Assembly: GCF_021611515.1 (NCBI RefSeq)
Contig: NZ_CP090960.1
Location: 2,772,001-2,836,000, forward strand
Direction: 5' to 3'
DNA from: Mariluticola halotolerans
GTDB taxonomy: Bacteria; Pseudomonadota; Alphaproteobacteria; Rhizobiales; Devosiaceae
DNA length: 64,000 nt
The stretch's first letter is position 1; every line of letters starts with the position of its first letter. The position numbers and the translations under genes are program-made. Below are positions 1 to 64,000 of the stretch, one piece after another. Below the pieces are notes generated by a model. The model was not told the DNA's origin. It saw nothing but the letters and a program-made list of their open reading frames with translations, and made no database searches.

Positions 1-2
1 GG

Positions 3-824
3 CGGCTGGACCTTTCCGTGCTCAATGCCGCTTTGCTCTCAACCGCCAAGCTGGCCTCATTCGTCATGTTCATTCTGATCGGTGCCCGGGTGTTCGGGCT
101 GACCTTTTACGGGGTCAATGGCGATCAATGGATCGAGGAATTGCTGCTTGGTTTGCCGGGCGGGGAAGTCGGCTTTCTGATTGCCGTCACGATCATTGTT
201 TTTATCCTCGGGTGCTTTCTCGATTTCTTTGAAATTGCCTTCATCATGGTGCCGTTGCTGGCACCGGTGGCCGAGACGCTGGGGATCGACCTGATCTGGT
301 TCGGCATTATTATCGGTATCAACCTGCAGGCTTCGTTTCTGACGCCACCTTTCGGCTTTGCGCTTTTCTACCTGCGCTCGATTGCGCCCAAACAGCCCTG
401 GCTTGACAAGGTTACCAACAAGATGATGCCGGAGGTGAAGACGCTCGAAATCTATCGCGGTGCCGTTCCCTTCATCATCATTCAGGTGATGGTGGTTGGC
501 CTTGTCATCGCCTTCCCGCAACTTGTCACCCATTACAAGGGCGAGAAGTCGGGCATTGATCCCAATTCGGTGACCATCGAATTGCCGTCAATGGGGGGGG
601 GTGAATTGACCATGCCCAATTTTGGCGGCGGCAGCGCGCCGGGCAATGATGGGGGTCTTGGTCTGCCACCGCTCGATTTTGGCGGCAATGGCAGTGGCAG
701 CGATGGCGGGGGCAGCCTTGGCCTGCCGCCCTTGACCTTTGGCAGCGATACCCCGGCAGAGACGCGTGAACCCGCCGAACCGGCGCCGGGCCCCGATCTC
801 AGCCAGCCGCCGAATTTCAACTAG
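3..824 (+). CDS. TRAP transporter large permease (DctM), 5'-truncated by window edge
   Basis: This is the C-terminal part (273 residues) of the large membrane subunit of a TRAP carboxylate transporter; the open frame enters from the left edge at base 3. Several long hydrophobic segments are visible, and the stretch FLTPPFGFALFYLRSIAP is characteristic of DctM C-termini. After the last membrane segment (ending near VIAFPQLV) there is an unusual soluble tail of about 80 residues rich in Gly, Ser and Pro, with a repeated unit LGLPPLDFG / LGLPPLTFG. A TakP-like binding protein is encoded nearby at 2092-3198 but on the other strand, so whether it is the partner is inference. The family call is firm; the substrate is not visible. 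Confidence 0.9.
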   Translation, partial: RLDLSVLNAALLSTAKLASFVMFILIGARVFGLTFYGVNGDQWIEELLLGLPGGEVGFLIAVTIIVFILGCFLDFFEIAFIMVPLLAPVAETLGIDLIWFGIIIGINLQASFLTPPFGFALFYLRSIAPKQPWLDKVTNKMMPEVKTLEIYRGAVPFIIIQVMVVGLVIAFPQLVTHYKGEKSGIDPNSVTIELPSMGGGELTMPNFGGGSAPGNDGGLGLPPLDFGGNGSGSDGGGSLGLPPLTFGSDTPAETREPAEPAPGPDLSQPPNFN

Positions 825-862
825 CGCTTATGGCGGTTCCGGTCTTCCGGCGACCGCTGCGC

Positions 863-960
863 CGTCATCGCGAGGTGCGCAGCGCCGTGGCGATCCAGAG
901 CCACAAGTTCCGGTGTTTGTCGCCCTGGATTGCCGCGCGCCTTTGGCGCTCGCAATGACG
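863..960. repeat. Intergenic palindromic repeat (long imperfect inverted repeat)
   Basis: The left arm begins cgtcatcgcgaggtgcgcag at 863. The right arm, read on the minus strand from 960, begins cgtcattgcgagcgccaaag. Both arms continue into a related cgatccag / caatccag and then ccacaa / cgacaa, so the whole 98 bases can fold back on itself. It lies in the gap between the TRAP permease and the converging CDF gene. Short intergenic palindromes carrying cgtcattgcgag and gcaatccag cores are familiar in alphaproteobacterial genomes. I saw no second copy in this window. Confidence 0.7.
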
Positions 961-979
961 AAGGGGCTGCAAGCCCCGC

Positions 980-1927
980 CTATTCGGGCTTTGCCCCGCC
1001 ATTGGCGTGGCGGCGATGCCGGCCAAGGCTTTGGGCTTCGATGAATATCCGTCCCGCCTCGGGTACCACAGCCACGATCCGGTCTTCGATGCGGCTGACG
1101 GTTTCCTCCACTTCGCCGGCTGAGAGGGAATTGACGAAATCGAGGCTGACGGCCACCAGCACATCCTGCGGTCCCAGATGCAGGGTGAGCAATTCATTGG
1201 TGCCCATAATGCTTTTCTCGTCGGCCAGAACCGCCTCGATCTTGTCGACCGTCTCGGGCATGGCGCTTTCGCCGGTCAGCAGGCTCTTGCATTCATAGGC
1301 CAGAAACAGCGCGGTTGCCGCAAGGATCAGGCCGATGACAATCGAGGCAATGCCGTCGAGAATGGGCATATCGAGAATCTGGCTCAAAAGAATGCCGATA
1401 AAGGCGGTGATCAGGCCGAGCATGGCCGCTGTATCCTCGAACAGAACCGTAAAGACCGTGGGGTCCTTGCTTTCACGCACGGCGTTCAGCAGGGTCCGGT
1501 TGCCCTTGGTCTTCATCATTTCGCGAAAGGCGATCCGCCAGACAAAGAACTCAAAGACAATGCTGACGCCGAGCACGAGATAGTTCACATAGGCATTGGT
1601 GACAGGGTGCGGGCTCAGGGTTTTCTGGATGCCTTCATAAATCGAGATGCCGGCACCCAGCGCAAACACCAGAATGGCCACCAGAAATGCCCAGAAATAC
1701 AGCTCCATTCCATAGCCAAAGGGATGGGACTTGTCGGCCGGGCGGGCGGATTTCTTCAATCCATAGAGCAGCAAAAGCTGATTGCCGGTATCGACCAGCG
1801 AATGCACACCCTCGGTGATCATCGCCGAGCTGCCGGTGAAAAAACCGGCGGCGAATTTGGTGACCGAAATGGCAAAATTGCCCACCAGGGCGGCGATGAT
1901 GACTTTGGTAGAGGAGTGAGCGGCCAA
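980..1927 (-). CDS. Cation diffusion facilitator (CDF) family metal transporter
   Basis: This inner-membrane cation/proton antiporter exports divalent metal, typically Zn, from the cytoplasm. HSLVDTGNQ in TM2 and FEDTAAMLG in TM5 are the metal-site helices; the ED pairing in TM5 in place of HxxxD resembles the SLC30A9-type subgroup. A conserved HPFGYGMELYFW loop follows TM2, and a cytoplasmic domain occupies the last third. The start is uncertain: a TTG at 1927 gives the usual N-terminus (AAHSSTKVIIAALVGN) and has AAGGA upstream, while a TTG at 1969 adds 14 residues. It converges with the TRAP permease gene and lies downstream of the binding protein on the same strand, beyond a terminator. 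Confidence 0.9.
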   Translation of the reverse strand: MAAHSSTKVIIAALVGNFAISVTKFAAGFFTGSSAMITEGVHSLVDTGNQLLLLYGLKKSARPADKSHPFGYGMELYFWAFLVAILVFALGAGISIYEGIQKTLSPHPVTNAYVNYLVLGVSIVFEFFVWRIAFREMMKTKGNRTLLNAVRESKDPTVFTVLFEDTAAMLGLITAFIGILLSQILDMPILDGIASIVIGLILAATALFLAYECKSLLTGESAMPETVDKIEAVLADEKSIMGTNELLTLHLGPQDVLVAVSLDFVNSLSAGEVEETVSRIEDRIVAVVPEAGRIFIEAQSLGRHRRHANGGAKPE

Positions 1928-2032
1928 GGTTTGCGGTCCTTTTGGCAAAAGATGATTATCTGAACCCAACCCATGCTGTCGCGTTCGTCAACTGATTTTC
2001 GTGTTTTGGGGGTGTGGGGCGGCACCGGGTGG

Positions 2033-2067
2033 CAACAAAAAACCCCGGAGATCGCTCTCCGGGGTTT
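2033..2067 (-). terminator. Rho-independent terminator of the TRAP binding-protein gene
   Basis: Bases 2040-2051 and 2056-2067 form a perfect 12-bp stem (core accccggaga / tctccggggt) with a TCGC loop. On the minus strand it is followed by six T residues. It sits 25 bases after the stop of the binding-protein gene and isolates it from the downstream CDF gene. Confidence 0.9.
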
Positions 2068-2091
2068 CATCAGGATTGTCGTCAGATGGTT

Positions 2092-3198
2092 TTACAGTTT
2101 GCCGTTGCGCTGCTGGACCATCATGAAGGTGTCGAAGGTATATTCAGACAGCTGCTGCCAGAGATAGGCTTCCTTGGCATAGGCCAGCTGGGATTCGTAA
2201 ACGGCCTTGAAGTGCGGGCTCTTGGCCGAATATTCAGCATAGACTTCCTGCGAGGCTTCATAGGCAGCGGTCAGGATTTCCTGGCTGAACGGGCGCAGGA
2301 TTGCACCATCGGCAACGAGCTGTTTCACAGCTGCCGGGTTCTTGGCGTCATAGCTGGCCAATGTGTCCGTATGGGCATAGGCACAGGCATCTTCCAGGAT
2401 TTCCTGGTAATGGCTGGGCAGTTCCTTGAACTTGTCGAGGTTGATAAAGGTGTGCAGGTTCGCGCCACCTTCCCAGAAACCGGGATAGTAGTAGTATTTG
2501 GCAACCTTGTTGAAGCCCAGCTTCTGGTCGTCATAGGGGCCAACCCATTCGGCCGCATCAATGGTGCCTTTTTCCAGCGCCTGGTAGATTTCGCCGCCGC
2601 CAATCAGCTGCGGGGTGACGCCCAGCTTGGAAAGGATGGTGCCGGCAAAGCCGCCGATACGCATCTTGAGGCCGTTGAGATCTTCAACCGTGTTGATTTC
2701 CTTGCGGAACCAGCCGCCCATCTGGGCGCCGGTATTGCCGGTGTAGAAACCTTTTACGCCATTTTCGGCATAAAAATTGTCGAGCAGTTCGCGGCCGCCG
2801 CCATAGGCGAGCCAGGCATTCTGCATGCGCGAATTGAGCACGAAAGGTGTTGCGGTGCCGAGCTGGAAGGTCGGTTCCTTGCCCCAGAAATAGTAAGAGC
2901 AGGTGTGGCACATCTCGACCGTGTTATCGGTCACTGCATCGAGCGCCTGCAGACCGGGGACAAGTTCGCCCGCCGCATAGACCTGGATGTTGAATTTCCC
3001 ATCGGTTGCCGCTGCAACGCGGCCGGCCATGGTTTCGGCGGCACCGTAAATGGTGTCGAGTGCCTTGGGGAATGACGAGGTCAGACGCCAGTTAAGGGTG
3101 GGCGATTCCTGCGCGATGGCTGGCGCTGCGAGCGTTGCTGCACCGGCTGCACCAACACTGGCGACACCGGCCTTTTTGAAAAATGAACGACGATCCAT
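2092..3198 (-). CDS. TRAP transporter substrate-binding protein, TakP-like (DctP family)
   Basis: This periplasmic receptor captures an organic acid and delivers it to a TRAP permease. The N-terminus MDRRSFFKKAGVASVG is a twin-arginine signal, with a likely cleavage after APAIA. GGGEIYQALEKGTIDAAEWV and the preceding LKMRIGGFAG are typical of the TakP/2-oxoacid-binding subfamily, where Trp, Gln and Arg in this region hold the ligand carboxylate and Na+. The start is fixed by GGAGG six bases before ATG 3198; an upstream in-frame extension to 3264 lacks such a site. The gene is monocistronic, closed by a strong terminator. Ligand assignment (2-oxo acids) is inferred from family resemblance only. 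Confidence 0.92.
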   Translation of the reverse strand: MDRRSFFKKAGVASVGAAGAATLAAPAIAQESPTLNWRLTSSFPKALDTIYGAAETMAGRVAAATDGKFNIQVYAAGELVPGLQALDAVTDNTVEMCHTCSYYFWGKEPTFQLGTATPFVLNSRMQNAWLAYGGGRELLDNFYAENGVKGFYTGNTGAQMGGWFRKEINTVEDLNGLKMRIGGFAGTILSKLGVTPQLIGGGEIYQALEKGTIDAAEWVGPYDDQKLGFNKVAKYYYYPGFWEGGANLHTFINLDKFKELPSHYQEILEDACAYAHTDTLASYDAKNPAAVKQLVADGAILRPFSQEILTAAYEASQEVYAEYSAKSPHFKAVYESQLAYAKEAYLWQQLSEYTFDTFMMVQQRNGKL

Positions 3199-3468
3199 AT
3201 GATCCTCCCAAATGTTCGTTCTATGGCCCCGGACAGGCATCCTCCCCCACCGGGCTGCGGGCAACTTACACCGGCACCTTGCACTGTCGAGCCGCGATCT
3301 CTGCCCGACTACCCACTAGAACGGATAGGCGGGGTATTGCGCGGGCCGGAATTTCGCTGAAATCGCGCGGATTTGCCGAAATGCGGCCTGTGAACCAGCC
3401 CTTTGCACTTGGCCTTTGGGCGGAGAATAGGCTAGAGCTTTCCCCGTTTCGGGCTCGGGGAGAAAGAA

Positions 3469-4419
3469 ATGTTTGTCGTTGGCGGTGAAAGCCTGATCGA
3501 TCTGGTGGCACAGCCTCTGGCGGATGACGGGGTGATCCGGATGGAGGCCCATGCGGGTGGCTCACCTTATAATTGCGCCATCGCATTGGCGCGGCTGGGT
3601 AATTCGACAGGATATCTGTGCCCGATCTCGCAGGATAATTTTGGCGACCATCTGCTTGGCCCGCTCCACAGGGCCGGTGTGACGCCGCTAATGGCAGAGC
3701 GCGTGACGGCCCCCACCAGTCTGGCTGTGGTCACCCTTAATGCGCGCCAGCAGGCTCAATATGAATTCTATCGCAGTGCGGACCGGGCTTTCACGGAAGA
3801 TGGGCTGATTGCGGCTTTGCCGGCGGCTCCTGTTGTTTTCCAGTTCGGCGGTTTTTGCCCGATTGAACCGGTCGATGCCAAGGCATGGCTGGCCGTGGCT
3901 GATGCAGCGGCCGCGCGCGGGGCGATGATTACGCTCGATCCCAATGTGCGCCCGTCTCTGGTTGCCGATTTCGAGAGCTACAAACAGCGTTTGTCCGGCT
4001 TTTTTGACCGGGCGCATCTGGTCAAGCTGTCGGATGAGGATCTGGCAGCCCTTGATGCGCAAAAGAGCATTGAGCAGCATGTCACCGAATTGTTGCGGCG
4101 GCCGCATTGCGAACTGGTTGTTGTCACGCTGGGCGAGGGCGGGTCGCGCGCGTTCACCAAAAACGGTGAGGCTTCTGCCGAGATTTACATGCCGCCGGTT
4201 TTTGGTGACACCGTTGGGGCGGGGGACAGTCTGATGGCGGGGATATTGACGCTGCTGGCGGAACAGGGCGATCTCACCCCCGGCATGCTGGGTGGGCTTG
4301 ATAGCGCGGCACTGGCAAAGGTCTTGCGGTTCGGTGCGGTTGTTGCCGGTCTCAATTGTGCCGAAAAAGGCTGCCATCCCCCAACCCGGGACGAGGTTGA
4401 TGCCGTTTTGGCGTCGTAA
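3469..4419 (+). CDS. PfkB-family carbohydrate kinase (fructokinase-like)
   Basis: This 316-residue cytoplasmic ATP-dependent sugar kinase has the N-terminal PfkB signature region (GGSPYNCAIALARLG, about residues 30-44) and the C-terminal active-site motif DTVGAGDSLMAG, in which the second Asp is the catalytic base and GAG forms the anion hole. Length and layout fit fructokinase/2-keto-3-deoxygluconate kinase relatives. The start ATG 3469 follows a GGGGAGAAAG ribosome site. Upstream lies a 270-base divergent intergenic region shared with the binding-protein gene. An Entner-Doudoroff aldolase is encoded at 11.6 kb, so a KDG or fructose substrate is plausible but not shown. Confidence 0.88.
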   Translation: MFVVGGESLIDLVAQPLADDGVIRMEAHAGGSPYNCAIALARLGNSTGYLCPISQDNFGDHLLGPLHRAGVTPLMAERVTAPTSLAVVTLNARQQAQYEFYRSADRAFTEDGLIAALPAAPVVFQFGGFCPIEPVDAKAWLAVADAAAARGAMITLDPNVRPSLVADFESYKQRLSGFFDRAHLVKLSDEDLAALDAQKSIEQHVTELLRRPHCELVVVTLGEGGSRAFTKNGEASAEIYMPPVFGDTVGAGDSLMAGILTLLAEQGDLTPGMLGGLDSAALAKVLRFGAVVAGLNCAEKGCHPPTRDEVDAVLAS

Positions 4420-4521
4420 CGGATAGCTGTTGGCATTCGTTCACCTCATTGTGTTGTAATTGTTTTCCGGGAATGGCTCTGGTTTCATTCCGGGAGTTTA
4501 AGGCATAGGGGCGAAACGGAT

Positions 4522-5406
4522 ATGCGGCGCGGATATGTGGTTTTGGCACTGGTGGTCCTGGCGGGGCTTGGGGTTGCTGCCTGGTTTTTCAAACCGGTGG
4601 AAGGCCCGGCGCGCGATCTGAGCCTTGCCGGCGATGTGACGCGCGGCGAATATGTGATGCGGCTTGGCGGTTGCATTGCCTGCCACACCGATATTGCCAA
4701 TGATGGTGCCTATCTGGCGGGCGGGGCGGCGATCAAAACCCAGTTCGGCGATTTCACACCCCCCAATATCACCTCCGATCCAGACGCCGGGATTGGCAGC
4801 TGGACGCTGGCCGAGTTCTCGGACGCGATGAGCAATGGCAAGGGGCCGGGCATGGTCGAACACCTTTATCCCGCGTTCCCTTATGACAATTATACGCTGA
4901 TGACCGATCAGGACATTGTCGATCTCTATGCGGCATTGATGGCGGTCGAGCCGGTGGCAACGCCCGCGCCGGGGCATCGGCTTTCCTTCCCGTTCAACAT
5001 GCGGGTCTTGATGCTGGGCTGGAAGAACATGTTCTTCACCCCCGAGCGGTTCAAATCCGATCCGGCGCGGTCACCCTTGTGGAATCGCGGCAATTATCTG
5101 GCCAATGGGCCGGGCCATTGCACGGCCTGCCATACCCCGCGCAATGCGCTTGGCGGGCGCGAGGATGGGCGCGCCTTTGCCGGTGGTGAAGGTACGCCGG
5201 GGGGACGTGTGCCCGCGATCACCAAGGCCCGCCTTGTGGAAGAGGGCTATGACCGGGCGGCGCTGGTTGATGCGCTCAAGACCGGTTTCACGCCCGGTTT
5301 CAACGTATTGGGCGGCACGATGGGCGAGGTTATCGAAGAGGCGACATCGCACTGGACCGATAATGATCTTGAGGCGGTTGCCGCCTATCTGCTCGACGAG
5401 GAATAA
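4522..5406 (+). CDS. Membrane-anchored diheme cytochrome c
   Basis: This 294-residue protein has an N-terminal hydrophobic anchor (RRGYVVLALVVLAGLGVAAW) and two c-type heme sites, CIACH near residue 50 and CTACH near residue 200, each within a cytochrome c domain (RGEYVMRLGG... and RGNYLANGPGH...). Axial Met residues are probably in the loops after each site. This architecture matches cytochrome subunits of periplasmic sugar/alcohol dehydrogenases (gluconate or aldehyde dehydrogenase type), which pass electrons to the terminal oxidase. No dehydrogenase subunit lies next to it, so it may serve as a free electron carrier. It converges on nadB. Confidence 0.88.
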   Translation: MRRGYVVLALVVLAGLGVAAWFFKPVEGPARDLSLAGDVTRGEYVMRLGGCIACHTDIANDGAYLAGGAAIKTQFGDFTPPNITSDPDAGIGSWTLAEFSDAMSNGKGPGMVEHLYPAFPYDNYTLMTDQDIVDLYAALMAVEPVATPAPGHRLSFPFNMRVLMLGWKNMFFTPERFKSDPARSPLWNRGNYLANGPGHCTACHTPRNALGGREDGRAFAGGEGTPGGRVPAITKARLVEEGYDRAALVDALKTGFTPGFNVLGGTMGEVIEEATSHWTDNDLEAVAAYLLDEE

Positions 5407-5408
5407 AG

Positions 5409-5436
5409 CCGGATAAGGGGTGTTCCCTTATGCCGG
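5409..5436. terminator. Hairpin between convergent cytochrome c and nadB genes
   Basis: ccggataaggg (5409-5419) pairs with cccttatgccgg (5425-5436) with one bulge and a short loop. It lies just after the cytochrome c stop and before the end of nadB, where a bidirectional terminator is expected. No long T-run follows on either strand, so efficiency is unclear. Confidence 0.5.
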
Positions 5437-5443
5437 AACCCCC

Positions 5444-7033
5444 TTAGGCCTCACTGCGGATTTTCAGAGCGTCGGTCAAGGTCATGGTCGTGTGATTGAG
5501 CCATTTGTCATCCTGCTCGGGGAAATCGGTGCGGAAATGGCCGCCCCGGCTTTCCGTCCGCCTGAGGGCTGCTGCTGCCACAAGGGTCGCTGAGGTGGTC
5601 ATGTTGAGATAGGAGCGGGTGACCTTTTGCGCCGTGTTCTCCAGCTCCTCAATCCGGCGCAGGGCCTGGCGCAGACCCTGTTCGTCACGTTCGACGCCAA
5701 CCAGATCGGTCATTACATGGCGCAGGTCCTGCACCGCCTGCAGATTGCGCAGCACGGCCTCGGCCTCCTCGCCTTTTTCCTGATCCCATTCAATGCCCTC
5801 GAAGGGGGCGAGATTGGTGCGCACCGGCTCCAGCCCGCCAATATCCTCGGCAATGCGCGCGCCAAACACCACTGCTTCCAAAAGCGAGTTTGAGGCAAGG
5901 CGATTGGCCCCGTGCAGGCCCGTGCATGAGGCCTCACCGCAGACCCAGAGCCCGGCGATGGACGAGCGGCCCCGGTCGTCAACCTTGACCCCGCCCATGT
6001 GATAGTGCGCTGCCGGGGTGACCGGGATCATGTCCTTGACCGGGTCAATGCCGGCATCCGTGCAATATTTGGCAACGGTGGGATAGGCGGTCAAAATCTT
6101 CTCGCCAAGGCATGCGCGGGTGTCGAGAAACACTTTGCGGCCGGCCTTGATCTGGCGGAAATTGGCGCGGGCGACAATGTCGCGCGGGGCGAGTTCGGCA
6201 TCCTCGTGGATGGCGGGCATGAAGCGTTCGCCCAGATCGTTAAGCAATATCGCCCCTTCACCGCGCAGCGCTTCGGTGGCCAAAGGTGCCGGATCAGCGC
6301 CCGTGGCGATGGCGGTGGGGTGGAATTGCACAAATTCGGCATCGGCAATGGCCGCGCCGGCTCTGGCTGCCATGCCCATGGCATGGCCGCGCACGCCCGG
6401 CGGGTTGGTGGTGACCGCATAAAGCCCGCCAAGGCCCCCTGCTGCCAGCACGGTGGCGCGGGCGCGGATGAAAACCGGCTCGGCATAACGATCGCCCAGC
6501 TTGCGGCAGTAAACCCCGATCACCCGGCCCTCGGCGCGGGCCAGTTCGACCGCAGTAATACCCTCGACAATACGGATGGAGGGGGTCCGGCGGACTTCTT
6601 CAATCAGGGCGGCCATGATCTCGCGCCCGGCGCGATCGCCGGATACCCGCACCACGCGGTTCATGGAATGGGCGGCTTCCCGCGAGAGCTGGTAATTGCC
6701 CTCGGCATCCCGATCAAACGGGGTGCCCCAGCGGGCCAGATCCTCGATTCGCGCCGCCGCTTCCGCCGCCACCCGTTCGGCCACTTCCATGTCGACAATC
6801 CCGGCACCCGCTACCCCGGTATCCACCGCATGGGCATGGGCGCTGTCGCCTTCACCCACCGCTGCGGCAACGCCGCCCTGCGCCCAGGCGGAAGAGGCGC
6901 CAAAGCCCAATGGTTTCGGGGACAGAACGGTGACTGGTCGCGGCGCCATTTTGAGCGCACAGAAAAGTCCAGCCAGACCCGCGCCAACAATAAGTGCGCC
7001 ATCCGCGTTCAAAACGTTGTCGTAGATACCCAT
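5444..7033 (-). CDS. nadB: L-aspartate oxidase
   Basis: NadB is an FAD enzyme that oxidises L-aspartate to iminoaspartate, the first step of de novo NAD synthesis; NadA then condenses this with DHAP to quinolinate. The N-terminal ALIVGAGLAGLFCALKM is the FAD-binding Rossmann loop, SSAWAQGGVAAAV is the typical flavin-contact region, and HPTAI and the HGANRLASNSLLEAVVFG region complete the fumarate-reductase-type fold. The length of about 529 residues is normal. GGAGG precedes tandem ATG codons at 7036 and 7033; spacing favours 7033. nadA is 3 kb away on the same strand with three unrelated genes between, and nadC is not in the window. Confidence 0.96.
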   Translation of the reverse strand: MGIYDNVLNADGALIVGAGLAGLFCALKMAPRPVTVLSPKPLGFGASSAWAQGGVAAAVGEGDSAHAHAVDTGVAGAGIVDMEVAERVAAEAAARIEDLARWGTPFDRDAEGNYQLSREAAHSMNRVVRVSGDRAGREIMAALIEEVRRTPSIRIVEGITAVELARAEGRVIGVYCRKLGDRYAEPVFIRARATVLAAGGLGGLYAVTTNPPGVRGHAMGMAARAGAAIADAEFVQFHPTAIATGADPAPLATEALRGEGAILLNDLGERFMPAIHEDAELAPRDIVARANFRQIKAGRKVFLDTRACLGEKILTAYPTVAKYCTDAGIDPVKDMIPVTPAAHYHMGGVKVDDRGRSSIAGLWVCGEASCTGLHGANRLASNSLLEAVVFGARIAEDIGGLEPVRTNLAPFEGIEWDQEKGEEAEAVLRNLQAVQDLRHVMTDLVGVERDEQGLRQALRRIEELENTAQKVTRSYLNMTTSATLVAAAALRRTESRGGHFRTDFPEQDDKWLNHTTMTLTDALKIRSEA

Positions 7034-7181
7034 CATGTCCTCCGCCTGACGCCAGCAAAACCTGAATTGCACCGCGAACGGGTCTGGCGTCTGGCTGGTT
7101 GTTCATATTTTAATTCTGAGCCCAGCGCCACCCGCCTGCTCCCCCGGATCGAGATTTCGCCGGGCACCGGCATAAGGCTTG

Positions 7182-8591
7182 TCAGGTTTCGGGGGTGGAA
7201 TGCTGCTGTATGGCGTGTTTCAATACATCGAACAGCCGCGCGTCGCCGCATTGGGAAACATTGAAGCGGAGAAAGCGGGTCGCCGATTGTGCGTGGCTGA
7301 AGGCATTGCCCGGTGCGAGCACGATATTGCGGGCCAGCGCGTCGCGGGCAATGTCGGCGGCATCAATATTGCCGGGCAATTGCGCCCATAAAAACAATCC
7401 AGCCTGCGGCTCGAGCCAGGGTTCGATGCCGATATTTCTCAGGCGGGCACTCACCTCTGACATCGCCTGGGACAGGCGCAGTTTCAGCGCCGCCATATGT
7501 TTGCGATAACTGGGATCACGCAGCATGTTCAAAACCAGTTCGGCGTTCAAAGGTGCGCCGCCAAAACTTGTCGCGATCTTGAGGTCAACAAGCGGATCCA
7601 CCCAGTCGCGGCGCACCGCGATATAGCCGCAGCGGGCCGCCGCCGACAGGGTTTTGGAAAAACTGCCAATATGGATGACCCGCTCAAGCCCATCGAAAGC
7701 TGCCAGCCGTGGCGATGGCACCTGCTCGAAATCGGCAAAAATATCGTCCTCGATAATGGTCAGTCCGTGCTGGTCGGCCAGCTTGAGCACACGATGCGCC
7801 CGCGCCGGGGAGAGGGTTGCCCCGGTGGGGTTATGAATGCCCGAATTGGTTATATAGAGGCGGGGCTTTTCCGCGATCAGCACCTTTTCAAATGCTGCGG
7901 CATCGGGGCCGGAAGGTGTATAGGGGACGCTGACAATCCGGGCGCGATGGGCGCGCAGCAGCGCCTGAAAATTGAAATAGCAGGGATCATCCACCAGCAC
8001 CGTATCACCCGGCTCGAGCAGAAACCGGCAGAGCAAATCAATCGCCTGCGTGCCCGATCCGGTCAGGATGATCTGATCGGGTGATGTCTCAATATCTGCA
8101 TCTGCCAGCCGGCTGGCAATCAAGCGTCGCAAGGGCGGCAGGCCCAGCGGTTCGCCATATTCGCTGAGGGAAACGGGGTCCGCATGCGCCAGCTTTCGTA
8201 AGGCCCGGCGCATGGCGGTTTGCGGCATCCATTCGGGCGGTAGCCAGCCGCATCCCGGCTTGAGATGGGCCGTGCCCGCTTCCAGCGACTGGCGCGATAC
8301 CCAGAGCGGATCGATGAGGCGGTCAAGCCTTGGTCCCATCCCGGCGAGGGACAGGGGCGCTGTCTGGCTGGCCACGAAAAACCCCGCCCCGGGCCGGGAC
8401 TTGATGACGCCTTCTGCCGCCAACCGCTCATAAGCCTCGACAATGGTTGAGGTGGACATCGCCATCACGCCGGCAAAGGCGCGGATGGAGGGGAGCTTGT
8501 CGCCGGCGGCCAGGCTGCGGCTGGCAATGCGCTGCCGGATCGCCGTCATGGCCGTCTCGATGCGCGTGCTGCTTTTGGGGTTCAGCTCCAC
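7182..8591 (-). CDS. MocR-type transcriptional regulator (GntR HTH fused to PLP aminotransferase fold)
   Basis: The N-terminal GntR winged helix (GDKLPSIRAFAGVMAMSTST, within residues 30-60) is followed by a fold-type I aminotransferase domain with the PLP-lysine motif GSFSKTLSAAARCGY. MocR proteins sense PLP or amino-acid-like ligands and usually control a divergently transcribed target. Here that is the EamA exporter starting 106 bases away. GTG 8591 with AAGGA upstream is the preferred start; a TTG at 8624 would add 11 residues. Repeated ACTGTA boxes in the shared intergenic region are candidate operators. The family call is strong; ligand and target are inference. Confidence 0.92.
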   Translation of the reverse strand: MELNPKSSTRIETAMTAIRQRIASRSLAAGDKLPSIRAFAGVMAMSTSTIVEAYERLAAEGVIKSRPGAGFFVASQTAPLSLAGMGPRLDRLIDPLWVSRQSLEAGTAHLKPGCGWLPPEWMPQTAMRRALRKLAHADPVSLSEYGEPLGLPPLRRLIASRLADADIETSPDQIILTGSGTQAIDLLCRFLLEPGDTVLVDDPCYFNFQALLRAHRARIVSVPYTPSGPDAAAFEKVLIAEKPRLYITNSGIHNPTGATLSPARAHRVLKLADQHGLTIIEDDIFADFEQVPSPRLAAFDGLERVIHIGSFSKTLSAAARCGYIAVRRDWVDPLVDLKIATSFGGAPLNAELVLNMLRDPSYRKHMAALKLRLSQAMSEVSARLRNIGIEPWLEPQAGLFLWAQLPGNIDAADIARDALARNIVLAPGNAFSHAQSATRFLRFNVSQCGDARLFDVLKHAIQQHSTPET

Positions 8592-8642
8592 TGTAGTGCA
8601 TTCCTTGCCATAACAGTTTCGCAATATTGTACTGTATTGTGC
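8590..8642. promoter_or_regulatory. Candidate MocR operator (direct repeats)
   Basis: ACTGTAGTGC (8590-8599) and ACTGTATTGTGC (8631-8642) are direct repeats 41 bases apart, close to four helical turns. They lie between the MocR gene and the divergent EamA gene. Paired direct repeats are the usual operator form for MocR regulators such as PdxR and GabR. The first repeat overlaps the regulator start region. Confidence 0.45.
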
Positions 8643-8697
8643 TTGGCGGTGTCACCCGTTCTCGTCGATAAACATCCCTCAAATAGGGAAGTTTGAA

Positions 8698-9561
8698 ATG
8701 GACAAATCACTGCACGGTTGGCTCAACGGGCTCATTGGCGTCATCATCTTCAGCGGCTCCCTGCCGGCGACGCGGGTGGCGGTGGGGCAATTCGATCCGA
8801 TATTTCTGACCGGCGCCCGGGCCGCGATAGCCGGATTGCTGGCGGTTGGATTGCTGTATTTTTTCAAGATAAAGCGGCCAGGGCGACAGGATATTGTTCC
8901 CCTCGTCATCGTGGCTCTCGGGGTGGTGGTGGGGTTCCCGCTGCTGACGGCCTTGGCGCTGCAATATGTCACCTCGGCCCATTCCATCGTCTTCATCGGC
9001 CTGTTGCCGCTGGCCACCGCGCTGTTTGGCGTGCTGCGGGCCGGGGAGCGGCCAAAGCCGGTTTTCTGGGTCTTTTCGGTTCTGGGCAGCGCCCTGGTTG
9101 CCGGCTTTGCCCTGTCGCAAGGTCTGGTCGCGTCGCCCGCGGGCGATCTCTTGATGCTTGCTGCGATTATTGTGTGCGGGCTTGGTTATGCGGAAGGCGC
9201 AAAGCTGTCGCGCAAACTGGGCGGCTGGCAGGTCATTTGCTGGGCGCTGGTGCTGTCTTTGCCGGTGATGGTTGGTTTATCCATCAGATATTGGCCGTCC
9301 AGTTTCGCCCATGTCACCCTCCCGGGCTGGGCCAGCCTTGGTTATGTGTCGGTGTTCAGCATGCTGGTGGGCTTTGTGTTCTGGTATCGCGGTCTGGCGC
9401 AGGGCGGCATTGCCGCCATCGGGCAATTGCAATTGCTGCAACCGTTTTTCGGCCTCGCACTGGCCGCAACCCTTTTGCATGAGGCGGTCACCCCGGCGAT
9501 GCTTGCGGTGACGGTGGCAGTCATTCTTTGCGTCTACGCGACACGCCGTTTCGGTAAATAG
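8698..9561 (+). CDS. EamA-family (DMT superfamily) transporter
   Basis: This 287-residue inner-membrane protein has ten predicted hydrophobic segments arranged as two EamA repeats, each of about 140 residues. GLLPLATALFGVLRAGERP is a typical end-of-first-repeat motif, and [20 protein letters not shown] marks the second. Relatives export amino acids or metabolites (RhaT/YdcZ type). It is divergent from the MocR regulator, which suggests amino-acid or vitamin B6-linked efflux under MocR control. A strong terminator follows immediately. Confidence 0.9.
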   Translation: MDKSLHGWLNGLIGVIIFSGSLPATRVAVGQFDPIFLTGARAAIAGLLAVGLLYFFKIKRPGRQDIVPLVIVALGVVVGFPLLTALALQYVTSAHSIVFIGLLPLATALFGVLRAGERPKPVFWVFSVLGSALVAGFALSQGLVASPAGDLLMLAAIIVCGLGYAEGAKLSRKLGGWQVICWALVLSLPVMVGLSIRYWPSSFAHVTLPGWASLGYVSVFSMLVGFVFWYRGLAQGGIAAIGQLQLLQPFFGLALAATLLHEAVTPAMLAVTVAVILCVYATRRFGK

Positions 9562-9566
9562 GATCC

Positions 9567-9590
9567 GGCCAGGTGCCTGGCCGCCTTTTT
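9567..9590 (+). terminator. Rho-independent terminator after the EamA gene
   Basis: ggccagg (9567-9573) and cctggcc (9576-9582) form a perfect 7-bp stem with a TG turn, followed by GCC and six T residues. It begins five bases after the EamA stop. Confidence 0.88.
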
Positions 9591-9702
9591 TACTCACCTC
9601 GGTCATGCAACCCAACTGCCGGAAACTGTCAGTTGGGGGCATTTATAGCAGGGCTGTTTGTGGATAGAGTTTCCGCACAGAACCGAGGTGAGCAAAAAGG
9701 GC
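9583..9702. repeat. Inverted pair of short repeats resembling the nadA 3' end
   Basis: The 11-mer ctcacctcggt (9592-9602) recurs inverted as accgaggtgag (9681-9691), and both extend into T-rich/A-rich flanks. The same block, with few changes, forms the last codons of nadA (10317-10344, cgccctttttgctcatctcg). Three related copies thus flank or overlap the YdeI gene. Between the inverted pair is a further short palindrome CAACTG...CAGTTG. Confidence 0.5.
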
Positions 9703-9711
9703 GGGCAGCGC

Positions 9712-10287
9712 ATGGAAGTTGATGCCGATAAAGTTGTTGTGTGTGAAACCCCGGAAGCCTTCTGGAACTGGCTTGCCGACAACCATGCAGAGGCCAAAGA
9801 GGTCTGGTTGCAACTTTATAAAAAGCAGTCCGGCATTCCCTCGATCAACTGGTCAGAGGCAGTGGTGCAGGCCATTGCCTGGGGCTGGATTGACGGGATC
9901 AAGAAATCGCGGGACGCGCAATCCTGGTATCAAAGGTTTACCCCGCGCCGACCCAAGGCGATGTGGTCCAAAAAGAACCGCGAACATGCTGAAACCCTGA
10001 TCGCCGACGGCCGGATGCAGCCGGCTGGGCAACGGCTTGTGGATGAAGCGATGGAGAACGGCCATTGGGACATGGCTTATGCGGGCAGCGCTGAAATGGA
10101 AATCCCGGAAGAATTTATGGCAGAACTCGCCAAAAACCCCGCCGCGCAGCAGGTTTTTGACGGGCTTAACCGCGCCAATCTGTTTGCCATTTATTACAGG
10201 CTGCATGCCGCCAAGCGACCCGAAACGCGCGCCCGGCGCCAAAGCGATATTATCGCAATGCTGGCGCGGGGCGAGACGTTTCACTAA
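9712..10287 (+). CDS. YdeI/OmpD-associated family protein
   Basis: This 191-residue protein belongs to the YdeI family, recognised from WNWLADNHAEAKEVWLQLYK at the N-terminus, the WGWIDGIKK motif, and the C-terminal RRQSDIIAMLARG end. The family is widespread, cytoplasmic and poorly understood; the annotated link to OmpD in Salmonella is genetic, and no enzymatic activity is established. The start is taken at ATG 9712; the upstream in-frame TTG at 9658 would add residues derived from a repeat sequence (VSKKGG) shared with the nadA end. It converges with nadA. Confidence 0.85.
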   Translation: MEVDADKVVVCETPEAFWNWLADNHAEAKEVWLQLYKKQSGIPSINWSEAVVQAIAWGWIDGIKKSRDAQSWYQRFTPRRPKAMWSKKNREHAETLIADGRMQPAGQRLVDEAMENGHWDMAYAGSAEMEIPEEFMAELAKNPAAQQVFDGLNRANLFAIYYRLHAAKRPETRARRQSDIIAMLARGETFH

Positions 10288-10313
10288 AGCGGGTCATCAA
10301 GGCTTGAAGGCGC

Positions 10314-11381
10314 CTAATCGCCCTTTTTGCTCATCTCGATCATGCGTTCCACAGCCCGGCGGGCGTCGGGGATGATCGCGGGATCGACCAGCACTTCCTC
10401 GGTCATGGTGTGCAGCGACCACAGAATGTTCTCAAGGTTGATGCGCTTCATGTGCGGGCAGATATTGCAGCCGCGCAGAAAATCAACACCGGTGGTTTCG
10501 GACGCCACATTGTCCGACATGGAGCATTCGGTGACCATCACCACCTTGGGCGGCTTTTCCGTTTTCACCCAGTTGATCATCGCGGCGGTCGAGCCGGAGA
10601 AATCCACCGCATCGATCACCTCGGGCGGGCATTCGGGGTGGGCGATGATTTTTGAGTTCGGGTAGGCGGCGCGCAATTCGGCAATGTCGGCGGCGGTAAA
10701 GGTCTCATGCACTTCACAGGCACCGGCCCAGGTGATGATTTTCTTCTTGGTCTTTTTCGCCGTGTTCTGCGCCAGATACTGGTCAGGGATCATGATGACT
10801 TCATCACCCTCGACCTGATTGACGATATCGACTGCATTGGATGAGGTGCAGCACACATCGGTCACCGCTTTCACAGCGGCTGATGTGTTCACATAAGTGA
10901 CAACCGGTGCACCGGGATATTGGGCGCGCATGGCCATCACATCCTCAGCGGTAATCGAGGAGGCCAGCGAACAGCCGGCGCGGCTGTCGGGAATCAGTAC
11001 GGTTTTTTCCGGGTTCAGCAATTTCGAGGTTTCGGCCATGAAATGCACACCGCACTGCACGATCACCTGTTGCTTGACCTTGGTCGCTTCCACGGCAAGC
11101 TGCAGGCTGTCGCCCACAATGTCGGCCACACCGTGATAGATTTGCGGGGTCTGGTAGTTATGGGCCAGAATCACCGCATCCTTCTTCTTTTTCAGCCGGT
11201 TGATCTGAAAGATCAGCGGCGCATAAAAGGGCCATTCGATTTCGGGAATCTGGTTTTTCACCCGGTCATAAATGCCGGAGGTGGATTTTTTGACAGCGGC
11301 GGAAAATTTCAGGTCGAAACTATCCGCCAGCACGGCGCGCGCCTCTTCGAGTGGTGTCATCGCGTTGATGAGCTGAACCAT
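10314..11381 (-). CDS. nadA: Quinolinate synthase
   Basis: NadA condenses iminoaspartate (from NadB) with dihydroxyacetone phosphate to give quinolinate, using an oxygen-sensitive 4Fe-4S cluster. Three conserved cysteine regions are present: [12 protein letters not shown], the [12 protein letters not shown] segment, and [10 protein letters not shown] near the C-terminus. [19 protein letters not shown] is the family's substrate-binding N-terminal motif. At 355 residues it is of normal long-form length. The ATG at 11381 follows GGAAGGGA. The gene is separated from nadB by the MocR/EamA/YdeI genes. Confidence 0.97.
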
Positions 11382-11602
11382 TGTGGATCCCTTCCGCGCG
11401 GCACCCTTGCGGCCTGTTGCCGGGCGAGCACCAAGATTAATCTGGTCGCGCCTGAATTCTGCCGCGAAACTGGATGCCTTCTATACCGCATCCCGTCGGG
11501 GCGGAACTTAGGTATTTTTGCCGGGCATTTCAATGAATGCTATGCTAGATCAGGCCCCGAAATTCATGCATTGACCGTAATTGATGAAAGAGCCCCGAAT
11601 TT

Positions 11603-12238
11603 ATGCCCCAGGATGCAGCCGTTTTAAAGAAAACCCTGTCGCTTGCCCCGGTCATTCCGGTCATCATTCTTGATGATGTCAGCGCGGCGCGTGCCATGGC
11701 CGAAGCGCTTGTGGCCGGTGGATTGCCGGTTCTCGAGGTCACCCTGCGCACACCGAATGCCCTGAAAGTCATGGCCGAAATGGCCAAAGTGCCGGGTGCC
11801 ATTGTCGGTTCGGGTACTGTACGCACGGCCGAGCATATGCGCCAGTCGGTAGATGCGGGGTGCCAGTTCATGGTGTCGCCGGGTGCCTCGCCGCGCTTGC
11901 TCGATGCGGCTGAAGATGTGGCCATTCCGCTTTTGCCGGGGATCGGCACACCGACCGAGGCGATGACGCTGGCTGAGCGTGGCTATACCTATTTGAAATT
12001 CTTTCCCGCCGAGGCCATGGGCGGCGTGCCGGTGCTCAAAAGCTTTGCGTCCCCGCTGCCCGATCTGACCTTCTGCCCCACGGGCGGTATCGATCCGGCC
12101 AAGGCAAAAACCTATCTGGCACTGCCCAATGTGATTTGCGTTGGCGGGTCCTGGGTTACCCCCGGCGATGCAGTTGCCGCCGGTGACTTCGCCCGTATTG
12201 AACAATTGGCGCGGGAAGCTGCGGCGCTGGCAGGCTGA
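11603..12238 (+). CDS. eda: 2-keto-3-deoxy-6-phosphogluconate (KDPG) aldolase
   Basis: Eda cleaves KDPG into pyruvate and glyceraldehyde 3-phosphate in the Entner-Doudoroff pathway and can also act on 4-hydroxy-2-oxoglutarate. VLEVTLRTPNAL contains the catalytic Glu, and the Schiff-base Lys is in YLKFFPAEAMGG. PTGGID forms the phosphate-binding site. The length of 211 residues is typical. It is followed three bases later by modA, so the two may be cotranscribed, although there is no metabolic link; edd and zwf are not in the window. Confidence 0.95.
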   Translation: MPQDAAVLKKTLSLAPVIPVIILDDVSAARAMAEALVAGGLPVLEVTLRTPNALKVMAEMAKVPGAIVGSGTVRTAEHMRQSVDAGCQFMVSPGASPRLLDAAEDVAIPLLPGIGTPTEAMTLAERGYTYLKFFPAEAMGGVPVLKSFASPLPDLTFCPTGGIDPAKAKTYLALPNVICVGGSWVTPGDAVAAGDFARIEQLAREAAALAG

Positions 12239-12241
12239 TTG

Positions 12242-12997
12242 ATGGGGCGGCGGTTCGAGATGATCCGAACGCCCCTTTCTGCCGTCTTCCTGCTATTGAC
12301 GTTTTTTGCTGCCGCCCTGCCGGCCCGTGCCGGTGCGGCGACAGTTTATGCTGCCGCCAGCCTTACCGACATTATGGCGAAACTGGCCACCGGCTTTGAA
12401 CAGCAGGGCGGCGGCCAGCTGACCATTGTGCCCGGCTCTTCTTCAACGCTGGCCCGCCAGATTATGGCCGGTGCGCCGGTTGATCTGTTTATCTCGGCCA
12501 ACAAAACCTATGCGGATGCGGTTGCCAGCCAGATGGGGGGCACGGCGCGCGACTTGTTCGGCAATGGGCTGGTTATCATTGCGACCGCCGGTTTTGATGG
12601 TGATGTCACGCTGGACGCCTTGCCTGATGCGCTGGGCGGGGGGCGGCTGGCGGTGGGCGATCCTGCCCATGTGCCAGCGGGCATTTATGCCCGCGACGCG
12701 CTGGAACAGGCCGGATTGTGGGACCGTCTTGAAAACCGGTTGGCCCCGGCCGGTGATGTGCGCGGGGCCGTCGCCTTTGTTGCAAGCCATGCCGCACCCT
12801 TTGGCATTGTTTATAAAACCGATGCGCTGGTGCCCGGCGTGCGGGTTGTTGCTGTCATTGACCCGGCCCTGCACGCCCCGGTGCGCTATTGGGGTGTGGC
12901 GACGGGCAAGGACAACACGACAGTTGCAGAATTTCTTGGCTATATGGCCAGTGCAGCAGGCCAGGGCCTGCTGGCTGATGAGGGCTTTTTACCGTGA
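12242..12997 (+). CDS. modA: Molybdate ABC transporter substrate-binding protein
   Basis: ModA is the periplasmic molybdate receptor of the ModABC importer. A signal peptide ends near LPARA, followed by AATVYAAASLTDIMAKLA, the family N-terminal signature, and PGSSSTLARQI, the Ser/Thr-rich oxyanion-binding loop. VGDPAHVPAG is also characteristic. The start is ATG 12242, four bases after the eda stop; ATG 12260 is an alternative that leaves a normal signal peptide. modB follows after nine bases. Confidence 0.94.
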   Translation: MGRRFEMIRTPLSAVFLLLTFFAAALPARAGAATVYAAASLTDIMAKLATGFEQQGGGQLTIVPGSSSTLARQIMAGAPVDLFISANKTYADAVASQMGGTARDLFGNGLVIIATAGFDGDVTLDALPDALGGGRLAVGDPAHVPAGIYARDALEQAGLWDRLENRLAPAGDVRGAVAFVASHAAPFGIVYKTDALVPGVRVVAVIDPALHAPVRYWGVATGKDNTTVAEFLGYMASAAGQGLLADEGFLP

Positions 12998-13006
12998 CCG
13001 GCAATC

Positions 13007-13694
13007 ATGACTGATATCGCGGGCATTGTGCTTTTAACCCTCAAGGTGGGACTGGTGGGCGTCGGTTTTGCCCTGCCTTTGGCCTTTTTTCTCGGGTTCG
13101 TTCTGGCCCGCTATTCATTTCGCGGCAAGGCGGTGCTGAGCGCTTTAGTCATGCTGCCTTTGGTTTTGCCGCCGGTGGTGACCGGCCTGGTTTTGCTGGA
13201 CCTGTTTGGCCCGATGGCACCGCTGGGGCGGTTTTTTGCCCAGTTCGGTCTGCAGTTCGGCTTTCGCTGGACCGGTGCGGCGCTGGCGGCGGGGCTGGTT
13301 GCCTTGCCGCTGATGGTGCGCCCGATCCGGCTGGGGCTCGAAGGTGTCGATCCGGGATTGCATGAGGCGCTGGCGGTGGCCGGGCACGGGTTCTGGTCCC
13401 GGCTCTGGCGGCTCGATCTGCCGCTGGCCATGCCGGGGATACTGGCCGGGCTGATCATGGGGTTTGCCAAGGCACTTGGCGAATTCGGGGCCACCATCAC
13501 CTTTGTCGCCAGCATTCCGGGGGAAACCCGCACCCTGTCCCTGGCGATCTTTTCGACCCTGCAATCGGCCAATGGCATGGAAATGGTTTATATTCTGGCG
13601 GCCATTTCGGTGACGCTTTCTGTGGTCGCTGTCATTGCCTCCGAGGTTCTGGTGGCCCGGCTGGCCGTCAGGCTGACAGGGCGGGAGACCTCCC

Positions 13695-13702
<8 letters not shown>
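13007..13702 (+). CDS. modB: Molybdate ABC transporter permease
   Basis: This 231-residue inner-membrane permease has five or more hydrophobic segments. The cytoplasmic EAA loop, which docks the ATPase, is visible as EALAVAGHGFWSRLWRLDLP. LPLVLPPVVTGLVLL and FAKALGEFGATITFVASIPG are hallmark ModB/CysT segments. Its end overlaps the start of modC by eight bases, which indicates translational coupling. Confidence 0.95.
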
Positions 13703-14741
<1,039 letters not shown>

Positions 14742-14787
14742 GGCGGGGCTGAGATAAGGTCTGAAACTGGGCTTAAACAAGGCTGAG

Positions 14788-14809
14788 GTAAGCCTTGCAC
14801 AAGGCTTAC
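14788..14809. terminator. Perfect hairpin downstream of modC
   Basis: gtaagcctt and aaggcttac form a 9-bp perfect stem around a GCAC loop, between the convergent modC and MarR-like genes. No immediate T-run follows; a TTTTT occurs about 12 bases further on the plus strand. It could be a weak terminator or a processing hairpin. Confidence 0.5.
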
Positions 14810-14853
14810 AAACACTCAGATTTTTCCGTTTTTTCAGACTGTTATCCTAAACT

Positions 14854-15279
14854 CTATAAATTCAGCAATTTCACAAAGCGTTTCAAAATCTTGCGCAGGT
14901 TCTTGTGCTGGGCGTGATCCAGTTCACCGGTCAGCGCATCTTCGAGCAATTGCCAATTGGCGGCGAGCACATCGGCAATGTCGCGGCCCTTCGCCGTCAG
15001 CCGCGCGCCGGGCAAAAGGTCCGGGCCAACGGCGACCCGTTCGATCACGCCCGCTTCAGCCAGCCGGACCAGCCGCATTTCAAGGGCGATGTCCCCGAGC
15101 CCGGTCATGTCGGTAAGTGCTTGTTCTGCTGCGCCTTTCGGATCATCCAGCGCGAACAAAAACGCGTCATCACCCGCCTCAAGGCCCCGTTCGTAAAGGG
15201 GGACGAGCATCTTCTGCCGGGCCAGATGGCCCGCTTCGATGAGCCGGTAAAGTGTCGTTTTTGCTGCGGGTTTCGGCAT
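14854..15279 (-). CDS. MarR-like winged-helix protein
   Basis: This 141-residue protein has the size and predicted helical pattern of MarR-family regulators. The N-terminal helix LYRLIEAGHLARQKMLVPLY is followed by a segment reading as helix-turn-helix (GDIALEMRLVRLAEAGVIERV) and a wing with LTAKGRDIADVL, the typical MarR LTxxG strand-helix. The C-terminal helix would form the dimer arm. The upstream LysR gene is divergent. The recognition helix is atypical, so function as a DNA-binding regulator is likely but not certain, and the target is unknown. Confidence 0.65.
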   Translation of the reverse strand: MPKPAAKTTLYRLIEAGHLARQKMLVPLYERGLEAGDDAFLFALDDPKGAAEQALTDMTGLGDIALEMRLVRLAEAGVIERVAVGPDLLPGARLTAKGRDIADVLAANWQLLEDALTGELDHAQHKNLRKILKRFVKLLNL

Positions 15280-15489
15280 GAGGGCAAAATAGTCCGGAAT
15301 CCGGGGCGGCGTCGATTGCTGATCGCATCCTATCGTTAATCCGAGGGCGATGAATAGGGCTTGGCTGTTCAGGATTTCTGCCTATTATACGCTGAAACGG
15401 GCGCGCGTTTGCACAATATATCTGGTGGTGTTCTGGTGTGCGTGCCGGTCGGCAAAAGGGCGATCTGCGTCCGGACAAGGCATGAGTGG

Positions 15490-16389
15490 ATGACACAGGA
15501 TCTCGCCCGTATTCGCGCTTTCGTGCAGGTTTATGATGCGGGCGGCTTTTCCGCCGCGGCGCGCCAGTTCGGCCGTTCCAAGGCGCTGTTGTCCAAGTAT
15601 GTAACTGATCTTGAAGACTATCTTGGCGTGCGGCTGATGAACCGGACGACGCGCAAACTGTCGCTGACCGAGGCGGGCGAGGCCTATTATCGCGAAGTTG
15701 TGCAATTGCTGCAGCAGCTTGACGATCTTGATGCAACGATTACCAACCAGACCTCGGAAGCGCGCGGTTTGTTGCGGGTGTCGGCCCCGCGCAATTTCGG
15801 CGAGACCTCGCTCACCCCGGCCCTGTTTGCCTTTTTGCAAACGCACCCCGAAGTCACACTCGATTTGCGGCTTGAGGACCGGTTTGTCGATCTGGTGGAT
15901 GAAGGGGTCGATGTGGCCTTGCGGATCAGCGCCATGCCGGATTCATCCCTGATTGCCCGCAAGATCGCTGATACAAAAATAGTCATCTGCGGTTCGCCGG
16001 AGCTGATAAAGCGCGTGGGGCTGCCGCAAAGCGGCGAGGCGCTGCGCAACATGCCCTGCATTGTTGATGTCAATTTACAAGGGCAGGCCAATTGGCGCTT
16101 TGTATCTGAAGACCAGGCGACGGCTGTGCATGTCTCGGGGCCCGTGCGGGTCAATTCGCCCGTGGCGGCGATGCAGGCGGCGTTGCACGGCCTTGGGTTT
16201 GCCGCATTGCCAGCCTATCTGGCCGAAAAGGAAATTGCTGACGGGCGTCTGGTTGTGGTGCTGGCGGACAGAATGCCCGCCGGACCGAGCCTTCAGGCGG
16301 TCTATCCGCATCGCCGGCATCTGGCCGGAAAGGTGAGGGCGCTGATCGATCATCTGGTAATCTGGTTCGATACGCACCCGGTGCAATGA
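15490..16389 (+). CDS. LysR-family transcriptional regulator
   Basis: This 299-residue LTTR begins MTQDLARIRAFVQVYDAGGF. The helix-turn-helix covers about residues 18-40 (SAAARQFGRSKALLSKYVTD), followed by LGVRLMNRTTRKLSLTEAG, the diagnostic LTTR linker entry. A periplasmic-binding-like effector domain follows (SAPRNFGETSLTPALFAFLQ). Sequence flavour is that of the CrgA/DsdC-like subgroup near quinone oxidoreductases. ATG 15490 is chosen because it gives the canonical N-terminus; the frame is open further upstream. No obvious divergent target other than the MarR-like gene. Confidence 0.93.
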   Translation: MTQDLARIRAFVQVYDAGGFSAAARQFGRSKALLSKYVTDLEDYLGVRLMNRTTRKLSLTEAGEAYYREVVQLLQQLDDLDATITNQTSEARGLLRVSAPRNFGETSLTPALFAFLQTHPEVTLDLRLEDRFVDLVDEGVDVALRISAMPDSSLIARKIADTKIVICGSPELIKRVGLPQSGEALRNMPCIVDVNLQGQANWRFVSEDQATAVHVSGPVRVNSPVAAMQAALHGLGFAALPAYLAEKEIADGRLVVVLADRMPAGPSLQAVYPHRRHLAGKVRALIDHLVIWFDTHPVQ

Positions 16390-16521
16390 CGCTATTTTGA
16401 GGTTCCTGACGCGTAACAATTACATATTTTCTACCCAACTACCTGAAAATGCTATCAATGTTTCTCCGCCGATTTTCTGCTTGCCGGCACTAAAATTCAA
16501 CTCTCGTACAAGAGGTGCGCC

Positions 16522-18105
16522 TTGACTGGCTGCCGTCGTCTTCTTGCTGGTGTTTTGACAACGCTCGCGCTGTTTATTTTTGCAATTCAACAGGTTCAGG
16601 CGCATCCGCATATCTGGATCGACGCCCGTTCGGTGGTCGTTTTCAATGCTGATGGTGATGTCAGCGCCATCCGGCATGAATGGACTTTTGATCAGGCATT
16701 TTCATCCTGGTCGATTCAGGGGCTGGATACGGACGGGGACGGGCAGATCAGCAAGGCTGAATTCCAGTCGCTGGCCGACGAGAACATGGTGGGCTTGCGG
16801 GAATATGAATATTATACCTTTGCCGGGGTGGGGCAGGAGAATGTCCGGTTCTCCCCTGGCCCCGATCCGCACCTGACCTATGATGGCGCACGCACGACAC
16901 TGCATTTCACCCTGATCCCCGACGCGCCGATCCGTGTGGGCGGGTTGCTGGAGATCGAGGTTTCGGATCCTGAATATTATGCGTCTTTCACCTTTTTGAC
17001 TGATCGTGGTGTGACGCTTGAGAATGCGCCGGACAGCTGCGTCGGCGAGGTAAATCCGCCCAAACAGATAGACCCGGCGATTGAGCAGCAATTGTTCGAG
17101 CTTGGGCCTGATGTCACCGTTCTGCCGCCGGAGCTGAAAAGCGTTGCGGCCGATCTTGCCAATGTGGTGATCGTGCGCTGCGACGGCATCGCACCGCGCT
17201 CGGCGCTGGAAGCCAGCGAACGGTTGTCGCGCGGTACAGCGGCACCCTTTGGTGCGCCGCCGGTTGAGCGGGGCTTGCCGGTCGTGCGTACCGGCCTTCT
17301 CGGCTGGGTCTTCAAACAACAGCAAACCTTTTATGGCGCCATGACCAATGCCCTCGGCCAGCTCAGGGCTGATGGCAATGCCTTCTGGGTTCTGAGCCTG
17401 ATCAGCTTTTTATATGGCGTGTTTCATGCCGCCGGTCCGGGACACGGCAAGGTGGTGATCTCATCCTATGTGCTGGCGACCGAATCCGAATTGAAGCGGG
17501 GCATCGGGCTTAGTTTTGCCTCAGCACTCATGCAGGCGGTTACCGCTGTGGTGTTTGTACTGTTTGCCGCCCTTGTGTTGAACATGACCAGTATGCGGCT
17601 GAGCGAGAGTGCGAATGTTCTGGTGATCGGCTCTTATGTACTGGTGATCCTTTTGGGGCTTTGGCTGATTGCGCGCAAACTGTTCGGGTTTGGCCATAGC
17701 CATCATCATCACGCGCATAACCATGATCACCACGACCATGCCCATCACGATGACCATGTGCATATGGTGACGCCCAAACAAATGCGGGGCGGCTGGCGCG
17801 AGGTGCTGGGTGTTGTGCTTGCTGTGGGGTTGCGGCCCTGTTCAGGCGCGCTGGTGGTGCTGGTTTTTGCTCTCAGCCAGGGTGTTTTGGCTGCAGGTAT
17901 TGCCGCCGTATTCATCATGGCACTGGGTACCGCGCTGACCGTGAGCGCACTGGCGATTGTGGCTGTGGGGGCCAAAGGCGCGGCGCGGTTGTTCTACAAG
18001 GGCCCCTATGCAGCGGTGGCTGCGGATGTGCTGTGGTGGCTTGAACTGTTCGGCGCTGTGTTGGTGCTGGCTTTCGGCGTTATTCTGCTGATGGCGAATT
18101 TGTAG
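16522..18105 (+). CDS. DUF1007-NicO fusion: nickel/cobalt exporter of RcnA type
   Basis: This 527-residue protein joins two usually separate partners. Residues 1-27 are a signal peptide ending VQA, and residues 28 to about 230 are a periplasmic DUF1007 domain starting HPHIWIDAR, with an EF-hand-like loop DTDGDGQISKAE at 69-80. From about 280 it is a NicO/RcnA membrane domain with the HAAGPGHGKVVISSYVLATE signature and, near 391-415, a loop with at least 13 histidines (GHSHHHHAHNHDHHDHAHHD) for metal capture. Start is a TTG with AGAGG upstream. Metal efflux of Ni/Co is the family role. No riboswitch or RcnR-like gene was recognised next to it. Confidence 0.9.
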   Translation: MTGCRRLLAGVLTTLALFIFAIQQVQAHPHIWIDARSVVVFNADGDVSAIRHEWTFDQAFSSWSIQGLDTDGDGQISKAEFQSLADENMVGLREYEYYTFAGVGQENVRFSPGPDPHLTYDGARTTLHFTLIPDAPIRVGGLLEIEVSDPEYYASFTFLTDRGVTLENAPDSCVGEVNPPKQIDPAIEQQLFELGPDVTVLPPELKSVAADLANVVIVRCDGIAPRSALEASERLSRGTAAPFGAPPVERGLPVVRTGLLGWVFKQQQTFYGAMTNALGQLRADGNAFWVLSLISFLYGVFHAAGPGHGKVVISSYVLATESELKRGIGLSFASALMQAVTAVVFVLFAALVLNMTSMRLSESANVLVIGSYVLVILLGLWLIARKLFGFGHSHHHHAHNHDHHDHAHHDDHVHMVTPKQMRGGWREVLGVVLAVGLRPCSGALVVLVFALSQGVLAAGIAAVFIMALGTALTVSALAIVAVGAKGAARLFYKGPYAAVAADVLWWLELFGAVLVLAFGVILLMANL

Positions 18106-18130
18106 CCAAGGTCCCAGTATTCAGAATAAA

Positions 18131-18157
18131 AAAAAGGGCGGCCATGCCGCCCTTTTT
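18131..18157. terminator. Bidirectional Rho-independent terminator
   Basis: aaaaagggcgg (18131-18141) pairs with ccgcccttttt (18147-18157) around a five-base loop, with A-tracts before and T-tracts after. It serves both the NicO gene and the convergent nucleotidase gene. Confidence 0.93.
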
Positions 18158-18175
18158 CATCAGATGCAGACGGCA

Positions 18176-19690
18176 TTATTTTTTGACAATGCGGCCTTCA
18201 ACCTTGGCATCGACCGACCCGGTTTGCAGGATATATTCGATGACATCATTGGCCATGAGATCGCCATTGCGATCGTCGATCAGCACATTGCCGCCGACAA
18301 AGGCCGTGTAACCGTCACCACCGCGCAGCATATAGTCATTGGTGGCGACCTTGTAGGTTGCTGCCGGGTCGAGCGGTGCGTCGCCCACCATGACCGAGAC
18401 AACACGTTCACCCGCTGGCTTGCTGGTATCGATTTCGATCTTGATGCCAGAGACCTGCGGGAAGCGCCCGCCGCCTTCTTCAACCAGGCTGAAACCGTTT
18501 TCGAGGCCATCCAGGATCTGCTGGCCGGTCAATTCGGACACCACAGTGACATTGCCAAAGGGCAATTCGCTGAGAATGTCGCGGCGGGTGAGCATGGTGC
18601 CGGCTTCATATTCACGATCAGCGCGAATGCCGCCGCCATTGGTGATGGCCAGATCGGCGCCATTGGCAGCCCGCATGGCATCGGCAATCAGGTTGCCCAT
18701 GGCCGATTCCTCGGTACGCACAATGTTGCGACGAGAATCGAGCGCGGTATTGGTGGTGCCAATATCGGTGTTGAGGCTGGCGTCGAGCGTGGTCTTGAGT
18801 TCATCGACCAGTGCCTGGGTTTCCGGATCCGGGGTGACGGTTGCGGTGTCGATGTAACGGAAATGCGGGGTCCAGCTGATGGTGCGCTTGCCGTCATTTT
18901 CGCCGATCTCGACGGTGAGGTCGAGCGGGGCGAGGAATTTTGCGTCCGTCGAGGTTTCGACATAGGCGGTGATGCCGTCATAGCCCGTCATGTAGTCATG
19001 GTCGTCGCCGGACATGATGACATCAAAGGCATGGCTGGCTGCGATCTCGCGGTCATTGGCGTGGTCGGTCTGGATGACGCCGACAACCAGATCTGCACCC
19101 TCGGCACGGGCGGCCTTGGCTGCAGCGATGGCGGAGGAGACCGTGCCTTCAAACTTCCAGTCGCCAGAACTGGAGACAACCGGCGTGGTGTCCTGGGCGA
19201 CGGGAACCAGTGCGATCTTGAGGCCGGCGATTTCCTTCATCATGGTGCCGCCAAGCCCGTCAATCGGCGAGCCATCGGCATGGGTGATGTTGATGGCAGC
19301 CCATGGGTATTCGGACGCGCCGACTTTTTGCAGGAAATTTTCGGTGCCGAAATCGAATTCATGATTGCCCGGTACGGCAATGTCGAAGGGCACGATATTG
19401 GTCAGATCGATCGTGTTCTGGCCTTTATCGAAACCCGAGAGCAGGGAGGGGGACAGCATGTCGCCATCGAAGACATAAAGCATGTTGGGGTTGGCGGCCT
19501 TTTCGGCCCGTGCGACGGCATTGAGACGGGCAAAGCCGCCCCGGCCACCGGTTTCGGTGAAGTTATAGAGGTCACCCGCGCCTAGAATGGTCAGTTTGAC
19601 GGTTTCGGCATAGGCCGGGGCCAGCGTGGCGCCGCTGAGGGCGGTGGTGCCCGCGATCACCACAGCAAGTGTTTTGAGATAGTTCGACAT
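18176..19690 (-). CDS. Secreted metallophosphatase / 5'-nucleotidase family protein, variant metal site
   Basis: This 504-residue protein has a signal peptide cleaved near APAYA, an N-terminal calcineurin-like phosphoesterase domain (FDGDMLSPS; GNHEFDFG) and a C-terminal 5'-nucleotidase domain (NGGGIR; ELPFGNVTVV; YKVATNDYMLRGGDGY). It would hydrolyse nucleotides or nucleotide-like phosphates in the periplasm. Two metal-ligand positions differ from UshA: the first motif DxH reads D40-L-Y42, and the GHxH motif reads GDDH. The remaining ligands Asp, Asn-His and the last His are kept. The protein is intact, so this is either a recognised clade variant or altered metal use. Monocistronic, with a long structured upstream region. 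Confidence 0.88.
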   Translation of the reverse strand: MSNYLKTLAVVIAGTTALSGATLAPAYAETVKLTILGAGDLYNFTETGGRGGFARLNAVARAEKAANPNMLYVFDGDMLSPSLLSGFDKGQNTIDLTNIVPFDIAVPGNHEFDFGTENFLQKVGASEYPWAAINITHADGSPIDGLGGTMMKEIAGLKIALVPVAQDTTPVVSSSGDWKFEGTVSSAIAAAKAARAEGADLVVGVIQTDHANDREIAASHAFDVIMSGDDHDYMTGYDGITAYVETSTDAKFLAPLDLTVEIGENDGKRTISWTPHFRYIDTATVTPDPETQALVDELKTTLDASLNTDIGTTNTALDSRRNIVRTEESAMGNLIADAMRAANGADLAITNGGGIRADREYEAGTMLTRRDILSELPFGNVTVVSELTGQQILDGLENGFSLVEEGGGRFPQVSGIKIEIDTSKPAGERVVSVMVGDAPLDPAATYKVATNDYMLRGGDGYTAFVGGNVLIDDRNGDLMANDVIEYILQTGSVDAKVEGRIVKK

Positions 19691-20101
19691 GTCGGTTCTC
19701 CTTGGAAACGGATGGCCACCGGTCTGTCAGGTGGTCGTTGGTGCGCTTGCTTGATGGTTCCGGGGGATCGCCTCCATACGCTGCGCCTCCGGGACGCCGG
19801 TGTCGTCAGCTCTGGATTTTGTGCTGACCTACATGGCTGACGACCCCACATAGAGCAGAATTGGTGCAGTTTTTTAACAAGCCCAAAAGCCTGCATTTCG
19901 GGCCATTGTGCTGACCGAAGCCGATTAAATGCCAGAATGGGGAAGCTGAAAAGAGCTAATTTGATCTTTTGGTCAAAACTGCCCGATGGTGCTTGGTGGC
20001 GGACACGGCATACTGTCACACGCGGACGGTCTTTCTTGCGTCCGGCGGGGGGATGGCTAAGGTGGCAGCGAACGCAACCAGTCCGAGCATACGGGTCCTA
20101 T
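19691..20101. other. Divergent intergenic region of 411 bases with inverted repeats
   Basis: No convincing gene is present. gtcgtcagc (19802-19810) pairs with gctgacgac (19836-19844); an inner gctgac (19823-19828) could compete for the same left arm, giving two alternative hairpins in the leader of the nucleotidase gene. Nearer hemH, TTTGATC (19960-19966) and GGTCAAA (19971-19977) form an interrupted palindrome of operator type. Both genes start away from this region. Confidence 0.4.
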
Positions 20102-21121
20102 ATGTCTGAGCACCTTCCCAAAGACCATCCGCCGGTGAAACCACCCAAAGTGGGGGTGCTGCTGCTCAATCTGGGAACACCCGATGCCACCGACTACTGG
20201 TCGATGCGACGCTATTTGAAAGAGTTCCTGTCGGACGCGCGGGTGATTGAGACGCCGCGGATAATCTGGTGGTTCATTCTCAACCTGATCGTTTTGACCT
20301 TTCGGCCGAAAAAAAGTGGCGCGGCCTATGACAAGATCTGGGATTATGAGGCCAAAGACAGTCCTTTGCGTGTGATCGCGCGGTCGCAGGCGGAAAAACT
20401 GCAGGCGCGGATGGGCGATGCGGCGCTGGTGGATTTTGCCATGCGCTATGGCAATCCCTCGACCGAGAGCCGGTTGAAGGCGATGCAGGCCGCCGGATGC
20501 GACCGGATTTTGCTGGTGCCGCTATATCCGCAATATTCCGCCCCGACCACGGCAACCGCCAATGACAAGGCGTTTGATATTCTCAAAACCATGCGCTGGC
20601 AGCCCGCGGTGCGCACGGCGCCGCCCTATTTCGATGATCCCGTCTATGTCGCGGCGCTGGCCGAGAGCATTTCCTCAGGCATTGCGGCGCTCGATTTTGA
20701 GCCGGATGTGGTGATCACCTCCTATCACGGCATGCCCGAGAGCTATTTGCAAAAGGGCGATCCCTATCATTGCCAGTGCGTGAAGACGACGCGGCTGACC
20801 CGGGAAAAACTGGGCTGGGACAAAGACAAGCTGATCGTGAGTTTTCAAAGCCGGTTCGGCCCTGAGGAATGGCTGAAGCCCTATACCGATGTGACGCTGG
20901 AGACGCTGCCGGAAAAGGGCATCAAGAAAGTGGCAATTCTGGCGCCCGCCTTTTCGGTGGACTGTCTTGAAACGCTGGAAGAACTGGCGATGGAGGGGAA
21001 AGACAGTTTTGAGACGCATGGCGGTACTCATTACGCCTATATTCCGTGTCTTAATGACTCTCCCGCTGGCATGGACGTCATAGAAAGCGTTGTACGGCGG
21101 GAATTAATGGGCTGGATATAG
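20102..21121 (+). CDS. hemH: Ferrochelatase
   Basis: HemH inserts Fe2+ into protoporphyrin IX, the last step of heme synthesis, at the inner face of the membrane. KVGVLLLNLGTPDATDYWSM is the classic N-terminus, TSYHGMPESYL carries the metal-site His, and SRFGPEEWLKPYTD with PAFSVDCLETLEEL complete the family signature. The start is ATG 20102, which gives 339 residues as expected; the frame is open upstream but without homology. hemD is also in the window, 32 kb away. Confidence 0.97.
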   Translation: MSEHLPKDHPPVKPPKVGVLLLNLGTPDATDYWSMRRYLKEFLSDARVIETPRIIWWFILNLIVLTFRPKKSGAAYDKIWDYEAKDSPLRVIARSQAEKLQARMGDAALVDFAMRYGNPSTESRLKAMQAAGCDRILLVPLYPQYSAPTTATANDKAFDILKTMRWQPAVRTAPPYFDDPVYVAALAESISSGIAALDFEPDVVITSYHGMPESYLQKGDPYHCQCVKTTRLTREKLGWDKDKLIVSFQSRFGPEEWLKPYTDVTLETLPEKGIKKVAILAPAFSVDCLETLEELAMEGKDSFETHGGTHYAYIPCLNDSPAGMDVIESVVRRELMGWI

Positions 21122-21193
21122 CCTTAATTACACAATTATTGCGTCTGCCTGCCGACACCCATAGATTGTTGTGTGGGGCGCGAGGAGATTATA

Positions 21194-22153
21194 ATGGACG
21201 GCTTTTCAACGACGTTACTTGTGGCTGGTGTTCTGGCCATTCTGGTGCTGTTTGCGGGCACCAAAGTTGTGCCCCAGGGCTTTAATTTCACCATTGAGCG
21301 GTTCGGGCGCTATACGCGGACATTGAAGCCAGGTCTTAACCTGATCGTGCCATTTATCGACCGGGTTGGGCGCAAGCTCAACATGATGGAGCAGGTGCTC
21401 GACGTGCCGCATCAGGAAGTCATTACCCGCGACAACGCGACGGTGACTGCCAATGGCGTGACGTTTTACCAGGTGCTGGATGCGGCGGCGGCGGCCTATG
21501 AGGTGTCACAGCTGGAGCATGCCGTGCTCAACCTGACCATGACCAATATCCGTACGGTGATGGGGTCGATGGATCTTGATGAACTGCTTTCCAATCGCGA
21601 CGAGATCAACCATCGGTTGTTGCATGTGGTGGATGCGGCGGTGTCGCCCTGGGGGCTGAAAATCACCCGTATCGAGATCAAGGATATCGATCCGCCCAAG
21701 GATCTTGTCGAGGCGATGGGCCGGCAGATGAAGGCTGAACGCGAAAAACGCGCAGCTATTCTTGAAGCTGAAGGTCGTCGCCAGAGTGCGATTTTGCAGG
21801 CAGAGGGCGCAAAGCAGGCGCAGGTGCTGGAAGCGGAGGGGCGCCGGGAGGCTGCATTCCGCGATGCCGAGGCGCGCGAACGTTCAGCGGAAGCGGAGGC
21901 CAAGGCAACCACGATGGTTTCCGAGGCCATTGCCAAGGGCGATGTGCAGGCGATCAATTATTTTGTCGCCAATAATTACATCCAGGCGCTCGAGAGCATT
22001 GCCAAATCGCCCAACCAGAAGCTTTTGATGTTGCCGGTCGAGGCATCCAATGTCATCGGGGCTTTGGGCGGTATCGCCGAGATTGCCAAGGAAACCTTTG
22101 GTGGCGATGCGCCGAAACGCTCGTCCAGCCGTCCGCCTTCGTCGGGGCAGTAG
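21194..22153 (+). CDS. SPFH/Band 7 family protein (QmcA/stomatin-like)
   Basis: This 319-residue membrane-scaffold protein has one N-terminal hydrophobic anchor (TTLLVAGVLAILVLFAG), a Band 7 domain starting KVVPQGFNFTIERFGRYTRT, and a long Ala/Glu-rich coiled-coil (KAEREKRAAILEAEGRRQSA region). Relatives oligomerise into rings in membrane microdomains and interact with FtsH or NfeD proteins. GAGGAG precedes ATG 21194. It is followed after three bases by an NfeD gene, the usual two-gene SPFH-NfeD operon. Confidence 0.94.
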   Translation: MDGFSTTLLVAGVLAILVLFAGTKVVPQGFNFTIERFGRYTRTLKPGLNLIVPFIDRVGRKLNMMEQVLDVPHQEVITRDNATVTANGVTFYQVLDAAAAAYEVSQLEHAVLNLTMTNIRTVMGSMDLDELLSNRDEINHRLLHVVDAAVSPWGLKITRIEIKDIDPPKDLVEAMGRQMKAEREKRAAILEAEGRRQSAILQAEGAKQAQVLEAEGRREAAFRDAEARERSAEAEAKATTMVSEAIAKGDVQAINYFVANNYIQALESIAKSPNQKLLMLPVEASNVIGALGGIAEIAKETFGGDAPKRSSSRPPSSGQ

Positions 22154-22156
22154 GCC

Positions 22157-22609
22157 ATGGACCTGCTTGACCTGATCATCTCCTATGGGCCCTGGTCGTG
22201 GATTATCGGCGGGTTGATATTGCTGGGGGTCGAGTTGATCGTGCCGGGCGGCGTAGTGGTCTGGCTTGGGGGCGCGGCCATTATCGTGGGGTTGATCACG
22301 CTGATGCAGCCGGTGCCCTGGGCCATGCAATGGCTGCTTTATGGCGTCTTGTCGATTGTCAGCCTTTTTGCCTGGCTCAATTACTCGCGGCGCAATCGCG
22401 GTGAGGAGAGCGACCGGCCTTTTCTCAACAAGCGGGCTTTACGGTATATCGGGCAGGAAGCCGTGCTGGAGGAGCCGATCAGCGGTGGGCGGGGGCGGAT
22501 TTCGCTTGATGATTCCGTGTGGCGGGTTATTGGTCCGGACTTGCCAGAAGGCGCGCGGGTGCGGGTGACGGGTGCCGATGGCGCTGTGTTGCGTGTCGAA
22601 GCGGCTTAA
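22157..22609 (+). CDS. NfeD family membrane protein
   Basis: This 150-residue protein has three to four hydrophobic segments in the first 80 residues (WSWIIGGLILLGVELIVPGG is the diagnostic start) and a C-terminal OB-fold domain (GQEAVLEEPISGGRGRISLD; GARVRVTGADGAVLRVE). This is the short NfeD form lacking the ClpP-like protease domain. It partners the upstream SPFH protein in membrane quality control or microdomain organisation. It converges with the motB-like gene only two bases away. Confidence 0.93.
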   Translation: MDLLDLIISYGPWSWIIGGLILLGVELIVPGGVVVWLGGAAIIVGLITLMQPVPWAMQWLLYGVLSIVSLFAWLNYSRRNRGEESDRPFLNKRALRYIGQEAVLEEPISGGRGRISLDDSVWRVIGPDLPEGARVRVTGADGAVLRVEAA

Positions 22610-22611
22610 CC

Positions 22612-23463
22612 CTAAGGCGTGAGTTCGACCGGCAGCGGCGGCTCTTCATCCACCAACATGATCGAAACGCGCTGGTTTGAGGCGAGATAGGGGTCGTCGG
22701 GGAAATAGGGTTCTGCATCACCCCGGCCGACGACCGAGAAAATCTGCTGCGATGGCACGCCGAATTCCTCGAGGATGGCACGGATTGCATTGGCGCGGTC
22801 GGCGGACAGTTCCCAGCGGCCATAGCGCGGATTGGCGTAAACCGTGCCCGCGGCGGTGTGGCCGGAGACGCGGATCTGGTTCGGCATTTTGGCCAGAAGC
22901 GGGGCCATGGCCGCGACGGCTTTCCTCGTGTTCTCGTAAGGATATTTCGAACCTTCGGGGAACATTGAGCGGCCTTGCTGGTCGGCGATGATCAGGTTCA
23001 CGCCTTCCTCGGTATCCTGCACAATCAGATTGTCGGAAATGCTGGTGATTTCGGGCAGGTCCTGAAACGCCTGTTTCAGCGTCGCAGAGGCGAGCGAGAA
23101 GCGCTGCGGGTGATCGACATCGGTTTTCTCAATGTCATAAGTATTGGCTTCAGCACCCTGCTTTTCCGCCTCGTCATGTTCAACCGTTGCGAATTCTGTC
23201 TCGGCCTTGGTTTCCTCAAGGGTCAGGCGCTTCTGGAAGTCGCGCTCGGGATTGCCGTTGCGTTCGATGACGCCGGATTTCTTGGCGATGGCTTCAATGC
23301 CGAAGGCGTCCTTCATGGAACCGGCGACGACCTGCAGCTTTTCCTGATCCTGAATCGAAAAAGAGATGATGAGCACGAAAAAGCAGACAAGCAGGGACAT
23401 GAGGTCAGCGAAAGTCACCAACCATTCTGGAACGCCTGAGGGGCTGAGCTTTTTGCGTGCCAT
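22612..23463 (-). CDS. Flagellar stator subunit MotB/PomB-like
   Basis: This 283-residue single-pass stator protein has the ion-binding Asp at D20 in TFADLMSLLVCFFVLI, followed by a plug-like segment (QEKLQVVAGSMKDAFG). The start resembles PomB of Na+-driven motors. The C-terminal OmpA-like domain anchors to peptidoglycan (VSGHTAAG; WELSADRANAI). The conserved Asp of the GHTD motif is Ala (A204, codon at 22852-22854), a position important for peptidoglycan contact in OmpA-like domains. It follows the PomA-like gene after 24 bases. No other flagellar genes are in the window. Confidence 0.9.
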   Translation of the reverse strand: MARKKLSPSGVPEWLVTFADLMSLLVCFFVLIISFSIQDQEKLQVVAGSMKDAFGIEAIAKKSGVIERNGNPERDFQKRLTLEETKAETEFATVEHDEAEKQGAEANTYDIEKTDVDHPQRFSLASATLKQAFQDLPEITSISDNLIVQDTEEGVNLIIADQQGRSMFPEGSKYPYENTRKAVAAMAPLLAKMPNQIRVSGHTAAGTVYANPRYGRWELSADRANAIRAILEEFGVPSQQIFSVVGRGDAEPYFPDDPYLASNQRVSIMLVDEEPPLPVELTP

Positions 23464-23487
23464 GGTTTAACCGTCTCCAATCGCCGC

Positions 23488-24258
23488 TCAAGCGGCTTCG
23501 GGCAATTCTTCGCTGCGCTGATTTTCAGGCAGATAGGCCACCAGCATTTCGCGGATAAGAGCGGGACTTTTGCCGTCGCGTACCGACATGACGCCATCGA
23601 TGATCAGAGTCTGGTTGATTTCTTCAAAACCCAGTTTGGCGGTCAGCTTGTCAGCGACGGGCAGGCAGATGAGATTGGAGATCACAGCGCCATAAAGCGT
23701 GGTCAGCAAAGCGACGGCCATTGAGGGGCCGATGGCGCTGGGGTCATCCATGTTCCCCAGCATCTGCACGAGGCCAACCAGGGTGCCGATCATGCCGAAT
23801 GCGGGGGCGGCATCACCGAGAGATTTGAAAACGCGTTGACCTTCCATCAATCGGGTCAAGTACTGATCGCGGGCCAGCTCCATGGATTCGCGAATGAACG
23901 ATCCATCATAGCCATCGGCGATCATCTGCGCGCCCTTGGCGAGGTTGGGCTCGTCAATTTCGACCGATTCAAGACCGAGAGGACCGGCGCGGCGCACGAT
24001 GTCACCCATTTCAGCGATCTTGTCGATCAGCTCGCGGGATTCCACCTTGGTGTGGGTGAAGGCAACTTTGCCGCCGGTCTGGAAGGCGACCATGACGCCG
24101 GCGAGGGGGAAGCGGATCAGGGTCGCAGCCATGCCGCCGCCGATAACAATCAGCATTGAGGGCATATCGACAAAGGCACCAAAGGAGCCGCCGAGCATGA
24201 TAGCAATGATGATGACGGTGCCACCGACCACCATGCCGATAATTGTTGCGAGATCCAA
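23488..24258 (-). CDS. Flagellar stator subunit MotA/PomA-like
   Basis: This 256-residue inner-membrane protein has four TM segments. The N-terminus MDLATIIGMVVGGTVIIIA closely resembles PomA, and the PAFGMIGTLVGLVQMLGNMD and AVALLTTLYGAVISNLICLP segments form the ion channel helices TM3 and TM4. The cytoplasmic loop carries charged residues for FliG contact. PomA is the subunit of Na+-driven stators, so Na+ coupling is likely by similarity. It forms a two-gene operon with the MotB-like gene. Confidence 0.92.
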   Translation of the reverse strand: MDLATIIGMVVGGTVIIIAIMLGGSFGAFVDMPSMLIVIGGGMAATLIRFPLAGVMVAFQTGGKVAFTHTKVESRELIDKIAEMGDIVRRAGPLGLESVEIDEPNLAKGAQMIADGYDGSFIRESMELARDQYLTRLMEGQRVFKSLGDAAPAFGMIGTLVGLVQMLGNMDDPSAIGPSMAVALLTTLYGAVISNLICLPVADKLTAKLGFEEINQTLIIDGVMSVRDGKSPALIREMLVAYLPENQRSEELPEAA

Positions 24259-24423
24259 GCTGCCTACTCCTGCAAGCCGTAGTCAAGAATTCAATATGTT
24301 CGCCATATTGCGGGTACAGGCCTAAAGCGCTGTTAAATAATAGGGTTAATGGTGTGTAATCAGCGCTTTGTTTGGGGTTGGTAATATTTTGTTAACCAAA
24401 CTTGCCGATGCATAATACTTGGT

Positions 24424-25971
24424 GTGTTTTTGCGCCGGGGAGCATTGGTTTTGGCGAGGCGGGGATCGCCCAAGTTAACGTTGATCGGCAGTGCAGCCCT
24501 GATGGCTGCGCTGGGGTTTGGTGCGTCCGGCCCGCTGCTGGCGGCAGATGGTTCCGGGGTCAATAATCCGCAATTGCTGCGCGGTTCGATCGATGCGAGT
24601 TGTGTTGACGGGCTGGCATGCAATTTTGGCCATACGCTTCGCGGACCGGCCGCGTCCGCCACAAGAACCCCACCCAAAGCACCCGCGCTCGATTGCAATG
24701 CTGTTGACCCCTACGGGCTTCAACAGATCGGTTGTCCGTCGCCTGATTACGACACGGTGTTCAAGGACGCTGCACCCAGACAGCAGGGTGCGCGGCAAGC
24801 GCCGGTTTTGCATGAAGCCGCTCCTGAAATCGCTGCTGCTCCGGCACCCTATCGGCAGGCCTATCCGGCGGAGCCCGCACAATTTCCCGGTCTGGAGGCA
24901 GACTGGAGTGTGACTTTGCGCGGTACGTATAATACGGGCAGCAATGGTCAGCGTTTCGGGATTGCAATTCTGCCCGAGGCCAGCGTGACGCGGCAATTAA
25001 ATGCCGGCAATGTGGTCTTCAGCGGCAATGCCAACCTGAGCAAGGAAGGCGGCGACGTCTTTCGCCTGTCGAGCGGTACGCTCGATTTTACCGGCGAGCA
25101 CATGCTCAACCGGCAAACCGAGATCAGCGGCGGGGCATCGGTCAGCATTGATCAGGCCAGCCCTTATGACCTCGATGCGGATACCGGCATTGCCGAACAA
25201 CCATTGATTGTGACCGGTTCTGCGGATGTGGCGGTCACCCGCCGGTCGGGCCGGTTCGGGTTCGAGGGGCGCGGCGAGGTTGAACGTGTCGTTTATGGCG
25301 AAACACAACTCACTTCCGGCGGTACTGACCTGAATGGCGACCGGAACCGGGTTTCTGTCACGGGCACCGGCCGGGTCAGCTATGCGCTGAGCGGGCGCAC
25401 CAATGCGTTTGTGGAAGCCTCTGCGGAACGCAGCCTTTACGACATGGCCTCGGCAAGTGCCGGGGTGGCGCTGAATAGCTGGACCTATGCTGTGCGCGCC
25501 GGGGTAACCGGGAACTGGGACAATGTGGTTGTTGCCGAGTTTTCGGCCGGATACGGGTTGCGCCGGTTTGACAGTGCGTTGCTGAGTGATGCACCAGCGG
25601 CGCTGGTCAACGCGACATTGACCTATCGTCCCAATGCGCCGGTGGAATTGTCTGCGTTGTTTGGCACCGAGTTTTCCGCGCCTGCCTCGTCAACAGGTGC
25701 GACGGCACAGATTGATTATTCAGCGTCCAGCGTGGCGCGCTATCTGATCAATGACCGGACGGCCGTCCGGGCCAATATTGGTGGCACCTGGACGCGGTAT
25801 TCGGACACAACCGACCAGAGCGCGGTTTACACTGCCGGCCTGGGCGCTGATTTCACCCTCAATGCGCATACGGTGCTGAGTGCCGATTATGAATATGGCT
25901 TGCGGGAAGCGACCGGCAGCGCCTTGCGCGATAATCACAAAGTCTCTGTGGGGATGACCTATTCACGCTGA
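24424..25971 (+). CDS. Predicted outer-membrane beta-barrel protein, function unknown
   Basis: This 515-residue protein has an N-terminal signal-like segment (LIGSAALMAALGFGASGPLLAA) and a Pro/Ala-rich linker with four Cys (residues about 60-100). From about residue 160 onwards, alternating polar/hydrophobic strands of 8-12 residues (WSVTLRGTYN; GKVSV-like terminal strand HKVSVGMTYSR) fit a 14-18 strand barrel. It ends in Arg after Tyr-Ser rather than the usual terminal aromatic. I do not recognise a named family. The start is uncertain, with GTG 24422/24424 or a TTG near 24448 possible. The protein is divergent from the stator pair. Confidence 0.65.
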   Translation: MFLRRGALVLARRGSPKLTLIGSAALMAALGFGASGPLLAADGSGVNNPQLLRGSIDASCVDGLACNFGHTLRGPAASATRTPPKAPALDCNAVDPYGLQQIGCPSPDYDTVFKDAAPRQQGARQAPVLHEAAPEIAAAPAPYRQAYPAEPAQFPGLEADWSVTLRGTYNTGSNGQRFGIAILPEASVTRQLNAGNVVFSGNANLSKEGGDVFRLSSGTLDFTGEHMLNRQTEISGGASVSIDQASPYDLDADTGIAEQPLIVTGSADVAVTRRSGRFGFEGRGEVERVVYGETQLTSGGTDLNGDRNRVSVTGTGRVSYALSGRTNAFVEASAERSLYDMASASAGVALNSWTYAVRAGVTGNWDNVVVAEFSAGYGLRRFDSALLSDAPAALVNATLTYRPNAPVELSALFGTEFSAPASSTGATAQIDYSASSVARYLINDRTAVRANIGGTWTRYSDTTDQSAVYTAGLGADFTLNAHTVLSADYEYGLREATGSALRDNHKVSVGMTYSR

Positions 25972-26022
25972 TTTCTGAGCGTGATGAGTGGGCTATGCGG
26001 GGTGAGCGTGCGGGCCTTGTCG

Positions 26023-26907
26023 CTAAATTGGCGTATTGAGGCCTAAAGCACGAATTTCCTTGGTGAAATCATCGGCAATGTCCGGACGATCGAGGGCGTA
26101 GACCAGATTGGCTGTGAGAAAGCCCACCTTGGACCCACAATCGAAGGTGCGGCCATCGAATTTCACGCCGGTGAAATTCTGGCTTTCCATCAGGGTCTGC
26201 ATGGAATCGGTCAACTGGATTTCGCCGCCAGCGCCCTTGTTGTGCTTGGACAGAAGCGAGAAGATTTCGGGCTGCAGAATGTAGCGCCCGGAAATGATGA
26301 GGTTGGAGGGGGCTTCTTCAACCTTGGGCTTTTCCACCATGCTGGTGATATCAAAGGCGCTGTTGGGGCCTTCGCCACGGCCTACAATGCCATAGGACGA
26401 TACGTCCTTTGGGTCGACTTCCTCGACAGCGATGATGTTGCCGCCGCGTTCTTCATAAGCTGACATCATCTGGGAAAGCGCGCCGGGGGCGGCCTTGATC
26501 AGCATGTCGGGCAGCAAAAGGGCGAAGGGATTGTTGCCAACGAGTTCGCGGGCGCACCAGACAGCATGGCCAAGGCCAAGTGGCTCTTGCTGGCGGGTGA
26601 AGCTGGACCGGCCGGGCTGAGGAAGATCTTCACGCAGTTCAGCCAGTTCGTCAGTTTTGCCGCGCTGCTCGAGGGTATATTCCAGCTCGAATTGCCGGTC
26701 GAAATGATCTTCGATCACGCCCTTGTTGCGCCCGGTGACAAAAACGAAATGTTCGATGCCAGCGTCGCGCGCCTCATCCACGGCATATTGAATCAGCGGC
26801 CGATCGACGACGGGCAGCATTTCCTTGGGCATGGCCTTGGTCGCGGGCAAAAAACGGGTGCCAAGACCTGCGACGGGAAAAACGGCGGTGCGGACCCTAT
26901 CGGCCAT
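26023..26907 (-). CDS. galU: UTP-glucose-1-phosphate uridylyltransferase
   Basis: GalU makes UDP-glucose from glucose 1-phosphate and UTP for cell-surface polysaccharides. [20 protein letters not shown] is the nucleotide-binding signature, and [13 protein letters not shown] and [13 protein letters not shown] are family motifs. ATG 26907 has AAGGAG ten bases upstream; a TTG six bases earlier is less likely. galE is divergent and 173 bases away, which provides UDP-galactose from the product. Confidence 0.97.
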
Positions 26908-27080
26908 GTGCAAAATTCTCCTTGTTAAACAGGCTTAAACTAGCCGCGTAATGCTATCTAAACAACTAGCGACTAAAGCGGTTCCCTTAATGGTGCCGAC
27001 TTTTTAAGTTGAATTATGTGTCGCCCTGATCAGGGGAATGAAATTCCTCTGCGGGCGGGTGCGGAAAACGGGAGATCCGA

Positions 27081-28067
27081 ATGGCGGTGATGGTAACCGG
27101 TGGGGCCGGGTATATTGGCAGCCACATGGTGCTGCGGCTCAAGGATGCGGGCGAGGACGTGGTTGTGCTCGACAATCTGACGACCGGATTTGACTGGTCG
27201 ATTGACGGGCGTGCAACTTTTGTCGAAGGGCATGCCGGCGATATCGAGCTGGTCAAGAAAACCATTGCCGAGCACGGAATTGAAGAAATCCTGCATTTCG
27301 CCGGATCGATTGTTGTGCCTGAATCAGTTGAGAACCCGCTTAAATATTACGCCAATAACACGGTGACCTCGCGGGCACTCATTGAGGCGGCGGTGACAGC
27401 CGGTGTGAAGCATTTCATCTTTTCCTCGACAGCCGCCGTTTACGGCATGATCGGCATGGACCCCGTGGATGAGGCGGCTGTGCTCAAGCCGGAATCGCCT
27501 TATGGGCGCTCCAAGCTGATGACCGAGATGATGCTGGCGGACGTTGCAGCGGCGCACCCCTTAACCTATGGCGTGTTGCGCTATTTCAACGTGGCAGGTG
27601 CGGACCCGGCCGGCCGTTCTGGCCAGTCAACGCCAGAGGCGACCCATTTGATCAAGGTCGCGGCGCAGACGGCTTTGGGGCAGCGCGCGTTCATGAATGT
27701 GTTTGGCTCTGATTATGAGACGCCGGATGGCACCTGTGTCAGAGACTATATTCATGTGACCGATCTGGTGGAAGCGCACGCCCTGTTGTTGGCGCATTTG
27801 CGCAGCGGTGGGGATAGCACGACGCTTAATTGCGGTTATGGGCGTGGCTATTCCGTGCGGGAAGTTGTTGATGTGGTCCGCTCGGTTTCGGGGGTAGATT
27901 TTGAGGCGCGGGAAGTCGGGCGCCGCGCCGGAGATCCGGCTGCGATCGTTGCCAAGGCCGACAAGGCACGGGCGCTGCTCAACTGGCAGCCGGCCCATGA
28001 CGATCTTCAGGAGATTGTGCAGACTGCCTATGCCTGGGAAAAACATTTGATGACGCGCAATCGCTGA
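27081..28067 (+). CDS. galE: UDP-glucose 4-epimerase
   Basis: GalE interconverts UDP-glucose and UDP-galactose with tightly bound NAD+. The N-terminal VTGGAGYIGSHM is the NAD-binding loop, and YGRSK holds the catalytic Tyr and Lys, with Ser in FSSTAAVYG. RYFNVAGADPAG and RDYIHVTDL are hallmark segments. The 328-residue length is normal. It is divergent from galU and upstream of the lytic transglycosylase gene, four bases before the latter's open frame and 36 before its start. Confidence 0.96.
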   Translation: MAVMVTGGAGYIGSHMVLRLKDAGEDVVVLDNLTTGFDWSIDGRATFVEGHAGDIELVKKTIAEHGIEEILHFAGSIVVPESVENPLKYYANNTVTSRALIEAAVTAGVKHFIFSSTAAVYGMIGMDPVDEAAVLKPESPYGRSKLMTEMMLADVAAAHPLTYGVLRYFNVAGADPAGRSGQSTPEATHLIKVAAQTALGQRAFMNVFGSDYETPDGTCVRDYIHVTDLVEAHALLLAHLRSGGDSTTLNCGYGRGYSVREVVDVVRSVSGVDFEAREVGRRAGDPAAIVAKADKARALLNWQPAHDDLQEIVQTAYAWEKHLMTRNR

Positions 28068-28103
28068 TCATTGCCGCCGGGTGGCGGACAGAAGGAGGAT
28101 TGG

Positions 28104-29312
28104 ATGTTGCGGGTTTTAACGACTGTCCTGTTTGCATTGCTGGCTTTGCCGGCTGCTGCTGACCCCGTGGAAAGCTTTGATGCGTTTGTGCGCGGCTTTG
28201 AAGCGAAGGCAGTGCGGGCGGGGATTTCGCGCGATGTCTATCGGCAGGTGACAGCCGGGCTTAAACCCGTCAGCAATATTCCGGGACTGGTGACCAGCCA
28301 GCCAGAATTCTCGACCCCGATGTGGGACTATATCGAGGGGCGGGTTTCGTCGGGCCGTATTCAGCGTGGGCGGGATGCCATGGCGCGCAACCGGGCGCTG
28401 TTTGATCGCATCGGCCAGCAATATGGCGTCGATCCTGCCATTCTCGGGGCGATCTGGGGCATGGAAACCGATTATGGTGCGGTGCTGGGTAATTCAAAAC
28501 TGATCAAACCCGTCATCCCCTCGCTGGCGACGCTGGTGCATCACCGGCGCGGGCGGCTGGCAGAGGATGAGAACGAGTTGCTTGTGGCCTTGCGATTGAT
28601 CCAGGATCATGGCTGGCGGGCTGACACGCTGGTAGGTTCGTGGGCGGGGGCTATCGGGCACACGCAGGTGATTGTTTCCGGGCTTTTGGCCCATGGCACC
28701 GATGGGGACGGTGATGGCCGGGTTAATCCGCATGCCTCTTTAGCGGATGCATTGGCGACGACGGCGGTCTATCTCAGAGCCCTCAAATACCAGCCGGGCA
28801 TTGACTGGGGGTTCGAGGTCGAACTGCCGACGGGATTTGATTATACGCTCGCCACGCGCACAGAGATGCGCCCGGTGCGGTTTTTTGCCGAGCGCGGCGT
28901 GCGCCGGGTGAAGGGACGGGAATTTGCAGACCTCAACCAGGATGTTTTTCTTTATGTGCCGACTGGACAGAACGGACCGAAATTCCTGATGACCCCCAAC
29001 TACCTGGTGCTCAAGGGCTATAACTTTTCGGATTCTTATGCGCTGGCCGTGGCGCATTTGACGGACCGGCTGAAAGGGGCTGGGCCGTTTGTGACACCGT
29101 GGCCCAAGACAACGCAGTTTCCCAACCGGCAGCAGCGGATCGATATTCAGCGTTGGCTGAAACAGCTCGGGTTTTATGATGGGGAAGTGGATGGGCGGAT
29201 CGGGCCTATATCGCAATTAGCCTATCAACGCTTTCAGGCGGCGCGGGGATTGGTGGCGGATGGGTTCATCACCCGAGACGCCCATGCGGCATTGCAGGCC
29301 GCGACACGCTAG
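28104..29312 (+). CDS. Lytic murein transglycosylase (MltB type) with peptidoglycan-binding domain
   Basis: This 402-residue periplasmic enzyme cleaves glycan strands to 1,6-anhydro ends. It has a signal peptide (VLFALLALPAAADP), an SLT-type catalytic domain with the acid Glu in IWGMETDYGAVLG, the GSWAGAIGHTQV motif and DGDGDGRVN, and a C-terminal PG_binding_1 domain (IQRWLKQLGFYDGEVDGRIG). AGGAGG lies six bases before ATG 28104. It is followed by an SGNH-hydrolase gene, a common alphaproteobacterial neighbour, and may share the galE transcript. Confidence 0.93.
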   Translation: MLRVLTTVLFALLALPAAADPVESFDAFVRGFEAKAVRAGISRDVYRQVTAGLKPVSNIPGLVTSQPEFSTPMWDYIEGRVSSGRIQRGRDAMARNRALFDRIGQQYGVDPAILGAIWGMETDYGAVLGNSKLIKPVIPSLATLVHHRRGRLAEDENELLVALRLIQDHGWRADTLVGSWAGAIGHTQVIVSGLLAHGTDGDGDGRVNPHASLADALATTAVYLRALKYQPGIDWGFEVELPTGFDYTLATRTEMRPVRFFAERGVRRVKGREFADLNQDVFLYVPTGQNGPKFLMTPNYLVLKGYNFSDSYALAVAHLTDRLKGAGPFVTPWPKTTQFPNRQQRIDIQRWLKQLGFYDGEVDGRIGPISQLAYQRFQAARGLVADGFITRDAHAALQAATR

Positions 29313-29366
29313 ATCAAAACGCAATCTGCCTTGGTTTTGACCGCCTGTTGCTGATAATGAAAGCTC

Positions 29367-30539
29367 ATGATGCGCGTTTTGATCCTTGTTCTGTTCGTTC
29401 TTGGCTTGAGCCTGCCAGCACTTGTGCCGGTGGTGGCCCAGGCGCAGGACCGTATCGAGGTGGCGCAGCAACAAAAGAAGCGCACGCTGTTTGACCTGTT
29501 GTTCGGCTCGGACGACAAGCCGGCGGCGGAAGCGCCGCGCAAGACGCGCAAGCCTGCCGCCTCCAGCACCCGCAAGGCCGCGCTGCCGCCGGCGGTGCCG
29601 ACCCCGAATGTAGAGAAGGCTCTCGACGCGACGCGGTTGGCGGTGTTTGGCGATTCGCTGGCGGTTGACCTCGCCAAGGCGATGGAGAGGTTTTATGCCG
29701 AGGATCCGAATCTGGTGATTATCGGGCAAGGCGTTGGATCTTCAGGCTTTGTGCGCGATGATTTCTTTGACTGGGACAAGGCATTGCGCGACGCGATTGC
29801 GGCGGACAGTTTTGATATTGCCGTGGTGGCGATGGGGATTAATGACCGTCAAAATTTGCGGGTTGATGGGACCAGCGTCAAACCGTTGACCGACGAATGG
29901 AAAGTCGCCTATTCGGCACGGCTCAATGGCTTTCTGGAGCAATTGCGTTTGGCGGGCAAGCCGGTGATCTGGGTAGAATTGCCGCCGATGGAAGCGCCGA
30001 GCTATGGCTCGGCGATGACGCAGATCTCCTCATTGCAGCGGCTGGCGGCGTTTTCTGCCGGGGCTGAATATGTGGAGACGTTTGACCGGTTTGCCGATGA
30101 GGCTGGCAATTATGTTGCCAATGGCCCGGATTTGAACGGCCAGAATGTTTTGATGCGCAAGAAGGATGGTATCCATTTCTCGAGCGCGGGGTCGGACAAG
30201 CTGGCGTTTTTCATCAATCAGTCGCTGAAACGGTTTTATCGCGGCGGCACGATCAGCGTCGCCGTGGTGGATCCCCTGGCCAATACGGACGCCGCCTCGA
30301 TGGTGCGCCTGCCGTTTCAAGGGCTGGGGCAGGTGCGGTTGCTGGAGGTTGCCGGGGCGGTTATTCCGCTGAAATCGATCACGCGGCGCGCGGGCGATCT
30401 GTTGATTGCGGAACCGGGGGCCGGTGTGTCATCCGGCTTTTCACTGGACGAGATGGTGAAAGCGCCGGTGGGACGCGCAGATGCGTTCGGGGTTGGGGTG
30501 GATTTGAGCCAGTCCGCAACATCTGGTGCTGCGGACTAG
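29367..30539 (+). CDS. Periplasmic SGNH/GDSL-like hydrolase (DUF459 family)
   Basis: This 390-residue protein has a signal peptide (LILVLFVLGLSLPALVPVVA), a basic Ala/Pro linker (about residues 40-80) and an SGNH hydrolase fold. Block I FGDSLA carries the nucleophile Ser, block III is MGINDRQ, and block V DGIHFSSAGSDKL carries Asp/His. DUF459 proteins are thought to act as esterases or acyl-group hydrolases on cell-envelope glycans. A C-terminal domain of about 90 residues is not recognised. Position after a transglycosylase supports an envelope role. Confidence 0.88.
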   Translation: MMRVLILVLFVLGLSLPALVPVVAQAQDRIEVAQQQKKRTLFDLLFGSDDKPAAEAPRKTRKPAASSTRKAALPPAVPTPNVEKALDATRLAVFGDSLAVDLAKAMERFYAEDPNLVIIGQGVGSSGFVRDDFFDWDKALRDAIAADSFDIAVVAMGINDRQNLRVDGTSVKPLTDEWKVAYSARLNGFLEQLRLAGKPVIWVELPPMEAPSYGSAMTQISSLQRLAAFSAGAEYVETFDRFADEAGNYVANGPDLNGQNVLMRKKDGIHFSSAGSDKLAFFINQSLKRFYRGGTISVAVVDPLANTDAASMVRLPFQGLGQVRLLEVAGAVIPLKSITRRAGDLLIAEPGAGVSSGFSLDEMVKAPVGRADAFGVGVDLSQSATSGAAD

Positions 30540-30552
30540 CCCGATATTGCGT

Positions 30553-31980
30553 TTAGCGGGGCAGGTTGGTGGTGCCCATCAAATCCATATCGATGGAACG
30601 GGCGGCCTGACGGCCTTCCCGAATGGCCCAGACCACCAGTGACTGGCCACGGCGCATGTCGCCGGCGGCATAGACGCCTTCAACCGAAGTCTTGTAGCTG
30701 AATGTGTCGGCAAACAAATTGCCACGCTGGTCCAGCTTTGCACCCAGCTCATCAAGCATGCCTTCATGCACCGGATGGGCGAAGCCGATCGCCATCAAAA
30801 CCAGATCGGCCTTGATGTCGAATTCGGTGCCGGGGATGGGCTTGCGGGCGCGGTCGACCTTGGCGCAGGCAACATGGGTGACGTGACCGTTGTCATTGCC
30901 CTTGATCTCGAGCGTGCCGGCGGAGAACTGGCGGATGGCACCTTCCGCCTGCGACGAGGAGGTGCGCATCTTCACCGCCCAATTGGGCCAGGTGGAGAGC
31001 TTGTCTTCCTTTTCGGGCGGCTGCGGGCGGATATCCATCTGGGTGACCGCAATGGCGCCCTGACGGAAGGCCGTGCCAACGCAATCGGACGCGGTATCGC
31101 CGCCGCCGATGACGACGACATGCTTGCCGGCGGCAACCAGCGGCTGCTGATCGGAAATATCTTCCCCGCCAACGCGGCGGTTCTGCTGGATCAGATAGGG
31201 CATGGCGTAATGTACGCCGGCAAAATGAGTGCCCTCGCAACCCGGATGGCGCGGGAATTCCGAACCGCCGGTGAGGAGGACGGCGTCATGATTGGCGCGC
31301 AAATCCTCGATCGTGCGGGTGACGCCGATATTCTCGTTGTAATGGAAGGTCACGCCTTCGGCTTCCATCTGCTTTACGCGGAAGTCGATATGCTCTTTTT
31401 CCATCTTGAAATCGGGAATGCCATAGCGCAGCAGGCCACCGGCTTTCGGCTCACGCTCGAACACATGTACATCATGGCCGGCACGGGCCAATTGCTGGGC
31501 CGCGGAGAGCCCTGCGGGGCCGGAGCCGATAATGGCGATGGTCTTGCCGGTTTTGACCTCGGCTATTTGCGGCTTGAGCCAGCCGGAGCGGATGGCCTTG
31601 TCGGCGATGGCCTGTTCCACGGTCTTGATGGCAACCGGGACATCCTCAAGGTTCAGCGTGCAGGCTTCCTCGCACGGGGCGGGGCAGATGCGGCCGGTGA
31701 ACTCGGGAAAGTTATTGGTCGAATGCAGATTGCGCGCAGCTTCTTCCCAGTCGCCGCTATAGACCAGATCGTTCCAGTCGGGAATCTGGTTGTTGACCGG
31801 GCAGCCGGTATCGCCATGGCAATAGGGCACGCCGCAATCCATGCAGCGTGCAGCCTGATCGACAATCCGGCCTTCCGACATCGGGATGGTGAATTCGCCA
31901 TAGTGACGCACACGGTCCGATGCCGGCTCGTAGCGCGGTTCTTCGCGGTCGATCTCGAGAAAGCCTGTAACCTTACCCAT
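30553..31980 (-). CDS. gltD: Glutamate synthase, small subunit
   Basis: GltD transfers electrons from NADPH through FAD and 4Fe-4S clusters to GltB in ammonia assimilation. N-terminal cysteines (CMDCGVPYC; GCPVNNQIPDWN; CPAPCEEAC) bind the clusters, IIGSGPAGLSAAQQLARAG binds FAD, and VIGGGDTASDCVGTA binds NADPH. At 475 residues it is standard. It lies 11 bases downstream of gltB, forming the gltBD operon. Confidence 0.97.
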   Translation of the reverse strand: MGKVTGFLEIDREEPRYEPASDRVRHYGEFTIPMSEGRIVDQAARCMDCGVPYCHGDTGCPVNNQIPDWNDLVYSGDWEEAARNLHSTNNFPEFTGRICPAPCEEACTLNLEDVPVAIKTVEQAIADKAIRSGWLKPQIAEVKTGKTIAIIGSGPAGLSAAQQLARAGHDVHVFEREPKAGGLLRYGIPDFKMEKEHIDFRVKQMEAEGVTFHYNENIGVTRTIEDLRANHDAVLLTGGSEFPRHPGCEGTHFAGVHYAMPYLIQQNRRVGGEDISDQQPLVAAGKHVVVIGGGDTASDCVGTAFRQGAIAVTQMDIRPQPPEKEDKLSTWPNWAVKMRTSSSQAEGAIRQFSAGTLEIKGNDNGHVTHVACAKVDRARKPIPGTEFDIKADLVLMAIGFAHPVHEGMLDELGAKLDQRGNLFADTFSYKTSVEGVYAAGDMRRGQSLVVWAIREGRQAARSIDMDLMGTTNLPR

Positions 31981-31991
31981 AATGCTTTTCC

Positions 31992-34900
31992 CTATTCCGC
32001 TGCCGGCTGATGCGTGGGCCGGCCTTTGTTGTTTTCCATTTCGCGAATGGCGCGGGCATATTCAACCGGCATGACCTTCACAAACTTGGGCCGATAGTCA
32101 GCCCAGTTGTCGAGAATGGTCCGGGCGCGGGTTGAACCGGTATAATGCAGATGGTTGGAGATGAGCTGATGCAGGCGCTCATCATCATGCTTGGTCATGT
32201 CGCCGGAAATGTCGACACGGCCATGCCATTCAAGGTCGCCACCATGATGGTGGATTGACCGCATCAGCTTTTCTTCTTCCTGCACCGGTTCAAGATCGAC
32301 CATGGCGAGGTTGCAGCGCTCGCGGAATGTCTGGTCTTCATCAAGAACGTAAGCCACGCCGCCGGACATGCCGGCTGCAAAGTTGCGGCCGGTTTCGCCG
32401 ATGACAACGACAACGCCGCCGGTCATGTATTCACAGCCGTGATCGCCTGTGCCTTCAACAACGGCGATGGCACCGGAATTGCGCACGGCAAAACGTTCGC
32501 CGGCGACACCGCGGAAATAGCATTCACCGGAAATGGCGCCATAGAGCACGGTATTGCCGACAATGATCGACTTCTCGGGCACAACGCGGGCGTTTTCCGG
32601 GGTGCGGACGACGAGCCGGCCACCCGAAAGGCCCTTGCCGACATAGTCATTGGCTTCGCCGACAAGGTCAAAACTGATGCCCTTGCCAAGGAAGGCGCCA
32701 AAGCTTTGTCCGGCAGTGCCGGTCAGCTTGACCGAAATCGTATCATCCGCCAGTCCGTCATAGCCATGAACCTTGGCCACAGCGCCCGAGAGCATGGCGC
32801 CGGTCGAGCGGTCGCGCGAGCGGATTGGTGTTTCGATCTGCACCGGGGTCTTGCTGGCGATGGCGTCTTTGGCTTTCTCGATCAATGTCCGGTCGAGAAC
32901 CTCATCGATTTCATGGTTCTGGAATTCGGAATGATAGATCGTGTCGTCGCCCAGGGGCTCCGGCTTGTAGAACAGCTTGGAATAATCGAGGCCACGGGCC
33001 TTCCAGTGATCGACCAGACGGTGCTGGGAGAGCAGGTCGGACCGGCCCACCAGTTCATTGATGGTGCGTGCACCCATTTCCGCCATCAACACCCGCAATT
33101 CCTCGGCGATGAAGAAGAAGTAGTTGATGACGTGTTCAGGCGTGCCCTTGAAGCGCTTGCGCAGCACCGGGTCCTGGGTGGCAACGCCAACCGGGCAGGT
33201 GTTCAAATGGCATTTGCGCATCATGATGCAGCCCGCCGCAATCAGCGGCGCGGTGGAGAAGCCGAATTCATCGGCCCCCAGCAGTGCGCCGATCAGTACA
33301 TCCCGGCCGGTCTTGAGACCGCCATCGACCTGCAGGGCCACGCGGGAGCGCAACCGGTTCAGCACAAGGGTCTGATGGGTTTCGGCCAGACCGATTTCCC
33401 AAGGGGAGCCGGCATGCTTTAGCGAGGTCAGCGGAGACGCGCCGGTGCCGCCATCATAACCGGAGACAGTGATATGGTCGGCGCGCGCCTTGGCAACGCC
33501 AGCCGCAACCGTGCCGACGCCAACCTCGGAGACGAGCTTGACCGAAATATCGGCGGCGGGATTGACGTTTTTCAGATCATAAATGAGCTGGGCCAGATCC
33601 TCGATGGAATAGATATCATGGTGCGGCGGGGGCGAAATCAGGCCCACACCCGGCGTTGAATGCCGTGTCTTGGCGATGACCCAGTCAACCTTGTGACCGG
33701 GGAGCTGACCGCCTTCGCCGGGTTTGGCACCCTGAGCGACCTTGATCTGGATGACATCGGAATTGACCAGATAATCGGTGGTCACACCAAAGCGGCCAGA
33801 GGCGACCTGCTTGATGGCCGAGCGCATCGGGTTGGATGAGCCATCGGGCAAAGGCTTGTAACGATCCGGCTCTTCGCCACCTTCGCCGGTGTTCGACTTG
33901 CCGCCGATCCGGTTCATGGCGATGGCAAGGGTTGAATGGGCCTCACGCGAGATCGAGCCGAAGCTCATCGCGCCGGTGGAGAACCGCTTGACGATATCCG
34001 CTGCGGGTTCAACCTCATCAAGTGGCACGGCAGGGCCGATCGGCTTGATGTCGAACAGGGAGCGGATGGCCTTGGCCTCGGATGCCTGATCATTGATCTC
34101 GGCAGCAAAGGCATTGTAGCGCTCTTGTGCGTTTTCCGGGCTGTCGTCATGGGTGCGCACGGCGTGCTGCAGGTTGGCAACCGCGTTTGGCGTCCATGCA
34201 TGGGCTTCGCCGCGAATGCGGTAGCCATATTCGCCGCCGACATCGAGGGCGCGCTTCAGCACAACGTCGTCACCGAAAGCCAGTGTGTGGCGGCGGACCG
34301 TTTCGTTGGCAACAGCTTCAAGGTCCACACCTTCAATCGTTGTGGCGGTGCCGAAGAAGAAGCGGTTGACCAGTTCGGTGGAGAGGCCGACAGCATCAAA
34401 AATCTGCGCGCCGCAATAGGACTGATAGGTGGAGATGCCCATTTTGGACATGACCTTCAACAGACCCTTACCCACCGACTTGATGTAGCGGTAGATGACT
34501 TCATGCTCATCAACTTCGGGCGGATATTCGCCTTCGGCGTGCAGCGCTGCGAGGGTCTCGAAAGCCAGATAGGGGTTGATGGCTTCTGCGCCATAGCCTG
34601 CCAGCACGGCAAAGTGATGCACTTCGCGCGCTTCACCGGTTTCAACCACGAGGCCGGACGAGGTGCGCAAACCCTTGCGGATGAGGTGATGATGGACGGC
34701 GGCGGTGGCCAGCAATGCGGGAATGGCAATACGGTCCGCGCTGACCATCCGGTCAGACAGAATGATGATGTTGTAGCCTTCGCGCACGGCCGCTTCCGCC
34801 CGCTCGCAAAGGGTTACAAGTGCCTCATCCATACCCTCGGCACCCTTCTCGCCATTATAGGTAATGTCGAGAGTTTCGGTGCGGAACTGGTTGTCGGCGA

Positions 34901-36707
34901 TATCGCCAATGGTGCGGATCTTTTCCAGGTCGCCATTGGTCAGGATCGGCTGGCGCACTTCGAGGCGCTTGACGTGCTTTTGCTCGCGCAATTCGAACAG
35001 GTTCGGGCGCGGGCCGATAAACGAGACAAGGCTCATCACCGATTCCTCGCGGATCGGATCGATCGGCGGGTTGGTGACCTGGGCGAAGTTCTGCTTGAAA
35101 TAGGTATAGAGCAGCTTTGACTTTTCCGAGAGCGCGGAAATGGGCGTGTCCGTGCCCATCGAGCCAGTGCCTTCCTGGCCGGTGGTGGCCATCGGCGCCA
35201 TCAAGATCTTGATGTCTTCCTGGGTGTAGCCAAAGGCCTGCTGACGATCGAGCAGGCTTTCTGAGGTTTTTGGCGCCTGGGGTTCGGTTTCGGGCAGGTC
35301 TTCGAGCACGATCTGGGTGCGGCCCAGCCACTGGGCATAGGGGAATTGCTCGGCGAGCTTCTGCTTGATCTCGCGGTCGGCGATGATGCGGCCTTCCTCA
35401 AGATCGACAAACAGCATCTTGCCCGGCTGCAGGCGCCACTTTTCGACGATTTCCTCTTCGGGAATGGTCAAAACGCCCGCTTCTGAGGCGAGAACCACAT
35501 GATCATCGGTGGTCACGCAATAGCGGGCCGGCCGCAGGCCGTTGCGGTCAAGGGTCGAAACGATCTGCTTGCCATCGGAAAAAGTCATCGAGGCGGGGCC
35601 ATCCCATGGCTCCATGATGGCGGCGTGATATTCGTAAAAGGCGCGCCGCGTGTCATCCATCAGGGCATTGCCGGCCCATGCTTCGGGCACCATGGTCATG
35701 GCTGCATGGGGCAATGAATAGCCGCCGCGCACGAGGAATTCGAGCGCGTTGTCGAAACAGGCGGTGTCCGACTGGCCTTCATAGGAGATCGGCCAGAGCT
35801 TATTGATGTCGTCGCCATAAAGCGCCGACGCCACAGAGGCCTGACGGGCAGCCATCCAGTTGACGTTGCCACGAATGGTGTTGATCTCGCCGTTATGGGC
35901 GGTCATGCGGTAGGGATGGGCCAGCTTCCAGGACGGGAAGGTGTTGGTGGAGAACCGCTGATGCACAAGGGCGAGGGCCGATTCAAAATCGGGATCGCTC
36001 AGATCATTATAGAATGCGCCCAATTGATAGGCGAGGAACATGCCCTTGTAGACAATGGTGCGTGCCGACATGGAGACAACGTAAAATCCATTGTCGGACT
36101 GCGCCTCGGGCAGGGCCGAATAAATGCTGTTGGAGATGACCTTGCGGGTGATCAACAGCTTGCGCTCGAAGGTGTCGAGGTCCATGCCCTCGGGGCGGGC
36201 GATGAATACCTGTTCGATGATCGGCTGCGTGGCGATGACGCCTTCGGACAGGCAGGAATTATCGAATGGCACGACGCGTTCGCCCAGAAGCGTGAGGCCT
36301 TCATCGGCAAGGCAACCCTTGAGCAGCTCGGCGCACTTGTCGCGCAGGCCTTCGTCATTGGGATAGAAAATCATGCCGATGGCATATTCGCCGGCACCAG
36401 GCAGGGCGAAATCGACGCTCTTGGCAAAGAAATTGTGCGGGACCTGCACCAGCATGCCGGCGCCATCACCCATTAAGGGGTCTGCGCCCACGGCACCACG
36501 ATGGGTCAGGTTCTCGAGGATTTCGAGGCCCTTTTCCACGATGTTGTGGGATTTCTTGTTTTTGATATGGGCGATAAAGCCGACGCCGCAGGCATCATGC
36601 TCATTCATGGGGTTATAAAGACCCTGCGCCGCCGGACGCCCGGATTTAAGCGCAGTGGCGCCTGTTGCCAGAGGGGTCGCAACCGATCCGTTCCGCAGCT
36701 TTGCCAT
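31992..36707 (-). CDS. gltB: Glutamate synthase, large subunit
   Basis: GltB converts glutamine plus 2-oxoglutarate into two glutamates. The class II glutamine amidotransferase domain begins at Cys40 ([10 protein letters not shown]) after a 39-residue propeptide that is normally removed. The central and FMN domains follow, with GGEEPDRYK, the 3Fe-4S site region [19 protein letters not shown], and a C-terminal beta-helix ([24 protein letters not shown]). At 1571 residues it is full length. ATG 36707 has GAGGA upstream; the frame is open further. A 570-base non-coding stretch precedes it. Confidence 0.97.
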
Positions 36708-37277
36708 CACGTATATCCTCATTTTCCCCCGGCGGACATTATGTCCAAATTTGCCGGACACGTCACTGGTTCGGGTCGTACCTGGTACGGCTCGAGGCGA
36801 GTAACGCCACTTGGTTTATTGAGAGCGGCTCTTCATCCAAATGGCCACTCGGGTGGGCCGGGTGGCCCCATCACGTTGCTGCCGCCTCGCTATGGGCGGC
36901 GCATCACGATGTGTGACCTGTTCCCGGGAGACGGGAAGGCCACAGAACGATTTGCGCGATTATAACCCAGTTTTGGGTTGGGGTCTCGTTTTGACTCGCG
37001 CTTTTTTGGACAACAATGCTGTCCTATGTCTGGTGACATTGGCAGATTTTTATGCGGGGAGCAAGCGTCTGGAAGTAAATTTTTGATGAAAATTTTGCCC
37101 GGGTATGGAGCAGAAAATGCCCGGATATGGAAGCGGGCGCGCCCGTTGCCGGGCGCACCCTCTCGCCAGACCGGCTGCGTTCAGCGCATCCAAGGAGGGG
37201 AGATGCGCGAACATCACGGTCCGGAACTTGAGCGCGGGCGGTACGGTTTGCGCGCACCGCCCGGATGGGTCGGGTCG
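36708..37277. other. 570-base intergenic region between gltB and hsp20
   Basis: No gene with a ribosome site and plausible composition is seen. The gltB-proximal half must contain the gltB promoter and a possible long leader. Visible elements are a small hairpin aaccca-gttt-tgggtt (36964-36979), a GC-rich palindrome around 37134-37160, and a stem cgggcggt/accgcccg (37235-37242/37256-37263) that may act as the hsp20 terminator on the minus strand, although without a T-run. Confidence 0.4.
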
Positions 37278-37742
37278 TTAGTTGACCGACTTGTCCTCGA
37301 TGGTCTTTTCACCGGCATTGACGCCGTTGATCGGGATCTGGCGCGGCCGTTTGTTTTCCGGCACTTCGCGCTTCAGGTCGATGTTCAATAGACCGTTTTC
37401 GAGGGCCGCGTTGGTGACTTCCACATAGTCGCCAAGCTGGTAGCGGAGTTCAAAACTGCGTTCGGCAATGCCGCGATGCAGGAACTCGCGACCGTCATCT
37501 TCCGCAGGGGCGGTTTTGGCGCCCTTGACGGTCAGATTGTTTTCCTTGGCTTCGATCGAGATGTCTTCGCCGGAAAAGCCGGCAACGGCGATCGATACGC
37601 GCCAGGAATCATCGTCCAGCCGCTCGATATTATAGGGCGGATAGGTTTTTGTTTCCTGGCCGACCACGGTGTCGAGACGGTTGAAGAGACGGTCAAAACC
37701 GACGGTGGAACGATAGAAGGGTGAGAAATCAAGGGTTTGCAT
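37278..37742 (-). CDS. Small heat-shock protein, Hsp20/IbpA family
   Basis: This 154-residue ATP-independent holdase binds unfolding proteins. The alpha-crystallin domain spans about residues 35-130, with YPPYNIERLDDDSWRVSIAV at its start and ENGLLNIDLKREVPE at its end. The N-terminal MQTLDFSPFYRSTVGFDRLF is typical of rhizobial class A Hsp20. AGGAG precedes ATG 37742; this site is embedded in a ROSE-like hairpin. A sigma-32-type promoter lies about 120 bases upstream, giving two layers of heat control. Confidence 0.95.
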   Translation of the reverse strand: MQTLDFSPFYRSTVGFDRLFNRLDTVVGQETKTYPPYNIERLDDDSWRVSIAVAGFSGEDISIEAKENNLTVKGAKTAPAEDDGREFLHRGIAERSFELRYQLGDYVEVTNAALENGLLNIDLKREVPENKRPRQIPINGVNAGEKTIEDKSVN

Positions 37743-37854
37743 TGCAAGTTCTCCTAATGGTTGAGCAACAAGCTTCAATCGCGGTGTCTCCTTATGCTCC
37801 CTTAAAAGGCGAGCCTGGACGATAACCGCTATTCCCGGGTTATTCCGGCGAACA
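37743..37854 (-). promoter_or_regulatory. ROSE-type RNA thermometer in the hsp20 5' leader
   Basis: The start-proximal hairpin (37748-37769) pairs GTTGCTC with GAGAAC of the AGGAG ribosome site: GUU with AAC, CUC with GAG, leaving the middle G bulged. This is the UUGCU-bulged-G arrangement that defines ROSE elements, which mask the Shine-Dalgarno at low temperature and melt on heat shock. Upstream, AATAACC and GGTTAT form another stem. The leader is about 110 bases, as in rhizobial hsp genes. Confidence 0.75.
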
Positions 37855-37860
37855 GGGAAA

Positions 37861-37888
37861 ATGTAGGTGCGGTCGTTTGGCTTTCAAG
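37861..37888 (-). promoter_or_regulatory. RpoH (sigma-32)-type promoter of hsp20
   Basis: On the minus strand CTTG (37888-37885) is followed by exactly 17 bases and then CCTACAT (37867-37861). The alphaproteobacterial RpoH consensus is CTTG-N17-CYTATNT, so there is one mismatch. It lies at the expected distance before the thermometer leader. Confidence 0.7.
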
Positions 37889-37950
37889 AGGGAGAGAATT
37901 CGATTTGTGCGGGGGGCCCGGACGCGATGAATGATGGATGAACAAGGCGG

Positions 37951-38121
37951 TTGGTCCGGGTTCACCCACGGGTGGCTATATTTGCCCCATGCCGCCCAAG
38001 GAAATGCCTGACCGCGTTTTCGGCAGGGGCATGACCAACATGCCGGGCACTGTCATCCGCCCCCCGCACGGTGCCCCGGACAGGCGAAAGGCCAGCCCTC
38101 CTTTATTGGAGGCTGGCCTTT
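37951..38121 (+). ncRNA. Candidate structured small RNA with 3' hairpin
   Basis: GTCCGGG-tt-CACC (37954-37966) pairs with GGTG-c-CCCGGAC (38070-38081), an 11-bp closing stem over about 100 bases. Inside, ATGCCTGACCG and CGGCAGGGGCAT form a second stem. Directly after comes a strong 14-bp hairpin (38087-38121) with a TTTATT loop, ending CCTTT. An open frame of 71 codons (37938-38153) runs through but has no ribosome site and would cross the terminator hairpin. I do not match it to a known RNA family. Confidence 0.45.
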
Positions 38122-38197
38122 CTGCATGTGCCCTGTTGCCCCTTTGGGGATGAATGCCTAAATCTGTTGCATCAATTTATGGCGGCGGGGCTGTTGA

Positions 38198-39172
38198 ATG
38201 AATGCGATTGTTGATCCGGATGGCCCGCAATTATGCAATTTACCCTCCAATCCCATCCCGCCGGGTGCCCGCGTCGCCTATATGCGCACCAGCGATAATG
38301 TGCGTTTGCGCTATGCGCTGTGGCGCAATGCCGATGTGAAGAACAAGGGCACGATCTGTCTGGTGCATGGGCGCACAGAGTTCATCGAGAAATATTTCGA
38401 GACGATTGGCGACTTTCTGCGCCGCGGGTTCAATGTTGCGACATTTGACTGGCGCGGGCAGGGCGGATCTGACCGGCTGACCGCGAACAGCCGGTTGGGT
38501 TATGTCGATCAGTTCGATGATTACTGGACGGATTTAAGTTGCTTCCATAGCGAAATTCTTCTGCCCGATTGTCCGCCGCCCTTTTACCTGGTCGGGCATT
38601 CCATGGGTGGGCTCGCCTCGTTGATGGCCGCCACGCGTGACCGGCTGATGTTTGACCGGGCGTTTTTGTCCGCACCGATGCTGGCGATTGAGGGGCAGCC
38701 CTTATCGATGGCGGGCATGGCACGGCTTGCCGAAGCGCTTTGTTATATCGGATTGGGACATTTGCCGATTGGGCGCAAGGGCGATAAAAGTCCGGGCGAG
38801 GATACGTTTCCCGGCAATGTGCTGACATCCGATTTTCACCGCTATATGCGCACTGTGGATGTGTTCCGCGCGCGGCCGGATCTTGAGGTTTCCTCTCCCG
38901 GCATCCGCTGGCTGGCGGCGGCTTTCCGGGCGATGGCGCGGGCGGGGGATGATGATTTTCCCGGCCGGGTGCAAATTCCGGTGCTGATGCTGGCAGCGGC
39001 GCGCGATGAAGTGGTGTCGACGGCCGCGATTGAACAATTGGGGCTCAGGCTGCGCACCGGGCGGCACGCGGTGATTGCCAATGCCCGGCACGAAATGTTC
39101 ATCGAGAATGACGATATTCGCGGGCAGGTATTTGCCGCCTTTGACGCCTTTATTACCGAACAGTCGCCCTAG
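38198..39172 (+). CDS. Alpha/beta hydrolase, lysophospholipase (PldB/monoglyceride lipase) type
   Basis: This 324-residue hydrolase has the Hydrolase_4 layout: VHGRTEFIEKYFETIGDFLR oxyanion region, DWRGQGGSDR, nucleophile elbow GHSMGGLAS, acid in AARDEVV, and His in ARHEMFIEND. The pattern GRxEFIEKY is typical of alphaproteobacterial lysophospholipase L2 homologues. It probably acts on lysophospholipids or monoacylglycerols. There is no signal peptide. It overlaps tail-to-tail by four bases with the next gene. Confidence 0.9.
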   Translation: MNAIVDPDGPQLCNLPSNPIPPGARVAYMRTSDNVRLRYALWRNADVKNKGTICLVHGRTEFIEKYFETIGDFLRRGFNVATFDWRGQGGSDRLTANSRLGYVDQFDDYWTDLSCFHSEILLPDCPPPFYLVGHSMGGLASLMAATRDRLMFDRAFLSAPMLAIEGQPLSMAGMARLAEALCYIGLGHLPIGRKGDKSPGEDTFPGNVLTSDFHRYMRTVDVFRARPDLEVSSPGIRWLAAAFRAMARAGDDDFPGRVQIPVLMLAAARDEVVSTAAIEQLGLRLRTGRHAVIANARHEMFIENDDIRGQVFAAFDAFITEQSP

Positions 39173-39948
39173 TTTTTGTCCCCCTCAAGGAAGCGCAGGG
39201 CCGTGGCGGTGAAGGGGATTGCGGGATCATAAATGGGTGCATGGTCGCCGCCCGGCACAATCCATAATTCGGCATCCGGTATGGACCGATGAATGCTGAG
39301 GGGAATTTCAACGGGAAAAAAATTATCGCGATCACCGTGCACAATGAGCGTGCGGGCTGTGATGGTTGAGAGGCTCTGGTCGGTGAAATTCATGTCGTCG
39401 TGGTTTTCGGCCAAGGCGTTGAACTGTGCGATGAGCTGACGGACCTGTTCCTCACCGCATTTTGCGCATTCCCGATACATTTCCTGCACGGCCCGGGGCA
39501 TGGTGCCAAGCGAGGCCCGGCGCATGATGGCCCGGGCCTGATCGGGGAAATGGGTGGTGGCGCTGATCAGAACCATGGCGTCGATGCGCTCGGGTTGGCT
39601 GGTTGCCATATGCAGCAGCGTCATGCCGCCAGAACTGATGCCCATGGCCGAGAAGCGCTCAATTCCCAGCTTGTCGAGCAATAGGAACACGTCGCTGGCC
39701 GTTTGCCGATGTGTGAAGCTGTTGCCGGGATTGGTGGAGTAGCCGTGGCCGCGCAGATCGACGACGATCAAGCGGCGGTGCGCCGAAAGGTCGGCGATAA
39801 AGGGATACCAGTTCTGGGCGCAGCCCCCAAAGCCATGCAAGAGCACCAGGGGCTCCCCAGCGCCGTATTCTTCGTAGTGCATCTCGATGTCGTTGAGTTG
39901 AACAGTGTGCCCGCGACCGGTTGGACGCTCAGGAGCATATGTCGTCAC
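39169..39948 (-). CDS. Alpha/beta hydrolase
   Basis: This 259-residue alpha/beta-fold enzyme has the oxyanion HGFGGCAQNW, VDLRGHGYS, nucleophile elbow GISSGGM, the acid in HGDRDNFFP and His in GGDHAPI. It resembles the 3-oxoadipate enol-lactonase/MhpC-like branch, but substrate cannot be read from sequence. An insert containing Cys-x-x-Cys (RECAKCGEEQ) lies in the cap region. It converges with the previous gene. Confidence 0.88.
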   Translation of the reverse strand: MTTYAPERPTGRGHTVQLNDIEMHYEEYGAGEPLVLLHGFGGCAQNWYPFIADLSAHRRLIVVDLRGHGYSTNPGNSFTHRQTASDVFLLLDKLGIERFSAMGISSGGMTLLHMATSQPERIDAMVLISATTHFPDQARAIMRRASLGTMPRAVQEMYRECAKCGEEQVRQLIAQFNALAENHDDMNFTDQSLSTITARTLIVHGDRDNFFPVEIPLSIHRSIPDAELWIVPGGDHAPIYDPAIPFTATALRFLEGDKN

Positions 39949-40066
39949 GTGTTTGCCTCTACTGTGTTGAGACGGACTGCGGCGTGGCCTCGCATGCCCG
40001 CCAATGAAATTATATCGCCAGTGCCTCGGGAATCCTTTTAATGGGGTCTGTTAAGGGTTGTCGGGC

Positions 40067-40897
40067 CTAGGCAACATGCTGGCGCATGATGGCAAGGGCG
40101 GCCTCATGCAATTCGGGGGTGGCGGCCGCGATGATGTCGCCGCCTACTTCAGCCCGTTCGCCAGCCCAGGTGGTGACAATGCCGCCGGCATTCTCGATCA
40201 GGGGGACAAGCGCGGCGATATCATATGTGTTCATGCCCGGTTCGAGGATCAAATCGACATGGCCTGAGGCGAGGAGGGCATAGGCATAACAATCGCAGCC
40301 ATAGCGGGCGAGCTGGACTTCGGCTTCAACAGCGTCATACCCGGCCCTTTGTCCCGGTTTTGAAAACAGGCTGGGCGTTGTGGTGAACAGGGTTGCCTCC
40401 GCAAGGCTGGTCACGCTGCTTGCCTGAAGTTCTGTGGTTTGCCCATTGTGGATGAGCTCGGCCTTGCCGTCGCCTGCCAGATAGGTTTCTCCGGTGAAGG
40501 GCTGGCTCATGATGCCGGCAAAGGCGCGTCCCTTATAGGTGACCCCGATCAACGTGCCCCATACCGGCACACCGGAGACAAAGGCCCGCGTGCCATCCAC
40601 CGGATCGATGATCCATGCAAAAGGGCTGTCGCTTTCCTTGTTTTCCCATTCCTCGCCAATGATGGCGTGGTCTGGAAAGTGTTTGGTGATGACGGCGCGG
40701 ATGGCGGTTTCCGCATTCCGGTCTGCTTCGGTGACTGGGTCGAACCCAACAGCATATTTGTTGTCGATCGCTAACTTGGTGCGGAAGAGGGGCAGGGTCT
40801 GTTCTGCCGCGGCGGCTACCGCTTCGCGCAATGTGTTACGAATATCAGCAATGTTAATAGTGTTATTTACTTCCAGTGGATGTGGATTATTAGTCAT
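40067..40897 (-). CDS. hisN: Histidinol-phosphatase, inositol monophosphatase family
   Basis: This 276-residue Mg-dependent phosphatase carries the IMPase motifs: DPVTEADRNAE, IIGEEWEN, WIIDPVDGTRAF (metal ligands) and the C-terminal NTYDIAALVPLIENAGG. The GCDCYAYALLASGHVDLILE segment is typical of HisN, which dephosphorylates L-histidinol phosphate, rather than SuhB inositol monophosphatase. No strong ribosome site precedes ATG 40897. In the adjacent gap an mmgR/suhB sRNA is encoded on the opposite strand, a known alphaproteobacterial pairing. Confidence 0.9.
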   Translation of the reverse strand: MTNNPHPLEVNNTINIADIRNTLREAVAAAAEQTLPLFRTKLAIDNKYAVGFDPVTEADRNAETAIRAVITKHFPDHAIIGEEWENKESDSPFAWIIDPVDGTRAFVSGVPVWGTLIGVTYKGRAFAGIMSQPFTGETYLAGDGKAELIHNGQTTELQASSVTSLAEATLFTTTPSLFSKPGQRAGYDAVEAEVQLARYGCDCYAYALLASGHVDLILEPGMNTYDIAALVPLIENAGGIVTTWAGERAEVGGDIIAAATPELHEAALAIMRQHVA

Positions 40898-41055
40898 GAA
40901 GATTTGCCGATATTGGTTATTTCAAGGTTTTGGACGAGTTTTTGCACAATAAGTGATTCATTTTTGCAACAGATGTGCTTGCTTGTGGTATGCGGGGCGT
41001 TGAAAGCATTGCCCCGTTGCGCGAACAGGTTCATTTCGGAAGGGCATGATGGTTG

Positions 41056-41132
41056 CGGGCTCTCAGCGAATTTGATGGCCTGAACCGTTTCCTCCCTTGA
41101 CTTACGGGCTACGCAAGTGGCCCGTTTTTTTT
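41056..41132 (+). ncRNA. mmgR: mmgR (suhB/alpha-r8 family) small RNA
   Basis: TTTCCTCCCT (41088-41097) is the ultraconserved core of the MmgR/suhB RNA family, known in alphaproteobacteria for Hfq-linked post-transcriptional control of polyhydroxybutyrate accumulation. It is followed by a terminator stem acgggc/gcccgt (41104-41109/41120-41125) and eight T residues. The gene is located next to an inositol-monophosphatase-family gene, which gave the Rfam family its name. The 5' end is set from the usual ~77-nt size and is approximate; stem-forming GGTTCA/TGAACC also lies around 41028-41086. Confidence 0.8.
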
Positions 41133-41168
41133 ATTTCGAAGCCTTTTTGTCATGCCGGTTGTGGATGG

Positions 41169-42053
41169 CTATTCCGCCGCTTCGGCATAATCGCGCGTCA
41201 GGCGGGAAATATCGAGCTGGATAAGTGCCGCGCTGAACCGGGTCATGATTTGCTGGATGGCTGCAAAATCCGGTCCACGCGTCAGGGTGACTTCATTCAT
41301 ATAAAGATGCCGGCTGATCTCGATCTGCAGGGCATGCACGCCGTGCTGGGGGCGGCCATAGGTGCGTGTGGTATGACCGCCGGCATAGGGACGGTTGCGT
41401 GCCACCTTCAGTCCGGCACTGGTGAACAGGGTTTCTGCCAATTCGATGATCGCTGGTGCACAGCTGGTGCCGTAGCGGTCACCCAAAACGATGTCGGGCG
41501 GGATGCGATCGCCGCTGCGGGTCAGGCGCGGCATGGAATGACAATCGATGAGAACAACAATGCCGAACGTGTTCAGCGTTGTGCTCAGCAGGGTTTGCAG
41601 CGTGGTGTGATAAGGTTTGTAGATGCCCTCAATGCGCATGCGTGCGTCCGCCAGGGTCAGGCGTTCGCTATAGATATGTTTGTTTTCCGCAACGATGCGC
41701 GCCAAGGTGCCGAGCCCGGCGGCCACTCGTGGCGAGCTGGTGTTATATCGTTCGGGCAAGGTTTCCACGAACATGGCGGGGTCCAGTTCATAGGGCTCGC
41801 GATTGACATCGAGATAGGCGCGCGGAAAACGGGCCCGCAACAGCGGCACGCCAAGATGCGGCGCACGGCCGAACAATTCGTCGACAAAAGCGTCTTCTGA
41901 CTGGCGAATGGAGAGGTGGTCGAGGCGCGTCAGTTTCAGAAAGCGTTCTGGATAATCCCGGCCGGAATGGGGAGAATTGAATACCAGAGGGGCCACGGCC
42001 CGGCGGGGCCGGATCGTTTCAAAGGCGGGTCTGTCAGCAAAATCAGACTGCAC
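41169..42053 (-). CDS. N-formylglutamate amidohydrolase family protein
   Basis: This 294-residue metallohydrolase shows VFNSPHSGRDYPERF (zinc His), LLRARFPRAYLDVNREPYEL, VLIDCHSMP and QIEISRHLYMNE, all typical of the FGase/HutG family that releases formate or glutamate from N-acyl substrates. No other hut genes are present; in Hyphomicrobiales this gene sits beside cpdR and hisN as here. The start is taken at GTG 42053 with GGGAGGA just upstream; a TTG at 42074 is possible. Confidence 0.92.
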   Translation of the reverse strand: MQSDFADRPAFETIRPRRAVAPLVFNSPHSGRDYPERFLKLTRLDHLSIRQSEDAFVDELFGRAPHLGVPLLRARFPRAYLDVNREPYELDPAMFVETLPERYNTSSPRVAAGLGTLARIVAENKHIYSERLTLADARMRIEGIYKPYHTTLQTLLSTTLNTFGIVVLIDCHSMPRLTRSGDRIPPDIVLGDRYGTSCAPAIIELAETLFTSAGLKVARNRPYAGGHTTRTYGRPQHGVHALQIEISRHLYMNEVTLTRGPDFAAIQQIMTRFSAALIQLDISRLTRDYAEAAE

Positions 42054-42241
42054 TTTTCCTCCCCGGGGCGGCAAATCACCTCTTTATACACAGGGGAGAG
42101 TTTGCCCCGCGTGTGTGAGAATGTCCATAAGGCACAATTCAGTCTATTTGTGATCATAAGGGCTGTTGCGCAGGGGTGAAACTAGATTAAACATCCTGCT
42201 CAAGATGAGTAGAATACCACCCGGAGATCGACGAGGCAGTG

Positions 42242-42601
42242 ATGAATCGCATTCTATTGGCTGAAGATGACGCCGACATGCGTCAGTTCCTTACCCGCGC
42301 ATTGAAGAATGCGGGCTATGAAGTGGTCTCGTTCGACAATGGCAAATCCGCTTATGAGCGGTTGCGGGAAGAGCCGTTTTCCCTGCTTTTGTCAGATATT
42401 GTGATGCCGGAAATGGACGGGATCGAACTGGCCCGCCGGGCAACGGAACTGGACCCCGACCTCAAGGTTATGTTCATCACCGGCTTTGCCGCTGTGGCCC
42501 TGAACCCGGACAGCGACGCGCCCAAAGACGCCTCGGTTTTGTCCAAGCCGTTCCACCTAAAAGACCTTGTGAACGAGGTTGAGCGATTATTGGCTGCATA
42601 A
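42242..42601 (+). CDS. cpdR: Response regulator CpdR
   Basis: CpdR is a single-domain receiver that, when unphosphorylated, brings ClpXP to its substrates (such as CtrA-pathway and c-di-GMP proteins); phosphorylation by CckA-ChpT switches it off. Residues follow the CpdR pattern almost exactly: ILLAEDDADMR, phospho-acceptor Asp52 in LLLSDIVMPEMDGIEL, and FITGFAAVALNPDSDAP with LSKPFHLKDLV. At 119 residues there is no output domain. ATG 42242 follows GAGG. Position before the tRNA-Val genes is a conserved arrangement. Confidence 0.96.
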   Translation: MNRILLAEDDADMRQFLTRALKNAGYEVVSFDNGKSAYERLREEPFSLLLSDIVMPEMDGIELARRATELDPDLKVMFITGFAAVALNPDSDAPKDASVLSKPFHLKDLVNEVERLLAA

Positions 42602-42687
42602 AGCGCGCAGACCCTATTGACCGGACGCGGCATTTTGTGGTCTATCGCCTCGCGACGATTGGGCCGCTAGCGGACCAGGCGGAAGAT

Positions 42688-42762
42688 GGGCGTATAGCTC
42701 AGCGGGAGAGCACTACATTGACATTGTAGGGGTCACTGGTTCAATCCCAGTTACGCCCACCA
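42688..42762 (+). tRNA. tRNA-Val (GAC)
   Basis: The 75-base cloverleaf is complete: acceptor gggcgta/tacgccc, D arm with agctcagcgggagagc, anticodon stem ctaca/tgtag enclosing TTGACAT (anticodon GAC), and T arm ending with ttcaatc. CCA is encoded at 42760-42762. Confidence 0.97.
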
Positions 42763-42839
42763 TCTCCGCCCTCGTTATCTTCGTTTGCAGCATCCCGGAC
42801 ATGTCGGCCAAGGCCATGCACCCCGGACCGCTGATGAAC

Positions 42840-42914
42840 GGGTGTGTAGCTCAGCGGGAGAGCACTGCCTTCACACGGCAGGGGTCACAGGTTCAATCCC
42901 TGTCACACCCACCA
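42840..42914 (+). tRNA. tRNA-Val (CAC)
   Basis: The 75-base cloverleaf has acceptor gggtgtg/cacaccc, D arm agctcagcgggagagc, anticodon stem ctgcc/ggcag enclosing TTCACAC (anticodon CAC), and a standard T arm. CCA is encoded. It lies 77 bases after tRNA-Val(GAC) and shares its D arm. Confidence 0.97.
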
Positions 42915-42950
42915 TTTCCTTTAAGTTCAATAGGTTAGACTTGGGATTCC

Positions 42951-42986
42951 CATAGGGGGCCATTGCGTTGGGCCCCCCGGCCTATG
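42951..42986. terminator. Strong hairpin between tRNA-Val and GntR gene
   Basis: catagggggcc (42951-42961) pairs with ggccccccggcctatg (42971-42986) with a small bulge. It can terminate the tRNA transcript or the minus-strand GntR gene ending at 43045. A clear T-run is not present. Confidence 0.55.
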
Positions 42987-43044
42987 TAAGGACGGCGGCA
43001 GCTGGCGTGCGGGGCATGGATGCGTTTGGGGGCTGTGCCGAGGG

Positions 43045-43737
43045 TCAGGTGTTGACGCTATCGGCTTTGCGTGCGCGGGCAAAATCGCGGGCCACCGCTC
43101 GCCGTACATCCAGGACGTGGGTGCGCATCAGTTCTTCGGCTTCACGCGGCTGCCGGGCCAGGATCGCGGCATAGATCTTGTGATGCTGTTCAGCCCGGAC
43201 GCGCATGGTTTCGAGAGAAAAGCTCATCACGTTCTGGCTGAGTGTTTGCGGAATAGTGTTACACAAAGCGATCACATCGCTCACCAGACGTGTCCGCGCG
43301 CCGCGTTGAATTGTGCTGTGGAAACGATCATTGGAGATGCCATAGACGCGGCGGGCCTCGGCCTCATCGGCCAGGGACAGGCCGGTGTCGCCCTGTTCCA
43401 GTGCAGCTTCGATTTCAATTTCATCCTCGGGGGTCAGCCCGCGTTCGGCGGCGAGCCGTGCGGCAAGACCTTCTGCCAGCGAACGCATTTCAAAGGCATC
43501 GATGACATCGGCGACGTCGAACCGGCGTACAAAAAAGCCACGGTTCTCTTTGTATTCGACCAGTCCTTCCCCCGCGAGCTGTTGTAATGCCGTGCGCACA
43601 GGGGTTCGCGATACGCCAAGCTGGGCGGCAAGCTGGACCTCGTTGAGGCGGCTTTCAGGGTGATAGGCACCATCCAGAAGTGATGAGCGCAAGTGTTGCG
43701 CTATTCCGTGAACGCGTTTTTCGCTGGTGGTGGCCAT
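43045..43737 (-). CDS. GntR-family transcriptional regulator (FCD domain)
   Basis: This 230-residue regulator has an N-terminal winged helix (SRLNEVQLAAQLGVSRTPVRTA, about residues 30-52) and an FCD effector domain with metal/ligand residues in ISNDRFHSTI and EQHHKIYAAI. Ligands of FCD-GntR proteins are small organic acids. AAGGAG precedes ATG 43737. A TGCAATAAT box upstream recurs before the hydrolase/TRAP operon at 45.7 kb, which suggests that this operon is a target. Confidence 0.92.
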   Translation of the reverse strand: MATTSEKRVHGIAQHLRSSLLDGAYHPESRLNEVQLAAQLGVSRTPVRTALQQLAGEGLVEYKENRGFFVRRFDVADVIDAFEMRSLAEGLAARLAAERGLTPEDEIEIEAALEQGDTGLSLADEAEARRVYGISNDRFHSTIQRGARTRLVSDVIALCNTIPQTLSQNVMSFSLETMRVRAEQHHKIYAAILARQPREAEELMRTHVLDVRRAVARDFARARKADSVNT

Positions 43738-43902
43738 GGCTTTCTCCTTGGAAGGAGTGGAATTAGACCAATGATGTCCCCTATGCAATAATCGATTTGT
43801 ACTAAATATCGTGAATCTTTATCGAATTGCATTTTTCTTCGTGCAATGTGGGCCAAATTGACTGAAAGCCAGCGCAAATCCATTTGCGATTGTGCCGTGA
43901 AT

Positions 43903-44652
43903 TTACAGAAGAAAGAATGCCGCGGTCATGACGACGCCCACGGCGATGACAAAGTAGCGTAGTAGCTGAGTGCGTTTGATCCGGCGGCTCTGGCGCGCCC
44001 CGATATATCCCCCCGCAGTTGCGCTGATCGCCATGACGGCCGCCTGTTCCCAGGCGATGAGCCCGGATGCGATAAACGCGATCGAGGAAATCAGCGAGAG
44101 AACGGCTGAGAGAACGTTTTTCAAGCCATTCGCGCCATGCAGGTTTTGATATCCCAATAGTCCGAATGTCGCGAGCAGCATGATCCCCAGGCCGCCGTTG
44201 AAGTATCCTCCATAGACGGCGACCGCGAAGATGGCTGCAGCCGACACCAGCGGTCCGGCGGGTCGGACCCCGCGATCTTGCAATGTGTGTGAAAGGGATG
44301 GCCCGACGGCAAAAAGAAGGGTGGCCAGCAGCAGGAGCCATGGCACGATCCACATAAAGGCTTCGCCCGGCGTAACGATCAGCAAAAGCGCGCCCAGAAT
44401 GCTTCCTACGGCAGCAAATCCAATAACGATGCGTATTCCAAGGCTGCCTTCCGCTTGCATATCCTTTCTGAAGGCCCACGCGCTGCTTATATATCCGGGC
44501 AGTGCGGTCAGTGTTGCCGTGGCATTGGCGCTGACGGGGGGCACGCCGACATAAATCAGGGCTGGAAGTGTGAGGAATGTGCCACCCCCGGCCACAGCAT
44601 TCAGAAGTCCCGCAGCGAACCCCGTAACACACAACAACATGATATCAAACAC
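43903..44652 (-). CDS. TauE/SafE family permease
   Basis: This 249-residue inner-membrane protein has about eight TM segments in two repeats. GFAAGLLNAVAGGGTFLTLPAL and FNGGLGIMLLATFGLLG are the duplicated family signatures. Relatives export sulfite, sulfoacetate or other anionic C2 compounds. The open frame extends to 44982, but that part is not membrane-like; GTG 44652 with AAAGG upstream is preferred, and GTG 44667 is possible. It is divergent from a GntR regulator whose putative operators lie 50-70 bases upstream. Confidence 0.88.
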   Translation of the reverse strand: MFDIMLLCVTGFAAGLLNAVAGGGTFLTLPALIYVGVPPVSANATATLTALPGYISSAWAFRKDMQAEGSLGIRIVIGFAAVGSILGALLLIVTPGEAFMWIVPWLLLLATLLFAVGPSLSHTLQDRGVRPAGPLVSAAAIFAVAVYGGYFNGGLGIMLLATFGLLGYQNLHGANGLKNVLSAVLSLISSIAFIASGLIAWEQAAVMAISATAGGYIGARQSRRIKRTQLLRYFVIAVGVVMTAAFFLL

Positions 44653-44700
44653 AATCAGACCTTTCACAATGAGCTGTTGGAATCGTCTGTTGCATATTTG

Positions 44701-44723
44701 GCAATTGGTCTGCAAATTGGTCT
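44701..44723. promoter_or_regulatory. Tandem AATTGGTCT repeats, candidate GntR operator
   Basis: GCAATTGGTCT (44701-44711) and GCAAATTGGTCT (44712-44723) are adjacent direct repeats with a 12-base period. They lie in the 85-base gap between the divergent TauE/SafE and GntR genes and just before the regulator's ribosome site. The TGGT core is common in FadR/GntR operators. Confidence 0.5.
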
Positions 44724-44737
44724 GGAAAGGAAGATTC

Positions 44738-45427
44738 ATGTCCCGGCAGACCGCAGATATTATCCAGGCGCGGCTCTTGGGCATGCTGGTTGATCTTGCT
44801 CCTGATGTGGGCGAGCGTCTGCCCTCTGAACGGGTATTGGCCCGAATGCTTGGCTGCAGCCGGGCCACGCTTCGAAAAGCACTCGATATGCTGGAAAAGG
44901 ACGGCGCGTTGTGGCGGCATGTGGGGCAGGGGACGTTTCGCGGACGGCGGCCTCGGCATTTGCCCATTCGCGATACTGTCATGGTGCAGAGTGAGACGCC
45001 GGCAGAACTGATCCGGGCGCGCAGGCTTGTTGAGCCGCAAGTGGCGGCGGAGGCGGCACGTTGTGCCGTGCCGGCGGACGTGGCGCATCTACGTGCAATC
45101 GTTGCGGCGGGACGCGTTGCGCGCGACCGGTCTGCCTGTGAAGAAACGGATGCTGCTTTTCACCGGGCTGTCGCCGGGGTGTCCCGTAATCCTGTTCTTT
45201 TCAGTTTCCTGATTTATTTGTCCGGCGCTCGCCGACGCACTCTTTGGCAAAGAGAGTGGGACCGCATCTATCGGCGGGTGGGCATTGATGAATTTCGTAC
45301 CGTTCATAGCGATCAGCATGATCGGATTGTCGATGCGATCGCCGCTGGAGATGCAGAGGCGGCCGCCGGGGAAATGGAAACCCATCTGGAAACCATCGAG
45401 GCCGCAATCCTCACGGAAACGGACTAG
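44738..45427 (+). CDS. FadR/GntR-family transcriptional regulator (FCD domain)
   Basis: This 229-residue regulator has the winged helix RLPSERVLARMLGCSRATLRKA (about residues 25-46), the wing WRHVGQGTF, and a helical FCD domain with DAAFHRAVAGVSRNP and the final HDRIVDAIAAGDAEAAAGEM. GGAAAGGAAG precedes ATG 44738; the frame is open upstream. It probably controls the divergent TauE/SafE permease and may also affect the downstream operon 300 bases away. Confidence 0.9.
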   Translation: MSRQTADIIQARLLGMLVDLAPDVGERLPSERVLARMLGCSRATLRKALDMLEKDGALWRHVGQGTFRGRRPRHLPIRDTVMVQSETPAELIRARRLVEPQVAAEAARCAVPADVAHLRAIVAAGRVARDRSACEETDAAFHRAVAGVSRNPVLFSFLIYLSGARRRTLWQREWDRIYRRVGIDEFRTVHSDQHDRIVDAIAAGDAEAAAGEMETHLETIEAAILTETD

Positions 45428-45481
45428 CGGGCCGAAGCGCCGTATCTGACATTTTTGTCTCGCGGCTTGCTCGTGACAAAT

Positions 45482-45531
45482 AAAATGCATTTTGTGTTGC
45501 AAGTCCAAAAATTGCATGCAATAATTTTGTA
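45482..45531. promoter_or_regulatory. Palindrome cluster upstream of the hydrolase/TRAP operon
   Basis: AAAATGCATTTT (45482-45493) and TTGCATGCAA (45512-45521) are perfect palindromes with centres 29 bases apart. The second runs into TGCAATAATTTTGTA (45517-45531), which resembles TGCAATAATCGATTTGTA (43784-43801) before the GntR gene at 43.7 kb. The remaining gap 45532-45732 holds no gene and would be a long leader. Confidence 0.45.
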
Positions 45532-45732
45532 AATTACGCAACATGTCCGACAATGATAGGGCGATATTGCGTGGCGTTACGTAATAGGGGGGGCGGCCAG
45601 AATGTATTTGATCATGACCATCAGCCTTGCCGGTCTGCGCTTTCACGTGCGCTCCCTTGCTTCTCCAACGGCGGCATTGCGGTGATTTTTCGCCCGTAAA
45701 CCGCATTAGCTCCTCAGATCTCCAGAGACCCA

Positions 45733-46464
45733 ATGACCAAAGTACATTTCCAAAGCGCCCCGACGACAATTCCAATCCATGGGGCTGATGAGGCCATTGC
45801 GGTGCGCCGCATTTATTGTGTCGGACGCAATTACGTTTCCCATATCCAGGAAATGAAGGAAGGCGACGAAAAGGAACTGCCCTTCTTCTTTCAAAAGCCC
45901 ACCGATTCTGTTGTTCTTACGGGCGGCACGCTGCCCTATCCGCCGGCTACCGAGGACTTTCAGTTTGAAGTCGAGCTGGCCGTTGTGATCGGTGCGGAAG
46001 GTCGCAATATTCCTTCTGACAAGGCATTCGAGCACGTTTTTGGTTATGCGGTTGCGTTGGACATGACACGGCGCGATCTCCAGTTTGTGGCGCGCGATAT
46101 GCGCCGTCCTTGGGAAATGGGTAAAAGCTTTGATCATTCGGCCCCGATCGGACCTGTGCTGCCCCGCGCGGTGGCAGGGGATCTGGCCGAGGGGACGATC
46201 CGCATTTCTGTCAATGGTGAGGTGAAGCAGGACAGCGATATCGGGCTGATGATCTGGGGGGTCGCGGACACGATCGCGCACCTGTCCACCCAATATCGCC
46301 TCATGCCTGGCGACGTCATCCTGACTGGGACGCCTGCCGGTGTCGGGCCTGTTTTGCCAGGTGACGAACTTGTTGCCTCCTGTGCCGGGCTGCCAAAATT
46401 GACCGTCACTGTCACCGGGGCGGAAACTTCTTCCATGAAGGAAACCATCCATGCTGCCGACTGA
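45733..46464 (+). CDS. Fumarylacetoacetate hydrolase family protein (fumarylpyruvate hydrolase-like)
   Basis: This 243-residue enzyme cleaves C-C bonds of acylpyruvates with Mg2+. RRIYCVGRNYVSHIQEM is the typical N-terminus, the metal-binding FEVELAVVIG holds the two acidic ligands, ALDMTRRDLQ follows, and ILTGTPAGVGPV is the C-terminal signature. The size and DMTRRDLQ motif match the fumarylpyruvate hydrolase branch used in gentisate pathways. It overlaps the following gene by 14 bases, so coupling is likely. No gentisate dioxygenase is present. Confidence 0.9.
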   Translation: MTKVHFQSAPTTIPIHGADEAIAVRRIYCVGRNYVSHIQEMKEGDEKELPFFFQKPTDSVVLTGGTLPYPPATEDFQFEVELAVVIGAEGRNIPSDKAFEHVFGYAVALDMTRRDLQFVARDMRRPWEMGKSFDHSAPIGPVLPRAVAGDLAEGTIRISVNGEVKQDSDIGLMIWGVADTIAHLSTQYRLMPGDVILTGTPAGVGPVLPGDELVASCAGLPKLTVTVTGAETSSMKETIHAAD

Positions 46465-47323
46465 ACGTATCACTTATTCCGCGATCACTGACCGCCCGAG
46501 GCTGGTCTTGCCCGAGGGCAAGCGCATGGGCGTGTGGATTATTGTGAATATTGAGGAATGGGATCCGAAAGCGACGATGCCCCGCACCGTGCTGACGCCG
46601 CCTGCTGGCGGGTCGCCCAGCCCGGATATTCCGAACTGGGCCTGGCATGAATACGGCAACCGGGTTGGCTTCTGGCGTTTGCTGAAATCGATTGACGAGA
46701 TCAATGCAAAGGCTGTGTTGGCAATCAATGGCACAGCGGTGTCGAGCTATGCACCGATTTCCCAGGCTGCGCTGGACCGCGGATGGGAGTTCATGGGGCA
46801 TGGCTTTACGCAAAAGAACATGCAGAAGGTCGAGGACGAGCGCGCAGACATTATCGCCACGACTAAAGCCATTCAGGATTTCACCGGCAAGCGGCCGCGC
46901 GGCTGGCTTGGGCCAGGGCTGACAGAGACCTGGGAAACACCCGATATCCTAGTCGAGGAGGGCTATGAATACGTGTGTGACTGGGTGCTGGACGATCAGC
47001 CGGTGCGGCTCAACACGCGCACCAGCCAGATCGTCAATGTGCCCTATACCCAGGAATGCAATGATGTGGCCATGATGCTGATCCAGCATCATCAGGCGGG
47101 AGAATATTTCCAGCGCGGCTGGGACCAGTTTCAGCAAATTCATGAAGATGCTGAAGACGGTGCCCGCATCATGGCACTGGTGGTGCATCCCTACATCATG
47201 GGGGCACCTCACCGCGCCCGCTATTTCCGCGACCTGATCCGGCGCATTGCCGAATATGACGACGTGGCCTTTATGACCGGCGAAGAAATATTCGACTGGT
47301 ATTCGGCCGCCGTTCCAAGCTGA
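46451..47323 (+). CDS. Polysaccharide deacetylase family protein (PuuE allantoinase-like)
   Basis: This 290-residue NodB-fold protein begins with a conserved cytosolic pattern, GKRMGVWIIVNIEEWDPKA, and shows NWAWHEYGNRVGFWRLLKSI, FMGHGFTQKNM, RPRGWLGPGLTET and VVHPYIMGAPHRARYF. These belong to the PuuE/cofactor-independent allantoinase group, not to extracellular chitin deacetylases; no signal peptide is seen. Genes of this type often sit in TRAP/ABC-linked catabolic clusters with unknown amide substrates. Start ATG 46451 overlaps the preceding hydrolase. Confidence 0.85.
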   Translation: MLPTERITYSAITDRPRLVLPEGKRMGVWIIVNIEEWDPKATMPRTVLTPPAGGSPSPDIPNWAWHEYGNRVGFWRLLKSIDEINAKAVLAINGTAVSSYAPISQAALDRGWEFMGHGFTQKNMQKVEDERADIIATTKAIQDFTGKRPRGWLGPGLTETWETPDILVEEGYEYVCDWVLDDQPVRLNTRTSQIVNVPYTQECNDVAMMLIQHHQAGEYFQRGWDQFQQIHEDAEDGARIMALVVHPYIMGAPHRARYFRDLIRRIAEYDDVAFMTGEEIFDWYSAAVPS

Positions 47324-47391
47324 GGCGCGCGCCTGCCCGTTACCACATGCATCAAAAAAACAATAAATAAAACACTGAAAGGGAACACGAT

Positions 47392-48381
47392 ATGAAATGG
47401 ATGATTGTTGCAGCAACGATTCTCATGCCCGGTATGGCCCAGGCGGCCGATACCGTCATGAAGGTCGGCTTTTTGACGCCAATCCAGTCACCGCGCGGCC
47501 AGGGGGCAACCCTCATGGCCGAAATGATTCAGGCATCTGATGCTTGCGATATCGAGGTACAGTTGTATCCGTCCTCGCAGCTGGGCGGCACTACAGACCT
47601 GATCGAGGGCATGCAGATTGGTTCGGTCGAAATGTCGATCCTGCCTGCCGCATTCATGGTCGGTTTTCAGCCGCTCGTCGGCATTCTGGATTTCCCGTAT
47701 TATTTCCCCACTGACAAGGAAAAGCTTCTGGCACTTTACGAGAGTGATGCCATCCGTCAGTTGCTGGATACAACAACGGAAAAAGGGCTTTTGTCGCTTG
47801 ATATCTGGCACACGGGTTACAAGACATGGACAGCCAACAAACCTCTTGTGACCCTTGAGGACTATAAAGGTCTTAGTGCCCGCGTTATGCCCTCGGAAAT
47901 CATTAAAGAGCAGGATCGGCTGCTGGGCATGCAAGCAATCGATATGCCGTTTTCTGAAACCTATTCTGCCTTGTCCAACGGGGCGGTTGATGCACAAGAA
48001 AACCCGATCGATACCAATTTCTATATGCGTTTCCACGAAGTTCAGGATTACGTGACCCTGACAAACCATGGCACGCTGGACCAGATCGTGTCCGTATCTG
48101 CAGCCTGGTGGGCACAGCTTTCGCCTGATTGTCAGGCCGATGTGACTGCGGCTGTGTCTGCTGGCGGCAAACTGACCGCTGAGAAAACTGACGAGGTCAT
48201 CGAAACATTGGCGCTTCCGGCCTTTGAGGAAAACGGCACTGAGGTGGTTGAGGTGTCCGAAGAGGCACGTGCTGAGCTTGCCGAGGCGCTTCTCCCGTCG
48301 ATCAAAGCGCTCTATGTCAAGCAGTACGGCGAAGCTGGACAAGCTGTGCTTGATGCGATTGACGCAGAACTCGCCAAGTGA
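47392..48381 (+). CDS. TRAP transporter substrate-binding protein (DctP)
   Basis: This 329-residue periplasmic receptor has a short signal peptide ending PGMAQA. The TRAP ligand-arginine motif is YKGLSARVMPSEI, followed by GMQAIDMPFSETYSALSNGA, then DAQENPI. The ligand is expected to be a carboxylate coordinated by the Arg. AAAGGGAACACG precedes ATG 47392. It overlaps the small permease gene by four bases, giving a DctPQM operon downstream of two hydrolases. Confidence 0.94.
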   Translation: MKWMIVAATILMPGMAQAADTVMKVGFLTPIQSPRGQGATLMAEMIQASDACDIEVQLYPSSQLGGTTDLIEGMQIGSVEMSILPAAFMVGFQPLVGILDFPYYFPTDKEKLLALYESDAIRQLLDTTTEKGLLSLDIWHTGYKTWTANKPLVTLEDYKGLSARVMPSEIIKEQDRLLGMQAIDMPFSETYSALSNGAVDAQENPIDTNFYMRFHEVQDYVTLTNHGTLDQIVSVSAAWWAQLSPDCQADVTAAVSAGGKLTAEKTDEVIETLALPAFEENGTEVVEVSEEARAELAEALLPSIKALYVKQYGEAGQAVLDAIDAELAK

Positions 48382-48875
48382 AATCTGTCCTCGCATTTTC
48401 CGAGCTGATGCTCGGTTATCTCGACCGCGCCGTGGCTTTGTTCTCCGGTGCGGTCCTGTTGCTCACCACTGTGCTGCTGATAGTGAATGCCATCGCACGC
48501 AGTCTTGGATATGTGCTTTTTGCCGGGGGGCCGACGCTCGCGGGCCTGTTGATCCTCTGGCTCACTTTTCTCGGCGCATATATTCCGGCGCGGCAGGGAC
48601 GGCATATCACAGTTGATATGATTACGTCCCGGCTGGCGCCGGCCGTGCTGCGCTGGTTGCGCATCGTGGTGTCGCTGATCGCGATGGTTCTTTGTGTTTA
48701 TGCAGCATGGCTTGGATGGACTTTCACCGCATTCCGTTTTGCTTCCGGTCAAATTGATCAGATGCTCTCAATTCCGGCGGGCTGGTTTTATGCGCCTGTG
48801 CCCATCGGGTTTGCGCTTTGCGCAATTGCGTGGCTGCACGCTGCCGCTGACGACCTCTGGGGAGCCCGTAAATAA
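48378..48875 (+). CDS. TRAP transporter small permease (DctQ)
   Basis: This 165-residue protein has four TM helices as expected for DctQ, with the LIVNAIARSLGYVL first-helix motif and ARQGRHITVDMI after TM2. Start is GTG 48378 inside the binding-protein stop. Its stop overlaps the ATG of the large permease by one base, so all three subunits are coupled. Confidence 0.93.
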   Translation: MKSVLAFSELMLGYLDRAVALFSGAVLLLTTVLLIVNAIARSLGYVLFAGGPTLAGLLILWLTFLGAYIPARQGRHITVDMITSRLAPAVLRWLRIVVSLIAMVLCVYAAWLGWTFTAFRFASGQIDQMLSIPAGWFYAPVPIGFALCAIAWLHAAADDLWGARK

Positions 48876-50152
48876 TGCCTGTCGCCGTTCTTGCCTCGAC
48901 CGCTGTCCTATTGCTTTTGATGACCATGCCGGTCTTTCTGGCATTGATCGGCGGCACTTTTCTGAGCCATGCGTTCTTTGGCCCGCCGGTGCCGTCGATG
49001 GTGTTTGCCCAGCAGATGGTGCAGGGTATCAATAAGTTTGCCTTGCTTGCAGTGCCCTTGTTTATCTATGCCTCGGCAATTATTTCACGTGGCGAGATCG
49101 GCAAGCGGCTCTTGACGCTGGTGGAGTCCTGTGTCGGGCATATCACTGGTGGTGTTGCCTTGGCGACGGTGGTTACTTGCGCGTTATTTGGCGCGCTGTC
49201 GGGGGTCGGTCAGGCGGCTATCGTTTCCCTGGGGCCGCTGGTCTTTCCTGTTCTCATCAGACAGGGATATTCGCGTGGCTTTTCGATCGGGCTGATCCTG
49301 ACGGCGTCGACCCTGGCGATGCTTATCCCGCCATCGGTTGCGATGATTCTTTATGCGCTTCAGGCAACCTCTTCGATCGAGAGCGGGTTTCTCGCCGGTC
49401 TCGCTGCCGGCCTTATCCTGCTCTCAATGCTGATCGTTTATGCATATACATATGCGCGTCGCCATGGGATTGCCGGTACGCCCCGGGCCTCTTGGTCCGA
49501 ACGGGCGGATGCGGCCAAGGCTGCCATTCTTGCCCTCGGCCTGCCTCTTATTATTTTCGGGGGTATTTACACCGGCACGTTCACCCCGACTGAAGCGGCG
49601 GCAGGCGGCTGCTTTTATGCGATTTTTGTCGAGGTTGTGCTTTATCGCTCGCTGACGTTGCGAGAGTTCTGGTCGCTAACCCAGGAGACGGCCGCCACCA
49701 TTTCGGCATTGCTGGTAATCCTCGCGGTCAGTGCGGCGATGTCCTATCTTTTGACCCTGCAACAGGTGCCCCAGCAGGTGGCAACGCTACTCAGCGATCG
49801 GTCATGGTTCGAAATACTGCTCATTGTTAACCTGACCTTCTTGCTGGCCGGGATGGTGTTGGACCCAAACTCTGCCATTATCGTATTGACGCCAATCGTC
49901 CTGCCGGCGGCCACGCTTGCCGGTATTGATCCGGTGCATTTTGGCGCAATATTGGTGCTGAACATTGCTATCGGCATGATCACGCCGCCCTTTGGCATCA
50001 ACATCTTCACAGCGATGGTGACGTTCCGGGCAGGCTACGGTGAGATTATCGGTGCGTTGCGGCCGTTCATTCTCGTTGCGCTACTGTCCCTTGCCGTGGT
50101 GACCTGGGCCGCGCCTTTGGTGATGTGGCTCCCAAATCTGGTTTCTGGATAG
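48875..50152 (+). CDS. TRAP transporter large permease (DctM)
   Basis: This 425-residue subunit has about 12 TM helices and performs Na+-coupled translocation. Signatures are LLAVPLFIYASAII, GALSGVGQAAIVSLGPLVFP, MLIPPSVAMILYAL, FTPTEAAAGG and NIAIGMITPPFGINIF. Unlike the truncated DctM at the left edge, it has a normal C-terminus without extension. A hairpin follows 13 bases after the stop. Confidence 0.95.
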   Translation: MPVAVLASTAVLLLLMTMPVFLALIGGTFLSHAFFGPPVPSMVFAQQMVQGINKFALLAVPLFIYASAIISRGEIGKRLLTLVESCVGHITGGVALATVVTCALFGALSGVGQAAIVSLGPLVFPVLIRQGYSRGFSIGLILTASTLAMLIPPSVAMILYALQATSSIESGFLAGLAAGLILLSMLIVYAYTYARRHGIAGTPRASWSERADAAKAAILALGLPLIIFGGIYTGTFTPTEAAAGGCFYAIFVEVVLYRSLTLREFWSLTQETAATISALLVILAVSAAMSYLLTLQQVPQQVATLLSDRSWFEILLIVNLTFLLAGMVLDPNSAIIVLTPIVLPAATLAGIDPVHFGAILVLNIAIGMITPPFGINIFTAMVTFRAGYGEIIGALRPFILVALLSLAVVTWAAPLVMWLPNLVSG

Positions 50153-50164
50153 GGGGGTAGAGCA

Positions 50165-50188
50165 GCAGGGCGTGTCAATACGCCCTGC
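50165..50188. terminator. Hairpin after the TRAP operon
   Basis: gcagggcgt and acgccctgc form a perfect 9-bp stem with a GTCAAT loop. It follows DctM and precedes the convergent MscS gene. There is no T-run, so it may be a Rho-assisted or processing hairpin. Confidence 0.55.
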
Positions 50189-50254
50189 GCCTTGGACGGG
50201 TAGTGTCTAAGGCGGCTCTTGTCCTGCGCCGCGAAAGCCGATGGTCAGTTCGCT

Positions 50255-51151
50255 TTATCTATCTGTTTGGTGGTGCGCGTGAAGCGGCTGTTTGGTGAAT
50301 AGGTCATGCTGTTGCATGGCGGTGAGTACGTGGAAGAGGACCTGATCTCGGCATTTCCGGTCATCCAGAAAGCTGGGTACCCAATAACTGATCGCAACCC
50401 GCAGACCAAACTGATCCATCCCGGTCAAATGGACCTCGGGGGCGGGTTGCGTGAGGATGTTTTCCGCGCGCTTTGCGCTGTCCCGCAGGATTGCGCCCAG
50501 CTTTTCCGGTTCCTTTGACACATCTACGTGGACTTCAATCTGGGTCCGGTAGTGTCGCTGGGGCGCGCTGAAGTTTGTTAAGCGTTGCCGGGCGATCTGA
50601 CTATTCGGCAGAATGATGTTCGTTGAATTGCGGGTTAAAAGTCTGGTGGTCCGCCAACCGATTTCGACGACCCGGCCACTGACTTCGTCGTTGATCTCGA
50701 TCCAGTCGCCCATTCTGAACGGGGCTTCCAGGCTGAGAGCAATGCCTGAGAGAGTGTCTGCGACAACGCTGCGAACCGCAAAGCCCAAAACGGCAATGAT
50801 CAGCCCCGAACTTGCAATGACGCCGGCGCCAGACTGGCCAAAAGCCACGCCAATCGTGGTGATCAGGGCGACAGCGAACAGGCAGGCAGAGACAAGATCA
50901 CTCAACAGTTTTGGTGGCTTTGTCCGGCTGTCGGGCCGCCGCTTCAGCGCGGCGGAAACGATAGCCCCTGTTATCCAGGCGAGCGAAAATGAGCCAATGG
51001 CGACACCGAATATGCCCATGGCGGGTTGCGTTAATCGCAACCATTCCGGCATATCCCGTATCTGGCCGATAATCGAAAACCCAAAGCCAACGCAGACCAA
51101 TGATATGGCGAGGGATATGTTGCGTATGAAGGGTGCTGGCTTGAACCTCAC
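50255..51151 (-). CDS. Mechanosensitive ion channel, MscS family
   Basis: This 298-residue channel opens on membrane tension to release solutes. Three to four TM helices precede the pore helix SGAGVIASSGLIIAVLGFAV. The beta domain shows LEAPFRMGDWIEINDEVSGR, RTTRLLTRNSTNIILPNSQI and a C-terminal alpha/beta domain. The GTG start at 51151 overlaps the stop of an upstream 56-codon zinc-ribbon gene as GTGA, so translation is probably coupled. Confidence 0.92.
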   Translation of the reverse strand: MRFKPAPFIRNISLAISLVCVGFGFSIIGQIRDMPEWLRLTQPAMGIFGVAIGSFSLAWITGAIVSAALKRRPDSRTKPPKLLSDLVSACLFAVALITTIGVAFGQSGAGVIASSGLIIAVLGFAVRSVVADTLSGIALSLEAPFRMGDWIEINDEVSGRVVEIGWRTTRLLTRNSTNIILPNSQIARQRLTNFSAPQRHYRTQIEVHVDVSKEPEKLGAILRDSAKRAENILTQPAPEVHLTGMDQFGLRVAISYWVPSFLDDRKCRDQVLFHVLTAMQQHDLFTKQPLHAHHQTDR

Positions 51152-51318
51152 TTTGATCCATCCCTGATGCTGCCCGAATGAGCGGCCTGGTTTGTGCTGC
51201 CGGGATATGGCCGGTCAGCCACGGGTTGAGGCTTGAGGCACCAGACGCATCTTGATGCCGCCTTGGGGATGAATTCCTGACAGTAATGACAATAAATGGG
51301 TGCGCGCAGTAACCGCAT
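51148..51318 (-). CDS. Zinc-ribbon microprotein translationally coupled to MscS
   Basis: This 56-residue ORF encodes a single zinc ribbon, Cys10-x2-Cys13 and Cys24-x2-Cys27 (YCHYC ... RCVWC). It has TGGAGG five bases before ATG 51318. The stop TGA shares three bases with the GTG start of the MscS gene. The rest of the chain is basic and low in hydrophobic residues. Presence of a ribosome site, both CxxC pairs and the coupling overlap argue for a real gene. Zinc binding is inferred, and its role (adapter, regulator or domain split from the channel) is unknown. Confidence 0.7.
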   Translation of the reverse strand: MRLLRAPIYCHYCQEFIPKAASRCVWCLKPQPVADRPYPGSTNQAAHSGSIRDGSK

Positions 51319-51765
51319 GACAACCTCCACATGCGCCGAAGCGCAGCTTGAACATGTATATTGGATGTTTTTGCCCGAGGCGGCCTGACGGCCTTTAGCC
51401 GTGCAAAATAACCCCGCCCCGGGGTGAGGCGAGTGATGTAATCGGTGCCCTTGCGCAGGCTGATTTACTCATGATTTTCGGCATGTCTGAAATGTAGGCC
51501 AAGTAAATTTTTAAACAAGTTGAGTTTTTATCTTGTTGCGCGAAAACGCCGCGGCATAAGTGCGCAGTTGACTTGTCGGGCTTTAAGGCTAGGCTCGCTG
51601 TTATGAGCAAAAACAATTATCCACACGATCACAAGGCAGCTGTCGCTGATCGGGATGTTTAGCCGGAGATCCTGAGCGGGATCTCCGGAACGCAGCTTAT
51701 TCAATTCACCAATATATAAGTACATGCCGTTGCGCCGAAGGGCCGCGGCATCGAGGAGGCACGCG
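51319..51765. other. 447-base intergenic region with hairpin and possible 19-codon ORF
   Basis: This divergent region between the zinc-ribbon/MscS unit and the PtsN-like gene is relatively AT-rich around 51470-51540. A perfect 10-bp hairpin ccggagatcc/ggatctccgg lies at 51663-51688. It directly follows a short reading frame (51603-51662, 19 codons, starting MSKNNYPHD), which lacks a clear ribosome site. The hairpin lies in the leader of the PtsN-like gene and could act as terminator or attenuator. Confidence 0.4.
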
Positions 51766-52266
51766 ATGTCCGTCGTTGATGCGTCGTTTGAAATCGATTT
51801 TGCGATCGATAAAACCTCAATGTCACGCAAGGCGAGTTTCTGGGCCCTGGGCAAGCGTATTGCGCGCTTGCGCGGCGATTCAACGGGCGATGAGATCGCC
51901 ACTTATTTCATGCTGCGTGAGAGATTGGGTTCGACCTCCATTGGGAAAGGTGTTGCGGTTCCACGGGCGATGTTTCCGATGCGCGGCCGCCCATTGCTGC
52001 AGGTTGTGCTGTTGCATGCACCTGTGGATTTTGATGCGCGGGACGGTGTGCCGGTGGATATGATGTTTGCGATTGTTGGCGACCGGCGCGATCAACGGGA
52101 ATTGCGCCGCGCAATCCTTTCGTGTTCGAGGCTTGCGGAGGATGATGGCCTGTTGGGCGACATTCGGGCTGCGCGGTCACGTGAAGATTTGACGCGTGTT
52201 TTGTCGCTTGCCGGCTCTTTTGGCCAGCTTGCAGGCGCCGCGCCATTATTGCAGGTGCGGCGATGA
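51766..52266 (+). CDS. PtsN-like PTS IIA domain protein lacking the active-site His
   Basis: This 166-residue protein matches the EIIA-Ntr fold: FMLRERLGSTSIGKGVAVP is the conserved stretch before the active site, and ILSCSRLAEDDGLLGDIRAA is the typical C-terminal helix. In PtsN the next residue is the phosphorylated His (GVAVPH); here it is Arg67, codon CGG at 51964-51966. It can therefore not accept phosphate from NPr in the usual way. Possibly it works only by protein contacts (kinase or K+ transporter regulation as known for unphosphorylated PtsN). GAGGAGG precedes ATG 51766. No rpoN is nearby. Confidence 0.8.
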   Translation: MSVVDASFEIDFAIDKTSMSRKASFWALGKRIARLRGDSTGDEIATYFMLRERLGSTSIGKGVAVPRAMFPMRGRPLLQVVLLHAPVDFDARDGVPVDMMFAIVGDRRDQRELRRAILSCSRLAEDDGLLGDIRAARSREDLTRVLSLAGSFGQLAGAAPLLQVRR

Positions 52267-52319
52267 TCTTGTCTGCATTGCAAGCGCCATGTCAGCGGAG
52301 AAGAAAAATTCCATCCCAA

Positions 52320-52354
52320 CCCTGGTGACGACGGCAAAGCCCGCGTCACCAGGG
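52320..52354. terminator. Hairpin after the PtsN-like gene
   Basis: ccctggtgac (52320-52329) and gtcaccaggg (52345-52354) form a 10-bp perfect stem. It lies 54 bases after the PtsN-like stop and before the small Lys-rich ORF. No T-run follows. Confidence 0.5.
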
Positions 52355-52442
52355 AATGAAACCGCATCGGCATTTGAGGGATGCGGTTTAACGGGATTTG
52401 TTTGTGCCTTCCATGGGAGGCGGATAATGAGGAATGATCGAA

Positions 52443-52577
52443 ATGGCCAAGAAAAAAGGCAATCAACAACGTTTGCAGCCAAAAAAAAAGAAGAAGGGAA
52501 GCGGCAAGACTGAGGTGACGCCTGATAGCGTCGGCGGCGCAATCAATGCCGGCTCTTCAATACCGAAACGCAAATAA
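52443..52577 (+). CDS. Small Lys-rich protein, 44 residues, function unknown
   Basis: The frame begins MAKKKGNQQRLQPKKKKK, with ten Lys and one Arg in the first 20 residues, and ends SSIPKRK. GAGGA lies about ten bases upstream of ATG 52443; an in-frame ATG at 52434 is too close to that site. A perfect 10-bp hairpin follows the stop. The A-rich codons give local composition unlike the neighbours. The charge suggests nucleic-acid or ribosome association, but there is no recognised family. Confidence 0.55.
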   Translation: MAKKKGNQQRLQPKKKKKGSGKTEVTPDSVGGAINAGSSIPKRK

Positions 52578-52583
52578 ATTTGG

Positions 52584-52607
52584 CCGGACGCGAGAATTCG
52601 CGTCCGG
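52584..52607. terminator. Hairpin after the small Lys-rich ORF
   Basis: ccggacgcga and tcgcgtccgg pair perfectly over 10 bp with a GAAT loop, beginning seven bases after the ORF stop. This is terminator-like without a T-run. Confidence 0.5.
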
Positions 52608-52675
52608 TACGCACTTGGCAATATGCCGGATGCATGCGTCCCGGCGGGGAGCTTTTTCGGGTTTTTTAGCAGCGA

Positions 52676-53410
52676 ATGACAATGTTGACACTTACAACAA
52701 GGCCTAGAGGCCTCAACGAACCCTTGCACACCGAGTTGGGGGCGATGGGCTTTCAGCCCCACAATGAAGATGTGCTGGAGATAACGCCGGTGGAATGGCC
52801 AACCCAGTCGCTGTTTCGTATGGCGGCGCTGGTTGTCACCTCAGCCAATGGTGCGTTCGAACTGGGGAAAGTGCCTCATGCGCCTCGAGAAATGCCTGTG
52901 TTTGCTGTTGGTATAGCCACAGCTGCCTGTCTCAAGAGGTTTGGCTTTATCAATGTTTATCATGCCGATGGAACGGCTGTGGACCTGCTCAGGCTTGTGA
53001 TGCGCAAAATGCCGCCCGGTTCGGGGCCCATTCTGCATGTTGGTGGCTTGCATCTATCTCTCGACATGGCGGCAGCCTTGCGATCACAAGGCTATGAGGC
53101 GATACGCGTAATAGTCTATGAGGCGACGGCCAGAGCGCGATTGTCGGCGGGAACAGAACAGCATTTGCGCCGCCACAAAGTCGGCGCCGTTGTTCTGATG
53201 TCAAAAAGGACTGCCGAAATATTCGGTGTGCTGGTGAGAAAAAGCGATCTGGTGCCGTCCCTTGCAAGGATAGAGGCATTTGTCATGAGCCCGGCGATCG
53301 CGGCGGTGCTTGATGCGGCAAAGTGGCGGCGCATTCATATCGCCGCCGCGCCATCCCGCGCCGCCTTGACCGACCTTCTGGGCTGTGAAGCCGCGCGCAT
53401 CGCCTTGTAG
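52676..53410 (+). CDS. hemD: Uroporphyrinogen-III synthase family protein
   Basis: HemD closes and inverts ring D of hydroxymethylbilane to give uroporphyrinogen III. This 244-residue protein has the two-lobe pattern: N-terminal LTLTTRPRGLNEPL, LVVTSANGAFEL, PVFAVGIATAACLKRFGF, then the VGGLHLSLDMAAAL and VLMSKRTAEIFGVLV lobe. Sequence conservation in this family is low, so the call rests on these spaced motifs. Other heme genes here are hemH at 20.1 kb. hemC is not adjacent, which is unusual for alphaproteobacteria with hemC-hemD order. Confidence 0.75.
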   Translation: MTMLTLTTRPRGLNEPLHTELGAMGFQPHNEDVLEITPVEWPTQSLFRMAALVVTSANGAFELGKVPHAPREMPVFAVGIATAACLKRFGFINVYHADGTAVDLLRLVMRKMPPGSGPILHVGGLHLSLDMAAALRSQGYEAIRVIVYEATARARLSAGTEQHLRRHKVGAVVLMSKRTAEIFGVLVRKSDLVPSLARIEAFVMSPAIAAVLDAAKWRRIHIAAAPSRAALTDLLGCEAARIAL

Positions 53411-53446
53411 CGCCAAAATATTCAGCTTTGCTAAGATCTGCCGCCG

Positions 53447-53824
53447 TTATCCGACAACCTCTATGGTCACCTTGGCGGTGCCGGGACGGATCATGTCGAT
53501 TGCATTGGCGGCGCTTTTGGACAGGTCGATTACGCGCCCGCCAATGTAGGGGCCCCGGTCATTTATGCGAACGAGTACCGACTTGCCGTTTTCATTGTTG
53601 GTGACCTTGACCTTGGTCCCGAACTTGAGCGTTTTGTGTGCCGCCGTCATGGCGTACATGTCATAGCTTTCACCATTGGCTGTTGTCCGGCCATGGAAGC
53701 CGGGGCCGTACCAGGAGGCCGTGCCTGTGATAGCGGGTGTCGAGGCGAATGATGCTGGAACGATCGACGTCGACAGCGTGGCTGCGAGGGCCAAACCAAG
53801 GGCGATGCGGGAAAATTTCTTCAT
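53447..53824 (-). CDS. RlpA-like septal ring lytic transglycosylase (DPBB domain)
   Basis: This 125-residue secreted protein has a signal peptide ending ASFAS and a double-psi beta-barrel: [57 protein letters not shown]. The Glu and Asp expected for glycan cleavage are present (GE, INDRGP). It lacks the SPOR domain of full RlpA, as is common in Hyphomicrobiales short forms. It probably acts in peptidoglycan remodelling. Confidence 0.92.
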
Positions 53825-54045
53825 GTGAGGGGAACCATTTGCTGTTGCTTGCGTTATGAAGCGGCATCAAAGGGATGGATGTGGCTCGAAAGAGCAGGCT
53901 TTCAGGCAGCTTGAAGGTCATTTGGTGACGCTGCCTTTTTCTGGGCCAAATGCCTGCGATCCCCGCCTCACATGTGACCAGAACCGGGCTGTCGAGGTTT
54001 TTGTCCGCGTCCAGTTGACGCGGATTGGTAAATGATAAGGGGGAT

Positions 54046-54085
54046 GGCCTAAGCGCGTGGATGGTTGCGTCCGGCCGCTTAGGCC
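54046..54085. terminator. Long hairpin after the excalibur-domain gene
   Basis: ggcctaagcg (54046-54055) and cgcttaggcc (54076-54085) pair perfectly over 10 bp with a 20-base loop. It lies 12 bases past the stop of the minus-strand excalibur gene. A second small stem ccgcgtc/gacgcgg is at 54006-54024. The region 53825-54096 otherwise holds no gene. Confidence 0.55.
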
Positions 54086-54096
54086 GCGTGGCAACC

Positions 54097-54453
54097 TTAG
54101 TTCCATTCGCAACCGGTGCCGTCATTGTCAGCATCGAGGCCGTGTATATCAGCGCCGGTTATCTCCACGGAGCCGTTGATGTCCTTGCAGTCCAGATCGC
54201 CGGTCTGGGGGTTGATGCTTCCAAAGACGCCCATGCGTTGTTGCCAGGTACCCGGTATATAATTTTCTGCCCCCGGCATGATGATGAAAGATCGACCTGT
54301 GCCTAGGTGTTCCGCTTCCTGATCGGGCAGTGCTTGCAAACTGGCAAAGGAACTGTGCCCTGATATTGCCGGGTCAGCTTTGGATGGCGTTGCTGCACTG
54401 ACGACGCCGCAGGTGCAGAGCAATGCAACGATGTGTGGTGTCAGGTTGGCCAT
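54097..54453 (-). CDS. Secreted excalibur-domain protein
   Basis: This 118-residue protein has a signal peptide (MANLTPHIVALLCTCGVVSA) and a C-terminal excalibur calcium-binding motif, DLDCKDIN ... GLDADNDGTGCEWN, with the paired Cys and DxDxDG-like loop. Excalibur domains are extracellular and often attached to nucleases or surface proteins; here it is nearly alone, with a middle segment of unknown fold. AAGGA precedes ATG 54453; the frame is open upstream. Function is unknown. Confidence 0.8.
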   Translation of the reverse strand: MANLTPHIVALLCTCGVVSAATPSKADPAISGHSSFASLQALPDQEAEHLGTGRSFIIMPGAENYIPGTWQQRMGVFGSINPQTGDLDCKDINGSVEITGADIHGLDADNDGTGCEWN

Positions 54454-54610
54454 GTTCCATCCTTTTGTCAGATGCACACAGAATGCCTGCCAAGCTGAAA
54501 ACCTGTCGTGAATACTCATGTAAAGTTTGATGCAAATCTGGACTTTCCCGCCAGTGGTTGTGCCTTTCGGCGCTTTGGGCGGGTGGGGGATTGCCTTGTC
54601 GGGGTAACTT

Positions 54611-54630
54611 ATGTCATATGCCATATGTCA
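54611..54630. promoter_or_regulatory. ATGTCATATG repeat, candidate FadR operator
   Basis: ATGTCATATG (54611-54620) is followed by CCATATGTCA (54621-54630), giving both a direct ATGTCA repeat and overlapping CATATG palindromes. It lies 22 bases before the SDR start. The FadR-type regulator is the second gene of that operon, so autoregulation is plausible. Confidence 0.4.
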
Positions 54631-54651
54631 GAAGTTTAGCGGTAGGAATTC

Positions 54652-55470
54652 ATGTCGAGCATTTTTAGTGTTGAGGGTAAGGTTGCGGTTGTAACCGGAG
54701 GTTTGGGGCAATTGGGGCGCGGATTTGCGGCGTCACTGGCGCAAGCTGGTGCCAGGGTTGCCATTTTCAGCCGCCGGCCGGTGACGGCTGAGCAATTGCA
54801 GGAACTTTTTCCCGATTGCGCGGACAGCATCCGCGTTTACGAGGCCAGCGTGACCGACAAGGCAGCGCTGGAAGCGGCGACCGAGAAATTGTGTGCCGAC
54901 TGGGGTGCGCCCGATATTCTGGTCAATAATGCGGGCATCGATTCCAAGCCCGATGGGGCGGCGGACCAGAATGCGCCCTTTGAGGATTACCCGCAGAAAT
55001 ACTGGGATGACATTATTGATGTGAACCTGACCGGCGTCATGCTGTGCAGTCAGGTTATTGGCACCAAGATGGCAGAAGCCGGCCGGGGCAGCATTATTAA
55101 TGTGGGCTCGATCTATGGTCTGGTGTCGCCCAATCAGGCGCTTTATGCCTATCGCGAAGCGCGTGATGGTGTGCCTTTCGTCAAGGCTGTCTCTTATGCG
55201 GCGTCGAAATCCGGCCTGATCAACCTGACGCGTTATGTGGCGACCTACTGGGCCGAGAGGAATGTCCGGTGCAACCTGATCTCGTTTGGTGGGGTGAAAA
55301 CGGGCAGTTTCGACAAGGAATTTGTCGATAATTTCCTTGAGCGCGTGCCGATGCGCCGTCAGGCCGAGAAAGACGAGTATAACGGCGTTGTCCAGTTTCT
55401 CGCCTCCGAAGCCTCGTCTTACATGACCGGTTCCAATGTCGTCGTTGACGGCGGGTTTACGGCCTGGTGA
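54652..55470 (+). CDS. SDR family oxidoreductase
   Basis: This 272-residue NAD(P)-dependent dehydrogenase has VTGGLGQLGRGFAASL (nucleotide-binding TGxxxGxG), ILVNNAGI and the catalytic Tyr-Lys in SYAASKSGLI. The active-site Ser (NVGSIYG) is separated from Tyr by about 29 residues, more than the usual 12-13. This insert (residues about 160-175) is seen in a subset of sugar/sugar-acid SDRs. It is the first gene of an SDR-FadR-RraA operon, with overlapping junctions. It probably oxidises a hydroxy acid or polyol. Confidence 0.9.
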   Translation: MSSIFSVEGKVAVVTGGLGQLGRGFAASLAQAGARVAIFSRRPVTAEQLQELFPDCADSIRVYEASVTDKAALEAATEKLCADWGAPDILVNNAGIDSKPDGAADQNAPFEDYPQKYWDDIIDVNLTGVMLCSQVIGTKMAEAGRGSIINVGSIYGLVSPNQALYAYREARDGVPFVKAVSYAASKSGLINLTRYVATYWAERNVRCNLISFGGVKTGSFDKEFVDNFLERVPMRRQAEKDEYNGVVQFLASEASSYMTGSNVVVDGGFTAW

Positions 55471-56198
55471 TGGCTGTGGCCCCTGAACGCAACAAGCTTT
55501 ATGTCACGGTGGTTTCGGCCATTGAGGCAGAGATCTTGTCGGGCGTCCTGCAGGTCGGTGACAGGTTGCCTTCCGAGGCGGATCTGGCGCGCCGGTTTGG
55601 TGTGGGCACTCGTTCTGTGCGCGAGGGGCTGCAGATTCTCGAGACCAAAGGGCTGGTGCTGCGCCGGCATGGCGAGCGCGCCGAGGTGGTGCGTGAGGAT
55701 GTGGGGCAGTTCCTTGAATCCCTTGCCTCGACCGTTCATTCCCTTTTTGCCAAGGATACCGACTATCTCGTGCAGCTAATGGATGTGCGCCGCATGTTCG
55801 AGCTGGAGGCAGTTGGCCGGTTGGCGAGCGGGGAAGGGCAGTTGAGCGACGATGTTGATTCAGCGCTCAAGGCGATGGCCGAGGCCAGCGATTTCAGTGC
55901 CTATGCCAATGCGGATGCCGATTTTCACCGGGCGCTGGTGCAGTCGCTGGGCAATGAGATCATGGCGACGGTCTATGACAATCTTTACGGGCTGATCACC
56001 GAAGTCATCCGGCTGACCAGCCGGGTGCCAAGCAAGACAATGGCTGAGGGCGTTGCCGAGCATCATGCGATTTGCGCGGCAATCCGCAGTGGCGATGCAG
56101 AAGCCAGCCGTACGCTGTTGCGCGAGCATATCGACAATTCAACGACGTATCTTCAACAGGCGATCACCGCCGCAAAGCATCAAGGGCAGAACGCATAA
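55470..56198 (+). CDS. FadR-subfamily GntR transcriptional regulator
   Basis: This 242-residue regulator has the winged helix DRLPSEADLARRFGVGTRSVREGLQ (only part conserved per family) and an FCD domain with DADFHRALVQSLGNE and AEHHAICAAIRSGD, where His/Asp residues can hold a metal and an organic-acid ligand. The ATG shares one base with the SDR stop, and the next gene starts within its own stop, so the operon is tightly coupled. It likely senses the pathway substrate. Confidence 0.92.
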   Translation: MAVAPERNKLYVTVVSAIEAEILSGVLQVGDRLPSEADLARRFGVGTRSVREGLQILETKGLVLRRHGERAEVVREDVGQFLESLASTVHSLFAKDTDYLVQLMDVRRMFELEAVGRLASGEGQLSDDVDSALKAMAEASDFSAYANADADFHRALVQSLGNEIMATVYDNLYGLITEVIRLTSRVPSKTMAEGVAEHHAICAAIRSGDAEASRTLLREHIDNSTTYLQQAITAAKHQGQNA

Positions 56199-56875
56199 TG
56201 GCCGCATATGACTACAACAACACAGACTGGGCCGCGATTGCGCGCTTGTCGCAATGGTATTCGGGCGACATCCACGATGTGCTTGATGGCCGCGGCCCCT
56301 ATGGCTACCTCAAGGGGATCAGCCAGTTTGGTATTTTGAAGCCAGGGCAGGTGGTTTGCGGGCCGGTTTCGACCGTTCGCTATGAGCCCAGTACCCGCAC
56401 CGGCCAACCGCAAGACATTTATCATGGTGCGATTGATGCCGTGGTGAAGGGTGGCATTCTTCTGGTCGATTCGTCCTGCGCCGAGGGGTCGGGTACGGGT
56501 GAATTGATGACGAGCGGGGCGAAGACCAAGGGGGCCGCGGCCACTGTGGTCAACGGTACCGTGCGTGACCTCGCCGAGGTGCGCAAGCTGGACTATCCGC
56601 TATTTGCCAAGGGTATGAGCCCGGTCGGCGTATCGGGGCGTATGGAGCCTGCACATTACCAGGTCGATCTGGATATTGACGGCGTGAAAGTGCGTCCGGG
56701 CGATGTGATCTTTGCCGATGTGACCGGCGTGGTGGTGATCCCGCAGGATCTTGTCGGGGTGATTGCCGATGCAGCAGATGCGAACGGGATGGCGGAAGCG
56801 GCCTGTCGTGAGCGGATTCTTGCCGGTGAAAAGTTGCGTGACATCTGGCCGGTCGGCGGCGGCGGCCCGGTTTAA
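56198..56875 (+). CDS. RraA-like family protein (HMG aldolase/oxaloacetate decarboxylase type)
   Basis: This 225-residue protein belongs to the RraA/4-hydroxy-4-methyl-2-oxoglutarate aldolase family. DVLDGRGPYGYL is near the N-terminus and the active-site block is VNGTVRDLAEVRKLDYPLFA, where Arg and Asp bind pyruvate enolate and Mg2+. DVTGVVVIP is also conserved. Catalytic members cleave 2-oxo-4-hydroxy acids to pyruvate or decarboxylate oxaloacetate. The retained Arg-Asp favours an enzyme over an RNase E inhibitor. Start ATG 56198 overlaps the FadR stop. Confidence 0.88.
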   Translation: MAAYDYNNTDWAAIARLSQWYSGDIHDVLDGRGPYGYLKGISQFGILKPGQVVCGPVSTVRYEPSTRTGQPQDIYHGAIDAVVKGGILLVDSSCAEGSGTGELMTSGAKTKGAAATVVNGTVRDLAEVRKLDYPLFAKGMSPVGVSGRMEPAHYQVDLDIDGVKVRPGDVIFADVTGVVVIPQDLVGVIADAADANGMAEAACRERILAGEKLRDIWPVGGGGPV

Positions 56876-56885
56876 GCGAAAGAGG

Positions 56886-56907
56886 GGGCGGTCGGTTCAG
56901 GCCGCCC
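56886..56907 (+). terminator. Terminator after the RraA-like gene
   Basis: gggcggtc (56886-56893) and ggccgccc (56900-56907) form an 8-bp stem with one G-U pair, followed by TTT. It lies 11 bases after the stop. CACAATGTG, the core of the palindromes near tctC, occurs just beyond at 56912-56920. Confidence 0.65.
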
Positions 56908-56951
56908 TTTGCACAATGTGAAGCGATGCCAAGGGAGGGCAGATGCGCAAG

Positions 56952-57749
56952 CTAGCGAACATAGCCCAATCTTTGGGAAATCAGGTGCGCGTGGTAGGTG
57001 ACGACCTTGCTCAGTTCGTCGATTTCGGCGGGTGGCATCTGAAAGCTCGGCGCGCTGACGCTGATCGCGGCGAAGACATTGCCAGACTGATTGTAAATCG
57101 GTGCGCCGATGCAGCGCAGGCCCGGCTGATGCTCGCCATTATCGATGGCAAAGCCGCGCTCGCGGGTTGTCGCCAGTTCTTCAGCGAATTTTGCCGGATC
57201 GGTGATCGTGGTTTCCGTGAATTGTTTCAGGCCAGCATCTGTCACGCGCTGCACAATATCGGCGGGCTGGTATGCAAGGATCGCCTTGCCCACGCTGGTG
57301 CAATAGGCCGGAGAGTTCTCGACCATGGTGTTGGCCAGGTTGGGGTCGGCTTCGGTGCGCTGGATGATGACGGCGCGCAAACCATCGAATACCGCCAGAT
57401 GGACGGCGCGGTTGGTGAGCCGGTGCAACGATTCAACGATCGTGTGCCCCTCTCGGTGCAGTTCGAGATTGGCAAGGGCAATGCTTCCCAGTTCAAAAAG
57501 CTTCAGCCCAAGGCGATAGGAATCCCGTTCGCGGTCCTGCTCGATAAAGCCGACCTCGCGCATGGCGGTGAGCAGGCGGTGGGTGGTCGAGCGCGGATAT
57601 CCGGCCTCAGCGCAGATTTCGGCAAGGGTGAGCGAGCGCTGGTTGGCGGTGAAGCAATCGAGTATCCGCGCGATTTTGGTCAGCGATTTGATGCTGCCGT
57701 CGCTTTGCGCGGGTTTGCCCGGCTTGGTCGTCGCGGCGTTGTCGGTCAT
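56952..57749 (-). CDS. IclR-family transcriptional regulator
   Basis: This 265-residue regulator has the N-terminal winged helix (SLTLAEICAEAGYPRSTTHRLL, about residues 35-58) and the IclR effector domain with AYCTSVGKAILAY and GIAVSAPSF-like AISVSAPSF strands. Ligands are usually intermediates such as glyoxylate, pyruvate or aromatic acids. ATG 57749 gives the normal N-terminus. It is the last gene of the dapA-like/dhaK/dhaL/iclR cluster and probably binds the TTCCACAATGTGG palindromes in front of tctC. Confidence 0.93.
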   Translation of the reverse strand: MTDNAATTKPGKPAQSDGSIKSLTKIARILDCFTANQRSLTLAEICAEAGYPRSTTHRLLTAMREVGFIEQDRERDSYRLGLKLFELGSIALANLELHREGHTIVESLHRLTNRAVHLAVFDGLRAVIIQRTEADPNLANTMVENSPAYCTSVGKAILAYQPADIVQRVTDAGLKQFTETTITDPAKFAEELATTRERGFAIDNGEHQPGLRCIGAPIYNQSGNVFAAISVSAPSFQMPPAEIDELSKVVTYHAHLISQRLGYVR

Positions 57750-57832
57750 TCTGTGTGCCCCAGCGCTGTGTTTGGCCGATTGGCCTGGCCCGCAAAAGCC
57801 GTCCAATCCCTTAATTTATTTACCGGTTTACC

Positions 57833-58465
57833 TCAAGTGCGACCCGGAGATGCGCTGTGAACGCCCGTCACCGCCCAGACAAGTTCGGCGAGCGCGAGCA
57901 TGCCCGGATCATCGAGGCCGATGCTTTTTTCGGCAAACATGCGCGCACGGCCCATGGTGCAGGGGCGGTTGCGGAACGTGTTCAGAACATCTTCCATTGC
58001 GGCATTGGCGGCGGTGGCCATTTCGGCGGGGTCGCTGAGGCCGTCAAGGCTGATCGCCAGGGCATCGAGCGCGTCAATAATGGTTTTCGCGCCGAGTTCG
58101 GCTTTGCCGCGGGCCATGGCACCATCCCGGATAGTGCGCAGCATTGGGGCCAGCTGACCCCAGTCGAGCGCCTGCTGGTTCGCGCAGAATTTCCCCGATG
58201 TCATCATCGCGCCAATGATCAGCGTGCCAAGGCTCGATCCGGTCGCGCTGGTACCCGCTTTGGCCAGCGCGATGAACGCGGCACCCAGGTCCGGCGTTTC
58301 GGCAATATCGACAGCGGCGAAGGTGCCGATCAGTCGCGACAGCATGGTGCCGGTATCGCCGTCGCCCAGTTTGGCGTCGGCGGCGTTGAGCGTGTCACCG
58401 AGGGTCTGCATGCGGGTGTTGGCGCGGGTGAGCGCCGTTTGAAGGCTTTGTTGGGTAATTGCCAT
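57833..58465 (-). CDS. dhaL: Dihydroxyacetone kinase subunit L (nucleotide-binding)
   Basis: This 210-residue all-helical subunit binds ADP/ATP with two Mg2+: LNAADAKLGDGDTGTMLSRL carries the three Asp residues of the phosphate loop, and GTSATGSSLGTLIIGAM plus GRARMFAEKSIGLDDPG are family motifs. It pairs with DhaK four bases upstream. No PTS-type DhaM gene is nearby, so an ATP-dependent mode or a distant DhaM is needed. Confidence 0.93.
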   Translation of the reverse strand: MAITQQSLQTALTRANTRMQTLGDTLNAADAKLGDGDTGTMLSRLIGTFAAVDIAETPDLGAAFIALAKAGTSATGSSLGTLIIGAMMTSGKFCANQQALDWGQLAPMLRTIRDGAMARGKAELGAKTIIDALDALAISLDGLSDPAEMATAANAAMEDVLNTFRNRPCTMGRARMFAEKSIGLDDPGMLALAELVWAVTGVHSASPGRT

Positions 58466-58468
58466 GGT

Positions 58469-59464
58469 TCAGCCCACCCGCCAGAACGGACAATCAGCCG
58501 GCGCTGCAAGAAGCGCTTCAATTTCGTCATCGAGGAAACAAAGGCTGATCGAGGCACCGCCCATTTCCATCGAGGTCACATAAGGGCCAATGAGCGGGCG
58601 GACGATTTCCAGACCGGCGGTGTTGAGCTGTTCGGCGGCGCGCCGGTAAAGAATGAACAATTCCTCGAGTGGGGTGGCGCCGAGACTGTTGACCAGAATG
58701 GCCACGCGGCTGGTGTTGTCGGGGCGTTCGGTGAGCAGTTTGGCGATCATTTCGTCGACCAGCTCATCGGCGGGGCGGATCGGGCTGCGCCAGATGCCGG
58801 GTTCGCCATGGATGCCCATGCCCATTTCAATTTCGTTGTCGCCAATGATGAAATTGGGCTCGGCAGCGCCGGGGATCTGGCAGGAGGACAATGCCACGCC
58901 GATGGTGCGGGTGCGGTCGACGGTCTTTTGCGCGATTTCGGCAACGCTATCGAGATCCGCGCCGGCAGCCGCTTTGGCGCCTGCAGTTTTATAGGCAAAG
59001 ATCAACCCGGCGACACCGCGCCGCTTACTGGCTTCGTCTGGCCCCGCGCTGGCAATATCGTCGGTGCCAAGAACCGTGCGGGTTGTAATGCCCTCGAGTT
59101 CGGCGAACTCGCTGGCCATTTCAAAATTCATCCGGTCGCCACCGTAATTGCCGAACAGGCAAAGAACGCCTGCGCCGCCATTGGCCGCGGCGATCGCGTC
59201 CTGACAGGAATTGATGGTGGGGCCTTCAAAGACATTGCCGATGGCGCAGGCATCAAGCAGCGCCTCGCCGACATAGCCGGTGAACAGCGGCAAATGGCCG
59301 GAGCCACCACCGGAAACCAGCCCGACCTTGCCCTTTGGCATGTCGCTGCTGCGGGCGATGGTGCGCTGGTCTTCACCGACGCGCTTCAGTCCGGGATGGG
59401 CCAGGCAGAGGCCGTCGAGCATTTCCTCGACATAATTGGCGGGGTCATTGATCAGTTTTTTGAT
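58469..59464 (-). CDS. dhaK: Dihydroxyacetone kinase subunit K-like, apparent ATC start codon
   Basis: DhaK binds dihydroxyacetone (or a similar ketose) covalently. Counting from ATC 59464 as residue 1, His57 (GGGSGH), Asp110 (NYGGD) and His219 (MGMGIHGEPG) match the E. coli substrate residues with a constant offset of one. The N-terminal KKLINDPANYVEEM before the first in-frame ATG (59422) is conserved in the family, and GGGAGG lies six bases before ATC. No in-frame ATG/GTG/TTG fits. The loop after His57 reads LPLF where E. coli has EPMH, so the substrate may differ from dihydroxyacetone. The start codon claim is inference. Confidence 0.88.
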   Translation of the reverse strand: MKKLINDPANYVEEMLDGLCLAHPGLKRVGEDQRTIARSSDMPKGKVGLVSGGGSGHLPLFTGYVGEALLDACAIGNVFEGPTINSCQDAIAAANGGAGVLCLFGNYGGDRMNFEMASEFAELEGITTRTVLGTDDIASAGPDEASKRRGVAGLIFAYKTAGAKAAAGADLDSVAEIAQKTVDRTRTIGVALSSCQIPGAAEPNFIIGDNEIEMGMGIHGEPGIWRSPIRPADELVDEMIAKLLTERPDNTSRVAILVNSLGATPLEELFILYRRAAEQLNTAGLEIVRPLIGPYVTSMEMGGASISLCFLDDEIEALLAAPADCPFWRVG

Positions 59465-59539
59465 GGCAGCCTCCCATTGGCCGATTGTGACAGAGGCCGG
59501 CCGCAGACATTGCGACCGGCGAATTTGCTGGCCGTGGCC

Positions 59540-60466
59540 TTAGCGGGCGCGAATGTCGGTCAGTTCGAGCACTGGGCCGAGCGCGGCATCGATCTGCTTT
59601 TTCTGCTCTTCGGTCACGCGCTCCATGGGGGCACGCGGCTGGAACAGGGGCAGACCCTGGCGCGATTGCACATATTTGACGCAAGCGGGCAGGTTGTCGT
59701 GCCGCATGGAATTCCACAAGGCGTTGAGCTTGAAGTGAATGTCCTTGGCCGTTTCATGATCACCGCGTTGCACAGCCTCATAGAGATTGACGGTAACACC
59801 GGGCACAGCGCAGGTCAGCGCGCTGATGGCGCCGTGGGCACCAAGCGCGAAGCCGGGATAGAGCAAGGCATCAATGCCGCTCAGAACCAGATTTTCCGGC
59901 TTGGCACGCAGCAGGAGATCGGAGACGGATTTGAGATCGCCCGAGGACTGCTTCATGCCAACGACGCCAGGTACGGCTTCCATAATGGCAAGCATCGCGT
60001 CAGCGCTGAGATAATTCCAGGGAATGACATTGTAGATAAGGATCGGCACCTGGGTTGCTTCCCAGATGGCACGGAAGTGTTCGATCGTGGCTTCCAGGTC
60101 CGGCTTGAACAGATAGTGGACGGGGGTTACCTGAAGCGCGGCGATTTTCATGTCGCCCAGTGCCTTGACGCGCTCAATTGCTTCGCGCGTGGACTGGACA
60201 ATCAGGCCGGCGATAAACGGCACGCGGCCATCGGTTGCTTCGTAAGCCTCGGTCATCGCGTCGACAAATTCGGACGAGGACAGGGTGTGACCCTCGCCGG
60301 TCGAGCCGCCAACAACAACAGCGCGTACACCGCTGTCGATCATAAAGTCGACCTGCGCTTTCAAAGCGCCTTTGACCAGGTTCCCCTCGTCATCGAATGG
60401 CATCGACAGCGGGGGCAGGATGCCAGTGAGCGTTTCACGCACGGACTGGGCAATAGGGTTCGACAT
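59540..60466 (-). CDS. DapA-family (class I aldolase) lyase/synthase
   Basis: This 308-residue TIM-barrel enzyme has Schiff-base Lys172 in VVGMKQSSG, catalytic Tyr145 in ILIYNVIPWN and the GGSTGEGHTL carboxylate-binding loop. The family includes dihydrodipicolinate synthase, N-acetylneuraminate lyase and 2-keto-3-deoxy sugar-acid aldolases, all handling pyruvate. Genomic context with DhaKL and a carboxylate transporter points to a catabolic aldolase and not to lysine synthesis. It starts a minus-strand operon, divergent from tctC. AAAGGAAAGAA precedes ATG 60466. Confidence 0.92.
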   Translation of the reverse strand: MSNPIAQSVRETLTGILPPLSMPFDDEGNLVKGALKAQVDFMIDSGVRAVVVGGSTGEGHTLSSSEFVDAMTEAYEATDGRVPFIAGLIVQSTREAIERVKALGDMKIAALQVTPVHYLFKPDLEATIEHFRAIWEATQVPILIYNVIPWNYLSADAMLAIMEAVPGVVGMKQSSGDLKSVSDLLLRAKPENLVLSGIDALLYPGFALGAHGAISALTCAVPGVTVNLYEAVQRGDHETAKDIHFKLNALWNSMRHDNLPACVKYVQSRQGLPLFQPRAPMERVTEEQKKQIDAALGPVLELTDIRAR

Positions 60467-60571
60467 TTCTTTCCTCCAAAGGCAGGTGCGTCTGACAAGA
60501 GACGTAGACCTGCACGTTCAATCAGCCAATGGCAATGTCGTGCTGGGCAGTCCAGTTCGCGAAATAGCCAA

Positions 60572-60586
60572 TTCCATAATGTGGGA
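60572..60586. promoter_or_regulatory. Palindrome TTCCATAATGTGGGA, candidate IclR operator (left)
   Basis: Near-perfect dyad CCATA-A-TGTGG inside the dapA-like/tctC intergenic region, 106 bases before the dapA-like start. It differs at one core base from the right copy at 60715. Confidence 0.55.
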
Positions 60587-60714
60587 CATGATCCCGATTT
60601 GTGTTTACTGCCAGAAAGCCGTGACTGTCAACATATCTGCAATGTATATGGACAAAAAGTGCATTTAGATGCGATTGCAACGAACCTGTTGCGTCAAAAG
60701 CACGTGCATGTTAG

Positions 60715-60729
60715 TTCCACAATGTGGCA
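60715..60729. promoter_or_regulatory. Palindrome TTCCACAATGTGGCA, candidate IclR operator (right)
   Basis: Perfect dyad CCACA-A-TGTGG, 143 bases from the left copy and 71 before the tctC start. IclR proteins bind such 13-15 base dyads, often in pairs. The iclR gene is in the same locus. The rest of the 333-base gap 60467-60799 holds no gene. Confidence 0.6.
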
Positions 60730-60799
60730 TAACTTCTCGCGATCTGGTTTGATCGCATCATCTGCTGGCAAGCCTGCCAGCTCTTAAGGGAGGACTTTG

Positions 60800-61768
60800 A
60801 TGAAAGTCGTAAAGAATCTCGCGCTCGCGTTCGCCGCGACACTTATGGTCTCCGGCACTGCCATGGCGCAGTATCCGGAACGTCCGATCGAGTTGATCAT
60901 TCCTTGGTCAGCCGGTGGTGGCACGGATGCGACCGGTCGCATTATTGCGACCATGCTCGAGGAAAAGCTTGGGCAGCCGATTACCATCAATAACCGCACT
61001 GGCGGCGGCGGTATTGTCGGCCATGAGGCCATCAAGGAAGCCAATCCGGATGGTTATACACTCGGCATCGTCACAACTGAGCTGTCGATGTTCAAGCCGG
61101 TTGGTTCGGCTGAAATGACTTATGAAGATTACACGCTGATCGGTCTTTATAATGCTGACCCGTCCGCAATCTTTGTCAGTGCCGATTCCAAGTTCCAGTC
61201 GATGCAGGAACTGGCGGAAGCGATCAAGGCGGATCCCGCAGCGCTTAAAGCCAGCGGTGCCAGCTTTGGCGGTTTGAACCATTTGTCATGGGTCAGCCTG
61301 GTCCACCTGCTGGGTGCACCTGCTGACAAGGCTTTCTGGGTGCCCACCGATGGTGCTGTGCCCTCGCTTCAGCTTCTGGCCTCGGGCGCAATCGATGTTG
61401 CCGTGTCCCAGTTCCCCGAAGCGCAGTCGCTGGTTGACGCCGGTGAAATCCGTCCGCTCGGTTACCTGGGCAACGAAGCCAATCCGAAGCAGCCTGATGT
61501 GCCGCCGATCACCGACGCACTTGGCCTTGAGTTCGCAATTGCGGGCTGGCGCGGTCTTGGCGGACCGAAAGGCATGCCTGACGACGTGGTCGCCACGCTC
61601 ACCGAAGCGCTCGACGAGATCGTGAACAGCGCGGAATTTGCTGAATTCATGGACAGCCGCAACTATGGCGTTGTCTGGGAAGGCGGCAGCGATTTTGAAG
61701 AATACCTGCGCAAGCGCGGGGAAGCCTTCGACGCTGCAATCAGCTCAGCCGGTATCACGGCGCAATAA
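60800..61768 (+). CDS. tctC: Tripartite tricarboxylate transporter substrate-binding protein (TctC)
   Basis: This 322-residue periplasmic receptor has a signal peptide ending TAMAQ, followed by YPERPIELIIPWSAGGGTDA, the Bug/TctC family signature that grips a carboxylate with two waters. NNRTGGGGIVGHEAIKEA and WRGLGGPKGMPDD are also typical. GGGAGGA precedes ATG 60800. Highest expression in the operon is expected because a terminator-like hairpin separates it from tctB. Confidence 0.94.
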   Translation: MKVVKNLALAFAATLMVSGTAMAQYPERPIELIIPWSAGGGTDATGRIIATMLEEKLGQPITINNRTGGGGIVGHEAIKEANPDGYTLGIVTTELSMFKPVGSAEMTYEDYTLIGLYNADPSAIFVSADSKFQSMQELAEAIKADPAALKASGASFGGLNHLSWVSLVHLLGAPADKAFWVPTDGAVPSLQLLASGAIDVAVSQFPEAQSLVDAGEIRPLGYLGNEANPKQPDVPPITDALGLEFAIAGWRGLGGPKGMPDDVVATLTEALDEIVNSAEFAEFMDSRNYGVVWEGGSDFEEYLRKRGEAFDAAISSAGITAQ

Positions 61769-61779
61769 TATCTCTTGCT

Positions 61780-61806
61780 GCCCCCGGTCGTTTGGCGATC
61801 GGGGGC
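61780..61806 (+). terminator. Intercistronic hairpin between tctC and tctB
   Basis: gcccccggtcg (61780-61790) pairs with cgatcgggggc (61796-61806) over 11 bp with one G-U, followed by GGTTTTT. In TctC operons such partial terminators favour excess binding protein over permease. Confidence 0.75.
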
Positions 61807-61830
61807 GGTTTTTCGTGAAGGAGTGGATAT

Positions 61831-62319
61831 ATGCGATCACGGAATTTTCCGGACATGGCTTTGGGACTGGTGTTTCTGGCACTGGGCGTTCTCATTCTCA
61901 TCCAGGCGCAAGGTATCCGTTCCGTGCCCGGGCTGCCGGTCGGCCCTGGGCTGTTTCCCACACTGACTGGTGGCGCGATTGCCGTGTTTGCTGTGGTTCT
62001 TGTGATACAGAGCTGGTTCGTATCCGAAGATGATGTGACGCTTATTCCTGAGGGGGCGGAAGCCGCCGATGGATCGGAACCGAGCGGCCTGTTCACACCC
62101 TTCGTGTTTGGCATTCTTGGCGCGACGCTGGCGGCCCTGCTGGTGATGCCGCTCATCGGATTTTTGGCGACCGCGCTGCTTTATACGTTTTCAATCGTAC
62201 TTTTGGGTGGCGGGCGATTGCGGGCGGCGCTTGTTTTCAGCCCCATTGTCTCGCTGACGATCTATGCGCTATTTGCATTCGGGTTCAGGGTGCCGTTGCC
62301 CCAGGGAATTTGGGGTTAG
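61831..62319 (+). CDS. tctB: Tripartite tricarboxylate transporter small membrane subunit (TctB)
   Basis: This 162-residue protein has four TM segments and the typical TctB start (ALGLVFLALGVLILIQAQGI; GLPVGPGLFPTLTGG). A charged loop separates TM2 and TM3. AAGGAG lies seven bases before ATG 61831. Its stop is three bases before tctA. Confidence 0.9.
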   Translation: MRSRNFPDMALGLVFLALGVLILIQAQGIRSVPGLPVGPGLFPTLTGGAIAVFAVVLVIQSWFVSEDDVTLIPEGAEAADGSEPSGLFTPFVFGILGATLAALLVMPLIGFLATALLYTFSIVLLGGGRLRAALVFSPIVSLTIYALFAFGFRVPLPQGIWG

Positions 62320-62322
62320 ATC

Positions 62323-63819
62323 ATGGACGCATTTCTTCTGGCTATGGGGCTGGTCTTTAATGTCGAGACCCTGCTTGTTATTCTCGCGGCATCGATTTTT
62401 GGGCTGTTCGTCGGTGCCTTGCCCGGCCTGACAGCAACCATGGCCACAGCGCTTTTGGTGCCGGTCACATTCTATATGGCGCCAATTCCCGCTATTGCAG
62501 CGATCATTTCGTGCACCGCGATGGCGATCACAGCGGGTGATTTGCCCGGTGCATTGCTGCGCATTCCCGGTACGCCGGCTTCTGCCGCCTATGTTGAAGA
62601 TTCCTATGGCATGGCGAAACAGGGCAAGGCGGGGCTTGCCATTGGTATTGGCGTTATCGGCTCGATGCTCGGCGGATTGTTCGGTTTTGTATTTCTGTTG
62701 TTCACCGCACCCGCGCTGGCAAAATTTGCGCTCAGCTTTTCCAGCTTTGAGTATTTCTGGCTGGCGGTTCTGGGGCTGAGCTGTGCGGCGCTGATCTCAA
62801 CCGGTGGTATGGCCAAGGGCGCCTTGTCGCTGTTGCTGGGGCTGTTTATTGCCCAGATCGGTGTAGACCCGCTCATGGGCGCGCAACGCTTTACCTTCGG
62901 GTTCAGCGAGCTGTCGGGTGGTATCAGTTTCATTCCTGCAATGATCGGCATGTTCGCGCTGGCCGAGATCATGCGGGCGGGCCGCAACGGCACGAAAGCT
63001 GTCGCGCAAGCGAATGTCGGCAATCCGTTCAAGGGCACGCTGAAAGTGCTCTGGCAATATCGCAAGAACCATTTGCGCGGCTCAATGATTGGCAGCCTGT
63101 TGGGTGCATTGCCTGGCGTGGGCGGAGATCTCGCCGCCTGGGTGACCTATTCGCTGGCCAAGCGGACGTCCAAGACGCCAGAAAAATTCGGTACAGGTCA
63201 TCCTGAGGGGCTGGTTGAGGCGAGTGCGACCAATAACGCGGCTCTGAGCACATCCTGGATTCCGGCCATGGTGTTCGGTATTCCCGGTGATGCAGTCACG
63301 GCGATTGCCGTTGGCGTTCTGGTGATGAAAGGGCTGGATCCCGGACCGCAATTGCTGACCGTCAACCCGCAGAACTTTTATGCGGTGCTGTTGGTGTTCG
63401 TGGTTGCCAATATTTTGATGCTGCCCCTGGGATATGTGGCAGCGCGGTCGGCCCGCTGGATTTTCGAAGTGCCGCGCGCCCTGCTGAATGCGGCCATCCT
63501 GCTATTTTGTCTGGTCGGGTCGTTTTCGATCAACAACACGATGTTTGGTGTTGGCGTCATGCTGGCGCTGGGCATTATCGCCTATGTTCTTGAATCGCGG
63601 CGGTTTGCGATTGCACCGATCATTCTGGGCATTGTGCTTGGACCATTGGTCGAGGGGAATTTTACCACGTCGATGATTATCACAAGTGGCAATTTCCTTG
63701 GCTTTTTCGAGCGGCCCATTGCCGCTGTTCTGGGTATCGCGACCATCATCATCTGGGGCACGGCGATCGGGGGCACAATCCTGCGCGCCTATAAGGGACG
63801 ACAGTTGCGCCTGGCTTAA
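62323..63819 (+). CDS. tctA: Tripartite tricarboxylate transporter large membrane subunit (TctA)
   Basis: This 498-residue protein has about 12 TM helices and translocates the carboxylate. Duplicated signatures are FVGALPGLTATMATALLVPV and GSLLGALPGVGGDLAAWVTY, with HPEGLVEASATNNAALSTSW and GIPGDAVTAIAVGVLVMKGL. Length is normal. A strong terminator follows. Confidence 0.95.
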   Translation: MDAFLLAMGLVFNVETLLVILAASIFGLFVGALPGLTATMATALLVPVTFYMAPIPAIAAIISCTAMAITAGDLPGALLRIPGTPASAAYVEDSYGMAKQGKAGLAIGIGVIGSMLGGLFGFVFLLFTAPALAKFALSFSSFEYFWLAVLGLSCAALISTGGMAKGALSLLLGLFIAQIGVDPLMGAQRFTFGFSELSGGISFIPAMIGMFALAEIMRAGRNGTKAVAQANVGNPFKGTLKVLWQYRKNHLRGSMIGSLLGALPGVGGDLAAWVTYSLAKRTSKTPEKFGTGHPEGLVEASATNNAALSTSWIPAMVFGIPGDAVTAIAVGVLVMKGLDPGPQLLTVNPQNFYAVLLVFVVANILMLPLGYVAARSARWIFEVPRALLNAAILLFCLVGSFSINNTMFGVGVMLALGIIAYVLESRRFAIAPIILGIVLGPLVEGNFTTSMIITSGNFLGFFERPIAAVLGIATIIIWGTAIGGTILRAYKGRQLRLA

Positions 63820-63858
63820 GGCCAGCAAAGGGGGCGTCGATCCCTAATGCGCAAAACT

Positions 63859-63894
63859 AATCCGGCAGGGCTTTCGCCTTGCCGGATTTTTTGT
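63859..63894 (+). terminator. Rho-independent terminator after tctCBA
   Basis: aatccggca (63859-63867) and tgccggatt (63880-63888) form a 9-bp stem followed by TTTTT. It closes the transporter operon. The remaining 100 bases to the window edge are open on the plus strand from ATG 63905, but too short to judge. Confidence 0.9.
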
Positions 63895-64000
63895 ATCGAC
63901 GATTATGTCACCCCATTGCATCGGCCTGACGGGCTGCACAACCTTGTCTCATTCACATCTGTTTCGAGCGCGGGCGCGGCCCGGTTTTCGGCTCATGTTC

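Follow-up and report, generated by a model that had tools for sequence, protein, structure and literature searches.

A probable ATC start codon in a dhaK-like gene of Mariluticola halotolerans and its changing counterparts among Devosiaceae relatives

Introduction

Which codon begins the dhaK-like gene of Mariluticola halotolerans? The gene lies on the minus strand of a 64,000-nucleotide stretch of contig NZ_CP090960.1 (assembly GCF_021611515.1, positions 2,772,001 to 2,836,000), hereafter the window, in whose numbering all coordinates are given. Read from the sequence alone, its 5' end had been placed at an ATC by a first-pass annotation. Attenuating non-AUG starts are a known phenomenon, and outside infC they have rarely been demonstrated; a literature search with coverage lying mostly outside subscription journals found, among the titles and abstracts listed, none describing a non-AUG dhaK start. 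The reading that we favor, at a probability of roughly 0.77, is that the ATC at 59464 is a real non-AUG start of the dhaK-like gene, which would tune dhaK below the upstream dapA-like gene.

Genomes and loci compared

Relatives were sought in 84,980 genomes, each representing a different species, using six peptide patterns as seed. Within the family of the window genome, 33 of 136 genomes matched at an E-value of 1e-90 or better. Full-length matches of at least about 78% identity among these 136 genomes, minus the frameshifted G112, constitute the 21-genome set, that is, the window genome and 20 Devosiaceae orthologues at 78–85% DhaK identity. A 53-row tree set adds 32 further rows; it merges 14 duplicate sequences and leaves out L049, L056, L066, L067, 37 more distant loci (L069–L105), L008–L025, L128 and L129, as well as matches without a locus (second copies in G124 and G134; G088, G082 and G148).

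The dhaK-like gene and its operon

The gene occupies 58469..59464 (minus strand) as an open frame and, read from the ATC, comprises 331 codons plus a stop at 58471-58469. It matches Pfam Dak1 (E 5.5e-114; 380.7 bits, above the gathering score of 31.4), and its 355.5 bits against the NCBIfam dhaK1 equivalog TIGR02363 fall below the cut-off of 406.25, for which reason it is assigned to the Dak1 family and not to dihydroxyacetone kinase proper. Its Dak2 partner, the adjoining dhaL-like gene (57833..58465, minus strand), has its ATG start 3 nt beyond the dhaK stop; the product passes Pfam Dak2 (E 2.2e-22; 80.2 bits against 27) and stays below the cut-off of the NCBIfam DhaL equivalog (75.4 against 138.3). 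The substrate of the operon may be a sugar acid or polyol rather than dihydroxyacetone.

Upstream of dhaK lies a dapA-like gene of the DHDPS/NAL aldolase family (59540..60466, minus strand; Pfam DHDPS E 2.8e-55), which has an ATG with GGAGG. The conserved run ends in an IclR-type regulator ORF (56952..57806 in its longest form, minus strand), named after the Devosia neptuniae copy, which is annotated as IclR family, and kept in its place in 21/21 genomes. The order dapA-dhaK-dhaL-iclR, together with a divergent TctC gene, is found in all 21. DhaL is less conserved (58–72% to the 20 relatives) than DapA (81–88%) and DhaK (78–85%).

The wider neighborhood (54652-63819) is catabolic, comprising an SDR dehydrogenase, GntR- and IclR-type regulators, an RraA-like protein, the DHDPS-family aldolase, the Dak1/Dak2 kinase and a tripartite tricarboxylate-type transporter; names beyond DHDPS, Dak1 and Dak2 were assigned by reading and from the Devosia neptuniae annotation, that of the SDR dehydrogenase by reading only. 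On the plus strand, a stop-free frame of 990 codons (57815-60787) runs antisense to dapA, dhaK and dhaL, and probably arises as a by-product of codon bias, the genome being GC-rich.

Sequence context of the ATC codon

The ATC (59462..59464, minus strand) follows a Shine-Dalgarno sequence, GGGAGG (59470..59475, minus strand), with a 5-nt spacer of sequence CTGCC, and thus begins on the sixth base after the motif, where the first-pass annotation had placed it. That annotation also held that no GTG or TTG would fit and that the first in-frame ATG comes 14 codons later, and both statements are confirmed. Between the ATC and the dapA stop, the dhaK frame in the window contains no ATG, GTG or TTG. 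Its first in-frame stop on the 5' side, at -78, is the TAA that ends the dapA-like gene itself (59542-59540), after which the dhaK frame is continuous with the dapA frame; the near-cognates in this interval are ATC (-21), CTG (-42) and ATT (-60). On the 3' side, the first in-frame ATG is codon 15 (Met15; 59420..59422, minus strand), which opens a 317-aa ORF, the choice of gene callers limited to ATG, GTG and TTG. An out-of-frame ATG (59475..59477, minus strand), which overlaps the Shine-Dalgarno sequence, opens a 10-codon ORF read from the sequence and ending in TGA at 59447-59445. Local folding around the dhaK start showed nothing distinctive (z -1.54). As a candidate non-AUG start, the window dhaK therefore has a non-AUG codon at the homologous position, a Shine-Dalgarno sequence and no canonical in-frame alternative upstream.

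The protein read from the ATC was compared with E. coli DhaK (chain 4lrx_A). Residue 1 of the window DhaK, encoded by the ATC, aligns with residue 1 (Met) of the E. coli chain, and the GGGSGH, GNYGGD and GIHG motifs align to the corresponding stretches. Numbered from the ATC, the motif residues that we take to be catalytic are H57, D110 and H219; in E. coli DhaK the active-site numbers are presumably 56, 109 and 218. The earlier claim that this numbering reproduces the active-site positions of the family is accordingly right to within one residue and not exactly, the offset arising because the window DhaK has one extra residue near position 27.

Start codons among relatives

In the best 80 of 161 relatives, the codon aligned with the ATC is ATG in 71, TTG in 4, CTG in 2, GTG in 2 and GTC in 1. 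The GTC, at L067, was rejected as an example; an in-frame ATG lies two codons upstream. One of the two CTG codons in this tally belongs to L049 (Devosia sp. A8/3-2, CP104975.1), whose dapA, dhaK and iclR matches are frameshifted pieces. This locus, which is the same place as L128, probably comes from an error-prone assembly and was dropped from the counts and trees that follow. L049 has an out-of-frame ATG 13 nt upstream of its dhaK CTG, like the window.

Across the 21 Devosiaceae orthologues, the aligned dhaK start is ATG in 12, TTG in 5, CTG in 3 and ATC in 1; none is GTG. Only one genome, represented by one assembly, has ATC, and its relatives show CTG and TTG. The CTG start occurs in three separately deposited species genomes, a pattern that base miscalls would not explain, and the gene table of a plasmid collection likewise begins dhaK of Devosia neptuniae (NZ_CP104964.1) at CTG. 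The 32 additional rows of the tree set, which lie outside this clade, have ATG in 29, TTG in 2 and GTG in 1, so that non-ATG starts number 9/21 within the clade versus 3/32 outside it (Fisher p 0.007, relatedness ignored).

The flanking genes of the same genomes served as controls. Both dapA and dhaL start with ATG in 21/21 genomes, which confines the departure from ATG to dhaK among the three. With relatedness ignored, non-ATG starts are found in 9/21 dhaK genes versus 0/42 controls (dapA plus dhaL; Fisher p 1.2e-5), and starts outside ATG, GTG and TTG in 4/21 versus 0/42 (Fisher p 0.010, relatedness again ignored). GGAGG with a 5-nt spacer precedes all nine non-ATG dhaK genes of the clade, the window included; GGAGG is kept in 9 of the 12 ATG genes, a proportion not significantly lower (Fisher p 0.23).

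An unrooted tree of DapA, DhaK and DhaL from the 21 genomes splits them 7 versus 14 (support 100/99). The group of seven consists of the window (ATC), L106, L108 and L115 (CTG), and L107, L123 and L004 (TTG); it includes no ATG, and four of its seven starts are neither ATG, GTG nor TTG. The other 14 genomes have 12 ATG and 2 TTG. A quick tree of DapA only repeats the 7/14 split (SH-aLRT 99), and the base of the 21 is unresolved in a tree of DhaK only. Midpoint rooting places the root of this unrooted operon tree within the group of seven, and the window and L004 are flagged as long branches, so the seven non-ATG genomes may form a grade instead of a clade. The first-pass annotation had proposed comparing close relatives for an ATG at this site; in that comparison the nearest seven genomes, window included, all use ATC, CTG or TTG, with the Shine-Dalgarno sequence and spacing intact.

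Six of the seven group genes, including all three with CTG, have no in-frame ATG, GTG or TTG upstream before the first stop, the exception being L004, with a TTG at -10 and an ATG at -17 codons in frame upstream of its TTG. We also considered whether dhaK is extended upstream in frame, or reached by reading through the dapA stop, and rejected this as a feature of the whole group, the dhaK frame being closed 15 codons upstream in L108 and L115.

Alternative explanations for the 5' end

Given the non-ATG relatives, a start at Met15 and a base-call error both become less likely. Of the alternatives, the Met15 start fares best, and we still regard it as unlikely. Translation would then begin at 59422 and yield a 317-aa protein without KKLINDPANYVEE. 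Met15 is the first in-frame ATG of dhaK and is present in 7/7 group genomes; the Pfam Dak1 domain, which starts at residue 17, would be retained whole in a protein begun at Met15, and in the window a GAGG stands 2 nt before this codon. A 2-nt Shine-Dalgarno spacing is short, however, and the GAGG is missing in five of the seven, only the window and L106 having it, 2 nt away. Codon 15 is ACA in L112, in alignment KKLIND falls at the E. coli DhaK N-terminus, and the strong Shine-Dalgarno sequence sits at the ATC. Furthermore, the ratio of nonsynonymous to synonymous codon differences within the group is 0.39 in codons 2–14, 0.43 in codons 15–40 and 0.43 in codons 41–330, and the residues private to the window number 0 in codons 2–14 and 15 in the rest of DhaK. 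Codons 2–14 are thus as constrained as the remainder of dhaK and free of private window residues, which argues against the Met15 start.

A base-call or assembly error, under which the true codon would be ATG and dhaK an ordinary gene, is improbable. One substitution turns ATC into ATG, the codon found in 29/32 rows outside the clade and in 12/21 genomes inside it, but in 0/6 of the other genomes of the window's own group. TTG and CTG each differ from ATC at two positions, so a single miscall would leave the window as the lone ATG in the group of seven; an error would have to combine two adjacent miscalls, or else be one miscall of an ATG for which the group offers no other example. The assembly, moreover, consists of 2 contigs, is 99.97% complete with 0 contamination, and has open neighboring operon genes.

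It is quite improbable that the weak start reflects relaxed selection or decay of dhaK in the window genome. Weak starts do recur among the nearest relatives, yet the window gene keeps a full-length open frame, its Shine-Dalgarno sequence and the operon order, and synonymous codon differences exceed nonsynonymous ones against each of the 20 relatives (97–135 against 49–70).

Initiation at the out-of-frame ATG at 59477, 13 nt upstream of the ATC, followed by entry into the dhaK frame through a +1 frameshift or slippage of the transcript on AAAAAA, where the A6 run would let tRNA-Lys re-pair, is scarcely credible, as this ATG overlaps the Shine-Dalgarno sequence, lacks a motif of this kind immediately before it and is absent from the CTG-start loci L106, L108 and L115, and A6 is a short run for slippage.

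A covarying hairpin between dapA and dhaK

The junction between the dapA-like gene and dhaK contains an intercistronic hairpin with a 10-bp stem and a 5-nt loop (59496..59520, minus strand). Local folding gave a strong stem in 21/21 junctions, with best energies of -19 to -29 kcal/mol, although the best local stem in L123, L118, L106 and L107 is longer than the shared one. Across the nine aligned stem pairs, 98.4% of cells are paired, and 7/9 pairs have changes on both sides. None of 500 shuffles reached a covariation as high, and sliding the partner by 1 to 3 columns reduced pairing to 33–52%. The hairpin could stabilize the upstream message or separate the expression of dapA and dhaK; in the mechanism that we propose, it would probably be a second element separating the expression of the operon's two parts.

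A model for attenuated initiation

Two of the three AUC bases pair with the initiator anticodon. In the favored reading, in which the ATC is the start, the GGGAGG 5 nt upstream would position the 30S subunit, and the initiator tRNA (fMet) would start on the near-cognate AUC at reduced efficiency. Because the nearest operons have ATG at dhaK in 0/7 cases while the flanking dapA and dhaL genes all have ATG, the dhaK start would appear to be specifically kept weak. The amount of DhaK would then most likely be lowered relative to the upstream aldolase, and DhaL might be lowered too by coupling, given the 3 nt between the dhaK stop and its ATG.

Several known systems suggest what such a start may do. 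E. coli infC begins with ATT and its Streptomyces counterpart with ATC (PMC5472188), and S. aureus infC begins with AUA (PMC13009471); non-AUG starts are described as repressed by IF3 (PMC5472188). The dhaK start would resemble that of infC as a near-cognate AU[U/C/A] codon limiting translation through IF3, whereas infC is autoregulated by its own product and dhaK encodes an enzyme subunit without a known role in initiation. By this comparison we infer that the dhaK start may be sensitive to IF3.

The infC gene of the window genome (L130, C1:2040533-2041030, minus strand) has an apparent ATT start (IRRPMRP...) preceded by AAGGA at a distance of 8 nt; no canonical in-frame codon lies upstream before a stop, and an in-frame ATG follows four codons later. 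This start was assigned by reading and is not certain. In view of the apparent ATT start of infC, near-cognate initiation is probably in use in the window genome.

In Streptomyces, sigR starts with GTC in 32/34 species and GTT in 2, with a highly conserved RBS (PMC5472188). As proposed for dhaK, a non-AUG start there holds a gene below its operon partner, and the codon turns over among relatives. The two differ in that sigR is a regulator gene with GTC, whereas dhaK has ATC, CTG or TTG, and in that introduced stop codons, Western blots and IF3 mutants demonstrated the sigR case. The S. aureus genes cvfC1 (AUU) and ccpN (AUA) have conserved non-AUG starts with strong Shine-Dalgarno sequences and lower reporter yields (PMC13009471); unlike dhaK, they were characterized by ribosome profiling and reporters, carry extended Shine-Dalgarno motifs, and code for a repressor and for a small protein, not for a kinase subunit. 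Additionally, lacI with its GTG and further carbohydrate regulators of enterobacteria with non-ATG starts indicate that the choice of start tunes carbohydrate-utilization loci (PMC11445065), although lacI has its GTG on a repressor and dhaK has ATC, CTG or TTG on a kinase subunit. By analogy with such cases, and with the E. coli data from Hecht et al. as cited in PMC12350097, dhaK is probably translated poorly relative to its ATG neighbors. A low level of the kinase would fit both the confinement of the trait to dhaK and the published data on other non-AUG starts.

Selection or tolerance

Belinky et al. counted, among 61,358 ancestral AUG starts, switches to GUG in 363, UUG in 113, CUG in 2 and AUU in 1 (PMC5622118). 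AUC is not among the switches quoted here, and the 21 genomes depart from these counts in having no GTG and in having CTG and ATC. From few independent events, this contrast gives a hint that the weakest codons are preferred at dhaK. For substitutions around the start in alphaproteobacteria, the same paper reports a difference between start codons that is not significant (PMC5622118). On the operon tree, at least 5 codon changes are required among the 21 genomes, or 2 between ATG and non-ATG, and few independent events therefore bear on selection; weak dhaK starts could be tolerated rather than selected.

Going beyond the reading of the ATC as a start, we tentatively suggest, at somewhat below even odds, that in this one group of operons selection keeps dhaK off ATG while the codon wanders among TTG, CTG and ATC, making dhaK a translation-limited inner step of the operon that is possibly responsive to IF3 and paired with the hairpin.

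Implications

Gene callers restricted to ATG, GTG and TTG would cut 14 residues from the window DhaK, 13 of them conserved coding sequence. What is new here is that, across a group of operons, the start of an enzyme gene varies between TTG, CTG and ATC without being ATG in any of them. Because the seven genomes form a series with a fixed Shine-Dalgarno sequence and spacing and with two ATG controls, selection of weak starts on metabolic enzymes becomes directly testable in them.
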